Below are positions 1 to 64,000 of a DNA stretch of 64,000 nucleotides, in pieces. The stretch comes from Dissulfurispira thermophila. GTDB lineage: Bacteria > Nitrospirota > Thermodesulfovibrionia > Thermodesulfovibrionales > Dissulfurispiraceae. The notes under the pieces were generated by a model that did no database searches, had not been told where the DNA came from, and was given only the letters and a program-made list of their open reading frames with translations. The stretch is from contig NZ_AP022873.1 of the NCBI RefSeq assembly GCF_014701235.1, forward strand, positions 620,001 to 684,000, in the 5' to 3' direction. The position numbers and the translations under genes were made by a program. How positions within the stretch are numbered: the first letter of the stretch is position 1; each line of letters starts with the position of its first letter.

Positions 1-846
1 GTGAAGAAAATGTTAGTAGCAATTGATGGCTCTGAATCAAGTATGCATGCATTAAAGGAATCTTTCAAGCTTGCCAGAAATGAGAAGAGTTGGATAACCG
101 TTGTTTCTGTGGTGCCTGAGTATAGAGGTGACCTCGACCTTGTAGCTGTTGGAAATATTATGTCCTCGATGAAGAAGCCGTGTGAAGATGCACTTCAAAA
201 GGCTTATGAACTTGCAAAGGCAGAAGGTATCCTGATAAAAACTGTGTGCGAAGAAGGTGAGCCATATGAAAGGATTATTGATATTGCTAACGCTGAGAAC
301 TGCGAACTCATTGTAATGGGTAGAAGGGGACTATCAAGACTTGAGAGAGTGCTCATGGGAAGCGTTACTGCAAGAGTCATAGGTCATAGTCCAATAGATA
401 TTCTCATTGTTCCGCTTGATGCAGAAATAGGATGGCAGAGGATTTTGGTGGCGACTGATGGCTCTATATACAGTAAGGCTGCTGCTGATAGGGCATTGGA
501 CTTTGCCTTTCAATATGGTGGACAACTTATAGTGGTCTCTGTTGTTGATGTGCCTATAGAATTTTATGGCGAGGCACCCGGTGCTGTGGAAGACCTGATA
601 AAGAGGGCAAAGGAATATACAGAAGATGTGAAAAGACGGGCAGAGTCAGCGGGTATAAAAGCGGCAGTATTTGTAAGGGAAGGAGAAACCTATAAGACTA
701 TACTTGATATTGCAAAAGAGCAGAATGCAGATACGATAGTAATGGGATCTCACGGAAGGACAGGATTGAAAAGACTCCTTATGGGTAGCGTAACAGAAAA
801 GGTCATTGGTTATGCATCCTGTCCTGTGCTTGTGGTAAAGGGGTGA
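1..846 (+). CDS. Tandem universal stress protein (two UspA domains)
   Basis: Two UspA (Usp, HUP-fold) domains lie in series, about residues 1-138 and 145-281. Each ends in the ATP-binding signature G-x2-G-x9-G-S: the first begins at M106-G107 and the second at M248-G249. This is the ATP-binding type of cytoplasmic stress protein; the exact partner is unknown. The GTG at base 1 gives a natural USP start (MKKMLVAIDGSESS), but upstream sequence is outside the window, so a longer N-terminus cannot be excluded. The stop codon directly abuts the ATG of the following histidine kinase, so the two are probably co-transcribed and translationally coupled. At least four more USP or USP-like domains occur in the next 7 kb. 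Confidence 0.9.
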   Translation: MKKMLVAIDGSESSMHALKESFKLARNEKSWITVVSVVPEYRGDLDLVAVGNIMSSMKKPCEDALQKAYELAKAEGILIKTVCEEGEPYERIIDIANAENCELIVMGRRGLSRLERVLMGSVTARVIGHSPIDILIVPLDAEIGWQRILVATDGSIYSKAAADRALDFAFQYGGQLIVVSVVDVPIEFYGEAPGAVEDLIKRAKEYTEDVKRRAESAGIKAAVFVREGETYKTILDIAKEQNADTIVMGSHGRTGLKRLLMGSVTEKVIGYASCPVLVVKG

Positions 847-2463
847 ATGTCACTTAAGAAAAAAATAACCATAAGTTTTTTAATCAGTGCGTTTATTATT
901 GCCATACTCGCAACATTCGAATACATCAATTTCATTGAGATAAAAAAAGAGATAAGGAACCTCGAGCTTACTGACACAATAAGAAGCAAATCCCTTCAAT
1001 TGAGAAGGCACGAAAAAAATTTCTTCCTTTACTGGATGCCGAAAACTGTTGAGGAGTCAGGAGCTATTCATAAATATCTTAATGAGCTAAATGCTATTGT
1101 TGACAATAACCTTGCAAGCGATAAGACAGGCAAACTTTCCTATCTCAAGAAACGAATAAAGGAGTATGGCGAGAGATTCAATAAAATAGAATCTTCAGTA
1201 AAAGACCTGATAGAAGAGTTCGAAAAAATAAAGGACTCATATGCCAGATACTATAAATTCTTTCCGCTCATAGAATCGACCTTTCTGGAGAGGCCGCACC
1301 ATGCAGCGGAATTTTTAGAAAAGGTTTTTTTATTGCCGCCCAGGCACAAAATCATTACTGGACTCAGAGAGCTATATTCAGATATACAGATCCTTAGAAA
1401 AAACGGAGAAGATATACTTATCATCTCAAAGGATCTGGATAAGGTTGCCAGAGACAATGCAGAGAGGTTTATTCGTATATCGCAAATAGCAATTCTTATA
1501 GTCTTCCCCCTGTTCTTCATTGTGGGGATTGGAACTCTTTTTATTATAAGTAGCAATGTTGTCAATCGTCTGAGGCTGCTTATAAATATTGTAGAAGAAA
1601 CATGGAAGGGGGATTACTCTCATATACCTGTTTTGTCTCAGAAAGCAAGGTTTTTAGGAAATCTAAGGATTTTTAGCGGTGAAAGTGATGAAGTGGATAT
1701 TCTTATTAGAAAATTTAATGGCATGGAGAATGAACTATCTCAGAGAGAAGAAGAGCTCAACAGAAAAAATAAAGAATTGCTTCAGTCCAGGAAACTGGCA
1801 GCTATAGGGACACTGGCATCAGGTGTTGCCCATGAACTAAACAATCCCCTTAATAATATCTATATATCAGCACAGGTGCTTATGAAGGAAGTAGGCAGTA
1901 GTTGTTCTCTTACTGTAAGAGAGACAGTGAATGATATACTTGGTCAGACATTAAGGGTAAAGGGGATTGTGTCAGATCTCCTGGAATTTGCAAAAGGTAA
2001 GGAACTGCAGATGAGAGAGGTAGAATTGAAGGAGCTTATAATGGGTGCATATAAACTGGTGAGCACTGCCGCTGATACAGGAATGATAAATTTTATTGTC
2101 CATCAGGATTTAGAGGAGATAAAAATATTCGCAGACCCTGAACAGATGGAAAGGGTCTTTATAAACCTCTTTACCAATGCCATTGATGCAATGAGCGGCA
2201 AAGGTGACCTGACTGTAAAGATAGCGAGAGATAAAGAATTTATCAGAATAAGAATATCAGATACAGGCAAGGGATTGCCAGCGGATACTGTGGAAAAGAT
2301 ATTCGAACCATTTTATACTACAAAGGACAGAGGCACGGGTCTTGGACTCGCTATTGTATATAATATCATCAAAAAACACGGTGGTGATATTACTGTTTAC
2401 AGCGAAGAAGGTAGAGGAACAACATTTATTATTACATTGCCCCAAAGCCACCATAGATCATAG
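847..2463 (+). CDS. Membrane sensor histidine kinase
   Basis: A 538-residue kinase. It has an N-terminal membrane helix (about 7-26), a mainly helical extracytoplasmic region of about 185 residues, a second membrane helix (about 213-236) and a HAMP-like linker. The HisKA dimerisation helix carries the phospho-acceptor His329 in a VAHELNNPLNNI motif. The C-terminal HATPase domain shows an N box (NLFTNAIDAM), a G1 box (DTGKGLP) and a G2 box (GTGLGLAI). It autophosphorylates and should pass phosphate to the NtrC-type regulator encoded just downstream. No known ligand domain can be named in the sensor region. The charged helix near residues 40-60 (SLQLRRHEKNFFLY) recurs in the second kinase at 10519, so the two sensors look related. 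No spacer separates it from the USP gene upstream. Confidence 0.93.
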   Translation: MSLKKKITISFLISAFIIAILATFEYINFIEIKKEIRNLELTDTIRSKSLQLRRHEKNFFLYWMPKTVEESGAIHKYLNELNAIVDNNLASDKTGKLSYLKKRIKEYGERFNKIESSVKDLIEEFEKIKDSYARYYKFFPLIESTFLERPHHAAEFLEKVFLLPPRHKIITGLRELYSDIQILRKNGEDILIISKDLDKVARDNAERFIRISQIAILIVFPLFFIVGIGTLFIISSNVVNRLRLLINIVEETWKGDYSHIPVLSQKARFLGNLRIFSGESDEVDILIRKFNGMENELSQREEELNRKNKELLQSRKLAAIGTLASGVAHELNNPLNNIYISAQVLMKEVGSSCSLTVRETVNDILGQTLRVKGIVSDLLEFAKGKELQMREVELKELIMGAYKLVSTAADTGMINFIVHQDLEEIKIFADPEQMERVFINLFTNAIDAMSGKGDLTVKIARDKEFIRIRISDTGKGLPADTVEKIFEPFYTTKDRGTGLGLAIVYNIIKKHGGDITVYSEEGRGTTFIITLPQSHHRS

Positions 2464-2508
2464 ACTGTGTACTATTTACTGCTTGAGATTGGAAATAGGA
2501 GATGGGAT

Positions 2509-2523
2509 TAGCCCTTCGGGCTA
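2509..2523 (+). other. Small hairpin between kinase and regulator
   Basis: A perfect 6-bp stem (TAGCCC / GGGCTA) with a TTC loop sits in the 118-bp spacer between the kinase and the response regulator. It has no U tract, so it is more likely an RNA-processing or attenuation hairpin than a terminator. Function is inferred only. Confidence 0.35.
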
Positions 2524-2581
2524 TTGCCAAAGGCGTTTGGACTGTGAACTAAATAGAGGCGGGGCAGATAAAGGGACAAAT

Positions 2582-3922
2582 ATGATATTCAAGATTCTTG
2601 TGGCAGAAGATGAAGAGATAACATTAAAACATCTCGTAAATACACTCAAGAAGGAAGGTTACGATGTTTTAGGCACGAAAAATGGTCGGGAGGCATTGGA
2701 TGCTATGTCAAAGGAGCAGTTCGATGTCCTTATAACAGATATAAAGATGCCTGAAATGAACGGTATCGAGCTACTTGGAAGGGCAAAAGAGATTGACCCT
2801 GAAATAGAGGTCATGATAATTACAGGCTTTGGAAGCATTGGCTCAGCAGTGGAGGCTATGAAAAAAGGAGCGTATGATTATATAACAAAGCCTTTTGACC
2901 TTGATGAACTTATTATAAAGGTAAGGAATATCCACGAACGAAAAGTTCTCAGAAAGGAAAACAAGGCTCTAAAGGCATATTTTGCTATGAACAAAAGGGT
3001 GTCTATTATTGCAAAGAGTAAGAGTATGCAACATATACTGGAGACTGTAGAGAATATCAAGGATTCGGATTGTAATGTACTTATTACAGGCGAAACAGGT
3101 GTTGGCAAGAGTCTAATTGCAAAGATAATCCATTTTACAAGTAGAAGACAGAACATGCCATTTCTCTCTATAAACTGTGCAACACTTACAGAGGAACTCC
3201 TTGCCAGTGAACTTTTTGGCCATGAACGAGGTGCATTTACTGGTGCTGTAAGGAGTAAACAAGGACTCGTTGAAGTAGCTGATAAGGGGACATTATTTCT
3301 TGACGAGATCTCTGAGATGACCACGAATCTTCAAGCAAAACTCCTTAAGGTTATTGAAGAGGGAGAGTTTTATAGGGTTGGAGGCACAAGGCCAATTAAA
3401 GTTGATGTGAGATTCATTGCTGCGACAAACCAGGATGTAAGGACTGCGATACAAGAGGGAAGATTCAGGGAAGACCTGTATTACAGACTGAATGTTATGG
3501 AAATATTTATACCACCTTTAAGGGACAGGAGAGAAGACATAGAACCTCTTGCCAATTATCTCCTGAAAAAACATCTATTAGAGGCGAACAAAAAAATAAA
3601 GGGCTTTACAAAAGAGGCAATGGATGTACTCATGAATTACAGTTTCCCGGGTAATGTAAGAGAACTCGAAAACATTATTGAAAGGGCAATAATCCTTGAA
3701 AGGACTGATATGATAAGGCATGAAAGCCTTCCGCAGACTCTTAGAGTCTTTCATATAGAGACCTTTGAACCTGAAAAGATAAAGCCCTTGAATGAAATAA
3801 CAAAGGAATATGCAGAGAGGATTGTAGAATTCTTTGGAGGCAATAAGTCAAAGGCTGCAGAGGTGTTAGGCATATCCAGGACAAGCCTCTGGAGGATACT
3901 CAAGGGCGAAGAGATACCCTGA
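2582..3922 (+). CDS. NtrC-family sigma-54-dependent response regulator
   Basis: A 446-residue enhancer-binding protein. The receiver domain (about 1-120) has the acidic cluster AEDEE and phospho-acceptor Asp53 (ITDIKMPEMNG). The AAA+ domain (about 145-380) has Walker A GETGVGKS at about 170-177 and the sigma-54 contact loop GAFTGA at 217-222. The C-terminal Fis-type helix-turn-helix is KSKAAEVLGISRTSLWRIL. The frame stays open upstream to 2342, but that part overlaps the kinase gene and is not receiver-like. The ATG at 2582 gives the normal receiver start and follows the purine run AAAGGGA. It should be phosphorylated by the kinase at 847 and act at a sigma-54 promoter, most simply the one at 4022. 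Confidence 0.94.
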   Translation: MIFKILVAEDEEITLKHLVNTLKKEGYDVLGTKNGREALDAMSKEQFDVLITDIKMPEMNGIELLGRAKEIDPEIEVMIITGFGSIGSAVEAMKKGAYDYITKPFDLDELIIKVRNIHERKVLRKENKALKAYFAMNKRVSIIAKSKSMQHILETVENIKDSDCNVLITGETGVGKSLIAKIIHFTSRRQNMPFLSINCATLTEELLASELFGHERGAFTGAVRSKQGLVEVADKGTLFLDEISEMTTNLQAKLLKVIEEGEFYRVGGTRPIKVDVRFIAATNQDVRTAIQEGRFREDLYYRLNVMEIFIPPLRDRREDIEPLANYLLKKHLLEANKKIKGFTKEAMDVLMNYSFPGNVRELENIIERAIILERTDMIRHESLPQTLRVFHIETFEPEKIKPLNEITKEYAERIVEFFGGNKSKAAEVLGISRTSLWRILKGEEIP

Positions 3923-4021
3923 CAAAGAAGGCTAATGCTTTTGTTCGTCACCGTTCAAATCTGAAACACAAGATTAACTCATCTCTCTAAAAATATCAAG
4001 TAAAAACAACCATTTACAATC

Positions 4022-4037
4022 TGGCATCTATCTTGCT
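4022..4037 (+). promoter_or_regulatory. Sigma-54 (-24/-12) promoter
   Basis: The sequence TGGCATCTATCTTGCT fits the sigma-54 consensus TGGCAY-R-N4-TTGCW at every fixed position except the R, where a C is present. The GG and GC doublets have canonical spacing. It lies about 40 bp before the start of the USP-like gene at 4078 and about 100 bp after an NtrC-type regulator gene. It likely drives the 4078-7665 group of genes. No convincing enhancer palindrome was seen in 3923-4021. Confidence 0.78.
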
Positions 4038-4077
4038 CTTCATAAGGGTAAAGCGCCAAAAAGGTGTGGAGGAAGAG

Positions 4078-4575
4078 ATGGGAAAAAAACAAATTCTGTT
4101 TGTTACCTATCATGATGAAAACCTTGAATCAGGGCTTTCATATGCTGTGGATCTGGCTAAAACCATGAATGAAGATATTTCCATATTGATGCTCTATAGA
4201 AGAAAGGTGATGGAAAAATTTGAAGATTATATGGCAGCGGTTGCATTTGCCGAAGACGGTGAGTTTAAAACAGCAAGGGAATTAATAATGGATGACCTCA
4301 AAAGAAAAAATGAGAGCTATGAAGAAAAAGTCTGTCTTTTCGTGGAAAGGTGTAAAGAATTAGGGGTTTCTGCAGATGTCAACACATCATCTAATGATGT
4401 CATCTCTGCAATAAGAAACCTTATCAGTCAAAACACAAAAATCGACATGGTGTTATTAAGTCCTTCTGTAACACATGATGGCCATGTTACAGCAAAGGAA
4501 CTCAATAAACTTGTAAAAATTGCATCCAGACCGATAGTAACAATGGTAAAAAACGAAAAGGCACATGTTGCTTAA
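4078..4575 (+). CDS. USP-like (HUP-fold) protein
   Basis: A 165-residue alpha/beta protein. It starts KKQILFVTYHDENLESGLSYA, has alternating helices and strands, and ends with IDMVLLSPS followed by RPIVTMV, the order seen in UspA-fold proteins. The G-x2-G-x9-G-S nucleotide motif is not visible, so it may belong to the branch that does not bind ATP. The frame is open from 4033, but that region lies inside the sigma-54 promoter. The ATG at 4078, preceded by GGAGGAAGAG, is therefore the start. It is the first gene after the promoter and is followed after 24 bp by a TSUP transporter, so it may be a regulator or companion of that transporter. Confidence 0.72.
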   Translation: MGKKQILFVTYHDENLESGLSYAVDLAKTMNEDISILMLYRRKVMEKFEDYMAAVAFAEDGEFKTARELIMDDLKRKNESYEEKVCLFVERCKELGVSADVNTSSNDVISAIRNLISQNTKIDMVLLSPSVTHDGHVTAKELNKLVKIASRPIVTMVKNEKAHVA

Positions 4576-4599
4576 TAAAAACAAAAGGAGGAGTGGTAA

Positions 4600-5532
4600 A
4601 TGTATCTTTATTTGCCTGTAGCTTTAACGAGTATTAATATCTTAATCCCCATATGTCTTGGTCTTGCTGTGGGGCTGCTTTCAGGGCTTTTTGGGGTTGG
4701 CGGAGGTTTTTTGATGACACCACTGCTGATCATGTTTGGCATACCATCAACAGTGGCAGCAGCTACTGATTCAAATCAGATCGTTGCTGCATCAACATCA
4801 GGGACATATGCACACTGGAAAGTAGGTAATGTAGATTTCAAGATGGGATTTCATCTTCTTATCGGAGGATTTATCGGAGGTCTTGTAGGCGTTCAAGCCA
4901 TTAAAATCTTAAGGGCAATGGGAAATGCAGACTTTGTAATAAAGATGACATATGTACTGATGCTCGGGATAGTGGGTACATACATGTTTATAGAAAGCTT
5001 GCAAAGCATGAAGAAATCGCATAAAAAAGACCATCCCCTACCCACTGAATCCACTGTAAAACAATCTGTTACAGCCTCATTCCTCAAATCATTGCCGTTT
5101 CAGACGCATTACGAAAAATCAGGTGTTACTCATTCGGCAATTATCCCTATTGCCTTTGGAGGCTTTGTTGGGGTTTTAGCAGCGGTTATGGGAGTTGGAG
5201 GGGGTTTTTTAATGGTGCCAGTCATGGTTTATATTCTTAGAATGCCAATGCATGTTGTAGTGGGCACGAGCCTTTTTCAGATATTGTTTAATTGCATCGA
5301 GGTGACTTTCCTTCAGGCATATACAAACCATAATGTTGATTTCATCCTTGCAGTGTTGCTTTTACTGGGTTCTACAGTGGGTGCACAGATTGGAGCTGTG
5401 TTTGGGAGGAAACTTAAAGGCGAGCAATTGAAAATAATCCTTGCAGTAATAGTGCTTATTGTGACGGTGAAAATAGTCCTTGATCTTACATTAACCCCAT
5501 CTTTGCTGCTCGGACAAGCGGGAGGACACTGA
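4600..5532 (+). CDS. TSUP family (TauE/SafE-like) membrane transporter
   Basis: A 310-residue integral membrane protein with about eight helices in two homologous halves. Each half begins with the family hallmark: GLLSGLFGVGGGFLMTP in the first and GVLAAVMGVGGGFLMVP in the second. A hydrophilic loop of about 40 residues (about 138-175) separates them. TSUP proteins move sulfur-containing anions or organic anions across the inner membrane; the substrate here is not visible. A strong AAAGGAGG ribosome site precedes the ATG. The next gene encodes a TIGR02186-like protein, a partner commonly seen beside TSUP genes, so they probably form one transport unit. It sits in the sigma-54-controlled group between USP genes. 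Confidence 0.9.
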   Translation: MYLYLPVALTSINILIPICLGLAVGLLSGLFGVGGGFLMTPLLIMFGIPSTVAAATDSNQIVAASTSGTYAHWKVGNVDFKMGFHLLIGGFIGGLVGVQAIKILRAMGNADFVIKMTYVLMLGIVGTYMFIESLQSMKKSHKKDHPLPTESTVKQSVTASFLKSLPFQTHYEKSGVTHSAIIPIAFGGFVGVLAAVMGVGGGFLMVPVMVYILRMPMHVVVGTSLFQILFNCIEVTFLQAYTNHNVDFILAVLLLLGSTVGAQIGAVFGRKLKGEQLKIILAVIVLIVTVKIVLDLTLTPSLLLGQAGGH

Positions 5533-5535
5533 TAT

Positions 5536-6324
5536 ATGAATCGCAAATTTCAAACTTCGAATTTTAAATTATTTATTTACATCTCTTTATTCTTGCTTAT
5601 ACTTGCAGGTCAGGCATTTGCTGATCTGACTGTGGATGCAAATCACAGCCATATAAAGATAGATTTTTTCTATCACGGAAGCACGATGAGCGTTAGAGGG
5701 ACTTCTGATCCGGGAGTTGATCTCATAATCAAGCTATCCTCACCTGAAGGGCATGAGACACTGAAGCAAAAGGGAAAGGTGGCTGGTGTCTTATGGATGA
5801 ATGTTGGGACATTGAATATAGAAGATGTGCCTGGTGTGTATTTTCTTCACAGCACAAAGAGGATAGAAGACATATTGAATGCAGAAGAAATGCAAAAGTA
5901 TGTCATTGGCTATGCTGCACTGGCAAAACACATAAGAATAAATCCTATTGCCAATAATGAAGACAAGGACAGATGGTTTAAAGAGTTTGTGAAGTTCAAG
6001 GAAAACTCAAAGCTATACTCTACTTCCACAGGAAAAATATCTTTCACAGAGAAAGATGGCAAGGGTAGTTATTATATTCTCACTGACTGGCCGTATCAGG
6101 TGCCTCCGGGAATATATACTGTTACGGTATATGCAGTGAAAGATAGACATGTTGTAGAGACCGCACAGACAAATATAATGGTCGAACAGGTAGGTATTGT
6201 TAGAACACTTGCCAGTATGGCAAAAAATAATGGTGCTGTATATGGGATCATATCGATTGTTGTAGCACTAATAGCAGGTTTTGGTGTTGGAATAATATTC
6301 AGGAAAGGTGGAGGCGCACATTAG
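5536..6324 (+). CDS. TIGR02186/Alph_Pro_TM-like membrane-anchored exported protein
   Basis: A 262-residue protein with a signal sequence (hydrophobic core about 13-27, cleavage expected near QAFA/DL). It has a beta-rich extracytoplasmic domain and a single C-terminal membrane helix (about 238-256) ending in a short basic tail. The layout and the location next to a TSUP gene match the TIGR02186 family (putative transmembrane protein), which has no established biochemical role. It starts 3 bp after the transporter stop. The first 12 codons are written in an AT-rich 'word' (TTTCAAACTTCGAATTTTAAA) that also appears in spacers elsewhere in this window, so the N-terminus may include inserted spacer DNA. 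Confidence 0.75.
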   Translation: MNRKFQTSNFKLFIYISLFLLILAGQAFADLTVDANHSHIKIDFFYHGSTMSVRGTSDPGVDLIIKLSSPEGHETLKQKGKVAGVLWMNVGTLNIEDVPGVYFLHSTKRIEDILNAEEMQKYVIGYAALAKHIRINPIANNEDKDRWFKEFVKFKENSKLYSTSTGKISFTEKDGKGSYYILTDWPYQVPPGIYTVTVYAVKDRHVVETAQTNIMVEQVGIVRTLASMAKNNGAVYGIISIVVALIAGFGVGIIFRKGGGAH

Positions 6325-6366
6325 TGCGAAATCCTCTCCAAATTAATAAAGAAAAAGGAGGAGGAG

Positions 6367-7224
6367 ATGTATAACAACATACTTGTGGCTTTTGATGGCT
6401 CTGAATTCAGCAAGGCAGCACTCATTGAGTCATCTAACTGGATAAAAAGACATGGTGGCAAGCTTATCATAGTGCATGCTGTATATTTTGATGAAGAGGA
6501 ATTCGGCATTGCCCCTGAGCAGAGGGAAAAGAGGTTTGAACTCGGCAAAAATATTTGTTATCAGACAAAAGAGACAATTTTGTCTGAATTTGCAATAGAT
6601 GTTGATTCTATCGTATGCGAAGGTGAACCGCCTGATATTATTGTGGATATAGCAAGAGAGAAAAAAACCGACCTTATTGCTATGGGAACTTATGGCAGAA
6701 AAGGGCTCAAGAGGTTGGTCATGGGAAGCGTTACATCAAAAGTGATTGTGAACTCACCATGTGATATTCTTGTTGTAAAGAAGCCATGCAGTGAATGTAC
6801 AGGTGAGTATAAATCAATACTCGTCCCATTTGATGGTTCTGAATTCAGTAAAAAAGCACTTGGGCATGCCTGTAGGATGTCGAAACTGGATAATGCAGAG
6901 ATAACAGTGCTTTATGTAATTCCGCGTTATGAAGAGATGGTAGAGTTTTTTAGAACAGAATCCATAAAAAAGAGTCTTATGCGGGAAGCTGAAAGGATTA
7001 TTGCAGAGGCAAAAAAGATTGCTTCGTCGGCTTCTGCATCAATATCTACAACGATTCAGGAAGGGTCTGCAGGAGACAGCATTATAGACATCGCGGGAAC
7101 ACTAAAAAATGACTTGATAGTGATGGGAACATATGGATGGAAGGGTGTAAGCAGAGCTATCATGGGAAGCACAACAGAGAGAGTGATAATGAATGCCTCA
7201 TGCCCTGTGTTGGTTGTGAGATGA
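6367..7224 (+). CDS. Tandem universal stress protein (two UspA domains)
   Basis: A 285-residue protein of two UspA domains (about 1-138 and 149-285). Both carry the ATP-binding loop: MGTYGRKGLKRLVMGSVTSK in the first and MGTYGWKGVSRAIMGSTTER in the second. The halves are joined by a linker containing KKPCSECTG, a Cys pair not usual for the family. A strong AAAAAGGAGGAGG precedes the ATG. It is the third USP-type gene in the cluster and 21 bp upstream of a single-domain USP gene. A cytoplasmic stress or energy-status role is inferred. Confidence 0.92.
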   Translation: MYNNILVAFDGSEFSKAALIESSNWIKRHGGKLIIVHAVYFDEEEFGIAPEQREKRFELGKNICYQTKETILSEFAIDVDSIVCEGEPPDIIVDIAREKKTDLIAMGTYGRKGLKRLVMGSVTSKVIVNSPCDILVVKKPCSECTGEYKSILVPFDGSEFSKKALGHACRMSKLDNAEITVLYVIPRYEEMVEFFRTESIKKSLMREAERIIAEAKKIASSASASISTTIQEGSAGDSIIDIAGTLKNDLIVMGTYGWKGVSRAIMGSTTERVIMNASCPVLVVR

Positions 7225-7245
7225 TGCTTACAGAGGTGATAGAAG

Positions 7246-7665
7246 ATGAAAGGATACAGAAAGATCTTAATAGCAGTGAATGGCTCAAAGGATGTACTTA
7301 AAGAGGGGCTGCAGCTTGCCCATGATGAAAGATGCTGGGTTACGGTTGTAAAAGTGATCCCCCCCTATGAAGGAGACCTTAATCTCGTGGGTATTAAAAA
7401 TATTGATGATTTGCTGAATAGCGAGGCGACAAAGGCTATTTCAGAGATAAAGGATATTGCAAAAAAAGAGGGTGCTTTAATAAAGACAAGGCTTGAAGAG
7501 GGCGAAGTTGATAAAAAGATTGTGGAGGTCGCTGAAGACGAAAGGTGTGATCTAATCATAATGGGAGCAGATAAGAGGAGCTGGATTAAAAAGATTTTAG
7601 GTAAGAATGTTGTTGAAAAGGTCATAAATCATGCTCCATGTCCTGTATTGGTAGTCGGGACATAG
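7246..7665 (+). CDS. Single-domain universal stress protein
   Basis: A 139-residue UspA-fold protein. The N-terminal strand ILIAVNGSKD is followed by the family helix. The C-terminal signature region MGADKRSWIKKILGKNVVEK departs from G-x2-G-x9-GS because the second glycine is missing (DKRS) and GS is replaced by GK, so ATP binding is doubtful. Its first half resembles the N-terminal domain of the protein encoded at base 1 (ARNEKSWITVVSVVPEYRGDLDLV against AHDERCWVTVVKVIPPYEGDLNLV style spacing), suggesting local duplication. Ribosome site GAGGTGAT. It is followed 14 bp later by the DUF202 repeat gene. Confidence 0.88.
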   Translation: MKGYRKILIAVNGSKDVLKEGLQLAHDERCWVTVVKVIPPYEGDLNLVGIKNIDDLLNSEATKAISEIKDIAKKEGALIKTRLEEGEVDKKIVEVAEDERCDLIIMGADKRSWIKKILGKNVVEKVINHAPCPVLVVGT

Positions 7666-7679
7666 ACTGATGATTATTT

Positions 7680-9320
7680 ATGCAGAACAAGAGATTCGAG
7701 AGACTGATTGACAGGAGGATTTTAACAGAATCGGAACTCAATGAAGCCATAGATAAATCAAGGATTTCAGGGGAGTATCCCGAAGAGGTATTGATAAAAG
7801 AGGGCATTCCAAAACACGAAATATTATTCTGTCTTTCTGAATATTATGGCTATCCTTTTGGTGAGTATGATGAGAGTGTTATTGCCTCTTATTTCCTTAC
7901 CATGCGGCTTGACATGGAGAAACTTAAGAATGCCCTCTGGTTTCCACTCTCTGTCAGACAGGATAAGGCTGAAGTAATAGCATACAATCCTTATAATCCA
8001 TCTGTTGTTGAAGACATAAAAAAGACACTGGGTATTAAAAATATCGACTTCATTGTTGCTTTGCCCTCTGACATTGTAAGGATTATAGAACATAACTTTG
8101 ATGTGAATCCAAATTTCCCCAAAATTGCGGCGAGAACACCGCTTGCAAAGGTAAGGACATTTCTTGCTGACCGCCGCTCTATGATGGCTTGTTATAGGAC
8201 CTCTCTTGCAAAGGGGAGAACAGGCCTTGCATTTATCCGCACCGGCATATCTTTTATAGCCATTTCTTTAGTGCTTTTAAGGATTTTCGGCATAGGCTAT
8301 CTGACCATTTTTGAAGCATTGCTTTTTATGGCTGGCATTGTGATGGCAATGGATGGTCTTATGTGGTATCTCCCTTCTCGCAGGACCGGCAAGAAATTGC
8401 TTGACTGCGCATCTACAGAGACCACATGGGGAAGCACGGTCCTTAAGGTTTCCAACCCCGGAGATAATCCGTATTTTACCCGCACTGACCCTGTGGAAGG
8501 AGCAGATAAGCTGCGCGCTGGTTGGAACAGCCTGTCGCCAGTAATGAGAAGGAGATTTCTTGCCAGTGATAGGACAGATATGGCTGAGGAAAGGACTGTC
8601 CTTGCATGCTACAGAACAGCCATGGCGCGGGCACGCACAGGGCTTGCTTTTACACGATCGGGAATTGCATTCATAGGACTTGGCATTGCATTGTTGAGAC
8701 AATTCCATGAAGGTCCTTGGACACTGCTGGATGCCGGACTCATATTGATTGGCGCTGCAATGGCCATGGAGGGCGTTCACTGGTATATGCCCGGTCGCCG
8801 TGCAGGCATAGAGGGTTTTGAATCGGTTCAAAGGGCAGAGGGAAACAAGAGCATCTGGGATTTTATCTTCCCGCCCTCCCTTAAACAGATAAATGCAGAA
8901 TATGTATATGCTCCTCCTGTCAGGGCATCTCACGCTCCTGGCATATGGGCAACCACGGGACTTGCCCTTGAGCGGACAGTGCTTGCAGACAGAAGGAATG
9001 TGATGGCAAGGCTCCGTACCGTAATGGCAAGGTCTAGGACAGGAATGGCATTCATAAGAACAGGCATGGCCATATCTGCTGCTGGAATAGGGCTTCTGGT
9101 TTATTTCGGGGCAGGGAATAAGGCATGGGCAATATTTGATATTTTGATGATAGTATTCGGCTTGATGTTTATTATCGACGGCCTTTACTGGAATATCCTT
9201 GCTGAAAAGGTAAAGAGGCAATTTCCATACTGTTTTGGGGAGATGGAGATTGTTGTGCCTGATTACGGGAAGCCTGCCCGTTGTTGGAGAAAGGTGATAT
9301 TCAGTCATGATGAACTTTGA
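7680..9320 (+). CDS. GspE/MshE N-terminal domain fused to three DUF202 membrane modules
   Basis: A 546-residue protein. Residues 1-145 resemble the N-terminal domain of type II secretion/MshE ATPases (ILTESELNEAI, then EVLIKEGI, then a strand-rich half), but no ATPase domain follows. Three DUF202-type modules then occupy about 151-239, 289-377 and 426-506. Each begins with a helix built on a seven-residue pattern, L-A-x-x-R-T-x repeated four to five times, and runs into two or three membrane helices ending near DGLxWY. DUF202 occurs in YidH and in the VTC1 membrane unit of polyphosphate polymerase. Three copies plus this N-terminal domain is an arrangement I do not recognise. The gene overlaps the next, related gene by 14 bp. 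Role unknown; an anion or lipid-associated membrane assembly is speculation. Confidence 0.72.
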   Translation: MQNKRFERLIDRRILTESELNEAIDKSRISGEYPEEVLIKEGIPKHEILFCLSEYYGYPFGEYDESVIASYFLTMRLDMEKLKNALWFPLSVRQDKAEVIAYNPYNPSVVEDIKKTLGIKNIDFIVALPSDIVRIIEHNFDVNPNFPKIAARTPLAKVRTFLADRRSMMACYRTSLAKGRTGLAFIRTGISFIAISLVLLRIFGIGYLTIFEALLFMAGIVMAMDGLMWYLPSRRTGKKLLDCASTETTWGSTVLKVSNPGDNPYFTRTDPVEGADKLRAGWNSLSPVMRRRFLASDRTDMAEERTVLACYRTAMARARTGLAFTRSGIAFIGLGIALLRQFHEGPWTLLDAGLILIGAAMAMEGVHWYMPGRRAGIEGFESVQRAEGNKSIWDFIFPPSLKQINAEYVYAPPVRASHAPGIWATTGLALERTVLADRRNVMARLRTVMARSRTGMAFIRTGMAISAAGIGLLVYFGAGNKAWAIFDILMIVFGLMFIIDGLYWNILAEKVKRQFPYCFGEMEIVVPDYGKPARCWRKVIFSHDEL

Positions 9321-10512
9321 TACGACAACAGAAAGATTCCTTGTATTGCTGAATTGGGGAGTTTTAACTGAACTGCAACTTCGTGCAGCAGAGACTACTG
9401 CTATTGCAAGAGGCATTGAAATCGAGAAGGTGCTTATAAGAGAATTTGGAGTGCCCAAGCGCATTTTGCTTCAGGCCCTTTCGGATTATTACAACTGCCC
9501 CTTTGTGGAATACGACGAGAAAATGCCCATCCCGCCAGAACTGCTCTCGGGTCTTGACAGTGAAAGACTTTCCATGAGTCAATGGTTCCCAATTATCAGA
9601 GATGGGGACATCGTTGTTATAGCTGCAAGTAATCCTGAAGACCCTATGATTCACGATGAAGTCAAAAAATATATCAGGGCAGATAAATATGAATTCTGGA
9701 TAGCACTGTCTGAGGATATTCAATGGTTTATACAGGACTTTTTACATGCAAAGCCCGGATATCTGATAGGAACAGAAAGGACAGGCCTAGCATTCTGGCG
9801 CAACACAATGGCTCACTGGAGAACAAGACTTGCCTGTTACAGAAATGACCTTGCAAATGCAAGAACAGACCTTGCGGTCCTAAGGTGGGGGCTTGGATTT
9901 ATTGCTATATCTGATACACTAATGCGCACGCAAAAATTTGGCTCTAAGTTCTATTTATACTGGCTTATGATGGCTACAGGTTTTGTCCTTGGTGTTCGTG
10001 GATTATCAGGCTATCTGAGGATAAGGAAATCGAGGATGTCCCCTCCACAGCATCAGACCCTTGTGGAGGTTACATCTGCGACGCTTAATTTTTTAGAACA
10101 TTATCATTTTATTGAAAATACAGGAGTGGAAGTGCCCACGAAAAAAACCATGCTTGCCCGTCTCGGCGATTTTCTTGCCAACCACTGCACTATACTTTAT
10201 CCCTCACCTTCCAGCAGGGAACGCACACATCTTGCCAGAGAAAGGAATGTGCTTGCAGCACAACGGACAGTGGCAGCATGCTACCGCACCATATATGCAC
10301 GGGCAAGGACAGGCCTTGCATTTATAAGAACAGGTATTTCCTTTTCCAGTATTGGTCTGGGACTTATACACTATTTCAGTTTCAGTCTGTTGACACTGTT
10401 TGATTCTTTGCTCATCGTCTCCGGTATGCTGATGATCATTGACGGCATATTGTGGTATATGCCTGTGAGAAAGGAACAGTCGGAAATCCCAAGGTGTCCT
10501 GTGACTGAATAG
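9307..10512 (+). CDS. GspE/MshE N-terminal domain fused to two DUF202 membrane modules
   Basis: A 401-residue paralogue of the preceding protein. The N-terminal 150 residues have the same plan (VLTELQLRAAE, VLIREFGVPKRILLQALSDYYNCPFVEYDE). DUF202-type modules lie at about 154-243 and 302-391. The Arg-rich heptads are again clear: RTGLAFWRNTMAHWRTRLAC in the first and the RERTHLARERNVLAAQRT stretch in the second. The start is one of two adjacent ATGs (9307 or 9310) inside the end of the upstream gene, indicating translational coupling. It is followed 6 bp later by a histidine kinase. The pair could form a hetero-oligomeric membrane complex whose cytoplasmic domains sense a nucleotide; related MshE N-terminal domains bind cyclic di-GMP, but the full binding motifs are not evident here. 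Confidence 0.72.
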   Translation: MMNFDTTTERFLVLLNWGVLTELQLRAAETTAIARGIEIEKVLIREFGVPKRILLQALSDYYNCPFVEYDEKMPIPPELLSGLDSERLSMSQWFPIIRDGDIVVIAASNPEDPMIHDEVKKYIRADKYEFWIALSEDIQWFIQDFLHAKPGYLIGTERTGLAFWRNTMAHWRTRLACYRNDLANARTDLAVLRWGLGFIAISDTLMRTQKFGSKFYLYWLMMATGFVLGVRGLSGYLRIRKSRMSPPQHQTLVEVTSATLNFLEHYHFIENTGVEVPTKKTMLARLGDFLANHCTILYPSPSSRERTHLARERNVLAAQRTVAACYRTIYARARTGLAFIRTGISFSSIGLGLIHYFSFSLLTLFDSLLIVSGMLMIIDGILWYMPVRKEQSEIPRCPVTE

Positions 10513-10518
10513 ACTGCC

Positions 10519-11919
10519 ATGAAAATAGAACATAAAATCATACTTTCCAATATATTTAATGTTGCCTTGATTGTGTTGATAGGACTCTTTGCCTTCCAGA
10601 ATCTGAACATCATGCTCACGAAGCTCAGGTTTATGGAAATAGCGGATGACCTGAATGCATCGTTTTTGGAGATGAGGCTTTCTGAAAAGAATTTTTTTCT
10701 TTACAGGGACGAAACTGCTCTTTCAGATATAAGGGAAAAGATAGACAGGACCATGGAATCCATAGGATCTGTGAAAAATGATGTAGTTCGTGCTGTTGGA
10801 GAAAAAAATTTTGAGATGCTAAATCTGCATTTAAAAAACTACTCCAGAGTTGTTGAAGAGATGAGAAAGAGTGTAAACAGAAATTTGCAACTCGAAATAA
10901 AAATCAGGACAGAGGGCAAGAAATTAAAGGAGTTTTCTGAAAATATTACTCGTCTTGAAAGAACAGAAGTCAACGATATTATCGCAAATTCAAAAAAGGT
11001 GCTTTTCTACTCGTTTGGAGCTATATTTCTGTCAGCAGTGCTCGTCAGCCACTTTATCTCTCAGAAGATACTGAGGTCTTTAAGAGAGATAGAGAGCCTT
11101 GCTATATCAATATCTGAAGGAAATTTTAGGAAGATCGAGAATATAAAATCCAGAGATGAATTTGGTTCTGTTATTAACGCCATAAATTTCATGTCAGATG
11201 AACTCAGCCATCGTGAGGAGCAGATTGTTCAATCGAAAAAACTTGCATCCATAGGCATTCTTACTGCTGGTGTAGCACATGAATTGACAAATCCGCTTAA
11301 CAACATATCAATGATTGCTCAGACATATACTGAACTCTACGATAAACTAAGTAATGAAGATAGGATCGATTTTATGAACAGGGTGGAGAAAGAGGCTGAT
11401 AGGATAAAAGAAATTGTCAGAAATCTACTTGATTTCTCCAAACCAAAGGAAGCAAATCTCAATGAGGCTGACATCAACGATGTCATAAAAAAGACACTCA
11501 GGCTGGTGCAGAATATGCTTGATATATCAAATATCGAAACAAAATTAAATCTCAAAGAATGGCTCCCTCATGTACTTATCGATGAACATCAGATAGTGCA
11601 GGTGCTTGTGAATCTTATTACAAATGCTGTCCATGCAATGACAGGAGGAGGCCTTCTTTTTATTAGATCAAAAGAAGGGAGCAACAATGGCTTTGTAGAA
11701 ATAACAGTAGCGGACACAGGAAAGGGCATACCACCTGAGTTTCTGCCTCATATATTCGACCCATTTTTCAGTACAAAGGGAGACAAAGGTACAGGGCTTG
11801 GTTTATCTGTTAGCTATGGAATAATCAAAAACCATAAAGGCAATATAAGGGTTGAAAGCAAGGTGGGGGTAGGAACGACTTTTACTATAGAATTGCCAAT
11901 TGCACATAAGGGGGACTGA
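10519..11919 (+). CDS. Membrane sensor histidine kinase
   Basis: A 466-residue kinase with a membrane helix at about 8-27, a helical periplasmic region of about 135 residues (SFLEMRLSEKNFFLYRDE near 50-65) and a second membrane helix about 167-187. A HAMP domain follows. HisKA has the phosphorylated His254 (VAHELTNPLNNI). The HATPase shows NLITNAVHAM, DTGKGIP and GTGLGLSV. The sensor resembles that of the kinase at 847. The start lies 6 bp after the DUF202 gene and the receiver gene at 12004 follows, so the kinase probably signals to that receiver. The stimulus is unknown; the link to the DUF202 proteins is by position only. Confidence 0.92.
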   Translation: MKIEHKIILSNIFNVALIVLIGLFAFQNLNIMLTKLRFMEIADDLNASFLEMRLSEKNFFLYRDETALSDIREKIDRTMESIGSVKNDVVRAVGEKNFEMLNLHLKNYSRVVEEMRKSVNRNLQLEIKIRTEGKKLKEFSENITRLERTEVNDIIANSKKVLFYSFGAIFLSAVLVSHFISQKILRSLREIESLAISISEGNFRKIENIKSRDEFGSVINAINFMSDELSHREEQIVQSKKLASIGILTAGVAHELTNPLNNISMIAQTYTELYDKLSNEDRIDFMNRVEKEADRIKEIVRNLLDFSKPKEANLNEADINDVIKKTLRLVQNMLDISNIETKLNLKEWLPHVLIDEHQIVQVLVNLITNAVHAMTGGGLLFIRSKEGSNNGFVEITVADTGKGIPPEFLPHIFDPFFSTKGDKGTGLGLSVSYGIIKNHKGNIRVESKVGVGTTFTIELPIAHKGD

Positions 11920-12003
11920 ATCCACCTTGCGAAATCGACCTATAGATTTTTAAGATTGCCTTGCAATCTAACAAAAGAGAAGACTTATGGAGGACAATTG
12001 AAT

Positions 12004-12423
12004 ATGGATAAAGAGATCTCAAAAGAAGGGGTTCAAGTGGGAGAAGAAATCTCTTCCGCGCCCAAATGCAGAATTATGGTTATTGATGACGAAAAGATTG
12101 TTGGAGACATGGCAAAGATGTCTCTTGAACATGATGGTTATATTGTAGAGACATTTTTGAATGCAGAGCCAGCACTATCAAGGTTAAAGGAAGAAAAATT
12201 CGATGTGGTTGTTACTGACTACAAGATGAAGGGAATAGACGGTATGGAGGTGCTGAGGGCTGTGAAGAAACTGTATCCTGAAACAAAGGTAATTATGATT
12301 ACTGCCTTTGCAAATCTTGATACTGCTATTGAGGCATTAAGAGGAGATGTGCATGACTTTTTCCCGAAGCCTGTGAAGATAAAGGAATTGAAGGCATCTA
12401 TTCAACGCGCACTAAGCAAATAA
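12004..12423 (+). CDS. Single-domain response regulator
   Basis: A 139-residue protein that is essentially one CheY-like receiver domain after a 20-residue acidic tail. Key residues: VIDDE for Mg binding, Asp72 as phospho-acceptor (VVTDYKMKGIDG), the conserved Thr/Ala switch region MITAFA, and FPKPVK for the conserved lysine. No output domain follows, so it must act by protein contact or as a phosphate shuttle. The frame is open from 11956, but ATG 12004 with GGAGGACAA before it is the better start. It sits between a kinase and a PEP-synthase-like gene. Confidence 0.9.
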   Translation: MDKEISKEGVQVGEEISSAPKCRIMVIDDEKIVGDMAKMSLEHDGYIVETFLNAEPALSRLKEEKFDVVVTDYKMKGIDGMEVLRAVKKLYPETKVIMITAFANLDTAIEALRGDVHDFFPKPVKIKELKASIQRALSK

Positions 12424-12435
12424 TAATGATGCCAT

Positions 12436-12507
12436 TGTCATTGCGAGGCACAAAGTGCAGAAGCAATCTCATGACAATGGGATTGATTCGCTTTGCTTGC
12501 AATGACA
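12436..12507. repeat. Dispersed palindromic intergenic repeat
   Basis: A 72-bp element begins TGTCATTGCGAGG and ends CTTGCAATGACA, so its outer 9 bases are perfect inverted repeats. The interior has further complementary pieces. This is the common 'GTCATTGCGAGG' type of dispersed palindromic element found in many bacterial genomes. A diverged relative occurs at 18393-18505. Confidence 0.7.
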
Positions 12508-12523
12508 GAAAAAGAGCGTTTTC

Positions 12524-15193
12524 ATGAAAAATCTTGTTAAACATTTAAAATCTATTTTCAGTTTTTATAACAAAGGCACATCAGAATTAATGTCTTTCAG
12601 GCTTATTTTTACCCGATTCAGACAGGTGCTTGATTCACATAACAGGGCAGTTGAGATTATTGCAGATATGGGTGACAAGCTTGGAGGAGATTACCTATTT
12701 GACATTAACTACATAAAAAAGGCTTATTCTGAATTGTCCGATGCTATGTATAATTCCCTTGAAGACTTTGATATTCTTACTAAAAATAAGTATCTAAAGC
12801 TTCACGATGTATTTGATAATATTGATGCCTTGATTAAAAGAACAATATATGATATCCCTTCTGCATGCAACGAGTTGATTTTGTTGTGTGAAGATATTAT
12901 GTGGGAAAGATATAGCGAGGTGGGGGGTAAAAGTGCAAATCTTGCAGAGATAAAAAATTATCTAAAAATCAATGTGCCAGATGGATTTGCAATAACAACC
13001 CGTGCTTTTGATGAATTTATAAAACACAATGGACTCAATGAGAAGATTGAATCTCTTGTTGAAGGAGTTGTTAAGGAATCTGCACTTAATGAATTGCAAG
13101 ATCTGGTTATCAACGCAGAGATACCTCCTGAACTAAATGATGCTATAGACAGCGCCATCAAGAGATTTGAAAAAGGATTTCGCAAAGACAACAATGTCCC
13201 CCTTGCATGTTCAGTAAGGAGCAGTGCTGTGGAAGAGGATGGGGAGTTTTCCTTTGCAGGTCAATTTGAAACTATAATGAATGTACCTTTAGAATGTGGG
13301 TCAGTGGAAGATGCGTACAAAAGAGTCATTGCCAGTCTATTTTCACCAAATGCCGTGTTATATCAACAGACCATTGGATATGATATAAGAAAGGCAAAGA
13401 TGGCAGTGTGCTGCATGCTCATGGTGGATGCAGCAACAAGTGGCGTCATATATTCTGCAAATCCAAATGGAGACGACAGCACAATGATAATAAACTCCTC
13501 ATGGGGACTCGGAAAATCTATTGTAGATGGTGAGGTTGATGCTGACCTTTATTTAGTCAGTAAAGGTGCGAATCCTGTAATTCTTAATACAAGAGTTGGT
13601 GAAAAAAACTATATGTTAACGAGACAGAATAACTATAAAATAAGCATGGTTAAACTCCCTGATGATATGGTCAAGAGGAGTTCTCTAACTGAACAGCAGG
13701 CAATTGAACTCTCAAGGCACGCTATGCTAATTGAGAAACATTTCAGAAAACCACAGGATATTGAATGGGCAATTGATAAGGATGGGAGAGTATTCATACT
13801 TCAGACAAGGCCATTAAGAGTGCAGGAGACACAAGCTGTCATCAGGATGAGTGAAGCTGCAAGGCAATCTTCGAAATCAACAGAGATTCCTATTCCTGAG
13901 TTTGCTGAGAGCGATACGACGAGATTTCTTGCTAACACCAGGAATGACTTGAGACAAAAGGCTCGAAGTGACAATATATTGATGAAAGACAAAGGTATTG
14001 TTGTTCAGCATGGCATTGGTGCGGGTAGAGTTTTTATCATGAAAAATATGGATGATATCGATAATTTCCCTAAAGGTGCTGTTCTTGTAGCAAGGAATGA
14101 CTCATCTAATTTTATAAGAATTATGCCATATGCATCAGCAATTATCACAGATGTAGGAGTGCCCACGAGCCATATGGCATCTCTCTGCAGGGAATTTAGG
14201 GTTCCAGCGATTGTCAACACAGGTAATGCAACGCAGATTCTCAGACACGGTCAGGAGGTTACAATTAATGCAAACGATGACAGTGCAATCATTTACAATG
14301 GGATTGATGATGAACTATTGGAGCATGCTGACACGAGTTTTATGAAGATGGAGAATGTGTATGAATTCAGGAAAAAGAGATACTTATTGAGATATATTTC
14401 ACCTCTTAATCTTATTGATCCATTACTGGATAATTTTACACCTGAAGGATGTAAAACTATTCATGATATATTAAGATTTATTCATGAGAAGTCTGTTATG
14501 GAACTTGTTGAGACAGCGATGGTTGGATTGAAAGGACAGGGTATGGTAAAACTTGACTTGCCTATACCCACTGGCATTGTGGTAGTTGATATTGGTGGTG
14601 GGCTTAATATTACTGAAGACAGAGTTGGAAAATACAAGGATAGAGTAACCTTTGAGCAGGTTGCTTCGATACCGCTCAGAGCAGTTCTTAAAGGGATGAT
14701 GCACACGGGTGTATGGCATGCCGATGCAGTTTCTTTAGGAGTAAGGGATTTTCTTTCGAGTATGATGAAGATGTCCGATATAACTTCAAACAGTATGGAG
14801 TATGTTGGATATAATGTGGCTGTAATATCAGGGGAATATCTGAATCTGAGCTTGAGGTTTGGATACCATTTTAATATGATAGATTGTTATTGTAGCGAAA
14901 ACACAAGGAATAATCACATATATTTTCGTTTTATAGGCGGTGCAACAGATATTGTGAAACGATCAAGAAGGATACAACTCATTGCAGTAATTTTGAAGAA
15001 ATATAATTTTAATATAAACATAAAGGGGGATATCATCATTGCAAGGCTTGCCAATATAAGGCAGGATGAGATGGACAATATCCTTGACCAGCTTGGCAGA
15101 TTGATTGCATATACAAGACAGCTCGATGCAGTGCTTAATGATGATGGCGCTGTTGAACGGTATGCAAGGCAATTCATGGAAGAAAAATACTGA
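12524..15193 (+). CDS. PEP synthase/PPDK-like phosphotransfer protein with atypical C-terminus
   Basis: An 889-residue protein. Residues about 1-118 are helical and unassigned. Residues about 120-435 form the ATP-grasp pyruvate/PPDK nucleotide domain (GGKSANLAEI, VRSSAVEED, FAGQFET, QDIEWAID, FILQTRPL). Residues about 490-600 form the swivelling phosphohistidine domain with the probable phospho-acceptor His550 (VPTSHMASLCREFRVPAIV). The usual PEP/pyruvate-binding TIM barrel is absent. Instead there is a roughly 270-residue C-terminal domain (NFTPEGCKTIHDILRFIHE and onward) seen in a family loosely annotated as PEP/pyruvate-binding proteins in anaerobes. ATP-dependent phosphorylation of His550 is likely; the final acceptor is not evident. 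It sits between a receiver gene and a DegP-type protease gene. Confidence 0.8.
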   Translation: MKNLVKHLKSIFSFYNKGTSELMSFRLIFTRFRQVLDSHNRAVEIIADMGDKLGGDYLFDINYIKKAYSELSDAMYNSLEDFDILTKNKYLKLHDVFDNIDALIKRTIYDIPSACNELILLCEDIMWERYSEVGGKSANLAEIKNYLKINVPDGFAITTRAFDEFIKHNGLNEKIESLVEGVVKESALNELQDLVINAEIPPELNDAIDSAIKRFEKGFRKDNNVPLACSVRSSAVEEDGEFSFAGQFETIMNVPLECGSVEDAYKRVIASLFSPNAVLYQQTIGYDIRKAKMAVCCMLMVDAATSGVIYSANPNGDDSTMIINSSWGLGKSIVDGEVDADLYLVSKGANPVILNTRVGEKNYMLTRQNNYKISMVKLPDDMVKRSSLTEQQAIELSRHAMLIEKHFRKPQDIEWAIDKDGRVFILQTRPLRVQETQAVIRMSEAARQSSKSTEIPIPEFAESDTTRFLANTRNDLRQKARSDNILMKDKGIVVQHGIGAGRVFIMKNMDDIDNFPKGAVLVARNDSSNFIRIMPYASAIITDVGVPTSHMASLCREFRVPAIVNTGNATQILRHGQEVTINANDDSAIIYNGIDDELLEHADTSFMKMENVYEFRKKRYLLRYISPLNLIDPLLDNFTPEGCKTIHDILRFIHEKSVMELVETAMVGLKGQGMVKLDLPIPTGIVVVDIGGGLNITEDRVGKYKDRVTFEQVASIPLRAVLKGMMHTGVWHADAVSLGVRDFLSSMMKMSDITSNSMEYVGYNVAVISGEYLNLSLRFGYHFNMIDCYCSENTRNNHIYFRFIGGATDIVKRSRRIQLIAVILKKYNFNINIKGDIIIARLANIRQDEMDNILDQLGRLIAYTRQLDAVLNDDGAVERYARQFMEEKY

Positions 15194-15208
15194 TAAAGGA
15201 GGAATGTC

Positions 15209-16633
15209 ATGAGAAAGAATCTTGCAACATTTGTAATGGTTGCCGTGTTAGCAGTTATTGTGGGAATCTTCATTGGCTCACAAGCAGGTTGTGAAAATAA
15301 GAGCAAATCAGAGCTTATTGGTTTTCCTCAATCATTTGCTGACCTTGCAGAAAAGACTAAGCCCGCCGTGGTAAACATTAGTACAGAAAAGACTATTAGA
15401 ATTCCGGGCAGCCCTTTCAGACATTTTTTTGGCCCTGATGAGCCGTTTGGAGATTTCTTTAGAAGGTTTTTTGATGAAGATATACCTGATAGGGAATTGA
15501 AGCAGCAGAGTCTTGGCTCAGGGTTTATTATTGATAAGGATGGTTATATCATTACTAATAATCATGTTGTGGAGGGAGCCGATGAGATAAAGGTTAAATT
15601 GGCAGATGGTAGGGAATTCAAGGCAAAGGTTATAGGCCGTGATCCAAAGACAGACCTTGCACTTATAAAGATTACAACAGTGTTCAAAAATCTTCCTGTG
15701 TTGCCTCTTGGTGATTCGGATAAGGTCAGGGTTGGAGATTGGGTGCTTGCCATTGGCAATCCATTTGGACTTGAGCATACTGTGACACAAGGGATAATCA
15801 GCGCAACAGGCAGGGTGATAGGCTCTGGACCTTATGACAATTTTCTCCAGACAGATGCACCTATTAATCCTGGCAACAGCGGAGGCCCTTTGATTAATTT
15901 AAAGGGAGAGGTTATAGGTATAAATACAGCTATAATCGCAAGCGGGCAGGGCATTGGTTTTGCTATACCCAGTAACATGGCAAAATCTGTTGTCTCACAG
16001 CTTAAGGAAAAGGGTAAGGTGGTCAGGGGTTGGATTGGTGTCTCTGTTCAGACAGTAACTCCTGATATTGCTCAGTCTTTTGGATTGAAAGAGTCAAAGG
16101 GTGCGCTTGTTGGAGATGTTGTAAGTGGAAGCCCAGCTGAGAAAGCCGGGATAGAGAGGGGAGATGTAATTATTGCATTTAATGGGAAAGATATTAAACA
16201 GATGTCGGACCTTCCGAGACTGGTTGCTGAGGTTCCAGTTGGTAAAACTGTAGATATAAGAGTGATAAGAGATGGTAAAGAAATTGACTTGAAGATTACA
16301 GTGGCGGAATTAACAGAAGAAAAATTAATGGCTCAGATGCCTGTATCCGATGAGTCGCTCGGGATGAGGGTTGATGATATAACGGCTAAATGGGCTCGTC
16401 AATTCAGGATAAAAGATAAAAGTGGGGTTCTTGTAATAGATGTTTTGTCAGGAAGTCTTGCTGATATGAGCGGTATTCGGCCGGGAGATGTTATTAAAGA
16501 GATTAATCGCAAGCCTGTCAGGAATCTAAATGATTATGAGGTTGCAATGAAAAGGGTGACCAAAGGCGGTTCTGTGCTTTTGTTGATAAAAAGAGGTGGA
16601 CAGACTTTTTATGCATCAATTAAGATACCGTAA
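15209..16633 (+). CDS. degP: DegP/HtrA-family periplasmic serine protease
   Basis: A 474-residue Do-family protease. An N-terminal hydrophobic segment (8-26) precedes a Cys (QAGC) that is only a poor lipobox match, so either signal cleavage or anchoring is possible. The trypsin-like domain contains the triad His119 (ITNNHVVEGA), Asp149 (PKTDLALIKI) and Ser224 (INPGNSGGPL). Two PDZ domains follow at about 285-375 and 385-470. Its role is degradation or refolding of misfolded envelope proteins. AAAGGAGG precedes the ATG. It lies 15 bp after the PEP-synthase-like gene, and a hairpin follows the stop. Confidence 0.95.
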   Translation: MRKNLATFVMVAVLAVIVGIFIGSQAGCENKSKSELIGFPQSFADLAEKTKPAVVNISTEKTIRIPGSPFRHFFGPDEPFGDFFRRFFDEDIPDRELKQQSLGSGFIIDKDGYIITNNHVVEGADEIKVKLADGREFKAKVIGRDPKTDLALIKITTVFKNLPVLPLGDSDKVRVGDWVLAIGNPFGLEHTVTQGIISATGRVIGSGPYDNFLQTDAPINPGNSGGPLINLKGEVIGINTAIIASGQGIGFAIPSNMAKSVVSQLKEKGKVVRGWIGVSVQTVTPDIAQSFGLKESKGALVGDVVSGSPAEKAGIERGDVIIAFNGKDIKQMSDLPRLVAEVPVGKTVDIRVIRDGKEIDLKITVAELTEEKLMAQMPVSDESLGMRVDDITAKWARQFRIKDKSGVLVIDVLSGSLADMSGIRPGDVIKEINRKPVRNLNDYEVAMKRVTKGGSVLLLIKRGGQTFYASIKIP

Positions 16634-16635
16634 AG

Positions 16636-16660
16636 TTTAAAGGGACTTCGTCCCTTTAAA
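16636..16660 (+). terminator. Hairpin after the protease gene
   Basis: Perfect 11-bp inverted repeat (TTTAAAGGGAC / GTCCCTTTAAA) with a TTC loop starts 3 bp after the degP stop. No T tract follows, so it is a possible Rho-assisted or imperfect terminator. Confidence 0.5.
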
Positions 16661-16707
16661 ACCCTAAAACCCATAAAAAAGCCCTTAATATAAATGAGGA
16701 GGTAAAA

Positions 16708-17004
16708 ATGGAGGTAGGTTTTATTGGTCTTGGGCATCTTGGTATGACTATGGCAAAGAGACTTGTCTCTGATGGTCTTAACCTTATTGTTTGGAACAGG
16801 ACTGTCGAGAAGGCAAAGGCATTGAATTGTCATGTTGCAAAGAGTCCCGCGGAGTTAATCTCACAGACAGATATGGTATTTTTAAATCTCTTTGATAGTG
16901 ATGCCGTGAGTTATGTTATCAAAGGCAGGGCTGGTATTATTGAGGGAGATTGTAAAGGACTCTTCCTTCCCTATTGGCTAATTCCCAATCCCCAATTATG
17001 GTGA
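16708..17004 (+). pseudogene. Truncated NAD-binding dehydrogenase (6PGDH/3-hydroxyisobutyrate type)
   Basis: The first 84 residues match the Rossmann domain of beta-hydroxyacid dehydrogenases: GFIGLGHLGMTMAKRL gives the GxGxxG nucleotide loop, followed by VWNRT and KSPAEL. Homology stops after EGDCKG (near 16960), exactly where IDMTT and the substrate domain should begin; the last 14 residues look random. A normal family member has about 290 residues, so some 200 residues are missing. A good AATGAGGAGGT site precedes the ATG, so a short peptide may still be made. It is the first of several gene scraps between 16.7 and 17.5 kb. Confidence 0.8.
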
Positions 17005-17081
17005 TCCGACAGGATAGATGCATAGACTGTGAGCAGTGTATAGAGACGTGCATAGTGACGAATAATGTGCCAGAATATTGA
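16998..17081 (+). pseudogene. Remnant of a 4Fe-4S ferredoxin-like gene
   Basis: A 27-codon frame reads MVIRQDRCIDCEQCIETC and nine more residues, with one complete C-x2-C-x2-C-x3-C cluster motif. Real ferredoxin domains continue for at least another 30 residues, and here the frame stops inside a 43-bp repeat. It overlaps the end of the truncated dehydrogenase frame. It is best read as a fragment left by deletion. Confidence 0.6.
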
Positions 17082-17120
17082 GGCAACGATTCAATTTCGT
17101 TTAGATTTTTGGTGAGGCAA
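17078..17120. repeat. 43-bp direct repeat, copy 1
   Basis: Starts TTGAGGCAACGATTCAATTT and ends GGTGAGGCAA. The same 43 bases occur at 18752-18794 with a single G/A difference. The copies bracket 1.6 kb of degraded and repetitive DNA. Confidence 0.85.
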
Positions 17121-17240
17121 TTCGAGGTATTGATAATGGTCATGCGTTTATTGTAGGATTTTAGAGACAATTCCGAAACCTCTGTTAATAACCTGTTAAT
17201 AACTCTGTCAGGCATAGGGGGGTTCGGAAAAGTAGGTTTT

Positions 17241-17268
17241 TTGGTCTTTGAAAACAATGTGTTATAAT
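17241..17268 (+). promoter_or_regulatory. Possible sigma-70 promoter for the frameshifted small ORF
   Basis: A consensus -10 TATAAT (17263-17268) lies 16 bp after TTGGTC, a weak -35. It points at the small ORF that begins at 17294. Confidence 0.35.
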
Positions 17269-17293
17269 GGAATAGTCTAACGACATTCCTGTC

Positions 17294-17480
17294 ATGACAG
17301 GAACTGAAACTTTGCGCATCCTTAGACATGCAATTGATGAGACAAACAAGAGGATTGATGCCTTGTATTTAGAAGTATCTGACATCAGAGGAGATTTAAA
17401 AAAAGGCTATATCTGACAAAGAGATTTTGCACGATATAATTTTTAGACTTGAAAGGCTTGAAACAAAAGTAACTGTATAA
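17294..17480 (+). pseudogene. Frameshifted small coiled-coil protein gene
   Basis: The ATG frame reads MTGTETLRILRHAIDETNKR and on to DLKK, then runs into a stop at 17414. A +1 shift at a run of seven A (17398-17404) continues sensibly as AISDKEILHDIIFRLERLETKVTV to a stop at 17478. Together this would be a protein of about 61 residues that is helical and amphipathic. The shift at a homopolymer could be mutation, sequencing error or slippage. The family is not recognised. Confidence 0.45.
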
Positions 17481-17567
17481 AAGGTGAGGTATTTTAATTT
17501 GAATTTTAAACCTTGAATTTTGAATCGCCGAAGGCAGAGGCTATCTGCTCATTTACCATATTTTGGA

Positions 17568-18161
17568 TTAGAAGAGCTTAAATATCTTTCCAAGAAGTCC
17601 TATTATAGATACTGCAGCAAAGGTCATGGCAAAGGTAAAAAGCCTTAAGCTAAAACTCCTATTTTCTCTTAAACCAGCGTCTATTTTCACATCTATCCTC
17701 TCAAGGAGTTTGTCGAGCTTTATCTCAATCTGTTCAAATCTCTTATCTACTTGTTCAAATCGTTTATCTATTTGTTCAAATCGTTTATCTACTTGTTCAA
17801 ATCGTTTATCTACTTGTTCAAATCTCTTATCTACTTGTTCAAATCGTTTATCTACTTGTTCAAATCGTTTATCTACTTGTTCAAATCTCTTATCTACTTG
17901 TTCAAATCGTCTATCCATATCTGCCTTAAGCTCAACAAAACGACTGTCTACTTGCTCAAATCGCCTATCTACTTGTTCAAAACGGCTATCTACACGCTTT
18001 TCAAACTCTTTAATATCTATCTTGATTTCGTTTATTTGATACTGCAAATGGTCAAAGCGGCTTTCAAAATACTTAGATGTTGGTATTATGTTTGCTACCA
18101 ACACATCTATTGTCTTTTTATCAATAGTGAGACTCTCTTCTCTGTCTTTTTCATCAGCCAT
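17568..18161 (-). CDS. Heptad-repeat coiled-coil protein with C-terminal membrane anchor
   Basis: A 197-residue protein. Residues 1-50 are mixed, 55-150 are a near-perfect heptad array based on K-R-F-E-Q-V-D, and a second amphipathic stretch follows. The C-terminus is one membrane helix (LFTFAMTFAAVSIIGLLG) and a short basic tail. It should form a long, parallel membrane-tethered coiled coil. The architecture recalls Borrelia Bdr-type proteins, but family membership is not claimed. The chosen ATG is at 18161, preceded by AAGGAGGAAGAGG. The frame stays open well upstream (translatable past 18390) without an ATG, hinting that it was fused to, or inserted beside, an older gene. The repeat DNA is described separately. 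Confidence 0.7.
   Translation of the reverse strand: MADEKDREESLTIDKKTIDVLVANIIPTSKYFESRFDHLQYQINEIKIDIKEFEKRVDSRFEQVDRRFEQVDSRFVELKADMDRRFEQVDKRFEQVDKRFEQVDKRFEQVDKRFEQVDKRFEQVDKRFEQIDKRFEQVDKRFEQIEIKLDKLLERIDVKIDAGLRENRSFSLRLFTFAMTFAAVSIIGLLGKIFKLF
17731..17993 (-). repeat. 21-bp tandem coding repeat
   Basis: Nine contiguous 21-bp units (17731-17919) start TGTTCAAAT on the + strand, with two more degenerate units after a gap (17952-17993). Each encodes one heptad. Units alternate between CTCTTATCT and CGTTTATCT in a near CTC-CGT-CGT order, suggesting expansion in 63-bp blocks. Confidence 0.9.
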
Positions 18162-18392
18162 AGCCTCTTCCTCCTTAAGCTTTATTAAATTATAGCAATA
18201 ATTGCTTTGAAATGGCAAAATGCGTATACCTATTCCTCCTCCTTGTGTTATTACTGTCTCAATTGCATCTATAAACTGGTTAATATGTCTATACCTATTC
18301 TGGTCCCAAAATTGCCGATAAAAATAGAAAACTATTTCTGTGAGTTTAGATGGCAGACACTGCTCAAAGCCTTTAAAAAGTGTTGGATTTTT

Positions 18393-18505
18393 GTCATTCT
18401 GAAGGAGCGAAGCGAATGAAGAATCTCTGCGGACACATTCGCTTTGCTCAGTGCATGGTTTATCATGAGCGAAACTATGAGATTCTTCGCTTCGCTCAGA
18501 ATGAC
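18393..18505. repeat. Palindromic intergenic element (GTCATTCTGA type)
   Basis: The left arm GTCATTCTGAAGGAGCGAAG and the right arm TTCGCTTCGCTCAGAATGAC are imperfect inverted repeats about 27 bp long around a roughly 55-bp interior. It is related in style to the element at 12436. Confidence 0.75.
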
Positions 18506-18751
18506 CGAAAGCAAAGGGCTCAGACGCCGTCCTGAGTGAAACGAAGGAATGACAGAATGCACCTGTATTTTCTTGCCCTCGTGAATGTTATCTTATTTGA
18601 AAGACAGTATCTATACAAGTGGTCATTTATGAATTCTGCTCTATTGTCTGAGTCAAGTCTAAGAAGTTTAAAGGGTAATGGTTAACCCCATCCTTTCGCA
18701 TCATGAATGTTTTTATCCAAAAGGCTATTATATTTCGTTTAGATTTTTTAA

Positions 18752-18794
18752 TTGAGGCAACGATTCAATTTCATTTAGATTTTTGGTGAGGCAA
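18752..18794. repeat. 43-bp direct repeat, copy 2
   Basis: Differs from 17078-17120 at one base. A partial copy (ATTTCGTTTAGATTTTT) lies immediately upstream at 18732-18748. Confidence 0.85.
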
Positions 18795-18814
18795 TGACTC
18801 TTGAAATTTTGAGG

Positions 18815-18844
18815 TTGACAAGTATATAATAACTTCCTTATATT
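18815..18844 (+). promoter_or_regulatory. Sigma-70 promoter of the tRNA-tuf operon
   Basis: A perfect -35 TTGACA (18815-18820) and -10 TATATT (18839-18844) are separated by 18 bp. Transcription would start near 18851, a few bases before the first tRNA. This fits a strong stable-RNA promoter. Confidence 0.8.
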
Positions 18845-18855
18845 AATAAGTTATT

Positions 18856-18931
18856 GCCGCCGTAGCTCAGTTGGTAGAGCAGTTGATTTGTAATCATCTG
18901 GTCGGGGGTTCGAATCCCTTCGGCGGCTCCA
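18856..18931 (+). tRNA. tRNA-Thr (anticodon TGT)
   Basis: A 76-nt cloverleaf with acceptor GCCGCCG/CGGCGGC, D-loop AGCTCAGTTGGTAGAGC, anticodon loop TTTGTAA and T-loop GGTTCGAATCC. CCA is encoded. It is first in the order Thr-Tyr-Gly-Thr-tuf. Confidence 0.96.
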
Positions 18932-18986
18932 GATTGTTTATTAGGAAAGAGAGGTTCGTGGGAAGATGAAATCTTTCCACGCGGGA

Positions 18987-19071
<85 letters not shown>

Positions 19072-19136
19072 GTGAATTTTGATAAATTCGCAGTTTGGAA
19101 ATTTAAAATTTGAGATTTGATATTTTACAAAGGTGT

Positions 19137-19211
19137 GCGGGAGTAGCTCAGTGGTAGAGCGTCAGCCTTCCAAGCTGAGGGTCGCGGGTTCGAATCCCGT
19201 TTCCCGCTCCA
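19137..19211 (+). tRNA. tRNA-Gly (anticodon TCC)
   Basis: 75 nt, acceptor GCGGGAG/TTCCCGC with a G-T pair, anticodon loop CTTCCAA, encoded CCA. Confidence 0.96.
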
Positions 19212-19256
19212 CTGTGAATTTGGAATTTCAAATTTGAGATTTGAAATTTACGGATT

Positions 19257-19329
19257 GCCCATGTAGCTCAGTCGGCAGAGCACATCCTTGGTAAGGATGA
19301 GGTCACCGGTTCAATTCCGGTCATGGGCT
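19257..19329 (+). tRNA. tRNA-Thr (anticodon GGT)
   Basis: 73 nt, acceptor GCCCATG/CATGGGC, anticodon loop TTGGTAA. Unlike the three tRNAs before it, CCA is not encoded (the sequence continues TGTG), so CCA must be added enzymatically. Confidence 0.95.
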
Positions 19330-19375
19330 TGTGAAAGGTAGTTATTTATTTAATAACTTAATTTTAGGAGGAGTT

Positions 19376-20575
19376 ATGGCCAAGGCAAAATTTGAGAGGG
19401 TAAAGCCGCATGTAAATGTAGGGACCATAGGGCATGTTGATCATGGTAAGACCACACTGACAGCAGCGATAACTAAGGTATTGGCAATAAAAGGACTTGC
19501 ACAGTATAAGGCATATGACCAGATAGACAACGCACCTGAGGAGAGGGCGAGGGGGATTACTATAGCAACTGCGCATGTTGAGTATGAGACAGACAAGAGG
19601 CACTATGCACATGTTGACTGTCCTGGGCATGCTGACTATGTCAAGAACATGATAACAGGGGCAGCCCAGATGGACGGGGCGATACTTGTAGTGAGCGCAG
19701 CAGATGGTCCGATGCCACAGACAAGGGAGCACATACTACTTGCGAGGCAGGTAGGGGTGCCGTATATAGTGGTATTTATGAATAAAGTAGACATGGTAGA
19801 TGACGCTGAATTACTTGATCTTGTAGAGCTTGAAGTGAGGGAACTTTTAAGCAAATATGGGTTTCCTGGCAATGACATACCTGTAATCAAGGGCAGCGCA
19901 CTAAAGGCGATGGAAAGTACGAGCAATGATTTTAATGCACCTGAGTATAAATGCATACTTGAGCTAATGGAAGCGGTAGACAGCTACATACCGACACCTG
20001 AGAGACCGATAGACAAACCATTTCTCATGCCGATAGAGGATGTATTTACAATATCTGGGCGTGGGACAGTAGTGACAGGAAGGGTAGAGAGGGGAGTTAT
20101 AAAAGTAGGAGAGGAAGTAGAGATAGTAGGATTAAGGGAGACGAGGAAGACAGTAGCGACAGGGGTAGAGATGTTCAGGAAATTACTTGATGAAGGAAGG
20201 GCAGGAGACAACATAGGGGTATTATTAAGAGGGATAGGTAAAGAGGAAGTAGAGAGGGGCATGGTATTAGCGAAACCTGGGAGCATCACCCCGCACACGA
20301 AGTTCAAGGCAGAGGCATATATACTGACAAAGGAAGAGGGTGGGAGGCACACACCGTTTTTCAATGGATACAGGCCTCAGTTTTACTTCAGGACAACAGA
20401 TGTAACAGGGGTAGCACATCTTCCAGAGGGGGTAGAGATGGTAATGCCTGGAGACAATGTAACATTAACAGTAGAGCTTATAGCACCTATAGCAATGGAG
20501 AAGGAGTTAAGATTTGCAATAAGGGAAGGCGGTAGAACAGTGGGTGCTGGAGTTGTTACTGAGGTGTTGGAGTAA
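19376..20575 (+). CDS. tuf: Elongation factor Tu
   Basis: A 399-residue translational GTPase that carries aminoacyl-tRNA to the ribosome. The G1 loop [14 protein letters not shown], switch I RARGITI, G3 [13 protein letters not shown]4 NKVDM and G5 SALK are all intact. Domains 2 and 3 follow ([13 protein letters not shown]; the kirromycin-region sequences near the C-terminus). The frame is open from 19331, but ATG 19376 after TTAGGAGGAG is the canonical start. It is co-transcribed with four upstream tRNAs, the same order as thrU-tyrU-glyT-thrT-tufB in E. coli. rpmG follows after 3 bp. Confidence 0.99.
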
Positions 20576-20578
20576 GAG

Positions 20579-20731
20579 ATGAGGGATATAATACTTTTTC
20601 AATGCACTGAGTGTAAAAACAAAAATTATTCAAGCATGAAAAACAAGAAAAATACTACTGATAAGCTTCAACTTAAAAAGTATTGCAGAAGTTGCAGGAA
20701 ACATACTATACATAAAGAGACAAAGGCATAG
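20579..20731 (+). CDS. rpmG: Ribosomal protein bL33 (zinc-binding form)
   Basis: A 50-residue large-subunit protein. [20 protein letters not shown] is followed by the conserved [11 protein letters not shown] and a basic tail. Two Cys pairs (C9-x2-C12 and C36-x2-C39) form the zinc ribbon of the 'C+' form. The ATG begins 3 bp after the tuf stop. The stop codon TAG (20729-20731) overlaps the first two bases of tRNA-Trp, so mRNA and tRNA share nucleotides. Position between tuf and tRNA-Trp/secE is conserved in many bacteria. Confidence 0.96.
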
Positions 20732-20806
20732 GCCAGTAGCTCTAACGGCTAGAGCATCGGACTCCAAATCCGAGGGTTGGGGGTTCAAATCCCTCCTGGC
20801 CTGCCA
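20730..20806 (+). tRNA. tRNA-Trp (anticodon CCA)
   Basis: 77 nt, acceptor AGGCCAG/CTGGCCT, anticodon loop CTCCAAA, T-loop GGTTCAAATCC, encoded CCA. Its 5' end overlaps the rpmG stop codon. Confidence 0.96.
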
Positions 20807-20844
20807 ATAAAGACAGGTTTAGGAAAGAACAAATAGGAGCTTAA

Positions 20845-21030
20845 ATGTTTGAGAAGATAAAAGGTTTTTTCCATGAGGTGAAGATAGAGGCAAAGAAGGT
20901 AAACTATCCATCAAAAGATGAACTTGTTGGTTCCACATGGGTGGTTATCACAACGGTTATTATTGTTTCTGTTTTTTTGGGTATTGTGGATTTAGGTCTC
21001 GCCAAAATAATTAAACTACTTATAAGGTAA
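20845..21030 (+). CDS. secE: Preprotein translocase subunit SecE
   Basis: A 61-residue single-span SecE. An amphipathic N-terminal helix (FFHEVKIEAKKVNYPSKDEL) leads to the membrane helix about 31-53 (VVITTVIIVSVFLGIVDL). It clamps SecY in the Sec channel. Position before nusG is the usual one, and the gap to nusG is 4 bp. Confidence 0.97.
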   Translation: MFEKIKGFFHEVKIEAKKVNYPSKDELVGSTWVVITTVIIVSVFLGIVDLGLAKIIKLLIR

Positions 21031-21034
21031 GGAT

Positions 21035-21559
21035 ATGGCAAAAAACTGGTACGTTGTGCATACATATTCAGGTTTTGAAGAAAAGGTAAAGGCATCTATA
21101 GAAGAAAGGATTAAGCTCAAGGGGCTTGAGGATAAGATCACGAGAATACTTATTCCGACAGAGAAGGTTATAGAACTGAAAGGGAAGAAAAAGAAAGAGA
21201 CTGACAAAAAATTCTACCCCGGCTATATTCTCGTGGAAATGGAACTCGATGATGAGACATGGCATCTTATTAAAAATACTCTAAGGGTTACAGGTTTTGT
21301 GGGAGGTGCTAAACCCGTGCCTCTTCCACAGGAGGAAGTTGATGTAATACTGCAGCAACTCGAAAGAGGATCTGCGCCTATTGTGAAGGGCAGATTCGAA
21401 AAGGGTGAAAATGTAAAAATAACAGATGGTCCTTTTGCCAATTTTGTAGGTTGTGTTGATGAGGTTGATGTGGACCATGGTAGATTGCGTGTTATGGTGA
21501 GTATCTTTGGAAGACAGACGCCTGTAGAGCTTTCATTTTCACAGGCAGAAAAGGCGTAA
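21035..21559 (+). CDS. nusG: Transcription termination/antitermination factor NusG
   Basis: A 174-residue protein with the N-terminal NGN domain (KNWYVVHTYSGFEEKVKASI, FYPGYILVEMELDDETWHLI) that binds RNA polymerase. The C-terminal KOW domain (FEKGENVKITDGPFANFVG) contacts Rho or ribosomal protein S10. It is the usual bacterial size and directly follows secE; rplK follows after 21 bp. Confidence 0.98.
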   Translation: MAKNWYVVHTYSGFEEKVKASIEERIKLKGLEDKITRILIPTEKVIELKGKKKKETDKKFYPGYILVEMELDDETWHLIKNTLRVTGFVGGAKPVPLPQEEVDVILQQLERGSAPIVKGRFEKGENVKITDGPFANFVGCVDEVDVDHGRLRVMVSIFGRQTPVELSFSQAEKA

Positions 21560-21580
21560 GTCAAGGAATGGAGGATATAG

Positions 21581-22009
21581 ATGGCTAAAAAAGAAGTTGT
21601 AGCACAGGTTAAACTTGTGATACCCGCTGGCAAGGCAAATCCCGCGCCGCCTGTCGGACCCGCCCTTGGTCCACATGGTATCAATATAATGGAATTTTGC
21701 AAGCAGTTCAATGCACAGACACAAAATATGGGTGATACACTTATTCCCGCTGTTTTGAGTATTTATAATGATAGGTCATTTACATTCATACTTAAAACAC
21801 CTCCAGCATCTGAATTGATTAAAAAGGCTGCGGGCATTGTTAAGGGATCGGGTGTTCCCAATAAGGATAAGGTTGGAGCAATAACCTCTGCTCAGGTCGA
21901 AGAGATAGCAAAGACAAAACTCCCTGATTTGAACACCACATCCCTTGAGTCTGCAATCAAGATTATAAAAGGGACAGCAAGAAGCATGGGTGTGGAAGTC
22001 AGGGATTAA
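21581..22009 (+). CDS. rplK: Ribosomal protein uL11
   Basis: 142 residues. The Pro-rich N-terminal domain [18 protein letters not shown] and C-terminal RNA-binding domain ending in [14 protein letters not shown] are intact. It forms the L11 stalk base at the GTPase centre. Followed after 11 bp by rplA. Confidence 0.98.
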
Positions 22010-22020
22010 GGAGGAAAGTA

Positions 22021-22710
22021 ATGGGGAAAAAACTGGAGAATATAAAAGCAAAGATAGATTTAACTAAAGAGTATCCTGTAGAAGAGGCTATTTCTCTCCT
22101 GAAAGACAACAGAGTTGCCAAGTTTGATGAAACAGTTGATATGGCAATAAACCTTGGAGTTGATGCAAAAAAGTCTGACCAAATGGTGAGAGGTACTGTG
22201 GTGCTTCCATATGGTACAGGCAAGACAGTAAGGGTGCTGGTTTTTGCAAAGGGAGAGAAGGAAAAAGAAGCAAAAGAAGCAGGTGCTGATTATGTGGGAG
22301 CAGAAGACCTTGTAGAGAAGATTGGGCAGGGTTGGCTTGAGTTTGATAAGGCAGTTGCAACCCCTGACCTGATGGGATTGGTTGGAAAGCTTGGTAAGAT
22401 ACTCGGTCCGAGAGGTCTTATGCCGAATCCTAAGCTTGGAACTGTTACCTTTGATATTGCAAAGGCAGTTAAGGAGATAAAGTCAGGAAAGGTCGAATAT
22501 AAAGTTGAAAAGGCAGGCATTGTGCATGTCCCTATTGGAAAGGTGTCGTTCGATAAAGAGAAATTAGTTGAGAATACTATGGCTGTTTTGAAGTCTGTGA
22601 TAAAGGCAAAACCAGCAACATCTAAGGGAAAGTATATAAAGAAAATTACAATGTCCTCTACAATGGGCCCTGGAATAAAGATAGATATTTCGAAATTGAA
22701 AGTTGCATAG
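22021..22710 (+). CDS. rplA: Ribosomal protein uL1
   Basis: 229 residues with the L1 signature region [20 protein letters not shown] and the C-terminal TMGPGIKID. It binds 23S rRNA in the mobile L1 stalk and often represses its own operon by binding a leader. Preceded by GGAGGAAAG. Confidence 0.98.
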
Positions 22711-22732
22711 CAGGCATTGCCTGAATGAAAAT

Positions 22733-22935
22733 TGTCAGAGACAGTAGGTACAAATTAGTGAATAGTTGAAAGTGAATAGTGTATAGTTAAAAACTAAAGG
22801 CTGTTCACAGGACAATTCACATGTTTAATGGGTAATACCCGCCTACCGAGACTAAGGATGCTTAATCTAATATTAGTGTTTTTACTGAATACTATTCACT
22901 AAGCACTAAACACTGTTTCGATGTCTCTGGGAAAG
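22733..22935 (+). ncRNA. Ribosomal L10 leader (autoregulatory mRNA structure)
   Basis: The 230-bp spacer before rplJ contains CAGAGACAGTAGGTA near its start and CCGCCTACCGAGAC about 100 bases later; GTAGG pairs with CCTAC. GATGTCTCTGG lies near the end and can pair back to CAGAGAC. This is the layout of the L10 leader that L10/L12 binds to repress translation. Inside it is a distinctive insert: AGTGAATAGT occurs at 22757 and again at 22771, and its complement ACTATTCACT at 22891, which would form an extra stem. Confidence 0.72.
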
Positions 22936-22940
22936 GAGGA

Positions 22941-23471
22941 ATGAATCTGATTACCAAGCAAAAAAAATCCCAACAAATAGCAGAGCTATCAGAAAAATTT
23001 TCGAAATCAAAGGCGGTAATTCTAACCGAGTATAAGGGGCTTACCGTATCAGAGCTTGCATCGCTGAGAAATGCATTGAGGGAAGTAGGGGCTGAGTACA
23101 AGGTTGTCAAAAACACATTGGGCAGCATAGCCGTAAAAGGCACTCCAGTAGAATCCGCTATGGATCTGTTTGTTGGTCCCACGGGTATAGCTTTTGGTTT
23201 TGAAGATGCTATTGCTGTAGCTAAAAAAGTGCTGGGGTATGCAGCCCAAAATGAAAAGCTCAAGGTTAAGAGCGGTATCATTGAAGGAAGATTGTGTTCC
23301 ATTGATGAGATTAAAGCGATGTCAAAACTTCCGTCAAGACCTGTGCTTCTTGGCATGCTGGCAGGCGCAATGCAAGCACCTGCGTCAAAATTGGCATGTG
23401 CACTAAATGCTACACTTGTGCAGTTTGCTTATGCACTGGAGGCATTGAAGAACAAAAGAGCAAATGGATAA
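22941..23471 (+). CDS. rplJ: Ribosomal protein uL10
   Basis: 176 residues. The N-terminal rRNA-binding half has TEYKGLTVSELASLRNALRE and KNTL; the C-terminal helix recruits L7/L12 dimers. GGGAAAGGAGGA precedes the ATG. It is controlled by the leader just upstream. Confidence 0.97.
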   Translation: MNLITKQKKSQQIAELSEKFSKSKAVILTEYKGLTVSELASLRNALREVGAEYKVVKNTLGSIAVKGTPVESAMDLFVGPTGIAFGFEDAIAVAKKVLGYAAQNEKLKVKSGIIEGRLCSIDEIKAMSKLPSRPVLLGMLAGAMQAPASKLACALNATLVQFAYALEALKNKRANG

Positions 23472-23521
23472 ATGGTTTGTTCGTTAATACATTTTAAACA
23501 AAACAAGGAGGAAAATAAAAA

Positions 23522-23908
23522 ATGGCAGTTACAAAAGAAGATGTTTTTAATTTTATAGACAATATGACAATACTGGAGATGTCACAGTTCATCAAAGAGT
23601 TTGAAGAAAGATATGGTGTTACTGCAGCAGCACCTGTAGCAGTAGCATCTGCAGCAGCTCCAGCATCAGGCGCTCCATCTGCAGCAGCAGAGGAAAAAAC
23701 AAGTTTTGATGTAATTCTTGCATCTGCTGGAGATAAGAAGATACAGGTTATAAAGGTGGTCAGAGAGCTTACAGGTCTTGGGCTTAAAGAAGCAAAGGAT
23801 CTCGTTGACGGAGCACCAAAGCCTCTTAAGACAGGCGTTACAAAAGAAGAGGCAGAGGCAATGAAGGCAAAACTCGAGGCAGAAGGGGCAAAAGTAGAAA
23901 TAAAATAA
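23522..23908 (+). CDS. rplL: Ribosomal protein bL12 (L7/L12)
   Basis: 128 residues: N-terminal dimerisation helices, an Ala-rich hinge (about 36-60) and the C-terminal factor-binding domain with [20 protein letters not shown]. It recruits elongation factors to the ribosome. AAGGAGGAAAA precedes the ATG. Confidence 0.98.
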
Positions 23909-23910
23909 GA

Positions 23911-23961
23911 CAGGCAATAGGCACGAGGCAAAAGGCGATAGGAATAAAGTCCTATTGCCTG
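23911..23961 (+). promoter_or_regulatory. Inverted repeat between rplL and rpoB (possible attenuator)
   Basis: CAGGCAATAGG at 23911-23921 is perfectly complementary to CCTATTGCCTG at 23951-23961. An alternative shorter stem uses GGCGATAGG at 23933. The same word repeats on to 23980 (GTAGCCTGTAGCCTATAG). Position matches the rplL-rpoB attenuator of other bacteria. Confidence 0.5.
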
Positions 23962-23997
23962 TAGCCTGTAGCCTATAGTCTATGAAGAAGGAGAGCC

Positions 23998-26900
23998 ATG
24001 GCAAAGCTTTTAAGGGAAAGATTAAATTTCGGCAAGGTGCCGCCTGTATTGGATGTGCCGTATCTTGTTGAATTTCAGAGGAAATCATTTGACAGATTCT
24101 TACAGAAAGATGTTGCTCATGACAAAAGGATAGAAGAGGGGTTGCAGTCTGCTTTTAATAGTGTTTTTCCTATAACTGATTACAATGATACTGCTTCCAT
24201 AGAATTTATTTCATATAATCTTGGTGAGCCAAAGATAACGCCGAGGGAGTGTCTTCTCAAAGGACTGAATTATTCTGCACCGCTTAAAATAAAGGTGAGG
24301 CTTAATATTTACGAAAAAAATGAAAAAGGCAACAAGATACTGAAGGAGTCAAAAGAACAAGAGGTTTATATAGGCGATATCCCTATTATGACAGAAACAG
24401 GGAGTTTTATTATAAATGGAGTAGAGAGGGTAATTGTCAGTCAGTTGCACAGGTCCCCTGGGGTGTATTTTGCCCCGGATAAAGGCAAGACTCATGCAAG
24501 CGGAAGGCTTCTATACACAGCGAGGGTGATTCCTGTCAGAGGTTCATGGCTTGATTTTGAATTTGATGCAAAGGATATCCTCTATGTGAGGATTGATAGA
24601 CGCAAGAAACTGCCTGCAACTATAGTGCTTAAAGCGCTCGGTTACTCAAACGAAGATTTACTCAAGACTTTTTATCCTATTGAGGAGATAAGGATAAAGG
24701 ATAAAGAGCATTATACAAGGGCGGTGAGCGATGTCCTTGCTGGCATCAGGACGAGGCATAATATAGTTTCTCCTGACAACAAGGAGATTATTGTAAAAGA
24801 AGGCAGCAAGATAACGAAGATGGCATTAAAGAAGATGGAGGCTGTAGGAATAAAGGAAATACCTATAACAAGGACTGACATTATTGGCAGAGTCACGCTC
24901 AAGGATATTGTTGACCCGTCTACAGGAGAGATAATAGTTGATGGTAATAAGGAAATCACAGAGGATGCTTTTCATAAGATCCTCTCTCTTAAAATAGATA
25001 CGCTGCATCTGCTTTTCATAGATAATGTGAGTTATCTTCCGTCGTTTAGAGAGACACTTCTTACTGATAGGGTTGCAACACAGGAAGATGCATTAAAAGA
25101 GATTTATAAGAAACTCAGGCCTGGTGAGCCTGCAACTGTTGCTGCATCGCGTGAGCTCTTTTCAGGGTTGTTTTTTGATCCTAAAAGGTATGACTTGTCC
25201 CCTGTAGGAAGGTTGAAGATAAATGAAAAACTTGGTCTTGATATTCCCCTCGATGTCAGGGTATTGACTGATAAAGACATTGTGGAGATTGTGCGATATC
25301 TTTTAAATCTCAGGACAGGCAAAGGAGAGGTGGATGATATAGACCATCTCGGAAACAGAAGGATAAGAGGTATAGGCGAACTGCTCGAAAATCAGTTTAG
25401 AATAGGGCTTGTGCGTATGGAAAGAGCTGTAAAGGAGAAGATGACCCTTACAGAACTTGACACAGCAATGCCTCATGACTTGATAAATGCAAAGCCAGTT
25501 ATGGCTGCTATCAAAGAATTTTTTGGATCAAGTCAATTGAGTCAGTTTATGGACCAGACAAATCCGCTGTCAGAGATAACACATAAAAGGAGGTTGTCAG
25601 CCCTTGGTCCCGGCGGCCTTACAAGGGAGCGGGCAGGATTTGAGGTTAGAGATGTGCATCCAACACATTACGGAAGGATATGTCCTATAGAAACTCCAGA
25701 AGGTCCAAATATCGGGCTTATCACATCTCTTGCATCATATGCGAAAATCAATGACTTTGGTTTTATAGAAGCTCCTTACAGGAAGGTCGAAGGAGGCCGT
25801 GTTACAGGTGAGATAGTATATTTATCCGCGATAGAAAGTGAAAGGTATATTATTGCTGAGGCTACTTCTCCGATGGATAAAAAGGGAAATCTTATTGGCG
25901 AGGCTGTTTCAGCAAGAGTGGGAGGAGATTTTAAAATGGTCTCTCCTGAAGATGTTCAGTACATGGATGTATCGCCTAAACAGATAGTTGGTGTCTCTGC
26001 ATCATTAATCCCATTTTTAGAAAATGATGATGCAAATAGGGCATTGATGGGGTCTAACATGCAGAGGCAGGCTGTTCCACTCTTAAAGCCTGATGCGCCT
26101 ATTGTTGGAACCGGCATGGAGCATGTTGCTGCAAGGGATTCTGGCTGGTTGAGCATTGCAAAAAGGGCGGGTATTGTTGAGAGTGTTGATGCATCAAGAA
26201 TTGTGGTAAGAGTAACAGAGAGTGGAGGCGGAGTTGATATATATAACCTTGTCAAATTTCAACGATCAAATCAGGGTACATGTATGAATCAGAAACCAAT
26301 TGTTAATGTAGGAGACAAGGTCGAAAGAGGCGATATACTGGCTGATGGTCCCTCTACTGATATGGGTGAATTGGCACTTGGTAAAAATGTTATAGTTGCC
26401 TTTATGCCGTGGGGAGGCTATAACTTTGAGGATGCAATCCTTCTGAGTGAAAGGCTTGTGAAAGATGATATATATACCTCTATTCACATAGAAGAATTCG
26501 ATGTAGAGGCAAGAGATACAAAACTCGGACCTGAGGAGATCACAAGGGATATTCCTAATGTTGGTGAAGAGGCTTTGAAAGACCTCGATGAGAGCGGCAT
26601 AATAAGAATCGGCGCTGAGGTTAAGGCAGGTGATATCCTCGTTGGAAAAGTTACACCAAAAGGCGAGACAATGCTTACTCCAGAGGAGAAGCTCCTCCGT
26701 GCAATATTTGGAGAAAAAGCAGAAGAGGTAAAAGAGAGTTGCCTCTATGTCCCCCCCGGAATTGAAGGCACTGTCGTTGATGTAAGGATACTGTCAAGAA
26801 AGGGAATGGAAAAAGATGAGAGGACAAAGAGTATAGAACAAGACAGTATAAACGAACTCAAGAGAGATTTGGAAGAAGAGATAAAAATCTTAAAGGAAGA

Positions 26901-27936
26901 CAAGGCTGCAAGGATAAGGAAACTGTTGATAGGGCAGAAAGTAGCAGAAGATGTAAAGGATTCTAAGACAAGAGAGGTTGTATGTCCTAAAGGTAAGAAG
27001 CTTACAGAGGCTCACTTGAGTAGGGTTAAAGACGACTACCTTTTGAAGATAAGGGTTGATGATGCAGATGTCAGGGATAAATTAGAGAAAATAAACATAG
27101 AGACAAATCAATACATCAAATATCTCGAAACGCAATATAACGAAAGGGTAGAAAGAGTAAAAAAGGGAGATGAGCTCTTGCCCGGAGTAAACAAGGTTGT
27201 GAAGGTGTTTATTGCTATGAAAAGAAAGATACAGATGGGAGATAAGATGGCAGGACGACACGGAAACAAAGGTGTTGTCTCTATGATTCTGCCCGAGGAG
27301 GACATGCCTTATTTGCCTGACGGAACACCTATTGATATAGTGCTGAATCCACTCGGCGTTCCTTCAAGAATGAATGTCGGACAGATACTCGAGACCCATC
27401 TCGGCTGGGCTGCTATGTCACTTGGATTGCATGTATCAACACCTGTATTTGAAGGAGCAAAAGAAAAAGAGATTAAGGACCTTCTAAAAAAGGCAGGACT
27501 TCCGACATCAGGGCAAATGACCCTTTATGACGGAAGGACAGGTGAGCCATTTCAACGACCTGTGACTGTTGGTTGTATGTATATGCTTAAACTGCATCAT
27601 CTTGTTGCTGATAAAATCCATGCACGATCTATTGGTCCTTACTCTCTTGTTACACAGCAGCCTCTTGGTGGAAAGGCACAGTTCGGAGGGCAGAGGCTCG
27701 GAGAGATGGAGGTCTGGGCATTGGAGGCATATGGTGCAGCCCATACACTGCAGGAATTCCTGACAGTAAAGAGCGATGATATAAGTGGAAGATCTCGTAT
27801 GTATGAGGCAATTGTGAAAGGAGACCCAGTGCTTGAGCCTGGTGTTCCCGAATCATTTCATGTATTAATAAAAGAACTCCAGAGTCTTGGTCTTGATGTA
27901 GAACTTCTGGAGAAAAAGAGAACACAGGGAGGATAG
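23998..27936 (+). CDS. rpoB: RNA polymerase beta subunit
   Basis: 1312 residues, a usual length. Recognised parts include the rifampicin region ([23 protein letters not shown], then [19 protein letters not shown]), the [10 protein letters not shown] segment, the GYNFEDAI motif and C-terminal [20 protein letters not shown]. The rifampicin-pocket residues look wild type at the common resistance sites (D in FMDQ, H in EITHKRR and S in RLSALGPGG). AAGAAGGAGAG precedes the ATG. rpoC starts 1 bp after the stop. Confidence 0.99.
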
Positions 27937-27937
27937 A

Positions 27938-30900
27938 TTGATAGAAGACATTTATGCCCTTTTTCAGAGGCCTAAGAATCCAAAGGATTTTGATGCAATA
28001 AGGATAAAGCTTGCATCACCCGAAAAGATAAGGGAATGGTCATACGGTGAGGTAAAAAAGCCTGAAACAATAAATTATCGCACATTCAAGCCTGAACACG
28101 ATGGACTTTTCTGTGCAAAGATATTCGGTCCTGTCAAAGACTGGGAGTGTCTTTGCGGAAAGTACAAGAGAATGAAGCACAGGGGTGTAATATGCGATAA
28201 ATGCGGTGTCGAGGTAATCCAGTCAAAGGTAAGAAGAGAGAGGATGGGGCATATAGAGCTTGCAACTCCTGTGGCGCATGTATGGTTTTTAAGAGGGGTG
28301 CCGAGCAGAATAGGAACCCTCCTTGATATGACAATAAGACAACTTGAGAGAGTACTGTATTTTGAAGAATATATTGTAATAGACCCAGGAGATACCCCTC
28401 TGAAAGAAAAGGAACTTCTCTCAGAAGACGAATATAAGAAAAAGCTCTCTGAATTTGGCAGCAGATTCAAGGCAGGTATGGGTGCAGAGGCAATAAGAGA
28501 GCTTTTGAAAAAGGTTGATCTCGAGACACTTGCAAAGGATTTAAAGGAAAAAATAGATGCTGTTTCATCACTTGGTATTAAGAGGAAACTTACTAAGAGA
28601 TTAAAGATAGTTGAGGCATTTATAAAATCAGAGAATCGTCCTGAATGGATGATACTCGATATTATACCTGTGCTACCTCCTGATTTAAGACCGCTCGTTC
28701 CTCTTGATGGCGGGCGTTTTGCTACATCTGACCTCAATGACCTTTACAGAAGGGTTATAAATAGGAATAACAGACTCAAAAGACTTATGGATTTAAAGGC
28801 ACCAAGCGTTATTATAAAAAATGAAAAGAGGATGCTTCAGGAAGCTGTTGATGCGCTGTTTGATAACAGCAAAAAGGCAAAGGTTTTGAAGGCAGGCGGT
28901 AAGAGGGCATTAAAGTCTCTAAGTGATATGATAAAGGGTAAGCAAGGCAGGTTCAGGCAGAATCTGCTTGGCAAGAGGGTTGATTATTCAGGACGCTCTG
29001 TTATAGTTGTTGGCCCTGAGCTTCAACTCAATCAGTGTGGTTTACCAAAACGAATGGCGCTTGAACTTTTTAAGCCATTTGTCTTTAATAAGCTTGAAGA
29101 GAAAGGTTATGCAACTACGATAAAACAGGCAAAGAGATTGGTTGAAAAGGAAACCCCAGAGGTGTGGGATGCACTGGAAGATGTTATTCGTGAGCATCCT
29201 GTGCTTTTAAACCGTGCTCCAACCCTTCACAGACTCGGTATTCAGGCATTTGATCCGATAATTGTGGAGGGTAAGGCTATAAAGCTGCATCCCCTTGTCT
29301 GTACAGCATTTAATGCAGACTTTGACGGTGATCAGATGGCAGTGCATGTACCACTTTCAATAGAAGCACAGATAGAAGCAAGGGTGCTTATGCTTTCAGT
29401 AAACAACCTTCTTTCTCCCGCAAATGGTAAACCTATTGTTGTGCCAACACAGGATATGGTTTTAGGTATTTACTATCTCACAAAACAGAAAAATGGTGCC
29501 AAAGGTGAGGGAAAGATATTTGCTGATATTGAGGATGTACGCTCTGCTTATGATTCCAATATTGTTGAAGAGCATGCAAGAATAAAGGTAAGGATGAATG
29601 GTGAACTTGTTGAAACAACAGTGGGCAGGGTTTTATTGAGTGAAATACTTCCTCATTCAGTTCCATTTTCTATGGTTAATAAAGAATTGACAAAAAAGGA
29701 GTTAGGAAAGCTCATAGAGTACATACACAAGACACTCGGTAAGAGAGAGACTGTTGTATTTTTGAATAACCTCGAAAGGCTCGGTTTTGGTTATGCTACA
29801 AAGTCTGGAATTTCAATATGTATTGATGACATGCATGTTCCAACAAAGAAGGCAGAGCTAATAAAAGAGGCAGAGCAAGAGGTCATGGAGGTTCAGAGAC
29901 AGTATGCAGATGGTCTTATAACTCAGGGTGAGAGGTACAATAAGGTCATCGATATTTGGGCAAATGTGACAGAAAGGGTTGCTGAGGAGATGATGAAGGA
30001 ACTCGGTGCCGAAGACGGCAAGCCGCTTTCTGATGAGGAATTGAAAGAGAGAAGGACATTTAATAACATCTTTATGATGGCTGACTCAGGAGCAAGGGGA
30101 AGTACTGCACAGATAAGACAGCTTGCGGGCATGAGGGGACTGATGGCAAAGCCATCTGGAGAGATTATAGAGACTCCGATTACAGCGAATTTCAGGGAAG
30201 GGCTAACGCCATTGCAATATTTTATCTCAACTCATGGTGCAAGAAAGGGACTTGCAGATACTGCATTAAAAACAGCGAATGCAGGATACCTGACAAGGAG
30301 ACTTGTTGATGTTGCACAGGATGTGATCCTTACAGAAGATGATTGTGGAACAAGAGAAGGTATAGTGGTTACTGCACTTATTGAGGGTGGAGAGATAATA
30401 CAACCATTGGAGGACAGGATATTTGGCAGGACACTTGCTGAGTCATTAAAAGACCCTATTACAAATGAAATCATTGCAAATAGAAATCAGGAGATAGATG
30501 ATGAGCTTGCAAAGAAGATTGTTGATGCTGGCATTGACAGGGTAAAGATAAGGTCTGTGCTTACATGCAATTCAAGGAGTGGGGTTTGTGCAAAATGCTA
30601 TGGCAGGGACCTTGCAAGAGGAGATGCCATAGAGATAGGAGAAGCTATAGGCATTATTGCTGCTCAGTCTATTGGTGAGCCGGGCACACAGCTTACCATG
30701 AGAACATTCCATATTGGTGGTGCTGCAACAAAGGTTATCGAACAGGCAACACTTGAGCCTAAGAATTCAGGGTATGTAAAGTTTATAGATCTCAATGCTG
30801 TTAAAAACAAGGAAGGTGTTCTTATTGTCCTCAACAGAAATGCCATGATAGCTATTGTTGATAAATCAGGTAGGGAAAAAGAGAAGTATAACCTTGTGTA

Positions 30901-32047
30901 CGGTGCAAGGATTTTTGCAGAGGATGGACAGAAGATAGAGGCAGGTCAGCGTCTTGTAGAGTGGGATCCTTATTCGACACCTATTCTGACTGAGATAGGA
31001 GGGAGGATAGCACTTGGAGATATAGTGGAAGGAGTTACAGTCAAAGAAGAGGTTGATGAGACAACAGGTCTTGCCCACAAAGTTATAATAGACTATCCTG
31101 CAAATATGAGGCCGAGAGTCTCCATTAAAGATGAACACGGAAGAACAGCAAAGATTCCTGGAACGAATAATCCCGCAAGGTATCTGTTGCCATCAGGTGC
31201 GCATCTGCTTGTTGATAAGGGCGATGTTGTAATGCCCGGTGATATTCTTGCAAAGATACCGAGAGAGACAACAAAGACAAAAGATATTACAGGTGGTTTG
31301 CCAAGGGTTGCAGAACTTTTTGAGGCAAGAAGACCAAAGGAACAGGCAATAGTTACAGAGATAGATGGCATAGTAGAATTCAGAGGTGCACACAAGGGAA
31401 TGAGGGTTGTAGTCGTAAAAGGAGGAGAAGATTCAAGAGAATATCTGATTCCGAAAGGCAAACATGTTACTGTACATGAAGGGGATTGGGTAAAGGCAGG
31501 AGAGCCATTAATGGATGGAGCAGTAAACCCTCACAGTATCCTTGATATACTTGGGCCAAAGGAATTGCAGAGATACCTTGTGGATGAAGTGCAAAAGGTT
31601 TACAGACTGCAAGGTGTTTCTATAAACGACAAGCATATAGAGGTAATAGTGCGTCAGATGATGAGAAAGGTGCGGATTGAAGACCCTGGAGACACTACAT
31701 TCCTCATTGGTGACGAGATTGACAGAATAACCTTTATAGAAGAAAATGAAAGGGTAAGGGCTGAGGGTGGAAAGGCTGCAAGGGGGAGGCCTATGCTGCT
31801 TGGTATTACAAAGGCGTCTCTTGCAACAGAGAGCTGGGTCTCTGCAGCATCATTTCAGGAGACTACGAGGGTTCTCACAGAAGCTGCATTAAGTGGAGCT
31901 GTAGATGAGTTAAAAGGTCTTAAAGAGAATGTAATAATGGGAAGGATAATTCCAGCAGGTACAGGAATGCCTTCTTACAGAGAGACATTTATTAAAGGTG
32001 ACTTTTACTCTATGCAACTTGAACACGAAGAGGTAGAGACAGAATAA
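27938..32047 (+). CDS. rpoC: RNA polymerase beta' subunit
   Basis: 1369 residues. The N-terminal zinc finger [20 protein letters not shown], the catalytic Mg-binding loop [12 protein letters not shown], the bridge/trigger region and the second zinc site ([13 protein letters not shown]) are all present. The start is a TTG at 27938, with GGGAGGA overlapping the rpoB stop, so translation is coupled. A hairpin follows the stop. Confidence 0.98.
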
Positions 32048-32063
32048 AACCTATAATAGGAGG

Positions 32064-32089
32064 CAGAAGACAGACGGCATTGTCTTCTG
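32064..32089 (+). terminator. Hairpin after rpoC
   Basis: Perfect 9-bp stem CAGAAGACA / TGTCTTCTG with an 8-base loop, followed by TCTCTTGTCTTTC. The T content is broken, so termination may be partial. The stem word is echoed in the following bases (TCTTGTCTT). Confidence 0.5.
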
Positions 32090-32130
32090 TCTCTTGTCTT
32101 TCATCATTAACTTTCTTTAAACTTAGGCAT

Positions 32131-32619
32131 ATGACTGCTCCCCTTTTTATTGCAGATGCTATGCTCGGAAGTCTATCAAAATGGCTTAGGATTTTGGGCT
32201 TTGATACCCTCTATTTTAAAAATATAGATGATAATGAATTAATAAGAATTGCAAAATGCGAGCAGAGGATATTGCTGACGAGGGATACAAGGCTTGTAAA
32301 AAGCAAAAGGATCAACTGCTATATACTTATAAATTCCAACAACATATCAGAGCAATTAAAAGAAGTTTTGTTGTGGCTCAAAAAGCAAGGGTTTAATATA
32401 ATTGGAGATCCAAGGTGTATAGATTGTAATGGCGAGATCTCAACTGTTGACAGAAAATCTGTGATAAATAGTGTCCCTGAACATGTCTTTGTTAATTTCA
32501 ATTCTTTTTTTAGATGCCAGAAATGTGGTAAAGTTTACTGGGAAGGTTCTCATAGAAAATCAATCGAGAAAAAGATAAAGAATATTTTGGGAGAGATTGA
32601 TACCAATTGGAAGAACTAA
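32131..32619 (+). CDS. Mut7-C RNase/PIN-like domain protein with zinc ribbon
   Basis: A 162-residue protein. The N-terminal Mut7-C domain is clear from FIADAMLGSLSKWLRILGFD and ILLTRDTRL, which supply the acidic residues of the PIN-like nuclease fold. The C-terminus has a four-Cys zinc ribbon (CIDC and, later, CQKCGKVYW). A ribonuclease activity is predicted from the fold only. The frame is open from 32080, but that region is the rpoC hairpin; ATG 32131 matches family starts. It overlaps the channel gene that follows by 13 bp. Confidence 0.83.
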   Translation: MTAPLFIADAMLGSLSKWLRILGFDTLYFKNIDDNELIRIAKCEQRILLTRDTRLVKSKRINCYILINSNNISEQLKEVLLWLKKQGFNIIGDPRCIDCNGEISTVDRKSVINSVPEHVFVNFNSFFRCQKCGKVYWEGSHRKSIEKKIKNILGEIDTNWKN

Positions 32620-33608
32620 AAAAACGACTGATATTATCCGCACTACTTATAACTTTAATTATAGGATTTGGCACAGCAGGATATACGATAATAGAAGGTT
32701 GGAGCATCCTTGATTCCATTTATATGACCATAATAACACTTGCCTCTGTAGGATATAAAGAAGTGCATGAACTCTCATATAATGGAAGGATATTTACCAT
32801 AATACTTATAATAGGTGGTGTTGGCACTGTACTTTATGCCCTTAATAACGGTGCAAAACTTATCCTTGAAGGAGAGTTTAAAGAGGTATTTGGGAGGAAG
32901 AGATTGGAAAAGAAGATAAGAGAACTTAAGAACCATTATATTGTTTGCGGTTATGGCAGAATGGGCAAGATAATATGTAGGGAACTCAGAGGAAAGAATA
33001 TAAAATTCGTTGTGATAGAGAAAAAGCTTGATGCTTTTGAAGAAAGAGGTGATATGCTTATCCTCGAAGGCGATGCTACAAGGGATGAAATCTTAAGGGA
33101 AGCTGGGATAGAAAGGGCAAAGGGATTGATATCAGTGCTTCCAACAGATGCTGAGAACCTCTTTGTTGTATTGAGTGCACGAGAATTGAAGCCTGATCTT
33201 TTTATTGTTGCAAGGGCTGGAGAGGAAGGCTCTGAGCAGAAGCTTATGAGGGCGGGCGCTGATAGGGTAGTATCACCATATCACATTGGCGGACTTAGGA
33301 TAGCTCATACAGTACTAAAACCTGCAGTAGTAGATTTTATAGAATTCGCAACAAAGAGTGGTAATATTGATCTTCAGATGGAGGAGATAACCGTTCAGGA
33401 AGAATCGAAGCTTACAGGTCTTACCCTTGATGAGTGTGGAATAGGCAGAGAATTGGGCATTATAATAGTTGCAATCAAAAAGCACACAGGAGATATGAGA
33501 TTCAATCCAACATTTAGAACTGCGATAAAAGCAGGAGATACATTAATAGCACTTGGTGAGGTATCAAAGCTTAAAATCCTTGAAGACATGGCAGGTGTGA
33601 AGAGATAA
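32607..33608 (+). CDS. Two-helix potassium channel with TrkA/RCK domain
   Basis: A 333-residue protein. Two membrane helices (about 8-27 and 62-80) flank a pore loop (YMTIITLASVGYKEVHEL), followed by an RCK/TrkA-N Rossmann domain (YIVCGYGRMGKIICREL) and a TrkA-C domain (about 255-330). This is the MthK-type ligand-gated K+ channel plan. The selectivity filter reads S-V-G-Y-K rather than T-V-G-Y-G, so selectivity may differ. The start is TTG at 32607 with GGGAGAG before it, inside the Mut7-C gene. It is followed after 3 bp by a multiheme cytochrome gene. Confidence 0.88.
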   Translation: MEELKKRLILSALLITLIIGFGTAGYTIIEGWSILDSIYMTIITLASVGYKEVHELSYNGRIFTIILIIGGVGTVLYALNNGAKLILEGEFKEVFGRKRLEKKIRELKNHYIVCGYGRMGKIICRELRGKNIKFVVIEKKLDAFEERGDMLILEGDATRDEILREAGIERAKGLISVLPTDAENLFVVLSARELKPDLFIVARAGEEGSEQKLMRAGADRVVSPYHIGGLRIAHTVLKPAVVDFIEFATKSGNIDLQMEEITVQEESKLTGLTLDECGIGRELGIIIVAIKKHTGDMRFNPTFRTAIKAGDTLIALGEVSKLKILEDMAGVKR

Positions 33609-33611
33609 CCC

Positions 33612-34499
33612 ATGAAGAAACGCAGAGATATCCCAGAATCCCTGATGAATCTCTTTGAGCATTTGAAAGGATTTATTCTTGCTGCTATAGTGATAGTTGC
33701 TGTCCTGGGAGTGATTGTTGGCTATCGTTATTACCGATATACACAGGATGAGCCTGAGTACTGTGCATCATGTCATTTAATGAAAGAGGCCTTTGCTGAA
33801 TGGCAAAAAGGCAAACACAGAGATGTGGTTTGCCAGACCTGTCATCAGTTGAGTATTCTTGAGCAGAATCAGCTTCTTGTGGCTTATGTTGTAAAGGGTA
33901 ACAATCAAAAATTTTCTCAGACCCATGGTCGTGAAAAGCCATGGAAGGCATGCAGAAAATGCCATATAGATGAGATAACGCAGGGTGCTGTAACACTAAA
34001 TAAATCATATGGACATGCACGGCATGTGTTTATGCAAAAGATTGATTGCAAGATATGTCATAAAGGGACTGTGCATAATTTCAATCCAAACGAAGACGCA
34101 TGCCAGAGATGTCATCAGGACAAGGGTGTACATGGAGTGGGCATGGAGGCATTTTCATGCCTTAAGTGTCATTCATTCTCAGAAAAGACACCTTCCATGA
34201 TACCAAAGGATAGGTGTATAAAATGTCATACCAGTGTGTCGACAAAAGGTCCGATGTCAGGGCTTTTCTGCCATCAGTGTCACAAGCCGCATGGAGAAAT
34301 AAAGCCTACATCTGCTACATGTGTTGGTCAATGTCATAAGAATGAGGCATCTGTAGGGCAGCATGGATTTCACATAAAAAAAGGGCTCAATTGTTTGAAC
34401 TGCCATAAGGCACATTTGTGGATCGTAGGACAAGACAGGGCAAAGACACTTTGCAGCAAATGCCATCAATTCAAAGATCCAAAGACATTTATCTATTAA
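33612..34499 (+). CDS. Membrane-anchored undecaheme-type c cytochrome
   Basis: A 295-residue protein with one N-terminal membrane helix (about 19-40) and then ten CxxCH motifs (first CASCH, last CSKCH). One extra CxxxCH site (CVGQCH) makes eleven possible heme sites. The N-terminal anchor and first heme (YCASCHLMKEAF) resemble NapC/NirT-type quinol dehydrogenases, but the heme count is far higher than four. Predicted role: carrying electrons from the quinone pool into the periplasm. Heme attachment at CxxxCH is unusual and would need a permissive maturation system. Starts 3 bp after the channel gene and is likely co-transcribed with it. Confidence 0.88.
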   Translation: MKKRRDIPESLMNLFEHLKGFILAAIVIVAVLGVIVGYRYYRYTQDEPEYCASCHLMKEAFAEWQKGKHRDVVCQTCHQLSILEQNQLLVAYVVKGNNQKFSQTHGREKPWKACRKCHIDEITQGAVTLNKSYGHARHVFMQKIDCKICHKGTVHNFNPNEDACQRCHQDKGVHGVGMEAFSCLKCHSFSEKTPSMIPKDRCIKCHTSVSTKGPMSGLFCHQCHKPHGEIKPTSATCVGQCHKNEASVGQHGFHIKKGLNCLNCHKAHLWIVGQDRAKTLCSKCHQFKDPKTFIY

Positions 34500-34513
34500 G
34501 TCAAGTATTAATT

Positions 34514-34560
34514 TTTTGCAGTTCTGCAAAAGAAGCTATTGTTTTTGCAATTCTGCAAAC
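34514..34560 (+). promoter_or_regulatory. Twin palindromes, candidate enhancer sites
   Basis: The first site, TTTTGCAG-TT-CTGCAAAA (34514-34531), is a perfect palindrome. The second, TTTTGCAA-TT-CTGCAAAC (34543-34560), is an imperfect copy. Their centres are 29 bp apart and end about 45 bp upstream of a sigma-54-like promoter, which is where NtrC-type activators bind. Confidence 0.6.
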
Positions 34561-34602
34561 ATTTTAGAATTAAAAACCTTTATAAAACAATGAAATACAA
34601 CT

Positions 34603-34618
34603 TGGCATGTAATGTGCA
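34603..34618 (+). promoter_or_regulatory. Sigma-54-like (-24/-12) promoter
   Basis: TGGCATGTAATGTGCA matches TGGCAY-R-N4-TTGCW at all positions but one (G for the first T of TTGC). It lies 39 bp before the gene at 34657. Confidence 0.68.
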
Positions 34619-34656
34619 TATATATTTGTAAGAACAGAGAAAGGAGGAACAAGAAA

Positions 34657-34986
34657 ATGAAAACAAGGGAAGGGGCAAAAAAAGGATTATATATAGGTGC
34701 CGGTGCAGGATTGGTGTTGTTTGCAATAATTGGACTACTTCCCGGTTCATTCATTGGAGGAGTAATTGGACTTAACATAGCAGGGAGCATATTTGGTCAT
34801 CCAGTTGGGGCATCACTTCTTCCAAGAATGATAGTCGGGGCGTCAATGGTATTGGGCATACTGATAGCAGGAGTGGTATTTGTAGCAGGCACATCAATAA
34901 TTGGATGGTTGATTGGTTCATTAGTTGACACAGTAAGGCATGCAAAGGCAATAGGAATGGAAGCAACAGCAGTAAAGGCAAAATAG
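34657..34986 (+). CDS. Small Gly-rich membrane protein
   Basis: A 109-residue protein with three predicted hydrophobic segments (about 10-30, 34-50 and 57-88), a basic N-terminus (MKTREGAKKG) and a basic C-terminal tail. No known family is recognised. It is a paralogue of the next gene: both have G-L-[LI]-P-G-x-[FY]-[IF]-G-[GS] after the first helix and a conserved PxxxxRM before the second. The ATG is chosen for GAAAGGAGGAAC in front. The sigma-54-like promoter upstream suggests regulated, possibly redox- or nitrogen-responsive expression. Confidence 0.65.
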   Translation: MKTREGAKKGLYIGAGAGLVLFAIIGLLPGSFIGGVIGLNIAGSIFGHPVGASLLPRMIVGASMVLGILIAGVVFVAGTSIIGWLIGSLVDTVRHAKAIGMEATAVKAK

Positions 34987-35053
34987 TTCACAGTTCAGTT
35001 TACGGTTCATCGTTTACTGTAAACAGTGAACAAAAATAAAAAGGAGGTTTAAG

Positions 35054-35389
35054 ATGAAAGCAAGGAAAGAGATGGTAAGGATGGGTACAAAGATTGGAGC
35101 AGCACTTGGTGGGGTAGCGTTTTTAATCTTTGGATTGATACCTGGTTTTTACTTTGGTAGCTATGGGTCATTGATAGTACTTAAGCATCTGATGGGGGGA
35201 CCGATTGAACCAACGGTGATAGTGAGGATGTTTGTTGCAGTAGGGATACTTCTTGGGATAGTATGTGTAGCATCAGTAAGCATAGTTGTTGGGTCAATAG
35301 CAGGTACAGCAATGGGATATCTTGTAGAGGCACTGACAGCACCCAAAGAAGTTAGAGAGGCTGCAGAGGCTGCTGCAAAGGCAAAATAA
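35054..35389 (+). CDS. Small Gly-rich membrane protein, paralogue
   Basis: A 111-residue protein with the same plan as that at 34657. It has a basic start (MKARKEMVRMG), hydrophobic segments about 10-32 and 55-88 with GLIPGFYFGSYGS between, and an Ala/Lys-rich tail. AAAAGGAGG precedes the ATG. The 67-bp spacer from the first paralogue contains a fold-back word (GTTCAGTTTAC / GTAAACAGTGAAC). A strong terminator follows immediately, closing the two-gene unit. Function unknown. Confidence 0.65.
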   Translation: MKARKEMVRMGTKIGAALGGVAFLIFGLIPGFYFGSYGSLIVLKHLMGGPIEPTVIVRMFVAVGILLGIVCVASVSIVVGSIAGTAMGYLVEALTAPKEVREAAEAAAKAK

Positions 35390-35417
35390 AAAAGAGGGGT
35401 TTTCCCCTCTTTTTTTT
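35390..35417 (+). terminator. Rho-independent terminator
   Basis: AGAGGGG / CCCCTCT stem with a TTTT loop, preceded by A residues and followed by an eight-T tract. It directly follows the stop of the small membrane protein gene. Confidence 0.93.
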
Positions 35418-35469
35418 GTGGCTTGATTAATTGCTTTTTATTGACTCTATTAGGGGGAGGAAGTAAGGC

Positions 35470-35781
35470 ATGAGGTCAGCAAAGAAGAATAAGTTTTTAT
35501 CCTTAATGGATGAGGTTATAAGTAGCGGGATGCTGGATGAGATTTTACAGTATTCTTCATTTGATATGCCACAAGAAATATCTAATATAGGGCATGAAAA
35601 AAATTGCAAGAAAAATAGTATTGACCGTGTATTTGTAGATTTGTACAAAGAAATTATAGGGACTATTAGAGACAAACCGCCATGCATCGAATGCTGTGAT
35701 TTTACAATAGATAACTGTGCAAAGACATCGCGTGAATGCATAAAATTTAAACGCTATGTCTGTATTTCTAAGGCATTGTAA
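35470..35781 (+). CDS. Small Cys-rich protein of unknown function
   Basis: A 103-residue protein. The N-terminal half is helical (KNKFLSLMDEVISSGMLDEIL). The C-terminal half has a compact Cys pattern, PPCIECCDFTIDNCAKTSRE-C followed by KFKRYVC. That layout (C-x2-CC-x6-C-x6-C with a following F-K-R-Y) recalls metal-binding tails of small accessory-element proteins. No membrane segment. GGGGGAGGAAG precedes the ATG. It stands alone after a terminator. Confidence 0.55.
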   Translation: MRSAKKNKFLSLMDEVISSGMLDEILQYSSFDMPQEISNIGHEKNCKKNSIDRVFVDLYKEIIGTIRDKPPCIECCDFTIDNCAKTSRECIKFKRYVCISKAL

Positions 35782-35796
35782 TCAGGAGGAAATTTC

Positions 35797-35832
35797 ATGG
35801 AGATAATTTTGAGCGATTTTTCATTCCCCTAA
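35797..35832 (+). other. Possible leader peptide
   Basis: A 12-codon frame (MEIILSDFSFP and stop) is preceded by a strong TCAGGAGGAAA site. It lies between the Cys-rich gene and the cytochrome operon. It could be a leader peptide or a decayed gene start; nothing else supports it. Confidence 0.25.
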
Positions 35833-35879
35833 AGTTTCAATTAATATTTTTCTTGTTTTCAAAATCATCAATATTTATG

Positions 35880-35885
35880 TATAAT
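35880..35885 (+). promoter_or_regulatory. Candidate -10 box for the cytochrome operon
   Basis: A consensus TATAAT lies 51 bp before the ATG at 35936. The -35 is weak (TTTCAA at 17 bp spacing, or TTGTTT at 21 bp). Confidence 0.4.
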
Positions 35886-35935
35886 CTATTGCTATTTTTA
35901 ATAGCTATATCTCTGAGAGATTTTTGGGAGGTCGC

Positions 35936-36874
35936 ATGAAAAGGGTTTTCTTGGTGGCTCTCTTGTGGATTCCCTTGCTCTGTTTTGCTTATTCAGCAAG
36001 TGCTGAAACTTTTACCTGTCTGGCATGTCACGGTTCTATGAGAGGAAAGATTCGTGTAAAAAGTGGTGCATTAGTTGATGTAAATGTTGATGCTGATAAA
36101 TACTCACAATCAGTACACGGGGGTTTTGATTGCATTGTTTGTCATAAACAGTTTGGTTCAAATCCACATGAACCACCAAAAATGGCGAGCGCTCCATCTG
36201 ACATTGTTTCCTTATCAGGTAAACTTACACATAAAGCAAAGGTTGATCCGATTGCTCTTGCTGCTTGTTCTGAATGCCACAGTGATGCTTATAAATCATG
36301 GCAGCAGAGTATTCACGGCAGCAATGTCATACAGAAGAAACAATCTGATGGTGCTTCATGTGTGGACTGTCATGGCTCACCCCATTATATAGTGCCTAAA
36401 AATATTGCTGTATCGCATGTGAATAAAAAGAATATAGTTAAGACCTGCGGTGAATGCCATGAAAAAGAAGAACTTGCAAAAAAATATGGTTTCAGTAACC
36501 ACATACTCGAAAGATATTACGAGAGTTTTCATGGTAAAAAATATATTATCGGTCATCCAAATGCTCCTACATGTGTTGACTGCCATAAATATCATGATGT
36601 AAAAAAATGGGAAGACCCCATGTCTCCCGTTGCATGGGACAATAGGACAGATACATGTGGTAGATGTCATAAAGGTGCTACAAAGAAGTTTGTTGCTGCA
36701 ATTACACATAAGCCAATTGGTAAGGATAATCCAATACCATACTATTTTGAGAAAGGGTTAATAGCTCTTTTACTATCTGTTTTTGTGTTTATTGTTGGTC
36801 ATGTTATTCTCGAGGCATTTTCTGAGATAAGAGATAAGGTTTTGAGAAAAGGAAAGGAGGGACATCATGAATAA
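35936..36874 (+). CDS. Seven-heme c-type cytochrome with C-terminal membrane anchor
   Basis: A 312-residue exported protein. A signal peptide (about 1-23, cleavage near ASA/ETF) is followed by seven CxxCH motifs: CLACH, CIVCH, CSECH, CVDCH, CGECH, CVDCH and CGRCH. Extra His residues can serve as distal ligands. A single C-terminal membrane helix (about 273-293) and basic tail anchor it. It overlaps the cytochrome b gene by 8 bp, so the two probably form a quinol-linked periplasmic complex. The substrate (sulfur compound, nitrogen oxide or a downstream cytochrome) is not visible. ATG 35936 is chosen with GGGAGG in front. Confidence 0.9.
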   Translation: MKRVFLVALLWIPLLCFAYSASAETFTCLACHGSMRGKIRVKSGALVDVNVDADKYSQSVHGGFDCIVCHKQFGSNPHEPPKMASAPSDIVSLSGKLTHKAKVDPIALAACSECHSDAYKSWQQSIHGSNVIQKKQSDGASCVDCHGSPHYIVPKNIAVSHVNKKNIVKTCGECHEKEELAKKYGFSNHILERYYESFHGKKYIIGHPNAPTCVDCHKYHDVKKWEDPMSPVAWDNRTDTCGRCHKGATKKFVAAITHKPIGKDNPIPYYFEKGLIALLLSVFVFIVGHVILEAFSEIRDKVLRKGKEGHHE

Positions 36875-37589
36875 AGAAACTTTAGAGTATCAGCGTTTCA
36901 ATGTTACTGAAAGGATTCAGCATGTAATAATGCTGACCACATTTCTGTTGCTTTCCTTTACAGGATGGGCTTTGAAATATCCTGAACAGACTGTTGAACA
37001 TTCAAGCTGGCTTGTAAAAATATGGGGTGGGGCAAAAAACGCTGGTATAGTCCATCGCATTGCAGGTATTACAATGTTGTTAGATTTCGTCTGGCATGTA
37101 TTTTATCTTGGATATATGCTTTCAACAGGCAAGATGAAGATTCGTAAAGATACAACCATAATACCTCTGCCAAAGGATGTTATAGATGCGATTAAAAATA
37201 TACTTTATTTTTTAGGCATAGGCAAGGAGAAGCCTCAATTTGGCAGATTCAGTTATATTCATAAGTTCGACTACTGGGCTGTCTTTTGGGGAATGGGAAT
37301 TATTGGTCTTTCAGGTCTTTTTCTTGCATTTCCTGTACAGTCCTCATATTTTTTCCCTTCATGGAGTGTGAACTGGATATGGGAGGTAATTTCTATAATG
37401 CACAGTGACGAAGCGTTGCTTGCTATAGTTTTTATACTCTTCTGGCACTTTTACAATGAACATCTAAAGTGGAATAAATTTCCCATGAGCATGACATGGA
37501 TTACAGGAAAGATATCTATTGAGGATATGAAGCATGAGCATCCACTGGAATACAAACTCGAATTTGGCAATAAAGGGGACAACAAATGA
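36867..37589 (+). CDS. Membrane cytochrome b (FdhI/PhsC-like)
   Basis: A 240-residue four-helix diheme cytochrome b of the formate dehydrogenase gamma/thiosulfate reductase type. Membrane segments run about 18-36, 62-84, 127-147 and 171-193. Candidate heme-ligand His residues lie in ERIQHVIML, VHRIAG, WHVFY and FWHFYNEH. It exchanges electrons between the quinone pool and the periplasmic cytochromes encoded on either side. The start overlaps the upstream gene by 8 bp and its stop overlaps the next start (ATGA), showing tight coupling. Confidence 0.9.
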   Translation: MNKETLEYQRFNVTERIQHVIMLTTFLLLSFTGWALKYPEQTVEHSSWLVKIWGGAKNAGIVHRIAGITMLLDFVWHVFYLGYMLSTGKMKIRKDTTIIPLPKDVIDAIKNILYFLGIGKEKPQFGRFSYIHKFDYWAVFWGMGIIGLSGLFLAFPVQSSYFFPSWSVNWIWEVISIMHSDEALLAIVFILFWHFYNEHLKWNKFPMSMTWITGKISIEDMKHEHPLEYKLEFGNKGDNK

Positions 37590-38353
37590 AATGGCTGGTA
37601 GTGGTTATAACCATAAGCACATTGATATTGGGCTGTTCTCCAAAGAAGGCAGATAAGCCATTAGAGAAAGTTCCTCAAAGAGTAATATCAAGGGATGAGG
37701 CAGTGGGCAGTCTACCTTGCTTTAAATGTCACTCTTACCAGAAATTTTCTACACCACTTCAGATGGGTGGTGTATTCCCCCATCAAAAGCATATGGATGC
37801 GGGTTATCATTGTAATCAGTGCCATGATCCTAAAGGTCATCAACACATAGTAGTTAATAGAAATATCTGCAGTAACTGTCATAATATGAAGATCATTGTA
37901 TTTGACAGGACAGCCTTGCCATCAAAGTTTGACCATGAGGCTCATGCAAAGATGTTCAACTGCAAGGATTGCCATCCTAATATATTTCTTATGAGTGCTG
38001 GTGCTACTCGTGTTACTATGAAGGATATTTACAGTGGTGCATATTGTGGTGCATGTCATGATGGTAAAAAGGCATTTGCCTCTTCTGAGTGTGTAAAGTG
38101 CCATAATAAGATGAAGGGCTTTGAAAAGGAGCTTTCATATAAGGTTGAAGGCATGGGCAATGTGGTATTTAGTCATAAGTTTCATACAACAGCATTCTCT
38201 TGTGATTCTTGCCATCCGAAATTATTCGATATGAAGAAGACACAGGGAAAGATGAAGATGGATGACATGTATCAGGGCAAGACATGTGGTTCGTGCCATA
38301 ATGGAAATATAGCAACGGCTGTTACGGATTGCGGAAAATGCCACAAGGGATAG
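37586..38353 (+). CDS. Nine-heme c3/c7-type cytochrome lipoprotein
   Basis: A 255-residue protein. The signal sequence ends in a lipobox (LILGC, Cys17), so it is lipid-anchored. Nine CxxCH motifs occur in three triheme groups. The last two groups share the pattern FxHxxHxxxFxCxxCHP, then MxDxYxGxxCGxCHxG, then a final CxxCH, which fits the triheme c3/c7 'nanowire_3heme' type domain. Predicted role: electron relay outward from the cytochrome b complex. The start overlaps the cytochrome b stop by 4 bp. A 16-bp inverted repeat follows. Confidence 0.9.
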   Translation: MKWLVVVITISTLILGCSPKKADKPLEKVPQRVISRDEAVGSLPCFKCHSYQKFSTPLQMGGVFPHQKHMDAGYHCNQCHDPKGHQHIVVNRNICSNCHNMKIIVFDRTALPSKFDHEAHAKMFNCKDCHPNIFLMSAGATRVTMKDIYSGAYCGACHDGKKAFASSECVKCHNKMKGFEKELSYKVEGMGNVVFSHKFHTTAFSCDSCHPKLFDMKKTQGKMKMDDMYQGKTCGSCHNGNIATAVTDCGKCHKG

Positions 38354-38369
38354 ATACAGATTCAAAGTT

Positions 38370-38413
38370 ATAGTCCACAGTCCATGATAAATAAACTATG
38401 GACTGTGGACTAT
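38370..38413 (+). terminator. Long inverted repeat after the cytochrome operon
   Basis: Arms ATAGTCCACAGTCCAT and ATGGACTGTGGACTAT are perfect 16-bp complements around a 12-base loop. There is no T tract. It lies between two convergent operons and may end transcription from both sides. Confidence 0.55.
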
Positions 38414-38414
38414 G

Positions 38415-38474
38415 TTATCGTTCTTTTGTGAGTAATTTAAACAATCTCGCGATCATTACACTGAAAATCCCGCC
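38415..38474 (-). pseudogene. C-terminal fragment of IS-disrupted small membrane protein gene
   Basis: On the minus strand this reads GGIFSVMIARLFKLLTKER and a stop, in frame with the N-terminal part at 39894-40129 once the IS and one copy of the 8-bp duplication (38467-38474) are removed. The rejoined protein would have 95 residues. Confidence 0.85.
38467..38474. repeat. IS target-site duplication, left copy
   Basis: ATCCCGCC, identical to 39894-39901. Eight bp is the usual duplication length for IS256-family transposition. Confidence 0.9.
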
Positions 38475-39893
38475 GATGATATACTATTTTTAGTTGAAAC
38501 TTGAAAGAGTGGCTCCCCCGTGGCATAATCCACGGTAACCAAAAAACATTTTAAAGAAAGGAGCCACATATGAAGGATAGCACAAGACAGAGGAAAAAAG
38601 TAATCAGAGGTATAGAGGAGGCATACGGCAGGCAATGGGTAGTAGAGCAGATGTATCGGATATTAGCAAGGGGTAAGCAAGGATTTGACTCACTTATGAT
38701 GGAGATGGGAAGGATGGTAGCAGAGGCAATAATGTATATAGACAGGGAAGAGACAGCAGGGCCTGAGTATAAACCATTTTGCCCTAACATATATAAATGG
38801 GCAAGTCAGCCTGGCTCAGTATATATAGCAGATCAAAAGGTGCGTGTAGAGAGACCTCGACTTCGTGGCAGGCAGGGGGAAATACAATTAAAGAGTTATA
38901 AGAGAATGAAAGAACCTGATGGATTTTCTGAAGAGCTTTTGGCAAAGGTATTAAGGGGCATATCGTGTCAGAAGTATGCTGAGACAGTAATAGAGGCAGC
39001 GCAGGCATTTGGAGTATCACCGAGTTCAATATCGAGGCATATTATAGAGGCAACAGGGAAACAACTCAAAGAATTCAAGGAGAGGTCGTTGTCTGATTTT
39101 AGAGCCTTTGCCATATATCTTGACACAATACATCGAGCAGGTGAGGCATTTATAATTGCATTAGGAATAGACACAGAGGGTAAGAAGATGCCATTGGGAT
39201 TCTGGCAGGGGGCGACAGAGAACCATGAACTATGCGAAGAACTGCTTGCGGACATAGAAAGGAGGGGATTAAAACTAACAAAGAGAACAATTTGGGTAAC
39301 AGATGGGGGCAAGGGAATAATCAAGGCATTAAGGGACAAGTTTGGCAAGAAACTTCTACATCAGCGTTGCACCATACATAAAGACAAGAACATACAGAAG
39401 CATCTTGCCAAGAGATATAGAAAAGAGGCACATCGGAGGTTTAAAACAGCATTGGAACAGAAAAGCTATGAAGATGCAAAAGAGATGCTACTTGAAATGG
39501 AGAAATGGCTCAGGGGAATCAATGAATCAGCAGCAGATTCACTTTTAGAGGCGATAGAGGAAATACTTACGCTGCATCGGCTGAAAGTCCCTGAATTACT
39601 AAGGAAGACGCTATGCTCAACGAATCCAATAGAGAGCATGTTTTCAATGGTAAGGGATGCAGAGGGTAATATTAAGAGGTATCGTAATAGCAGGATGAAA
39701 CAGAGATGGCTTGCCTCTGTATTACTGTATTGCGAAAAGAGATTCAAAAGGGTTAATGGGTATACCTCAATTCCTGATGTCATCAGGAATATTGAGGCAT
39801 TAGAGGAAACAGGTGAAACTGTAAAAGTAGCAGCATAGGAGAAAAATTAATGAGAGCCATTCAGAAAATTTCAACTAAAAACTTGACAAGCTC
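38475..39893 (+). mobile_element. IS256-family insertion sequence, complete copy
   Basis: A 1419-bp element. Its ends are imperfect inverted repeats beginning GA and sharing TTTTTAGTTGAAA followed by a TGGCTC block. It carries one transposase gene in + orientation and is flanked by the direct repeat ATCCCGCC. It has inserted into a small membrane protein gene. A 5'-truncated, inverted second copy lies at 61259-62205. Confidence 0.93.
38570..39838 (+). CDS. IS256/Mutator-family transposase
   Basis: A 422-residue DDE transposase. Residues about 1-90 are a DNA-binding region. The RNase H-like core has Asp in the YLDTIH/ALGIDTEG region, Asp in WVTDGGKG, the Mutator-specific C-x2-H (QRCTIHKDKN) and the catalytic Glu region CSTNPIESMFSMVRD. 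All expected blocks are present and the frame is intact, so the element may be active. AAAGGAGCC precedes the ATG. Confidence 0.96.
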   Translation: MKDSTRQRKKVIRGIEEAYGRQWVVEQMYRILARGKQGFDSLMMEMGRMVAEAIMYIDREETAGPEYKPFCPNIYKWASQPGSVYIADQKVRVERPRLRGRQGEIQLKSYKRMKEPDGFSEELLAKVLRGISCQKYAETVIEAAQAFGVSPSSISRHIIEATGKQLKEFKERSLSDFRAFAIYLDTIHRAGEAFIIALGIDTEGKKMPLGFWQGATENHELCEELLADIERRGLKLTKRTIWVTDGGKGIIKALRDKFGKKLLHQRCTIHKDKNIQKHLAKRYRKEAHRRFKTALEQKSYEDAKEMLLEMEKWLRGINESAADSLLEAIEEILTLHRLKVPELLRKTLCSTNPIESMFSMVRDAEGNIKRYRNSRMKQRWLASVLLYCEKRFKRVNGYTSIPDVIRNIEALEETGETVKVAA

Positions 39894-39901
39894 ATCCCGC
39901 C
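39894..39901. repeat. IS target-site duplication, right copy
   Basis: ATCCCGCC, matching 38467-38474. Together they fix the IS borders at single-base level. Confidence 0.9.
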
Positions 39902-40129
39902 TATGAATGAGCCGAATGCACCTATAATGCCTACAACTATTATTACGCCAATAATTACTATAAAGCTTTTGGGTGACAGGTTGGCTTTGAAGAGATTATT
40001 CAAGTCATTGGCAACTGCCTCACCCCATCCACCACCGAGACTCTTGCCGAGGAGCAAGTCCATGCTGAGTGCGACTGCAATGCCTAATATCCCTCCTAAT
40101 ATAACTCCGATATAAAATGCCCTTTTCAC
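39894..40129 (-). pseudogene. N-terminal part of IS-disrupted small membrane protein gene
   Basis: A GTG start at 40129 gives MKRAFYIGVILGGILGIAVA and on through two hydrophobic segments (about 5-27 and 54-78) to GSFIGG, where the IS begins; without it the frame continues IFSVMIARLFKLLTKER. The present frame runs into the IS for a few codons (stop at 39875). The start overlaps the last base of the regulator stop (TAGTG), so it was the third, translationally coupled gene of the kinase-regulator operon. Its size and Gly-rich two-helix style recall the small membrane proteins at 34657 and 35054, but clear homology is not shown. Function unknown. Confidence 0.85.
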
Positions 40130-41484
40130 TACTCCTCTATTCCATATTTTTTTAGCTTTCTGTATAAAGTTGCAAGGTCTATTCCCAGTGCAATAGCTGT
40201 TTGTTCTTTGTTCCTATTATGTGCATTGTAAAGTCTAATAATAAGATTTTTTTCATAATCACTAAGATAAGTCTTTAAAGTAGAAGGCTGTGCTGTATGC
40301 TCGACCATTTTTAACATTTTTAATTTGTCAGGTAGATTTTCAACAGTTATATAATCACTATCTGCAAGGACAACTGCCCTTTCTATGACATTTCCAAGTT
40401 CTCTCACATTACCGGGCCATGAATATGCTATCAGCAGAGACATTGCCTCTTTATCAATTCCTTTGATAATTTTTTTATGTTCTGATGAGAATTTATTAAT
40501 AAAGTGCTTTGCAATCACTTCTATGTCATCTTTCCGCTCTCTGAGAGGAGGTATTTTTATTTCAATAACATTCAATCTCCAATATAGGTCTTCTCTGAAT
40601 TTTCCTTCCCTGATTTTGTTTTCAATATCTACATTGGTTGCAGATATTATTCTTACATCTGCAATTTTTGGTTTTGTGTCACCAAGGGGATAGACTTCAC
40701 CTGTCTCTAAAACCTTTAACAATTTTGCCTGGAGATTAACAGGCATATCCCCTATTTCATCAAGGAAAAGTGTTCCCTCGTGTGCAAGGGGAATAAGTCC
40801 TAATTTGTCAGATACAGCACCTGTAAATGCGCCTTTCTTGTAGCCGAAGAGTTCCGATTCAAGGAGGCCTTCTGGTATTGCCGAACAGTTTATTGAGATA
40901 AAGGACTTATCGCGTCGAGGACTATTGCAGTGTATCATTTCTGCCATGAGTCCCTTACCTGTACCGCTTTCTCCGAGTATCATGATGTTGCTTTTAGTGG
41001 GGATTACTTTTTCAAGGGTCTCGAGGATTTTCAGCATGGATTCTGAATTCGTTATAAAATCCTTACATGCCATGCGTTGACTTATTTGCTGTTTTAGAGC
41101 GATGTTTTCGGTAATTAGCTTTTTTTGCTCGATAGCCTTTTTAACTGTTATTTTGATTTCTTCGTTGTGAAATGGTTTGACTATATAGTCAGTCGCACCT
41201 CTTTTCATGGCATCTACAGCAGACTCTATTGATGCAAAGGCTGTCATCATTATTACAGCTATATCAGGATGTAGTTCTTTTGCTTTTTCAAGTACAGCCA
41301 TACCGTCAACTTTACCCATTTTAATGTCTGTAATTACTATATCGAAGCCTTCAGCCTTAAGTTTTTCTATAGCATCCTCTCCACTATTTGCAGTGGTTGT
41401 GCTATAGCCCTCTCTTTTTAGCAGAAATGCGAGTGCCTTGCATATGTCAGGCTCGTCATCCACTATTAGTATCTTTGGTTTCAT
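40129..41484 (-). CDS. NtrC-family sigma-54-dependent response regulator
   Basis: A 451-residue regulator. The receiver has VDDEPD near the start and phospho-acceptor Asp53 (VITDIKMGKVDG). The AAA+ domain has Walker A GESGTGKG, the sigma-54 loop GAFTGA (KKGAFTGAVSDK) and the arginine finger region FREDLYWRLNV. The C-terminal Fis-type HTH is KEQTAIALGIDLATLYRKLKK. The kinase gene is immediately upstream (2-bp gap), so the pair is cognate. Candidate targets are sigma-54 promoters in this window, notably the one at 34603 with twin palindromes. Confidence 0.95.
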   Translation of the reverse strand: MKPKILIVDDEPDICKALAFLLKREGYSTTTANSGEDAIEKLKAEGFDIVITDIKMGKVDGMAVLEKAKELHPDIAVIMMTAFASIESAVDAMKRGATDYIVKPFHNEEIKITVKKAIEQKKLITENIALKQQISQRMACKDFITNSESMLKILETLEKVIPTKSNIMILGESGTGKGLMAEMIHCNSPRRDKSFISINCSAIPEGLLESELFGYKKGAFTGAVSDKLGLIPLAHEGTLFLDEIGDMPVNLQAKLLKVLETGEVYPLGDTKPKIADVRIISATNVDIENKIREGKFREDLYWRLNVIEIKIPPLRERKDDIEVIAKHFINKFSSEHKKIIKGIDKEAMSLLIAYSWPGNVRELGNVIERAVVLADSDYITVENLPDKLKMLKMVEHTAQPSTLKTYLSDYEKNLIIRLYNAHNRNKEQTAIALGIDLATLYRKLKKYGIEE

Positions 41485-41486
41485 AA

Positions 41487-43547
41487 TTATGTCCTTGTCG
41501 TGCGCTCTGTGCTTGGCGCTGATATTGGTATTGTTATAATAAAAGTCGTTCCTTTGCCTAATTCGCTTTCAACGGTTAATGTCCCATTCATTTTCTTGAT
41601 TATATTATAACTTACTGCAAGCCCAAGTCCTGTGCCTTTTTCTTTTGTTGTATAGAAGGGATCAAATATCTTTGGCAATTCTTCTTGTGCAATGCCTGTG
41701 CCTGTATCTTTAAACTGGATGACAATATTGTCCTTTCTCATCATACTTTTAATGGTGAGAGTGCCTCCATCAGGCATGGCATCTATGGCATTCAATGTAA
41801 GGTTTACAAAGACCTGTGAAAGTTGATTCCCATCTATTGTGATTAAAGGTAGAGAAGGAGATAATTCTTTTACAATGTTTATGTTTTTTGCTTTTTTGTC
41901 ATACTGTATTAGATTAGTAGATGCTTCTATAATTTCGTTTATCTGGCATTCTTTTGGCTCTCCTACAGGCATTTTTGAAAAACCAGAAAGTTGCTTTAAT
42001 ATTTCTGAAATTCTGTTTATATGAAAGTAGATTGTCTCAAGGCTTTCTTTTTTGAATTCATCATCTTCCATCTCCCTGAGTATTTGCACAAACGAGAAAA
42101 TGGATGTCAATGGATTGCCTATCTCATGAGCTATGCCCGCCGCAAGCCTTCCTATTGATGCGAGTTTTTCTGAATGGATTATCTGTTCTTCCATCTTTTT
42201 TATTTCTGTCACATCCTGTATGAATCTTATATATCCGTGAACTTCGTTATTTATGCCCTTTATAGGAGCATTGGTAACCTGAAAGTATTTGCCCTTTTGT
42301 CCAAAGAGATTTGACATAATCGCGGTATTGATGTCTTTGCTTTTCGTATCGAAGAGTATGGAACAGTCGGAGCATAAATCTTCGCAGGACATGCCTACGA
42401 TTTCATGTCCTACCATTTCAACTATTTTCTTGTTCGACCACTTGATTTTTCCACGGTTGTCAAGCAGTACTATACCGCCGCCGATAGTACTTACAATAGT
42501 GTTGAGTTTCTCTTTTTCACTTATGAGTTCTGCAGTCCTTTCATTTACCCTATTTTCGAGTTCAACGGCATATTTTTCGAGTTCTTCCTTTCTCTTTGCA
42601 ACCTCTTCTGCCTTTATCCTTTTTTTATTGAATACAATTAAAAGTGTAGAGATGATGCTTGTGGTGATGAATATTGATATTATGAGATATGAGTATAATT
42701 TCATGCTGTGCCTTGTGACAGAAGTTACTTCAGAGTAAGGGGCGGACACTGCAATTATCCATGAAAGATTGTCTATGCTGACAGCAGAAAATGCAATAAC
42801 TTTGTCTTCACCTGAAGGTGCAATATACCTTCCAAAGTTTTCAGCCTTTCCCTCTAATATTTTTTTTTCAAGGTCAAAATTTACATGACATTTAAAACAA
42901 TCAGGACCGGCTCTATAGATGTTTCCTCCTACCATGCCGGGTTGAGTTGGATGATAAAGAAGCGTGCCATCTTTATCTATTATCCATGCATATCCCCTTG
43001 TGCCTGATTTTATATCGCTCACAAAGTTTCGGGCAAGGTCATCTATTTTAATGGATAAAAAAACTATACCCCTTACAGTGTTCATATTATATACAGAGGA
43101 TATGATATAAACTGTGTAATAGGTTTCTATTATTGTTGTGCTATTAGGACCAAGATTTTTTGCTTTTTTTGATATGTCACCTATAACAGGCCTTAGAATA
43201 TTAATGTCACCATCGAAAAAGAGTATACTGCCTTTGTTATCTATTATACCAAGAGATGTTTCTATTATTCCTTTTTTGCGAAAGGAAGTATCTGTTAGCC
43301 AGTGGAGTTCTTTTTTATTATCAATGTGTTGTTTTGAGAGCATATTTGACAGATGCAGCACATTCTGTTTTATAAAATAAAGATATGTCTTTATACTATC
43401 TGCTATGGATTTTGAAAGCAAAAGCTGCTGCTTGTTGAACTGTTCTGCCATATCCATCTGGAGAGACTGCTGGAAGAAGACATTTAATGTAATAAGTGCA
43501 GAGATTACTACTATAAGGGTGCCAACTATCAATAAGTAACTTTTCAT
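41487..43547 (-). CDS. Histidine kinase with c-type heme motif in its periplasmic sensor
   Basis: A 686-residue kinase. A membrane helix (about 5-25) leads into a Cache-like periplasmic sensor (about 30-280) containing Cys217-Phe-Lys-Cys220-His221, a c-type heme attachment motif. A second membrane helix follows (about 285-307), then a coiled coil and a PAS domain (about 350-455) that carries a Cys cluster (C-x3-C-x2-C, CEDLCSDC). HisKA has His474 (AAGIAHEIGNPLTSI) and the HATPase has DTGTGIA and GTGLGLAV. A covalently bound heme in the sensor would make it a redox or gas sensor. It is the first gene of an operon with the NtrC-type regulator and the small membrane protein, and faces the multiheme cytochrome operon. 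Confidence 0.92.
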   Translation of the reverse strand: MKSYLLIVGTLIVVISALITLNVFFQQSLQMDMAEQFNKQQLLLSKSIADSIKTYLYFIKQNVLHLSNMLSKQHIDNKKELHWLTDTSFRKKGIIETSLGIIDNKGSILFFDGDINILRPVIGDISKKAKNLGPNSTTIIETYYTVYIISSVYNMNTVRGIVFLSIKIDDLARNFVSDIKSGTRGYAWIIDKDGTLLYHPTQPGMVGGNIYRAGPDCFKCHVNFDLEKKILEGKAENFGRYIAPSGEDKVIAFSAVSIDNLSWIIAVSAPYSEVTSVTRHSMKLYSYLIISIFITTSIISTLLIVFNKKRIKAEEVAKRKEELEKYAVELENRVNERTAELISEKEKLNTIVSTIGGGIVLLDNRGKIKWSNKKIVEMVGHEIVGMSCEDLCSDCSILFDTKSKDINTAIMSNLFGQKGKYFQVTNAPIKGINNEVHGYIRFIQDVTEIKKMEEQIIHSEKLASIGRLAAGIAHEIGNPLTSIFSFVQILREMEDDEFKKESLETIYFHINRISEILKQLSGFSKMPVGEPKECQINEIIEASTNLIQYDKKAKNINIVKELSPSLPLITIDGNQLSQVFVNLTLNAIDAMPDGGTLTIKSMMRKDNIVIQFKDTGTGIAQEELPKIFDPFYTTKEKGTGLGLAVSYNIIKKMNGTLTVESELGKGTTFIITIPISAPSTERTTRT

Positions 43548-43597
43548 TATTTTATGATAGCAGAAAACAGCAGAAGATATAAACTTAAAGTTTTGGA

Positions 43598-43993
43598 TTA
43601 TTTTGACGGAATAAGCTTTGCTGATGCCTCTGCAATGACTGTACCGTCTGATGAATTCAAGAGGCGAGATTGTGCCTCAATAAGCCGTGATCCCCTTTTG
43701 ATTATTTCTGCTTCTGCTATTACCTTTTTATTTGTCAGCAACGGGTTTTTGAATCTCACGCTTATTTCAGCAGTTACAGGTGTCATTCCTTCTGCAATTG
43801 CAGCTTGTATCATTACCTCATCGAGGATGGTTGTAATTATTCCACCGTGTGTTATGTCCTTATATCCCTGATAGATTTTGTGTGGAATAAATTCAGTGGT
43901 GAGTTTGCCATTTAAATATTTGAACGACAGCTTTAGTCCACACGGATTGTTTTTGCCACAGGCAAAACAGTAATTGTCGTCTTCGAGTTTCAT
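43598..43993 (-). CDS. PaaI-type hotdog-fold thioesterase
   Basis: A 131-residue hotdog protein. The segment DITHGGIITTILDEVMIQAA holds the family HGG motif and the helix with the catalytic-position acidic residue. VRFKNPLLTN and EAEIIKRG follow as strands. The N-terminus has CFACGKNNPCGL, a Cys pattern found in one subgroup. It hydrolyses an acyl-CoA; the substrate is unknown. It ends 50 bp from the kinase gene and begins 3 bp after the rho stop, so it is probably in the rho transcript. Confidence 0.87.
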   Translation of the reverse strand: MKLEDDNYCFACGKNNPCGLKLSFKYLNGKLTTEFIPHKIYQGYKDITHGGIITTILDEVMIQAAIAEGMTPVTAEISVRFKNPLLTNKKVIAEAEIIKRGSRLIEAQSRLLNSSDGTVIAEASAKLIPSK

Positions 43994-43996
43994 TCA

Positions 43997-45259
43997 CTAT
44001 TTATTCATCATCTCAAGAAAATCTTTGTTATTTTTTGTTCCTTTTAGTTTGCTGAGCAGAAATTCCATGCTTTCAACAGTGCTTAAAGGATTTAAGACCT
44101 TTCTCAATATCCACATCTTGTTCAGGACATCAGGGGCAACAAGAAGTTCTTCCTTTCTTGTCCCTGATGAATTAATATCAATGCTTGGGAATATTCTCTT
44201 ATCCACAAGCTTGCGGTCAAGGTGGAGTTCCATATTGCCTGTTCCCTTAAATTCTTCGAATATGACATCATCCATTCTGCTTCCTGTATCAACAAGTGCT
44301 GTTGCAAGTATTGTGAGGCTGCCGCCTTCTTCGATATTTCTTGCAGTGCCAAAAAATCTTTTAGGTCTCTGGAGGGCATTAGCATCAAGTCCACCTGATA
44401 GCACCTTTCCACTTGTCGGTGTTATTGTATTATATGCCCTTGCGAGCCTTGTTATACTGTCAAGGAGAATAACGACATCTCTTTTTGTCTCTACTAATCT
44501 CTTTGCCCTTTCTATAACCATTTCAGAGACCTGACAGTGCCTCTGCGGTGGCTCATCAAATGTGGAGCTTATAATTTCAGCAGTACTCACTTGTCTTTTC
44601 CAATCTGTGACTTCCTCAGGTCTTTCATCTATCAGGAGTATTATGAGGTGTATCTCTTTATGATTCTTTTTAATTGCCTTTGCTATTGACTGCAGTAACA
44701 TGGTCTTTCCGGTTCTCGGTGCTGCTACTATAAGACCACGCTGTCCTTTTCCTATGGGTGTTATAAGATCCATGACCCTTGTAGAATAGTCTTCGGCGCT
44801 GTATTCGAGGTTTACTTTTTCTGTTGGATAATATGGTGTAAGATTATCGAATAATGGACGGCTTACATTGTCTTCTATAGTTTCACCATTTATGGTTTCT
44901 ACTTTTAAGAGAGCAAAATATCTTTCGTTTTCTTTCGGAGGTCTTATCTGTCCAGATACAAAATCACCTGTCCTTAATGTAAATCTTCTAATCTGTGAAG
45001 GAGATACATATATATCATCGGGAGAAGGAAGGTAACTGTAATCAGGCGAACGGAGAAAGCCAAATCCATCGGGTAGTATTTCTAAAACCCCTGAGCCGTA
45101 AACATTACCAGCCTTTTCAGCCTGTGCTTGCAGAATGGCAAAGATAAGTTCCTGTTTTCTCATGCCTGTGGCACCTTCAACATTTAATTCTTTTGCAAGG
45201 TGCGTCAGCGCATCAATATTCTTTTCCTTTAATTCAGAAATCGAAATATAATTTTCCAT
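43997..45259 (-). CDS. rho: Transcription termination factor Rho
   Basis: A 420-residue hexameric RNA helicase. The N-terminal Rho-N helix bundle ([20 protein letters not shown]) and the OB-fold RNA-binding domain ([25 protein letters not shown]) are followed by the ATPase with Walker [12 protein letters not shown], Walker [17 protein letters not shown] and the Q-loop/R-loop region. The frame can be extended to 45283, but the ATG at 45259 has GAGAGGT upstream and fits the family start. The 240-bp region upstream may carry a Rho-sensitive leader. Confidence 0.97.
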
Positions 45260-45502
45260 ATGTTTTTTACCTCTCTGGGTCATTATGATAGCTAAATATT
45301 GAGTAGTCTGGATTTTAATACATTAACTCTCTTGGAATTTGTTATCTTCAGATTTTTACCAATATCTCACCATATGAGGCGGTCCTATTTTTGTGGTTTA
45401 TCCCGACCCTTTAAAAATCAGAAGGGGATAAGATAATCAGAATGATTATATTTAGAATACAAAATGTTTATATCTTTGTCAATATGCTTTATAATATTCC
45501 TC
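45260..45502. other. Intergenic region between divergent rho and selD
   Basis: AT-rich, non-coding. It contains TATAAT at 45490-45495, which lies only 8 bp before the selD ATG at 45503 and would make a near-leaderless transcript if used. No recognised riboswitch. Confidence 0.4.
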
Positions 45503-46513
45503 ATGAACTACAAACTTACAGAAAAGGTAAGGGCTGCTGGCTGAGCAGCAAAGATGGGTCCGTCGGACCTGGAAGAGATAATCAGCGATATCCAACCATG
45601 TGAAAGTGCATCTGTCCTTGTTGGGCCAGGTGATGACGCGGGGATTTATCTGCTTAATGACACCGCAATAGTTGAGACAGTGGATGTTATAACTCCAGTT
45701 GTGAATGACCCCTTCACATTTGGAGCAATAAGTGCCAATAATTCATTGAGTGATGTGTATGCAATGGGAGGCAAACCTATATCTGCCCTTGCCATTGCTG
45801 GATTTTCTTCTTGTGATTACGAATCTTCTGTCTTTAAGGAGATTTTAAGGGGTGCTGTGCATTCTCTGAATAGGGCGGGGGCAATTCTTATTGGGGGGCA
45901 CAGTTTTGAAGATGCAGAACTCAAATTTGGCCTGTCTGTAACAGGAGTTGTAAATAGAGAAAAAATATTGAGGGTTTCAGGTGCAGAGGAAGGAGACATT
46001 ATTGTGATTACAAAACCAATAGGCATAGGCATTCTTACTACTTCACTCAAGGGCGAAAAATTGACTGATGCTGACTTGAAGACGGCTATTGGCTGGATGC
46101 TCACATTGAATGATAAGGCATCGAAATTAGCTTTAAAGGCAGATGCCACTGCATGCACCGATATAACTGGATTTGGTCTGCTTGGACATGCTTACAATAT
46201 GGTCAAGGATTCGGATATTGATTTTGAGATTACAATGGCTAATGTTCCTGTATTGGAGCATGTGCATGAGATGATCGATTCAGGTATGATTGCAGAAGGC
46301 GCATATAACAATCTCAAATTCTTCGCAGAAAAGGTTGAATTCTCTTCTTATATAACAGAGGAAGACAGGCTTTTGCTTTCAGACCCCCAGACATCTGGAG
46401 GGCTATTGATAACCCTGAAAGAAGAAAACCTTAAGGTCTTTGAGGAATCAGATATATTCTTCTCAGTCATCGGCAGGGTTATAAAAGGCTCAGGAAGGAT
46501 TGTAGTAAAATAG
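45503..46513 (+). CDS. selD: Selenide, water dikinase with in-frame UGA (selenoprotein SelD)
   Basis: From ATG 45503 the frame reads MNYKLTEKVRAAG, then TGA at 45542-45544, then AAKMGPSDLEEI and on without interruption to 46513. The family active site is G-(C/U)-x-x-K, so the UGA is selenocysteine at position 14 with Lys17 as its partner; the full product has 336 residues. Later AIRS-like motifs include GPGDDAGIY, TVDVITPVVNDPF and TDITGFGLLGHAYN. SelD makes selenophosphate from selenide and ATP. A short hairpin sits 11 bases after the UGA, where bacterial SECIS elements occur. An ATG-only gene finder would start at 45554 and lose the active site. Confidence 0.93.
45556..45570 (+). promoter_or_regulatory. 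Bacterial SECIS-like hairpin
   Basis: GGGTCC-GTC-GGACCT forms a 6-bp stem with a 3-base loop starting 11 nt after the UGA codon. Its position and small G-containing loop fit a bSECIS that recruits SelB. Confidence 0.65.
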
Positions 46514-46554
46514 AATTTACTGATAAATTTAGCAATTTTTGCTATCATGATTAT

Positions 46555-47766
46555 ATGTTATCAGCTACAAAGATAAGGGCTCAACAGTATGATTTCCCTA
46601 CTCAAAAGGCTTCTGAAGGGCGTGCCGCTATCCACGATTATCCTGCTATGCTCCACTATCTATTAGTGGATGATTTGCTGGCTTCTTTTTCAAAAAAAGA
46701 AGGTATTGTCTATGACCCATTTTGCGGCAGCGGCGTAACGATAGTGCAGGCTTTGAAATCTCAAAAAAGGGTTATTGGAACTGATATAAATCCATTGGCT
46801 CTTTTAATTGCAGAAACCAGAACATTAAATGTTATTCCTGAGAAAGTTGAACTTGTCTTAAAAAAATTTAAAAAAAGCATTCACATTGCGCCTGCTGATG
46901 TCCCGCCTGTCACCAATATTGAATATTGGTTTAAGCCTGATGTGATAGAGCATCTTGGCAAGATAAGAGCATTGTTGCTTAAGCATGACGACTTACCCTA
47001 TAGTAAATTCTTTAAGACCGTTTTTTCTCAAACTGTTAGAAGTGTCTCAAATAATAGAAAGGGCGAATTCAAACGCTTTCGCATTGATAAAGATAAATTG
47101 GCTTTTTACAACCCAAATGTATGGGAGACTTTTGAGCAGACAGCATTAAAATATAGTCAAATTCTTTCTATTCCACTCCCTTTTAGAGAATTCCAGTTAT
47201 TTAAACATGATTTAAGACAGTCTTTACCCTTTAGCGAAAAGGTGGATTTGGTTATTACTTCACCGCCTTACGGTGATTCAAAAACTACTGTAGCTTATGG
47301 GCAGTTCTCGAGCTTTAGTATGGAATGGCTCAGAGGATTAAATCCTTACGGTGATGAGGACTTAAAGTTAGATAACAAAATGCTCGGGGGCAATAAAAAG
47401 CAATGCCAATTGCCGCCTTCAAAGTCATTGGAGCAGACCTTAAACAAAATAAAAGATAAAAAACGCAGTGATGAAGTGAAAAATTTCTTTTCTGATTTGT
47501 TTATATCGTGCGCTAACATTGTGGATAAACTTTCTGACAGCCCTACCGTTTGCTTTGTAGTAGGCAACAGAACTGTTAGTGGAATTATAATCCTAATGGA
47601 TGAAATAATAAAAGAGTTTTTTGAGTATTTTGGTCTAAAACATTTCAGAACATTTATTAGAAAAATTAACAATAAAAGAATGCCATCACTGAATTCTCCT
47701 ACCAACCTCAAAGGCGATACATCGCCTACAATGTCAGATGAATATATTGTGATTATGAAGGACTGA
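46555..47766 (+). CDS. DNA methyltransferase, probable N4-cytosine type
   Basis: A 403-residue amino-methyltransferase. Motif I (VYDPFCGSGVTIVQAL) is at about 55 and binds S-adenosylmethionine. Motif IV is TSPPYGDS near 237; TSPPY is typical of N4-cytosine enzymes. A central region (about 100-220) would form the target-recognition part. The following ORF is a remnant of an MvaI/BcnI-like endonuclease, whose relatives cut CC-centred sites and pair with N4-cytosine methylases, so this enzyme probably belonged to a type II system and is now an orphan. No in-frame damage is seen. Confidence 0.85.
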   Translation: MLSATKIRAQQYDFPTQKASEGRAAIHDYPAMLHYLLVDDLLASFSKKEGIVYDPFCGSGVTIVQALKSQKRVIGTDINPLALLIAETRTLNVIPEKVELVLKKFKKSIHIAPADVPPVTNIEYWFKPDVIEHLGKIRALLLKHDDLPYSKFFKTVFSQTVRSVSNNRKGEFKRFRIDKDKLAFYNPNVWETFEQTALKYSQILSIPLPFREFQLFKHDLRQSLPFSEKVDLVITSPPYGDSKTTVAYGQFSSFSMEWLRGLNPYGDEDLKLDNKMLGGNKKQCQLPPSKSLEQTLNKIKDKKRSDEVKNFFSDLFISCANIVDKLSDSPTVCFVVGNRTVSGIIILMDEIIKEFFEYFGLKHFRTFIRKINNKRMPSLNSPTNLKGDTSPTMSDEYIVIMKD

Positions 47767-47767
47767 A

Positions 47768-48260
47768 ATGACTCTGCAGGAAATCACGAGAAGGCTTAGA
47801 GAATTAAAATCAAGAGGGTTTATCCCGGCTTTGAGGGGTGGGTCCACCGGAGTAGGATATACCTTTGAGCATAGGACGCCCCATAACACAGGGCTTAAGT
47901 TTGCGGGTTAATGACAATAACACAATAAATCTTATAGACAGTGAAAGTAATTTGCTGGCTACATGGGATGTTTTTGTTTTAGTAGGTAAACTGCTTACAA
48001 AATTAAGCAGAGTGCTTTTTGTGATTGCAGACAGGAGAATTGTAGAAGGACGTGAAGAATTTCATTACAATGAAGCCCTTATTTTATCAGAGCCTCAACA
48101 TAGAAATTTTTTAAATGCTTTTATAGCAGGCAAAGTAGGAATAGATTTAAGGATGCACCTAAAAGAGAACGGTACAGTGAGAAACAGGGGAACTGGCTTT
48201 AGGATAAAGGAAATTGATATGATAGATTTATATTCCAATGTGAGAAGGCTTGAAATCTAA
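47768..48260 (+). pseudogene. Internally deleted MvaI/BcnI-like restriction endonuclease
   Basis: The frame at 47768 reads MTLQEITRRLRELKSRGF, IPALRGGSTGVGYTFEH, the N-terminal signature of MvaI/BcnI nucleases (S/N-T-G-[IV]-G-x-T-F/L-E). It fails at 47909. The next frame (open from 47865) carries the C-terminal part, including LLATWDVFVLVGKLLTKLSR, KVGIDLRMHLKE and RGTGFRIKE, which align with the end of MvaI. The middle, where the catalytic D...E-x-K should be, is missing and the frames differ. It cannot be an active nuclease. It starts 1 bp after the methylase stop. Confidence 0.8.
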
Positions 48261-48290
48261 TTTTCAAATATTTTTGTCAGAGAGATATAA

Positions 48291-49889
48291 GTGAATGGTC
48301 ATCTCATACTTCTTCTGCATGCCCATCTTCCATATGTGAGGCATCCGGAATATGAATATTCCCTTGAAGAGAATTGGCTTTTTGAGGCAATAAGGGAGAC
48401 ATATATCCCTATGCTTGACACCCTTGAGGGCATGGTAAATGACGGAATAAGCCCTAATCTTACATTATCCATAAGTCCAACGCTGACTGAAATGCTCAAT
48501 GACTCACTTCTCAGGAATAGATTTATCAGATATATGGATAATCTTATAGAGCTTTCAGAGGCAGAGAAGAAGAGGACTGCAAGGTCGGCATTCGAGCCTT
48601 TGGCATCTCTTTATAACACAATGTTTAAACAGATAAAGAAATTGTATCTGGACCGATACAAGCAGGATTTGGTTTCTGCATTCAGGAATCTTCAAGATGA
48701 AGGGCATATAGAGATTGTTGCATCTGCTGCAACCCATGCATTTTTACCTGTATTTGAAAATTATTTAGATGCAGTTAAGGCACAAATAGAGATCGGCGTT
48801 AAAAGTTATATCCATAATTTTGGCAGACAGCCCTCGGGTTTCTGGCTTCCTGAGTGTGGATATTTTAAAGGCATTGACTCGCTTTTGAAGGATGTAGGCA
48901 TACGATACTTCTTTGTTGAATCACACGGCATTATTCACGGCAGTCCAATGCCTGTGTATAGTATATATAAGCCTGTCATGTCTCCCACGGGCATTATGGT
49001 TTTTGGAAGGGATTTTAAATCTGCACAACAGGTATGGTGCGCATCGAGAGGATATCCGGGAGACCCTTCCTATAGGGATTTTTATCGTGATATTGGTTTT
49101 GATCTGCCTCTTGATTATATAAGCAGATTTACACATTTGAACATGAGGACATTTACAGGGATAAAATATTACAGGATTACAGGCAATACTGAATATAAGC
49201 TACCCTATAACAGAGTTAATGCCATGAAAACGGCTTTGGAACATGCAATGCATTTCATTGGCAGCAGAGAGTCTGACATCAAACGTCTCTTAGAATTCGA
49301 TTTTTGTCCTGTAATATTTTCTGCCTTTGATGCAGAACTCTTTGGACACTGGTGGTTTGAGGGGATCGAGTGGTTGAATATTATGATACGAAAGATACAC
49401 CAGAGCAGCAGTGTTTTGGATATTATTACCCCAGGAAGATATTTCAGTGAACATGCTAATTTTAATGATATTCAATCTATTAAGCTATCACCTTCAAGCT
49501 GGGGAGAGGGTGGGTATAGTTCGATATGGATAGGCCAAAGGAATCATCAGTTTTATAGGCATTTGCATAAGATGATAGAAAGAATGGAGATACTGAAAAA
49601 TCTGGCTACTGATCATCGGCTGCCGGCTACTATGATGCAAAGGGCTATCAATCAGGCAATGAGGGAAATGCTTCTTGCACAGGCAAGCGATTGGTTGTTT
49701 TTAATTCAGAAGGGAAGGGCATCGGAGTATGCAGAGTACAGGATAAAGAAACATGTAGAAAACTTCAATAGTCTCTTTTCGATGATTATGAAAGGGAATT
49801 TAGAAGAGCCTTTACTGAGGTCTATGGAAGAATCCAACAATTTTTTAAAAGATAAAATCCCAATGGCAAACTCGTTATTGTCTTTCTGA
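48291..49889 (+). CDS. Glycoside hydrolase family 57 protein (glucan branching-type, DUF1957)
   Basis: A 532-residue GH57 enzyme. Motif 1 is LLLHAHLPYVRHPE at the N-terminus. The nucleophile Glu188 lies in WLPECGYFKGID and the general acid Asp347 in SAFDAELFGHWWFEG. A helical DUF1957 C-terminal domain (about 420-520) follows, as in 1,4-alpha-glucan branching enzymes of this family. Cytoplasmic, since no signal peptide is seen. The start is GTG at 48291. It overlaps the convergent LysR gene by 15 bp. Confidence 0.9.
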   Translation: MNGHLILLLHAHLPYVRHPEYEYSLEENWLFEAIRETYIPMLDTLEGMVNDGISPNLTLSISPTLTEMLNDSLLRNRFIRYMDNLIELSEAEKKRTARSAFEPLASLYNTMFKQIKKLYLDRYKQDLVSAFRNLQDEGHIEIVASAATHAFLPVFENYLDAVKAQIEIGVKSYIHNFGRQPSGFWLPECGYFKGIDSLLKDVGIRYFFVESHGIIHGSPMPVYSIYKPVMSPTGIMVFGRDFKSAQQVWCASRGYPGDPSYRDFYRDIGFDLPLDYISRFTHLNMRTFTGIKYYRITGNTEYKLPYNRVNAMKTALEHAMHFIGSRESDIKRLLEFDFCPVIFSAFDAELFGHWWFEGIEWLNIMIRKIHQSSSVLDIITPGRYFSEHANFNDIQSIKLSPSSWGEGGYSSIWIGQRNHQFYRHLHKMIERMEILKNLATDHRLPATMMQRAINQAMREMLLAQASDWLFLIQKGRASEYAEYRIKKHVENFNSLFSMIMKGNLEEPLLRSMEESNNFLKDKIPMANSLLSF

Positions 49890-50798
49890 AAGTAAGGTGT
49901 CATAAGGATATGACTTTAAATAAGCTAAAAACTCATCAACTGCATGGGACAAAACCGAGTTTTTCTGCATGACAAGAGAAAAGTTTCTGAGTATCTTCTC
50001 TTCTTTTGGTGTAATGAGTCTGAGACTTCCGTATTTAATCTCTTTCCGTGCTGCCCATTTTGAGACAATGGATATGCCCATGCCGTTTTCAACCGCTTCT
50101 TTTATGGATTCTGTGCTGCCCAACACCAATGCTATGCGCATATCACTTGTATTTATCCCATGCTCTGATAGGTATTTCTCTATCATTTGTCTCGTGCCAG
50201 ATCCCTCTTCCCTTAAAATAAAAGGCTCTTTTGTAATCTCTAAAATCGATACTACCTTTTTCTTTGCCCAATGATGAAATGGAGGTATAATGAACACGAG
50301 TTCATCTGTAATTATAGGATCTGTCTTTATCTTGTGTCTTGAAGTCTCTCCCTCTACCAGTCCGATATCGATGCCGCCTGAATTTAAGAGGTCTATGATT
50401 CTTTTTGTATTTCCTATAAATACATTTATTTTGATTTTTGGATGATTTTTCTTAAAATCAGCTATTACACTTGGCAATACATAATTGCCTATGGTAGTGC
50501 TTGCCCCTATTGTTATGCTTCCTTTTATTAGACCTGTTATTTTTCCTATTTCTTTTTCTGCTTCAGCATAAAGATTAAGAATATCCTTTGCATACTTATA
50601 AAGGATCTCTCCTGCAGGTGTTAGATTGATAAAACTACTTGACCTATCAAATAGTTTTGTCTCATAAATCTCTTCGAGAGCCTGTATTTGCAAGCTTACT
50701 GCTGGTTGTGTTAGATGAATAATCTCTGATGTCTTAGAGAAACTTTTTGTTTCTGCAACAGTGCAAAAGACTTTTAATTTGTGGTCTTCCATTCCCAT
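49875..50798 (-). CDS. LysR-family transcriptional regulator
   Basis: A 307-residue LysR protein. The N-terminal winged HTH is FCTVAETKSFSKTSEIIHLT, then QPAVSLQIQALEE. A substrate-binding-like domain (about 90-290) follows with SITIGASTTIGNYVLPSVI. It resembles the CysB/CbbR branch. The ligand and target are unknown. The gene ends inside the tail of the GH57 gene on the other strand; the 140-bp upstream region holds a fold-back repeat that could include its operator. Confidence 0.92.
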   Translation of the reverse strand: MGMEDHKLKVFCTVAETKSFSKTSEIIHLTQPAVSLQIQALEEIYETKLFDRSSSFINLTPAGEILYKYAKDILNLYAEAEKEIGKITGLIKGSITIGASTTIGNYVLPSVIADFKKNHPKIKINVFIGNTKRIIDLLNSGGIDIGLVEGETSRHKIKTDPIITDELVFIIPPFHHWAKKKVVSILEITKEPFILREEGSGTRQMIEKYLSEHGINTSDMRIALVLGSTESIKEAVENGMGISIVSKWAARKEIKYGSLRLITPKEEKILRNFSLVMQKNSVLSHAVDEFLAYLKSYPYDTLLSERQ

Positions 50799-50867
50799 AA
50801 TAATCTATACTATATCATAAAATTTATTTATATGTAAATAATTCATATTTCCACTACTCATTGGGCA

Positions 50868-50926
50868 TGGTTCAAACTATTCAAGTTGTTCAAGCCGTTC
50901 AATATTGAACAAATAGTTCAAAATTA
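50868..50926. repeat. TTCAA-rich fold-back repeat
   Basis: Six TTCAA/TTGAA words occur in about 60 bp. TGTTCAA...TTGAACA and TTCAATATTGAA form palindromes. Located upstream of the LysR gene. Confidence 0.55.
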
Positions 50927-50938
50927 CTGGCTCTCGGT

Positions 50939-51658
50939 TTATGGTTTTAGTTCTGGTTTCAGATAATAGAGTATTCTTCTACATTGCGGACAATGAATTA
51001 TCTCATTGCCTGTTTTTATTTCTACAAACATCTGCGGAGGGATATGCATATTACATCCCTGGCATGCTTCATCTTTTGCCTCTACTACAGCAAGTCCTCT
51101 TCGTGATTTCATGATTGTCATGTATTCATTGTAGATTTCAGCATCTATTTTTTCGATTAATTTTTTTCTGTCATCTTTTAATTGTTTTAACTCATCTTTG
51201 CATCTTATAATTTCTTTTTCGAGTTCTTTTTTTACCAAATCTATTTTTGTCTTCTCTTTTGTTATTCTTTCTTTTTCTATTTCAACAATTTTCAAGGCAC
51301 CTTCGATAGAGTCCATAATTGATAGCATCTCGTCTTCTGCTGATTTAAGTCCTTTTTCTGCTTTTTCTATTTCTTTTAATTGTGCCTGATATTCCTTATT
51401 GGTTTTGATTTCTGATGTCCTATGTTTCAGTTTCTGTATTTTTTCTTTGATTTCTTCTATCTCGTGTTCTTTATCCTTCTTTTTTTTCTCAAGTGAGGCA
51501 ATCTGCTGTTTTGCGATTTCATATGCTGCCTCGGCATTTTTTAAAGATTCCTCATGAGATGCAATTTTATTTGGTATAGCATCCATTGTGAGACGGGTGG
51601 AAAGCATAGTAGAATCAAGTTGTTGAAGGTCTATTAAAAGTCTAAGTTGTTCGTTCAT
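50939..51658 (-). CDS. Coiled-coil protein with C-terminal C4 zinc ribbon (COG1579 type)
   Basis: About 239 residues. Residues 1-185 are a long antiparallel coiled coil rich in Lys/Glu. The C-terminus holds CQGCNMHIPPQ and IHCPQC, a four-Cys zinc ribbon. This is the COG1579 family of predicted nucleic-acid-binding proteins; its role is not established. The frame extends to an ATG at 51676, but that N-terminus (NYELY) is written in spacer-type repeat DNA. The ATG at 51658 (MNEQLRLLIDLQQLD) fits the family start. No clear ribosome site supports either. Confidence 0.85.
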   Translation of the reverse strand: MNEQLRLLIDLQQLDSTMLSTRLTMDAIPNKIASHEESLKNAEAAYEIAKQQIASLEKKKKDKEHEIEEIKEKIQKLKHRTSEIKTNKEYQAQLKEIEKAEKGLKSAEDEMLSIMDSIEGALKIVEIEKERITKEKTKIDLVKKELEKEIIRCKDELKQLKDDRKKLIEKIDAEIYNEYMTIMKSRRGLAVVEAKDEACQGCNMHIPPQMFVEIKTGNEIIHCPQCRRILYYLKPELKP

Positions 51659-51737
51659 ATATAGCTCATAGTTCATTGCTCATAGTTCATAGTCTTTAGC
51701 CAATCAGCCATCAACTATTAGATACGAGCTAAATTAA

Positions 51738-51811
51738 TGGGCCCTCCAGGACTCGAACCTGGGACCAACCGGTTATGAGCCGGTAGCTCTGACCAACTGA
51801 GCTAAGGGCCC
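51738..51811 (-). tRNA. tRNA with CAT anticodon (Met or lysidine-modified Ile)
   Basis: 74 nt on the minus strand with acceptor GGGCCCT/AGGGCCC, D-arm AGCTCAGTTGGTCAGAGC, anticodon loop CTCATAA and T-loop GGTTCGAGTCC. CCA is not encoded. CAT can be elongator tRNA-Met or tRNA-Ile2 (lysidine); the GGCTCATAACC arm and TTGGTC variable region lean toward Ile2, but this is not certain. Confidence 0.9.
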
Positions 51812-51857
51812 TTCCTTAATCAGAGATAATAACTTTAACTTTTGAGATGCCTTTAAG

Positions 51858-53393
51858 TCAAGACTTGCCAAGAAAATCCCTGAGCCACCTACTTCTGGCG
51901 GGGTGCTTTAGTTTTCTGATAGCCTTTACTTCTATCTGCCTTATCCGTTCCCTTGTCACATCAAATTCCTGACCAACTTCTTCAAGGGTATGCGGGCTGT
52001 CTTCTCCTATGCCGAATCTTTTTCTTATTACTATCTCTTCTTTTGGAGATAATGTACATAAGACTCTATCAATGTGTGCCTTTAGGTCTTCATGGATAAC
52101 TTCATCAAGCGGAGACAAGTTTCCTTTGTCTTCTATGAAATCCTTGAGCATGGTGTCAGATTCCTCGCCAATAGGGGTTTCGATAGATATAGGTTCTTTT
52201 GATATTTTAAGTATGTTTTTAACCTTATCAAGAGGGAGTTTAGACCTGTTGGCTATTTCCTCTGGACCCGGTTCTACACCGAGTTCTTGCACCAGTTCCT
52301 TAGTAGCTTTGTTTATTTTGTTTATGTTTTCTATCATATGCACAGGAATTCTTATTGTCCTTGACTGGTCTGCTATTGCCCTGCTTATTGCCTGTCTTAT
52401 CCACCATGTGGCATAGGTGCTGAATTTATATCCACGTCTATATTCGAATTTATCAACAGCCCGCATCAAGCCTATGTTTCCTTCCTGAATTAAATCTCCA
52501 AGACTCAATCCCTTTCCAATATATCTCTTTGCGATACTTATGACTAATCTGAGGTTTGATTCTACAAGCTGTCCTTTTGCATTATTTACTTCTATTTCTG
52601 CCTTTTCGAGTTCTTGAATAGTCTTTTTTATTTCTGATGTACGAAGTCCTACTGTTGATTCTATTGACCTTATATTTGTTGCTAAATCTTTAATTTTTGA
52701 TGAATTATTTTTTGTTTTTTTTGCCTTTTGAAGGTCTTTTTGCATGGATTGTATTTGTCCGTTTATCTTTTTCAATTTTTCAAAAAAAGCATTTATAACA
52801 TCGTCTCTGAGATTAAGTTCTCTGATCTTTTGGAGTATCTGATTTTTATTTTCCTCAAGAAGTTTGCATATAGGAGCATTCCCTTTTGCCGGAGTCTTTT
52901 TGCTTTCTACGCAGAAACCACCTTCTTTCAAAAGTTTCTTTCTTCTTGTGAAAAGGGAGTTTATAGATTCTGTAATTTTCGAAAATTTTTCTTTCTCCTC
53001 AAGTATGTCATCGTCGGATAAGTCTTCTCCATCCTGAATGAGTTCTACAAGGGGTGCCTCTCCTTTTTCTACGAGTCTACCCAGCGTTATCAGCTTATTT
53101 AAGACAAAAGGGATTGTGAATATTGCACCGCATATCTTTAATTTACCCTTTTCTATTTTTTGTGCAATTTCTATCTCTCCATCTTTTGTAAGCAAAGGGA
53201 TGGAACTTATCCCTTTTAAATACGCCTTCAGGGGGTCATATTCTTGCTCTATAGCTCTTTTTACGACCTCTTCTGAATAAATAGGTTCTGCGTCCTCTTC
53301 TAATGGGAAATTTTTATGAACTACTTCTTCCTCGTTGTCCTCATCGAAATTGTTTTCATAAATATTAAAGGGATTGTCATCAATTTTTGGCAA
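51858..53393 (-). CDS. rpoD: Housekeeping sigma factor (sigma-70)
   Basis: A 511-residue primary sigma factor. Region 1.2 is [21 protein letters not shown], regions 2.3-2.4 include [20 protein letters not shown] and region 4.2 is [21 protein letters not shown] charged non-conserved region (about 125-250) precedes region 2.1. Region 1.1 is largely absent; the protein starts with an acidic 45-residue stretch. The start is TTG at 53393 with GGGGGT before it, inside the end of dnaG, so the two are coupled. Confidence 0.97.
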
Positions 53394-55095
53394 GGTTACC
53401 CCCGTTTAAGAATAATTTTGATTTCTGCAATAAACTTTTCTTTTCAAAAAGCAAAGAATTAAGGAGTTTCACATCTCCTGCCTCTCCTGCTAATCTAATT
53501 TGTCTTTCAAGTTTTTTCATGGCTATTGTCTTCAGACAGTTTTCTATAATTCCCTCGACATCTGTTTCGTCTATTTCTGTATTTATAGAGAGCATAGTTA
53601 TTAGTTTTTGTTCTTCTTTGTCGCATACTGTCAATAATTTTTCTAATGAAGGCCATTTTTTTATTTTTTCGAAGATCCCTCTGATGACAGGGTCTTCTAT
53701 AATTTGTGGTTCGATGTTATTTGCTATGAGCATTACTTTATCAGGGAAAGAAAGGGCAATGCTCAATAGCATTTTCTCTTCCATATTTTCTGGACTTGAG
53801 ATGCCTGATTTCTGAAATGCATCGACTCTCGACGCTTGGCGCTTGACTCTTGACGCATGACGCAGTTCTTCCCTCAGTGTAAGTTCATTTATTTTTGATC
53901 TGTCAGAAAGTTCGCGGATAGTCTCGTCTCTTTGGAGTGGATCAGGGCATGAAGCTATAACTTGCAGCATATATCTTACTGCATCGAGTTTGCTCCTGTC
54001 ATAAACCTTTAGTAAAAACTCTACAGGTGAAATAGCATGACTCATACACTTTCTGAAACCCTCTTGACCATATTTTCTCAAGAATGTATCAGGGTCTTCG
54101 CCTTGAGGGAGAAGAAGGATTTTTACAATTATGCCTTCTTTATAGCAGAGTTCAATAGACCTTTTTGTTGCAGATATTCCAGCTGAGTCTCCATCAAAAA
54201 TAAGCAATACCTTGTTAGAAAATCTCTTGAGTTTTTTTAGCTGTCCACTTGTCAATGCAGTCCCAAGAGGGGCAATTGTATTGGTAAGGCCATATTGGTG
54301 GCATGAGATTACATCCAGATAACCCTCTACAATGATAGAATATCCTTTTTGCGGGATAGAATTTTTTGCAATGTTTAGACCATAGCTCGTCTCGCCTTTT
54401 TTGAATATAATGCTATCAGGTGAATTTATATATTTAGGTGCATTTTTTGACTCAGATAATATTCTGCCTCCAAAGGCTATTGGTCTTCCTTGTAGGTCAA
54501 ATATGGGGAATATTAGTCTGTCCCTGAAAAAATCATAAATACCGTGATCTCCTGAACTTATAAGACCTGATGTCTTTATATACTCAAATGAAAATCCTTT
54601 TGTCTTTAAGTGATTGAAGAGTGCATCATGCTCATTTTTGCTATAGCCGAGCGAGAACTTTTCTACTGTTTCATTATCGACTCCTCTCTTGTTTAGATAT
54701 GAGGTTGCATGTTTAGAAACTTTTAGATTGTTCCGGAAAAAAATAAGTGCCTCTTTATAGATTGCAAATAAGTTTTCTTTGATCCCACTTCTGATTTCTG
54801 AACCATGCCCTTTACTTTCTAATTTTATGCCTGCCTTTTGTGCAAGATAAGACAATGCCTCCTGAAATGTCATGTTTTCAACCATCATCACAAAGGAGAA
54901 TATATCTCCTCCCTTATGACAGCCAAAGCAGTGAAATATTTGTTTTGAAGGATTTACCATAAAAGAAGGGGTTTTTTCTGAATGAAACGGGCATAAACCT
55001 TTGTAGTTCTGGCCTGCGCGTTTAAGCTCAACATGCTCGGCTATCAGATCGATTATATCGATTCTTGTCTTTATATCTTCAACTATGTCCCTCAT
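53380..55095 (-). CDS. dnaG: DNA primase
   Basis: A 571-residue primase. The CHC2 zinc finger is [13 protein letters not shown]...[11 protein letters not shown], followed by the TOPRIM core with [10 protein letters not shown] and LIFDGDSAG, and a helicase-binding C-terminal region. Synthesises RNA primers for replication. The linker at about residues 411-425 ([14 protein letters not shown]) is encoded by a 45-bp stretch of direct 'word' repeats (CGACGCTTGGCGCTTGAC and relatives) resembling spacer repeats, which looks like an in-frame insertion. Shares 14 bp with rpoD. Confidence 0.97.
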
Positions 55096-55098
55096 GCG

Positions 55099-56052
55099 TT
55101 ATCTATCTATTCTTCTAAATCCCGAGCATTCAAGCACTTTTATACCTTCATTTTCTGTCACTTTATCAAGGAGAAGGTTTAATCCGAGATTATCGCTGGC
55201 TATGTGTCCTGCTATTACTACATTAACATGATTTTTTTCTGCTTCTTTTCTATGTTCTTCGCTGAGGTGCATAGCAACAATGGTGTTTATTCCGCTGAGA
55301 GAGAGGCTCTGGAATATCTCCTTTGAGCCTTCTGTACCGCCTGTCATATCTACAAAGATTTTTCCTGCCTTTCTGTTTTTTGCACCAAGCAGTATTTTTG
55401 GTCCTGCATTGTTTTTCTCTGCTTCTTTGTATTCAGGCATTTCGCGTAAAATCTCAATTATATCATCTACTGTATGAGGTTTTTTATCATCAAAGATTTT
55501 CTGTAAATATGATGCCACCATATTGTCTGCTGGTGTGTGCAGACAGACAAAAGGCATATTTATCAACCTTGCTGCATCAACAGCTCGCGTGTGATTTACT
55601 GGCATTAATTTGCGCTCTACCTCTTTTATCCTTCCTTCCATGAGATCTTCAGCGATATTTATCGGAACACCAAATCTGTTTAAAATATCTGCCTGCATAT
55701 ACATGACTCCATAAAGGTTTGCATACGCCCTGCCTTCAGGATGATGAGAGACTATAGCATCAACAGAGATATTCTTGTTTTTTAGTGTCTCTGACAGGAG
55801 CACTTCGCCTACCTCTATGTCTATGCCAACAAGAATAGTTTTTATGTCTTCCTCACCTGTACCATAAAGAATTCTCGAATCAGAGTAAGGATTTTCAAGG
55901 GTTTCTATGTCAAAGGCTTCTTTTTCCTTTGGTTTTAGATTTTCATAATCCTTTTTTCTTTGTTCCAGTTCTTTGATCACCGAGTCTTTTCCTCTTGGAT
56001 CATTCTCTATGCCTGTTAATATAGCCTTTTTATAAAATTCCGACAGTTTCAT
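55099..56052 (-). CDS. NIF3-like (GTP cyclohydrolase I type 2 homologue) protein
   Basis: A 317-residue NIF3-family protein. An N-terminal helical extension of about 60 residues is followed by the NIF3 core with ILVGIDIEVGEVLL, VSHHPEG (metal-ligand His pair), MPFVCLHTPADNMV and a C-terminal GHIASDN. The family binds two metal ions; its function is unsettled. It sits between yqeY and dnaG, 3 bp from dnaG, in a translation-replication-transcription operon. Confidence 0.87.
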   Translation of the reverse strand: MKLSEFYKKAILTGIENDPRGKDSVIKELEQRKKDYENLKPKEKEAFDIETLENPYSDSRILYGTGEEDIKTILVGIDIEVGEVLLSETLKNKNISVDAIVSHHPEGRAYANLYGVMYMQADILNRFGVPINIAEDLMEGRIKEVERKLMPVNHTRAVDAARLINMPFVCLHTPADNMVASYLQKIFDDKKPHTVDDIIEILREMPEYKEAEKNNAGPKILLGAKNRKAGKIFVDMTGGTEGSKEIFQSLSLSGINTIVAMHLSEEHRKEAEKNHVNVVIAGHIASDNLGLNLLLDKVTENEGIKVLECSGFRRIDR

Positions 56053-56063
56053 GTAAGATCACC

Positions 56064-56528
56064 TCATTTGCTCGATAATTTGCTTAATAGTTCTTTGACC
56101 TTTTCGCTGACAAATTTTCCGTCAGCCACTCCTTTTGTTTTTGGTGCAACGATTTTCATGACCTTTCCTATATCAGATGGTGATAATGCATTGCATTCCT
56201 CTATGGCAGAATTTATTATATCTTCTATTTCTTGTAAGGATAGTTGTCGTGGTAGATAGGATTGGACAATCTCTAACTCTTTTTTTTCTTTTTCAGCAAG
56301 GTCTGTTCTACCTGCTAATGTGAACTGCTCTATAGATTCCCTTCTTTGTTTTGCCATTGATGATAAGACAGAAAGTATGTCGTCATCTGTGAGTGTCCCC
56401 ATTTTCTCTATGGATTTGTTTTTTAAAGAGGCCTTGAGCATGCGAATGACTGATACTTTCATTTCATCTTTACGCTTCAAGGCCTCTTTGAGATCTGAGT
56501 CAAGTTTTTCGATGATGCCAATTGACAT
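56064..56528 (-). CDS. yqeY: YqeY/GatB-domain protein
   Basis: A 154-residue YqeY protein, nearly all helical: MSIGIIEKLDSDLKEALKRK, then RMLKASLKNKSIEK, and a C-terminal domain like the tail of GatB (SDIGKVMKIVAPKTKGVADG). The family often follows rpsU, as here, and may act with tRNA-dependent amidation or tRNA binding. Two bp from rpsU. Confidence 0.93.
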   Translation of the reverse strand: MSIGIIEKLDSDLKEALKRKDEMKVSVIRMLKASLKNKSIEKMGTLTDDDILSVLSSMAKQRRESIEQFTLAGRTDLAEKEKKELEIVQSYLPRQLSLQEIEDIINSAIEECNALSPSDIGKVMKIVAPKTKGVADGKFVSEKVKELLSKLSSK

Positions 56529-56530
56529 TT

Positions 56531-56737
56531 TTACCTCGCTGGCTTTGCTGAGAATGTCCTTCTCTTTGCAGCCTTTTTGCGGGCAGCTATAATCTTTTTC
56601 TTTTTCTTTACGCTTGGCTTGTCGTAATGCTCTCTTTTTTTAATCTCAGAAAGAATGCCTTCTCTTTCGCACTGTTTTTTAAAGTGCTTGAGGGCAGACT
56701 CAAAGGATTCTGTATCTCTCACTTTTACTGAGGGCAC
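56531..56737 (-). CDS. rpsU: Ribosomal protein bS21
   Basis: 68 residues, strongly basic, with the S21 pattern [20 protein letters not shown] and a Lys/Arg-rich tail. It belongs to the small subunit near the anti-Shine-Dalgarno end of 16S rRNA. First gene of the rpsU-yqeY-nif3-dnaG-rpoD operon. Confidence 0.96.
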
Positions 56738-56816
56738 TTATAAATCACCCCTCTCTATCTGGATTTTTGCTGATAATTTAACAATTTAGCCGAGTTCCTG
56801 TCAAGAAAATAACAGG

Positions 56817-56893
56817 TGGCGCGCCCAGGAGGATTCGAACCCCCGACCTGCGGATTCGTAGTCCGACGCTCTATCCAGCTGAGCTATGGGCGC
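56817..56893 (-). tRNA. tRNA-Arg (anticodon ACG)
   Basis: 77 nt on the minus strand, acceptor GCGCCCA/TGGGCGC, anticodon loop CTACGAA, T-loop GGTTCGAATCC, encoded CCA. Confidence 0.96.
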
Positions 56894-56983
56894 ACATGAA
56901 AATTCTATCAGTAGTTCAGTGATTTTATCAACATGGTGTGTATTTTACATTATTTCTACAGAGAATTTTTGTATAATAGTTTC

Positions 56984-59341
56984 ATGGGTGAATTTATGGA
57001 TTCAATAAGTCAGTGGTTTGCAAATAATATGGACATAGTATTTTTTATTTATGGCTTAGCCTTTTTTGTGATGGGCATCAGCATATTAATACAGCCGAAA
57101 AAGGAGAGTGAATTCAGGATCGCGAATATCTTTTGGCTTCTGTCGGGATTTGGTCTTGTGCACGGTGTAAATGAATGGCTGGACATGTGGGCAATAATCA
57201 AAGGACGGAGCGAATTTCTTGATTTAATCAGGTGGTTTTGTCTTGTTATTTCCTTTATCTTTTTGTTTGAGTTTGGCAGAAGGCTTTTTATCATAAATGT
57301 TAGTAGTGAATCTACAGACTGGAAACTGAAGCAGAGTATCTTAAAATATACAGACTGGTGGCAATCTCTTGTTTTGGGACTTTTTGTGTTTATTATCGGC
57401 ATTACCTCTCATGATTTCTGGGAAGTAGGAAGTATCTGGGCAAGATATTTGTTTGGATTTTGGGGTGCTATCCTGACAGGATTTGGTTTTTTTATTTATT
57501 ATTGGCTTGAAAAACAAAAGTTGGAGATGTTAAAGGTTAAAAAATATTTTCTGATGGCAGCTTTATCTTTTATTGCCTATGGTTTTTTTAGCGGACTTGT
57601 TGTACCAGAAGGAGATTTTTTTCCTGCGAATTATATTAATGTCAAAACCTTTCTATCAGTAATGCATATACCTGTTCAAGTCTTTCGGACTATCATGGCG
57701 ATAATTGTGGCATTTTCTATAGGCAGTGTGATGCAGATTTTTAACTGGGAAGCAAGGGGGAAGCTTATCAATGCATTAGAAAATGAGAAGGAATCAAAGA
57801 GAATTCTTTTAAAAACAAATGAACTGTTTGAAAAGATTTTTTCATCAATGCATCTTATGATTGCATATATGGATAGGGATTTTAATTTTATACGAGTAAA
57901 TAAGGCATATGCAGAGGCTGACGAGCGAACTCCTGATTTTTTTGTTGGTAAGAATCACTTTGACTTATATCCAAATGAGGAAAATGAGGCTATTTTTCGT
58001 AGTGTTGTGGAGACAAGCGAGCCATATTTTGCCTTTGAAAAGCCTTTTCAATACCATGAGCATCCTGAGCGAGGAGTAACATATTGGGACTGGAGCCTGC
58101 AGCCTATAAAGGATGCAAGTGGTAAAGTTGAAGGATTGATTTTAGCTCTGCTTGATGTAACCGACAGAAAGCATGCAGAAGATGAAAGTGCTATGCTCAA
58201 AATGCAACTTGCACAATCTCAGAAGATGGAGGCAATAGGTCGTCTTGCAGGAGGTATTGCCCATGACTTTAATAATCTTCTTACAGCAATAATCGGATAT
58301 GGGAGTTTTTTGAAGACAAATATGGATAAAGAAAATCCACTAATTGCTTATGTAGAGCAAATTCTATCTTCAGCAGAAAAGGCAGCAAATCTTACACAAC
58401 AACTCCTTACTTTTAGCCGAAAGCAGATAATTAATCCAAAGCCTGTAAATTTGAACGAGATCGTCAAGAAAATAGAAGGGCTTTTAATAAGACTCATTGG
58501 AGAGGATATAGAACTTAAAACTAAGCTTGCTGATGAAGAACTTACAGTAATAGCAGACAGTGGTCAGATAGAGCAAGTATTAATGAATCTTGCAACAAAT
58601 GCAAGGGATGCTATGCGTCATGGTGGGACTTTGATTATTGAAACAAGGCTTGTGGAATTGACTAAAGAATATAAGAAGACACATGATGTTGAGGCGCCAG
58701 GTGTCTATGCCATGGTGTCTGTTAGTGATACAGGGGCTGGAATGGATGAAAAGACAAAAGAAAGGATATTTGAGCCATTTTTTACGACAAAAGAGATGGG
58801 CAGAGGCACAGGTCTCGGACTTGCAATAGTATATGGGATAATCAAACAGCATAATGGATATATAAATGTGTACAGCGAACCCGGCAAAGGCACTACATTT
58901 AGGATATATATTCCGATTGCAAAGCCTGAATTAAAAGAGTCTGAGCCAATAGCCCTTCCTGTACCAACCGGAGGCACAGAAACTGTGCTGATAGCAGAAG
59001 ACGATGCAGAGGTTAGAAAAATTACAAGAGAAGTGCTAAATAATTTTGGCTACAAGGTCATCGAGGCAGTGAATGGAGTGGATGCGATAAACAAATTCAG
59101 GGAGAATAAAGACAAGGTTCAGTTACTTCTGTTTGATGTGATAATGCCATTGAAAACCGGTATGGAAGCATATGAAGAGATAAGAAAGATAAAACCTGGT
59201 ATAAAGGTGCTTTTTACAAGTGGCTATCCTTTAGATGTTATTCGTGAGAAAGGTATTTTAGAGACAGGAGTAAGCTTTATATCAAAGCCTGTTTTGCCTG
59301 ATGACCTTTTAAGAAAGGTAAGAGAAGTGCTGGATAAGTAA
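56984..59341 (+). CDS. Hybrid histidine kinase with multi-span membrane sensor
   Basis: About 785 residues. Seven hydrophobic spans are predicted over residues about 12-250, a membrane-embedded sensor of the MASE type. A PAS domain (about 280-405) follows, then HisKA with His427 (LAGGIAHDFNNLLTAI), the HATPase with DTGAGMD and GTGLGLAI, and a C-terminal receiver (about 665-785) with Asp in LLFDVIMPLKTG. The receiver makes it a self-contained hybrid that may pass phosphate to a separate protein. TATAAT lies at 56972-56977, only 7 bp before ATG 56984, so a leaderless start is possible; ATG 56996 after GGGTGA is an alternative. Confidence 0.88.
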   Translation: MGEFMDSISQWFANNMDIVFFIYGLAFFVMGISILIQPKKESEFRIANIFWLLSGFGLVHGVNEWLDMWAIIKGRSEFLDLIRWFCLVISFIFLFEFGRRLFIINVSSESTDWKLKQSILKYTDWWQSLVLGLFVFIIGITSHDFWEVGSIWARYLFGFWGAILTGFGFFIYYWLEKQKLEMLKVKKYFLMAALSFIAYGFFSGLVVPEGDFFPANYINVKTFLSVMHIPVQVFRTIMAIIVAFSIGSVMQIFNWEARGKLINALENEKESKRILLKTNELFEKIFSSMHLMIAYMDRDFNFIRVNKAYAEADERTPDFFVGKNHFDLYPNEENEAIFRSVVETSEPYFAFEKPFQYHEHPERGVTYWDWSLQPIKDASGKVEGLILALLDVTDRKHAEDESAMLKMQLAQSQKMEAIGRLAGGIAHDFNNLLTAIIGYGSFLKTNMDKENPLIAYVEQILSSAEKAANLTQQLLTFSRKQIINPKPVNLNEIVKKIEGLLIRLIGEDIELKTKLADEELTVIADSGQIEQVLMNLATNARDAMRHGGTLIIETRLVELTKEYKKTHDVEAPGVYAMVSVSDTGAGMDEKTKERIFEPFFTTKEMGRGTGLGLAIVYGIIKQHNGYINVYSEPGKGTTFRIYIPIAKPELKESEPIALPVPTGGTETVLIAEDDAEVRKITREVLNNFGYKVIEAVNGVDAINKFRENKDKVQLLLFDVIMPLKTGMEAYEEIRKIKPGIKVLFTSGYPLDVIREKGILETGVSFISKPVLPDDLLRKVREVLDK

Positions 59342-59355
59342 GATGTGGAGGTGTT

Positions 59356-59871
59356 ATGGACATTGTATTGAAGACCATAAAAGAGAGGCGCAGCATTAGG
59401 AATTTTAAGAAAAAGGATATCCCTGATGAAATAATCAAAAAGTTAGTAGATGCACTTATATGGGCGCCAAGCGCTGGAAACCTTCAGTCAAGAAAATTTT
59501 ATTTTGTTAGAGATGAAAAGATAAGACATGATATTGCTGCTGCTGCATTGAACCAGAATTTTATTGCAGAAGCACCACTTGTGGTTGTTGGATACACTGA
59601 CAGAAAGATCGAAAACCGCTATGGAGATAGGGGTGTTCATCTTTATTCAATCCAAGATGTTGCATGCAGTATTATGAATATGATGCTTACTGCATGTGAA
59701 AATGGGCTTGGCAGTGTATGGGTTGGTGCATTCAGAGAAAGCGATGTGTTTGAGATACTCGATATGCCGAATAATTTAAGGCCTGTTGTAATCGTTCCTA
59801 TAGGTTATCCTTCGAAGATACCATCTGCACCGTTAAGGGTTTCTGCAAAAGAGGCAGTGGAATTCAGATAA
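59356..59871 (+). CDS. Nitroreductase-family flavoprotein
   Basis: A 171-residue FMN-dependent oxidoreductase: the N-terminal ERRSIRNFKKKDIPDE is the FMN-phosphate binding helix, APSAGNLQSRKF the loop and GLGSVWVGAF the conserved central motif. The substrate is unknown. Starts 14 bp after the hybrid kinase and overlaps the convergent pseudouridine synthase gene by 8 bp. Confidence 0.92.
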   Translation: MDIVLKTIKERRSIRNFKKKDIPDEIIKKLVDALIWAPSAGNLQSRKFYFVRDEKIRHDIAAAALNQNFIAEAPLVVVGYTDRKIENRYGDRGVHLYSIQDVACSIMNMMLTACENGLGSVWVGAFRESDVFEILDMPNNLRPVVIVPIGYPSKIPSAPLRVSAKEAVEFR

Positions 59872-60823
59872 TGGAGATGAATTTTTTAATGCATTCCTCC
59901 ATATCCTCTGGTAGAGGGCTTGAAAACTCAATGTATTTCTTGGTTTTAGGATGAATGAATCCCAAAGTCTCTGCATGCAGCATCTGTCTGGGAAAGACAA
60001 TCTTTTTTTTCTTTCCCTCATACTTAACTTCAATCTCAACCTTTTTGCCATATGTTTTATCCCCAAGCACAGGATGACCAATTGCAGAAAAATGCACCCT
60101 TATCTGGTGTGTTCTTCCTGTGCCTAATTTTGCCTCAATGAGTGTTGCACTACCGAATCTCTTTATTACTTTCCATCTGGTAACTGCCTCTTTGCCTCTT
60201 TTTGTCCGTGTGGACATCTTTTTCCTGTCAGAGACGGCTCGTCCTATCTTCATTTCAATTTCCCCTGAATCCTCTTTGATATTGCCATAAACGAGAGCTA
60301 TATATTTTCTGTTGATTGTCCTTTTTTTGAATTGCTCCACAAGGTCATAATATGCCTTATCATCGAGTGCAACAACCATGACCCCTGATGTGTCTTTATC
60401 AAGCCTGTGAACTACTCCGGGGCGCAAAGGACCGCCGACAGTTGCAAGTTTTTTGCAATGGTATGCGAGTGCATTGAGTAAAGTGCCTCTGTTGTGTCCT
60501 GCTGAAGGATATACAACCATGTCTGCTGGTTTATCAACTACAACTATCTGTTCATCCATGTAGAATATTTTTATCGGGAGTGCCTCTGGTATGAGTATTT
60601 CCTTTTCTTCCTCATGTTTGTGGATTGTAATGGTATCACCTATTTTAAGTCTGTAGTGTTGATTTTCTATTTTTCCGTTTACAAGAATAAAACCTGTTTT
60701 TATGAGCTTTTGAACCTGTGAACGTGTAATCCCTGTTTTTTCCGAGACAAATATATCGAGCCTTTTGGGAATGTCTGAGTGTAAGACACTAATAGAGAGC
60801 ATCTGTCTTTTGTCCTCTGCCAT
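59864..60823 (-). CDS. rluD: Ribosomal large-subunit pseudouridine synthase (RluD-type)
   Basis: A 319-residue RluA-family enzyme. An S4 RNA-binding domain (about 15-80: PKRLDIFVSEKTGITRSQVQ) precedes the catalytic core with VVHRLDKDTSGVMVVA, whose Asp (HRLD) is the catalytic residue, and GRTHQIRVHFSAIGHPVLGD. The N-terminal start could be M1 (60823) or M8. The region over both is made of repeated CTGTCCTCTG-type words, so the first seven residues may be spacer sequence read as protein. Confidence 0.93.
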   Translation of the reverse strand: MAEDKRQMLSISVLHSDIPKRLDIFVSEKTGITRSQVQKLIKTGFILVNGKIENQHYRLKIGDTITIHKHEEEKEILIPEALPIKIFYMDEQIVVVDKPADMVVYPSAGHNRGTLLNALAYHCKKLATVGGPLRPGVVHRLDKDTSGVMVVALDDKAYYDLVEQFKKRTINRKYIALVYGNIKEDSGEIEMKIGRAVSDRKKMSTRTKRGKEAVTRWKVIKRFGSATLIEAKLGTGRTHQIRVHFSAIGHPVLGDKTYGKKVEIEVKYEGKKKKIVFPRQMLHAETLGFIHPKTKKYIEFSSPLPEDMEECIKKFISII

Positions 60824-60898
60824 CTGTCCTCTGTATCAAATTATATCAAACTGTGATAGAATAATCTTCAAAACATACGGTAGAGGAGGTGTTGTTGT

Positions 60899-61102
60899 AT
60901 GAGTGACAAAATTAAGGCGTTAGATGCACAGGTGAGGAGTCTTGAAGAGGAACTAAAAACTCTAAAAACATTGATTAAACATATTGAAAAGAGAAAAAAA
61001 GGAGTAAAGACATTTACATCCTTAAAAGGCATTTGGAAAGATAAGGTTCATTTTACGATAGACGAAATTAAAGATGCAGAAATAAAACTCAAGGGATTTT
61101 GA
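60899..61102 (+). CDS. Probable antitoxin of a VapBC-like pair
   Basis: A 67-residue protein. A coiled-coil N-terminus (LDAQVRSLEEELKTLKTLIK) is followed by a short C-terminal region ending in a LKGF-type tail (FTIDEIKDAEIKLKGF). It is encoded just ahead of a PIN-domain gene, whose ATG overlaps this stop by 1 base (TGATG), the arrangement of toxin-antitoxin operons. No DNA-binding domain is obvious. GAGGAGGT precedes the ATG. The call rests mostly on the context. Confidence 0.6.
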   Translation: MSDKIKALDAQVRSLEEELKTLKTLIKHIEKRKKGVKTFTSLKGIWKDKVHFTIDEIKDAEIKLKGF

Positions 61103-61281
61103 TGGTATATGTAGTTGATACTCATGCTATAGTCTGGTTTTTTGAGGATAGCAGCGAACTTGGCAAAAATGCTCTCAATGCTCTTGCCTCTAAAAATTCA
61201 AGGCTTATTATTCCTACCATTGTTCTTGCCGAGATATTTTATCTTTCACAACGAAGAAGAGCTTGTCAAGTTTTTAGTTGA
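61102..61281 (+). pseudogene. PIN-domain (VapC-like) toxin gene truncated by an IS
   Basis: The first 52 residues match a PIN nuclease: MVYVVDTHAIVWFFEDSSEL supplies the first catalytic Asp, followed by IPTIVLAEIFYL with a conserved Glu. At 61259 the IS256 end begins and the frame stops after a few foreign codons (CQVFS). The remaining half, with the other acidic residues, is missing and is not found beyond the element. The toxin is therefore inactive. Confidence 0.85.
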
Positions 61282-62205
61282 AATTTTCTGAATGGCTCTC
61301 ATTAATTTTTCTCCTATGCTGCTACTTTTACAGTTTCACCTGTTTCCTCTAATGCCTCAATATTCCTGATGACATCAGGAATTGAGGTATACCCATTAAC
61401 CCTTTTGAATCTCTTTTCGCAATACAGTAATACAGAGGCAAGCCATCTCTGTTTCATCCTGCTATTACGATACCTCTTAATATTACCCTCTGCATCCCTT
61501 ACCATTGAAAACATGCTCTCTATTGGATTCGTTGAGCATAGCGTCTTCCTTAGTAATTCAGGGACTTTCAGCCGATGCAGCGTAAGTATTTCCTCTATCG
61601 CCTCTAAAAGTGAATCTGCTGCTGATTCATTGATTCCCCTGAGCCATTTCTCCATTTCAAGTAGCATCTCTTTTGCATCTTCATAGCTTTTCTGTTCCAA
61701 TGCTGTTTTAAACCTCCGATGTGCCTCTTTTCTATATCTCTTGGCAAGATGCTTCTGTATGTTCTTGTCTTTATGTATGGTGCAACGCTGATGTAGAAGT
61801 TTCTTGCCAAACTTGTCCCTTAATGCCTTGATTATTCCCTTGCCCCCATCTGTTACCCAAATTGTTCTCTTTGTTAGTTTTAATCCCCTCCTTTCTATGT
61901 CCGCAAGCAGTTCTTCGCATAGTTCATGGTTCTCTGTCGCCCCCTGCCAGAATCCCAATGGCATCTTCTTACCCTCTGTGTCTATTCCTAATGCAATTAT
62001 AAATGCCTCACCTGCTCGATGTATTGTGTCAAGATATATGGCAAAGGCTCTAAAATCAGACAACGACCTCTCCTTGAATTCTTTGAGTTGTTTCCCTGTT
62101 GCCTCTATAATATGCCTCGATACTGAACTCGGTGATACTCCAAATGCCTGCGCTGCCTCTATTACTGTCTCAGCATACTTCTGACACGATATGCCCCTTA
62201 ATACC
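61259..62205 (-). mobile_element. IS256-family insertion sequence, 5'-truncated inverted copy
   Basis: A 947-bp copy in inverse orientation to the complete element at 38475. It starts with the same terminal GAGCTTGTCAAG and TTTTTAGTTGAAA, and loses similarity after base 38947 of the full copy (near 62205), so about 470 bp of its left end are absent. I noted one coding difference from the full copy, an Ile/Val change (ATA/GTA), so the two are almost identical in the shared part. Deletion next to the recombinase gene probably removed the end. Confidence 0.9.
61314..62205 (-). pseudogene. Truncated IS256-family transposase
   Basis: This keeps the catalytic part of the 38570 transposase (DTIHRAGEAF, WVTDGGKG, QRCTIHK, CSTNPIES) but lacks its first 126 or so residues, including the DNA-binding region. 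An internal Met at 62063 could start a 249-residue fragment. Not expected to transpose. Confidence 0.9.
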
Positions 62206-62241
62206 CTTCACAACCCCATGTTCCTGTGTTATAAATTGCTC

Positions 62242-63309
62242 ATGAATACAGGGGTAATCTTAGGAAGGGATAGTTCTGGCAGGATAACAGCCGCCTTTTC
62301 TTACAAGGCTGAATATGTTGAGAAGGTTAAAACCATTCCCGGTCACAGATGGCATCCGAAGGAAAAATACTGGAGCTTTCCTGACACTGATGGCACATTT
62401 GAAAAGATTCTAAAGGACCTTGAAGGTGAAGAAATCCATATAGACCCTGCCCTGCAATCCGAACTGCCCGCTGAAGATTTAAAACGTGAACTCCTCTCAA
62501 GAAAATACAGCTACAGAACCGTCAAAGGTTATTTATATTACAACAGGGACTTCCTCTGCTTTGTTAAAAAGCAGCCCTCTGAAGTCAACGATAGCGATAT
62601 CAAAGATTATCTTGTCCATCTTGCAGAAGAAAAACAATCTGCTACTTTCACATTAAATCAGGCGATAAATGTCTTAAAATTCTACTATGGCTCAATGTTG
62701 AAAAAGAAGTTTGTCTATGAAGTCAAAAGACCCCGAAAAGATAAAAAATTATCCATTGTTTTAAGTAAGGAGGAAGTTGCAAAAATCCTTAATTCAGTGG
62801 ATAATATCAAACACAAAGCCATCTTAATGCTCGTATATTCAGCAGGCTTAAGGGTAGGAGAGGTTATAAAATTAAAACCAGAAGATATAGACAGCAAAAG
62901 GATGCTTATTCATATCAAAGGTTCTAAAGGCAGGAAGGATAGATACACTTTGCTTTCTGAGATGGCTTTAGAAATACTAAGAAAATACTGGAGAGATTAT
63001 AAGCCTGAAAAGTGGCTCTTTGAAGGTGCAAGGAAAGACAGATACATAACAACGAGGACTGTAGATAAAATTATGGAACATGCCTGTGAAAAAGCAGGGA
63101 TTAAAAAGGATGTTTCAGTGCATACTTTAAGACACAGCTTTGCCACCCATCTATTGGAGGGAGGAACTGATCTCAGATATATTCAAGAATTACTTGGCCA
63201 TGCGAGTTCTAAGACAACAGAAATATATACTCATGTCAGCACACAAAGCTTGGGAAAAATAAAGGGTCCTTTGGACGGATTAAATTTAAAAAAGGGAGGT
63301 AATGACTGA
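62242..63309 (+). CDS. Tyrosine recombinase (phage/integron-integrase type)
   Basis: About 355 residues. Residues 1-60 form a small N-terminal domain with the pattern AFSYKAEYVEKVKTIPGHRW, then HPKEKYWSFP, reminiscent of HARP-like segments. A SAM-like core-binding domain (about 75-165) precedes the catalytic domain. That domain shows Arg in SAGLRVGEV, Lys in KGSKGRKDRY, H-x2-R in HTLRHSFATHLLEGG, His in LLGHASSKTTE and the nucleophile Tyr in IYTHVS. The frame is open from 62191, which lies in the IS remnant; ATG 62242 is the best start. No attI or attC-type recombination site could be identified next to it. Confidence 0.9.
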   Translation: MNTGVILGRDSSGRITAAFSYKAEYVEKVKTIPGHRWHPKEKYWSFPDTDGTFEKILKDLEGEEIHIDPALQSELPAEDLKRELLSRKYSYRTVKGYLYYNRDFLCFVKKQPSEVNDSDIKDYLVHLAEEKQSATFTLNQAINVLKFYYGSMLKKKFVYEVKRPRKDKKLSIVLSKEEVAKILNSVDNIKHKAILMLVYSAGLRVGEVIKLKPEDIDSKRMLIHIKGSKGRKDRYTLLSEMALEILRKYWRDYKPEKWLFEGARKDRYITTRTVDKIMEHACEKAGIKKDVSVHTLRHSFATHLLEGGTDLRYIQELLGHASSKTTEIYTHVSTQSLGKIKGPLDGLNLKKGGND

Positions 63310-63358
63310 CAATATTTGTCAAAGTTAAGGTTATCTGGTAATTCAGCCAGAGTTGGTA

Positions 63359-63418
63359 TATCCGAAATACTTCGGATAGCACCCCGATATGGGGGTATAT
63401 CCGAACCTGTTTCGGATA
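63359..63418 (+). promoter_or_regulatory. Two palindromes around a small hairpin
   Basis: TATCCGAA-ATAC-TTCGGATA (63359-63378), then ACCCC-GATAT-GGGGGT (63381-63396), then TATCCGAA-CCTGT-TTCGGATA (63398-63418). The outer two are copies of one palindrome with centres 39-40 bp apart. They could be operator sites for a dimeric regulator, or recombination or replication sites, ahead of the DUF262 gene. Confidence 0.6.
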
Positions 63419-63480
63419 CAAACAAGTTAGCGGAAATTGCAAGAGCAAAATATAAATTATAAACGTAAAAGGAGGATATT

Positions 63481-64000
63481 ATGGCAATTTGGAAAACACA
63501 TAGAGTATCTGATGTGGTTACAGAAATTGACGAAGAAAAATTTGTTCTTCCTGTTATTCAACGATCACTGGTTTGGGAAGAAGACAAAATGGAACTTCTT
63601 TTTGATACTTTACTTAAAGGAGACAGCTTTGGTGGTATTATGGTTATTGAAGAAGAAAAAGATACCAAGCCATTATTTAATTACAGACCATTTACAAGGG
63701 ACGGTAATTTTATTCCTTCGCGAGAAGTTGAAAAACTAAAGCATCTACAATATTTTGTAATTGATGGACAACAACGCTTACAAACATTTTACATTGGATT
63801 AAAAGGAAGCATTAACGGCAAGGTTTTATACTTTGATTTGTTTAGTGACTATAATATTGAGTATGAATTTAAGTTTGAAAAAGACGAGAATAATTTACCT
63901 AAAATTTCAAAGGAAAACAATGATAGAAAAATAAAAGAGCATTTTTGGTATCCAGTTAAAGTATTATTTAAAAGATTAAAAGATACCAATGATGAAGATC
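63481..64000 (+). CDS. DUF262 (GmrSD-like) protein, N-terminal part
   Basis: Starts at ATG 63481 after AAAGGAGGATATT and stays open to the window edge (173 codons seen). The DUF262 hallmarks are clear: LPVIQRSLVWEEDKMELLFDTL (the QR-x5-W-x2-x2-K pattern) and VIDGQQRLQT, the nucleotide-handling DGQQRxxT motif of the GmrS half of type IV restriction enzymes. DUF262 proteins commonly take part in phage defence against modified DNA. Whether a GmrD/DUF1524 nuclease half follows cannot be seen. Confidence 0.88.
   Translation, partial: MAIWKTHRVSDVVTEIDEEKFVLPVIQRSLVWEEDKMELLFDTLLKGDSFGGIMVIEEEKDTKPLFNYRPFTRDGNFIPSREVEKLKHLQYFVIDGQQRLQTFYIGLKGSINGKVLYFDLFSDYNIEYEFKFEKDENNLPKISKENNDRKIKEHFWYPVKVLFKRLKDTNDED

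Follow-up and report, generated by a model that had tools for sequence, protein, structure and literature searches.

Two overlapping genes carrying five arginine-ladder DUF202 modules: a possible VTC-like conduit for a polyanion in Dissulfurispira thermophila

DUF202 proteins are common in bacteria, and the name still stands for a domain of unknown function. Two genes of Dissulfurispira thermophila, here called A and B, each join an N-terminal domain with the MshEN fold to two or three DUF202 modules headed by regularly spaced arginines (Table 1), and the locus raises the question of what such a set of modules does at the membrane. The genes lie in a 64,000-nucleotide stretch of DNA, here called the window, which corresponds to positions 620001-684000 of the 2.37 Mb single-contig genome. 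A first-pass annotation of the window had speculated on an Arg-lined path for an anionic polymer. Our own tentative reading, to which we give a probability of about 0.4, is that A and B together form a conduit for a polyanion, a ring of five modules resembling that of the yeast VTC complex.

Table 1. Features of the A/B locus, in window coordinates
Feature	Position	Strand	Basis or occurrence
Upstream block specific to one clade, with a 180-aa protein, a TauE/SafE exporter, an Alph_Pro_TM protein and two universal stress proteins	4033..7665	+	
ORF A, 546 aa: MshEN-fold domain and three DUF202 modules	7680..9320	+	Pfam, AlphaFold2, module profile
A MshEN-fold domain, without c-di-GMP motif	7680..8102	+	Pfam, motif scan, structure searches
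A module 1, with a 6-rung Arg ladder (aa 152-187) and two membrane spans	8133..8417	+	
A module 2, with a 6-rung Arg ladder (aa 291-326) and two membrane spans	8550..8834	+	
A module 3, with a 5-rung Arg ladder (aa 432-460) and two membrane spans	8952..9242	+	
14-base overlap, A stop / B start	9307..9320	+	
ORF B, 401 aa: MshEN-fold domain and two DUF202 modules	9307..10512	+	Pfam, AlphaFold2, module profile
B MshEN-fold domain, without c-di-GMP motif	9307..9747	+	Pfam, motif scan, structure search
B module 1, with a 6-rung Arg ladder (aa 158-193) and two membrane helices	9778..10065	+	
B module 2, with a 6-rung Arg ladder (aa 306-341) and two membrane spans	10222..10506	+	
Membrane histidine kinase (HAMP, HisKA, HATPase)	10519..11919	+	directly downstream in 57/68 testable loci
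Receiver domain protein lacking an output domain	11956..12423	+	downstream in 53/63 testable loci
PEP-synthase-like phosphotransferase	12524..15193	+	downstream in 39/57 testable loci

Analysis of the two reading frames bore out their description as a coupled, co-directional pair. A Shine-Dalgarno-like AAGG for B lay within the 3′-end of A, and in relatives the genes overlapped in 58 of 65 scored pairs, by exactly 14 bases in 36 of them (the choice of start codon was heuristic); this overlap suggests that the synthesis of the two proteins is coupled. Pfam matched the MshEN domain in A and B with E values of 6e-10 and 8.5e-11 respectively. DUF202 was matched in three stretches of A (63.8 bits, E 2e-17) and two stretches of B (28.3 bits, E 2.5e-6), the whole-protein cut-off being 23.4, and Pfam and NCBIfam scans found no ATPase domain in either protein. 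The GspE/MshE-like N-terminal domains lacking an ATPase and the five DUF202-type modules of the first-pass annotation were thus both confirmed. A 395-aa minus-strand ORF antisense to A (8277-9464) was discarded as probably a shadow of the A repeats.

The arginines of each ladder, which we call rungs, were spaced exactly seven residues apart. Any run of at least five such arginines occurred in only 10 of 5000 shuffled versions of A, which has three, and in 3 of 5000 shuffled versions of B, which has two. As the pattern was also retained in 44/58 A and 51/58 B relatives, the Arg heptads are not due to chance. AlphaFold2 models of the single chains (mean pLDDT 82 for A and 81 for B; pTM 0.77 and 0.59) predicted each ladder and the first membrane span (TM1) to be one continuous helix of 52-56 residues (A 152-203, 287-341 and 424-476; B 154-208 and 302-357), followed by one further membrane helix, giving two per module. 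The heptads had been read correctly, but the separate helix placed ahead of the membrane spans was not, since it is predicted to run on into TM1. By hydropathy the membrane spans of B module 1 were the weakest of the modules. The last two or three rungs of each ladder made up the ordinary DUF202 signature, to which three more had been added upstream. The RT-x5-RT core was present just ahead of TM1; four of the five module types had RTGLAFiRTG as their consensus, and B module 1 ended in RW. Because each module has two spans, both sides of every hairpin, and with them all five ladders, should be cytoplasmic; the Arg/Lys-rich ends that follow TM2 are consistent with this. With both ends of a hairpin on the same side, modules can be strung in tandem.

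A search for related loci in other genomes returned 120 relatives, and 80 loci were kept, which came from Nitrospirota, several Desulfobacterota families, a gammaproteobacterium and MAGs labelled Actinomycetes and Thermoleophilia. Scored by profile, three modules were present in every A protein (72/72) and two in every full-length B protein (73/73), and each of ten genomes with a complete pair had exactly five module matches and no sixth. The 3+2 module count is fixed, a finding that is new here. The arrangement had originally been matched to no described system, and we likewise found no description of an MshEN-DUF202 fusion or operon in the open-licence literature, which does not prove that none exists. 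An apparent three-module B at two loci (L104 and L108) turned out to be truncated A copies, and an apparent B-kinase fusion (L067) was a frameshift in the contig. One further locus carried two tandem A genes ahead of one B (L037, 10001-13464).

An alignment of 366 modules, which were not selected on Arg, had arginine at five rungs in 365, 366, 364, 365 and 352 modules, with only two lysines at these rungs in the whole set. The outermost, sixth rung was Arg in 292/366 and Thr in 74/366 modules; the threonines fit with the five-rung third module of A. Between the rungs the sequence was variable, except for small residues at position e and Leu/Met at position d (in modules selected for runs of at least five).

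Structure searches with A and B returned convincing matches for the MshEN part only. The N-terminal 140 residues shared their fold with the MshEN/GspE-N domains of MshE, PilB, PilF and XpsE (Z up to 14.5). Unlike these, A and B have no ATPase and have lost the c-di-GMP motif. The 24-residue c-di-GMP binding motif of MshEN (tandem, RLG...Q) was defined in PMC5013675; a relaxed form of it was found in 0/58 A and 0/58 B, while the genome encodes four other MshEN proteins, two of which have it. Many relatives began after the motif, and in many Desulfobacterota the segment was missing entirely. The earlier hint that the N-terminal domains bind c-di-GMP is therefore not supported, the motif being absent from all 116 proteins. 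These results also make it very improbable that the pair is a c-di-GMP-controlled polymer exporter, in the manner of MshEN glycosyltransferases such as NfrB, even though the MshEN fold is there and a c-di-GMP-controlled exopolysaccharide synthase provides a precedent (PMC8669469). Docking appears a more likely role for these domains than nucleotide sensing. Outside the pair, the MshEN domains most closely related to that of A were located at the start of long proteins of ~740-800 aa (for example G063:C43 and G269:C12).

The only DUF202 complex whose function is known to us carries polyphosphate. The channel of that complex, yeast VTC, consists of five TM1 helices, three from Vtc1 and one each from Vtc3 and Vtc4; K24 and R31 of Vtc1 and K622 and R629 of Vtc4 line its pore, which is narrowest at R31 and the equivalent residues (PMC9911596). 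When a mixed DUF202 profile, built from stand-alone proteins of the phylum and four window modules, was run against the PDB, the best matches were four Vtc1 chains of solved VTC structures (E 0.0016-0.0034), and Vtc4 was matched weakly (E 1.8 to 2.7). In these alignments two successive rungs fell on Vtc1 K24 and R31, and the first aligned rung fell on Vtc4 K622, which places the second on R629; by alignment to these chains, basic residues are present in the A/B modules at the pore positions of VTC TM1. A profile of the A/B modules only had no VTC match in the PDB, and it matched stand-alone DUF202 proteins only from about position 17 on. As only the mixed profile finds VTC, the link between A/B and VTC runs through the DUF202 family, and this, together with structure searches that were convincing for MshEN only, counts against our reading. 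The helical part of A and B gave scores typical of a common arrangement; VTC was not among the matches listed, which is uninformative either way, and a search of a viral structure library gave nothing significant. Also against a VTC-like conduit, the third span of the VTC subunits is absent from A/B, as are the TTM polymerase and SPX domains, for which Pfam found no match in A or B.

In the model that we nevertheless prefer, A and B would be made in equal amounts and join 1:1, and their five DUF202 hairpins would close a single ring of pseudo-five-fold symmetry in the inner membrane. Here the five long helices would stack six Arg layers, the innermost at the membrane entrance and the remainder forming a cytoplasmic vestibule ~5 nm long. 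Such a ring could attract a polyanion and move it, in the way that yeast VTC handles polyphosphate with its five TM1 helices. The kinase and receiver would switch the system on, and the MshEN domains would serve as docking sites. We infer the ring, the vestibule and the transport by A and B from the module count and from the register with the VTC pore residues. The Arg-lined path first speculated on gains support from the constant five modules, the nearly invariant arginines and the two rungs on VTC pore residues, but it is still a deduction from them. The modules might alternatively build a polyanion path in some other stoichiometry, for example with several A-B pairs side by side, which would make 3+2=5 a coincidence. 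The locus with two A genes and one B could be taken in this way, and A and B were folded as single chains only; we think it improbable, as five is exactly the VTC number and was invariant across the carriers examined.

The first-pass annotation had also proposed a larger signalling module around the pair. Counted over the loci with enough flanking sequence, the kinase, the receiver and the PEP-synthase-like enzyme were recurrent neighbours (Table 1) and this part of the proposal stood, but the USP and TauE genes were near the pair in 17-22 of 60 loci and represent a clade-specific extension. The constancy of the kinase and receiver, the most constant neighbours of all, is the basis of the main rival to the conduit model, in which the ladders and MshEN domains would bind a ligand or partner and relay its state to the kinase and receiver, with nothing crossing the membrane. 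MshEN domains of pilus ATPases do bind regulators such as PilZ in solved complexes, and such a pathway might have the enzyme as a further output. A scaffold of this kind leaves the fixed five modules and the five to six Arg rungs unexplained, however, and no such kinase followed the pair in the MAGs labelled Actinomycetes/Thermoleophilia or at L097, L098 and L112; we regard it as unlikely, though a serious contender. Some A+B pairs had no enzyme, kinase or receiver nearby, which also weighs against the conduit model as set out above.

Several loci differed in their gene content. In one genome (G009, L145, ~5445-6164) a single frame of 258 aa placed the start of A next to the enzyme gene's end, everything in between having apparently been lost as one block. 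Five Desulfobacterota loci (L076, L078, L079, L080 and L082) had up to four enzyme paralogues around A/B and a second kinase and receiver. Elsewhere in the window, between 18856 and 20806, five tRNA genes (Thr, Tyr, Gly, Thr, Trp) were clustered.

The downstream enzyme shared with the PEP synthase / PPDK family its ATP-binding and phosphohistidine domains, with their motifs retained. It differed from that family in that the PEP/pyruvate-binding TIM barrel was absent (Pfam) and a conserved C-terminal domain of 290 aa, which had no match in Pfam or the PDB, was present instead. This domain (14321-15190) contained invariant His, Asp and Arg residues, and many Nitrospirota have it in their PEP-synthase-like proteins, some of which are ~1060 aa long. 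The enzyme subfamily, taken as scores of at least about 390 bits, was present in 19/20 genomes with A and in 3/80 without (Fisher p 2e-16, an optimistic value, since the 390-bit line was set after the scores had been seen and neighbours of the pair were used in building the profile). In one genome (G043; L142, 3488-13999) A and B were missing from an otherwise corresponding locus with APT, the USPs, TauE and, in their usual order, kinase, receiver and enzyme; a stand-alone DUF202 gene was located 3 kb past the enzyme. In two others without A/B (G101 and G127; L140 2215-5064 and L141 2-1980) a stand-alone DUF202 gene directly followed the enzyme. The latter two provide a second tie between DUF202 and this enzyme, in few genomes and with stand-alone DUF202 genes occurring elsewhere as well.

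Under the conduit model polyphosphate would, speculatively, be the likeliest cargo, and the PEP-synthase-like enzyme would probably either supply phosphoryl groups from ATP or make the chain. PPK1 and PPK2 were both absent from the complete D. thermophila genome, so either the cargo is not polyphosphate or polyphosphate is made by something else; if it is the cargo, the operon enzyme is the obvious candidate for its maker. PPK1 was also absent from 97/100 relatives and from 35/40 A/B genomes, being present in 5/40, although these relatives are mostly MAGs and such absences are soft outside the complete genome. The only PPK1 carriers among the 100 relatives (G007, G019 and G093) all had A/B; the resulting association (3/20 A genomes, 0/80 others, p 0.007) was not relied on, as it involved two genera only. 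The missing PPK1 and PPK2 make polyphosphate uncertain as the cargo in D. thermophila. The lack of PPK1 in most carriers would also suit a channel for small anions (sulfite, sulfate, phosphate or pyrophosphate) in place of a polymer, as would the TauE/SafE anion exporter upstream in 22/60 testable loci and the release of phosphate or pyrophosphate by enzymes of this type. Six Arg layers seem excessive for such ions, and TauE is a feature of one clade and not universal, so we hold this reading to be rather improbable. The fullest form of the conduit model, a bacterial counterpart of VTC in which a covalently linked five-module ring is fed with a chain made by a phosphohistidine enzyme and not by PPK1, PPK2 or a TTM polymerase, we likewise consider a long shot.

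If this fullest form is true, there would be a further route to polyphosphate, or to a related phosphopolymer, in bacteria without PPK1 and PPK2. A pair of genes that itself specifies five modules makes the DUF202 pore hypothesis directly testable in bacteria, and A/B would offer a test case with one complex, a fixed stoichiometry and a distinct ladder for mutation. The phosphotransferase encoded beside it, with its uncharacterised acceptor domain, gives a handle on the cargo.

Compared with known DUF202 systems, the A/B modules share with the stand-alone bacterial proteins (PF02656), such as the 131-aa protein of the same genome, the Pfam match and a ANERTFLAWIRT-type core. The stand-alone proteins have one module, a third membrane span and no MshEN domain, whereas the modules of A and B have two membrane helices each and lack that third span; in stand-alone members of the phylum the rungs number two to four, three being usual. 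Yeast VTC is assembled from five chains with three spans per subunit and A/B from two chains with two spans per module; VTC has about two rungs where A/B has six, of Arg only, and carries TTM polymerase and SPX domains where the bacterial pair carries MshEN. Five DUF202 membrane domains are counted per complex in VTC and per gene pair in A/B, numbers that would correspond if one pair forms one complex. What the two have in common is a spacing of seven residues, between the pore residues of the one and the rungs of the other, in a register that sets two rungs of the bacterial ladder against K24 and R31.
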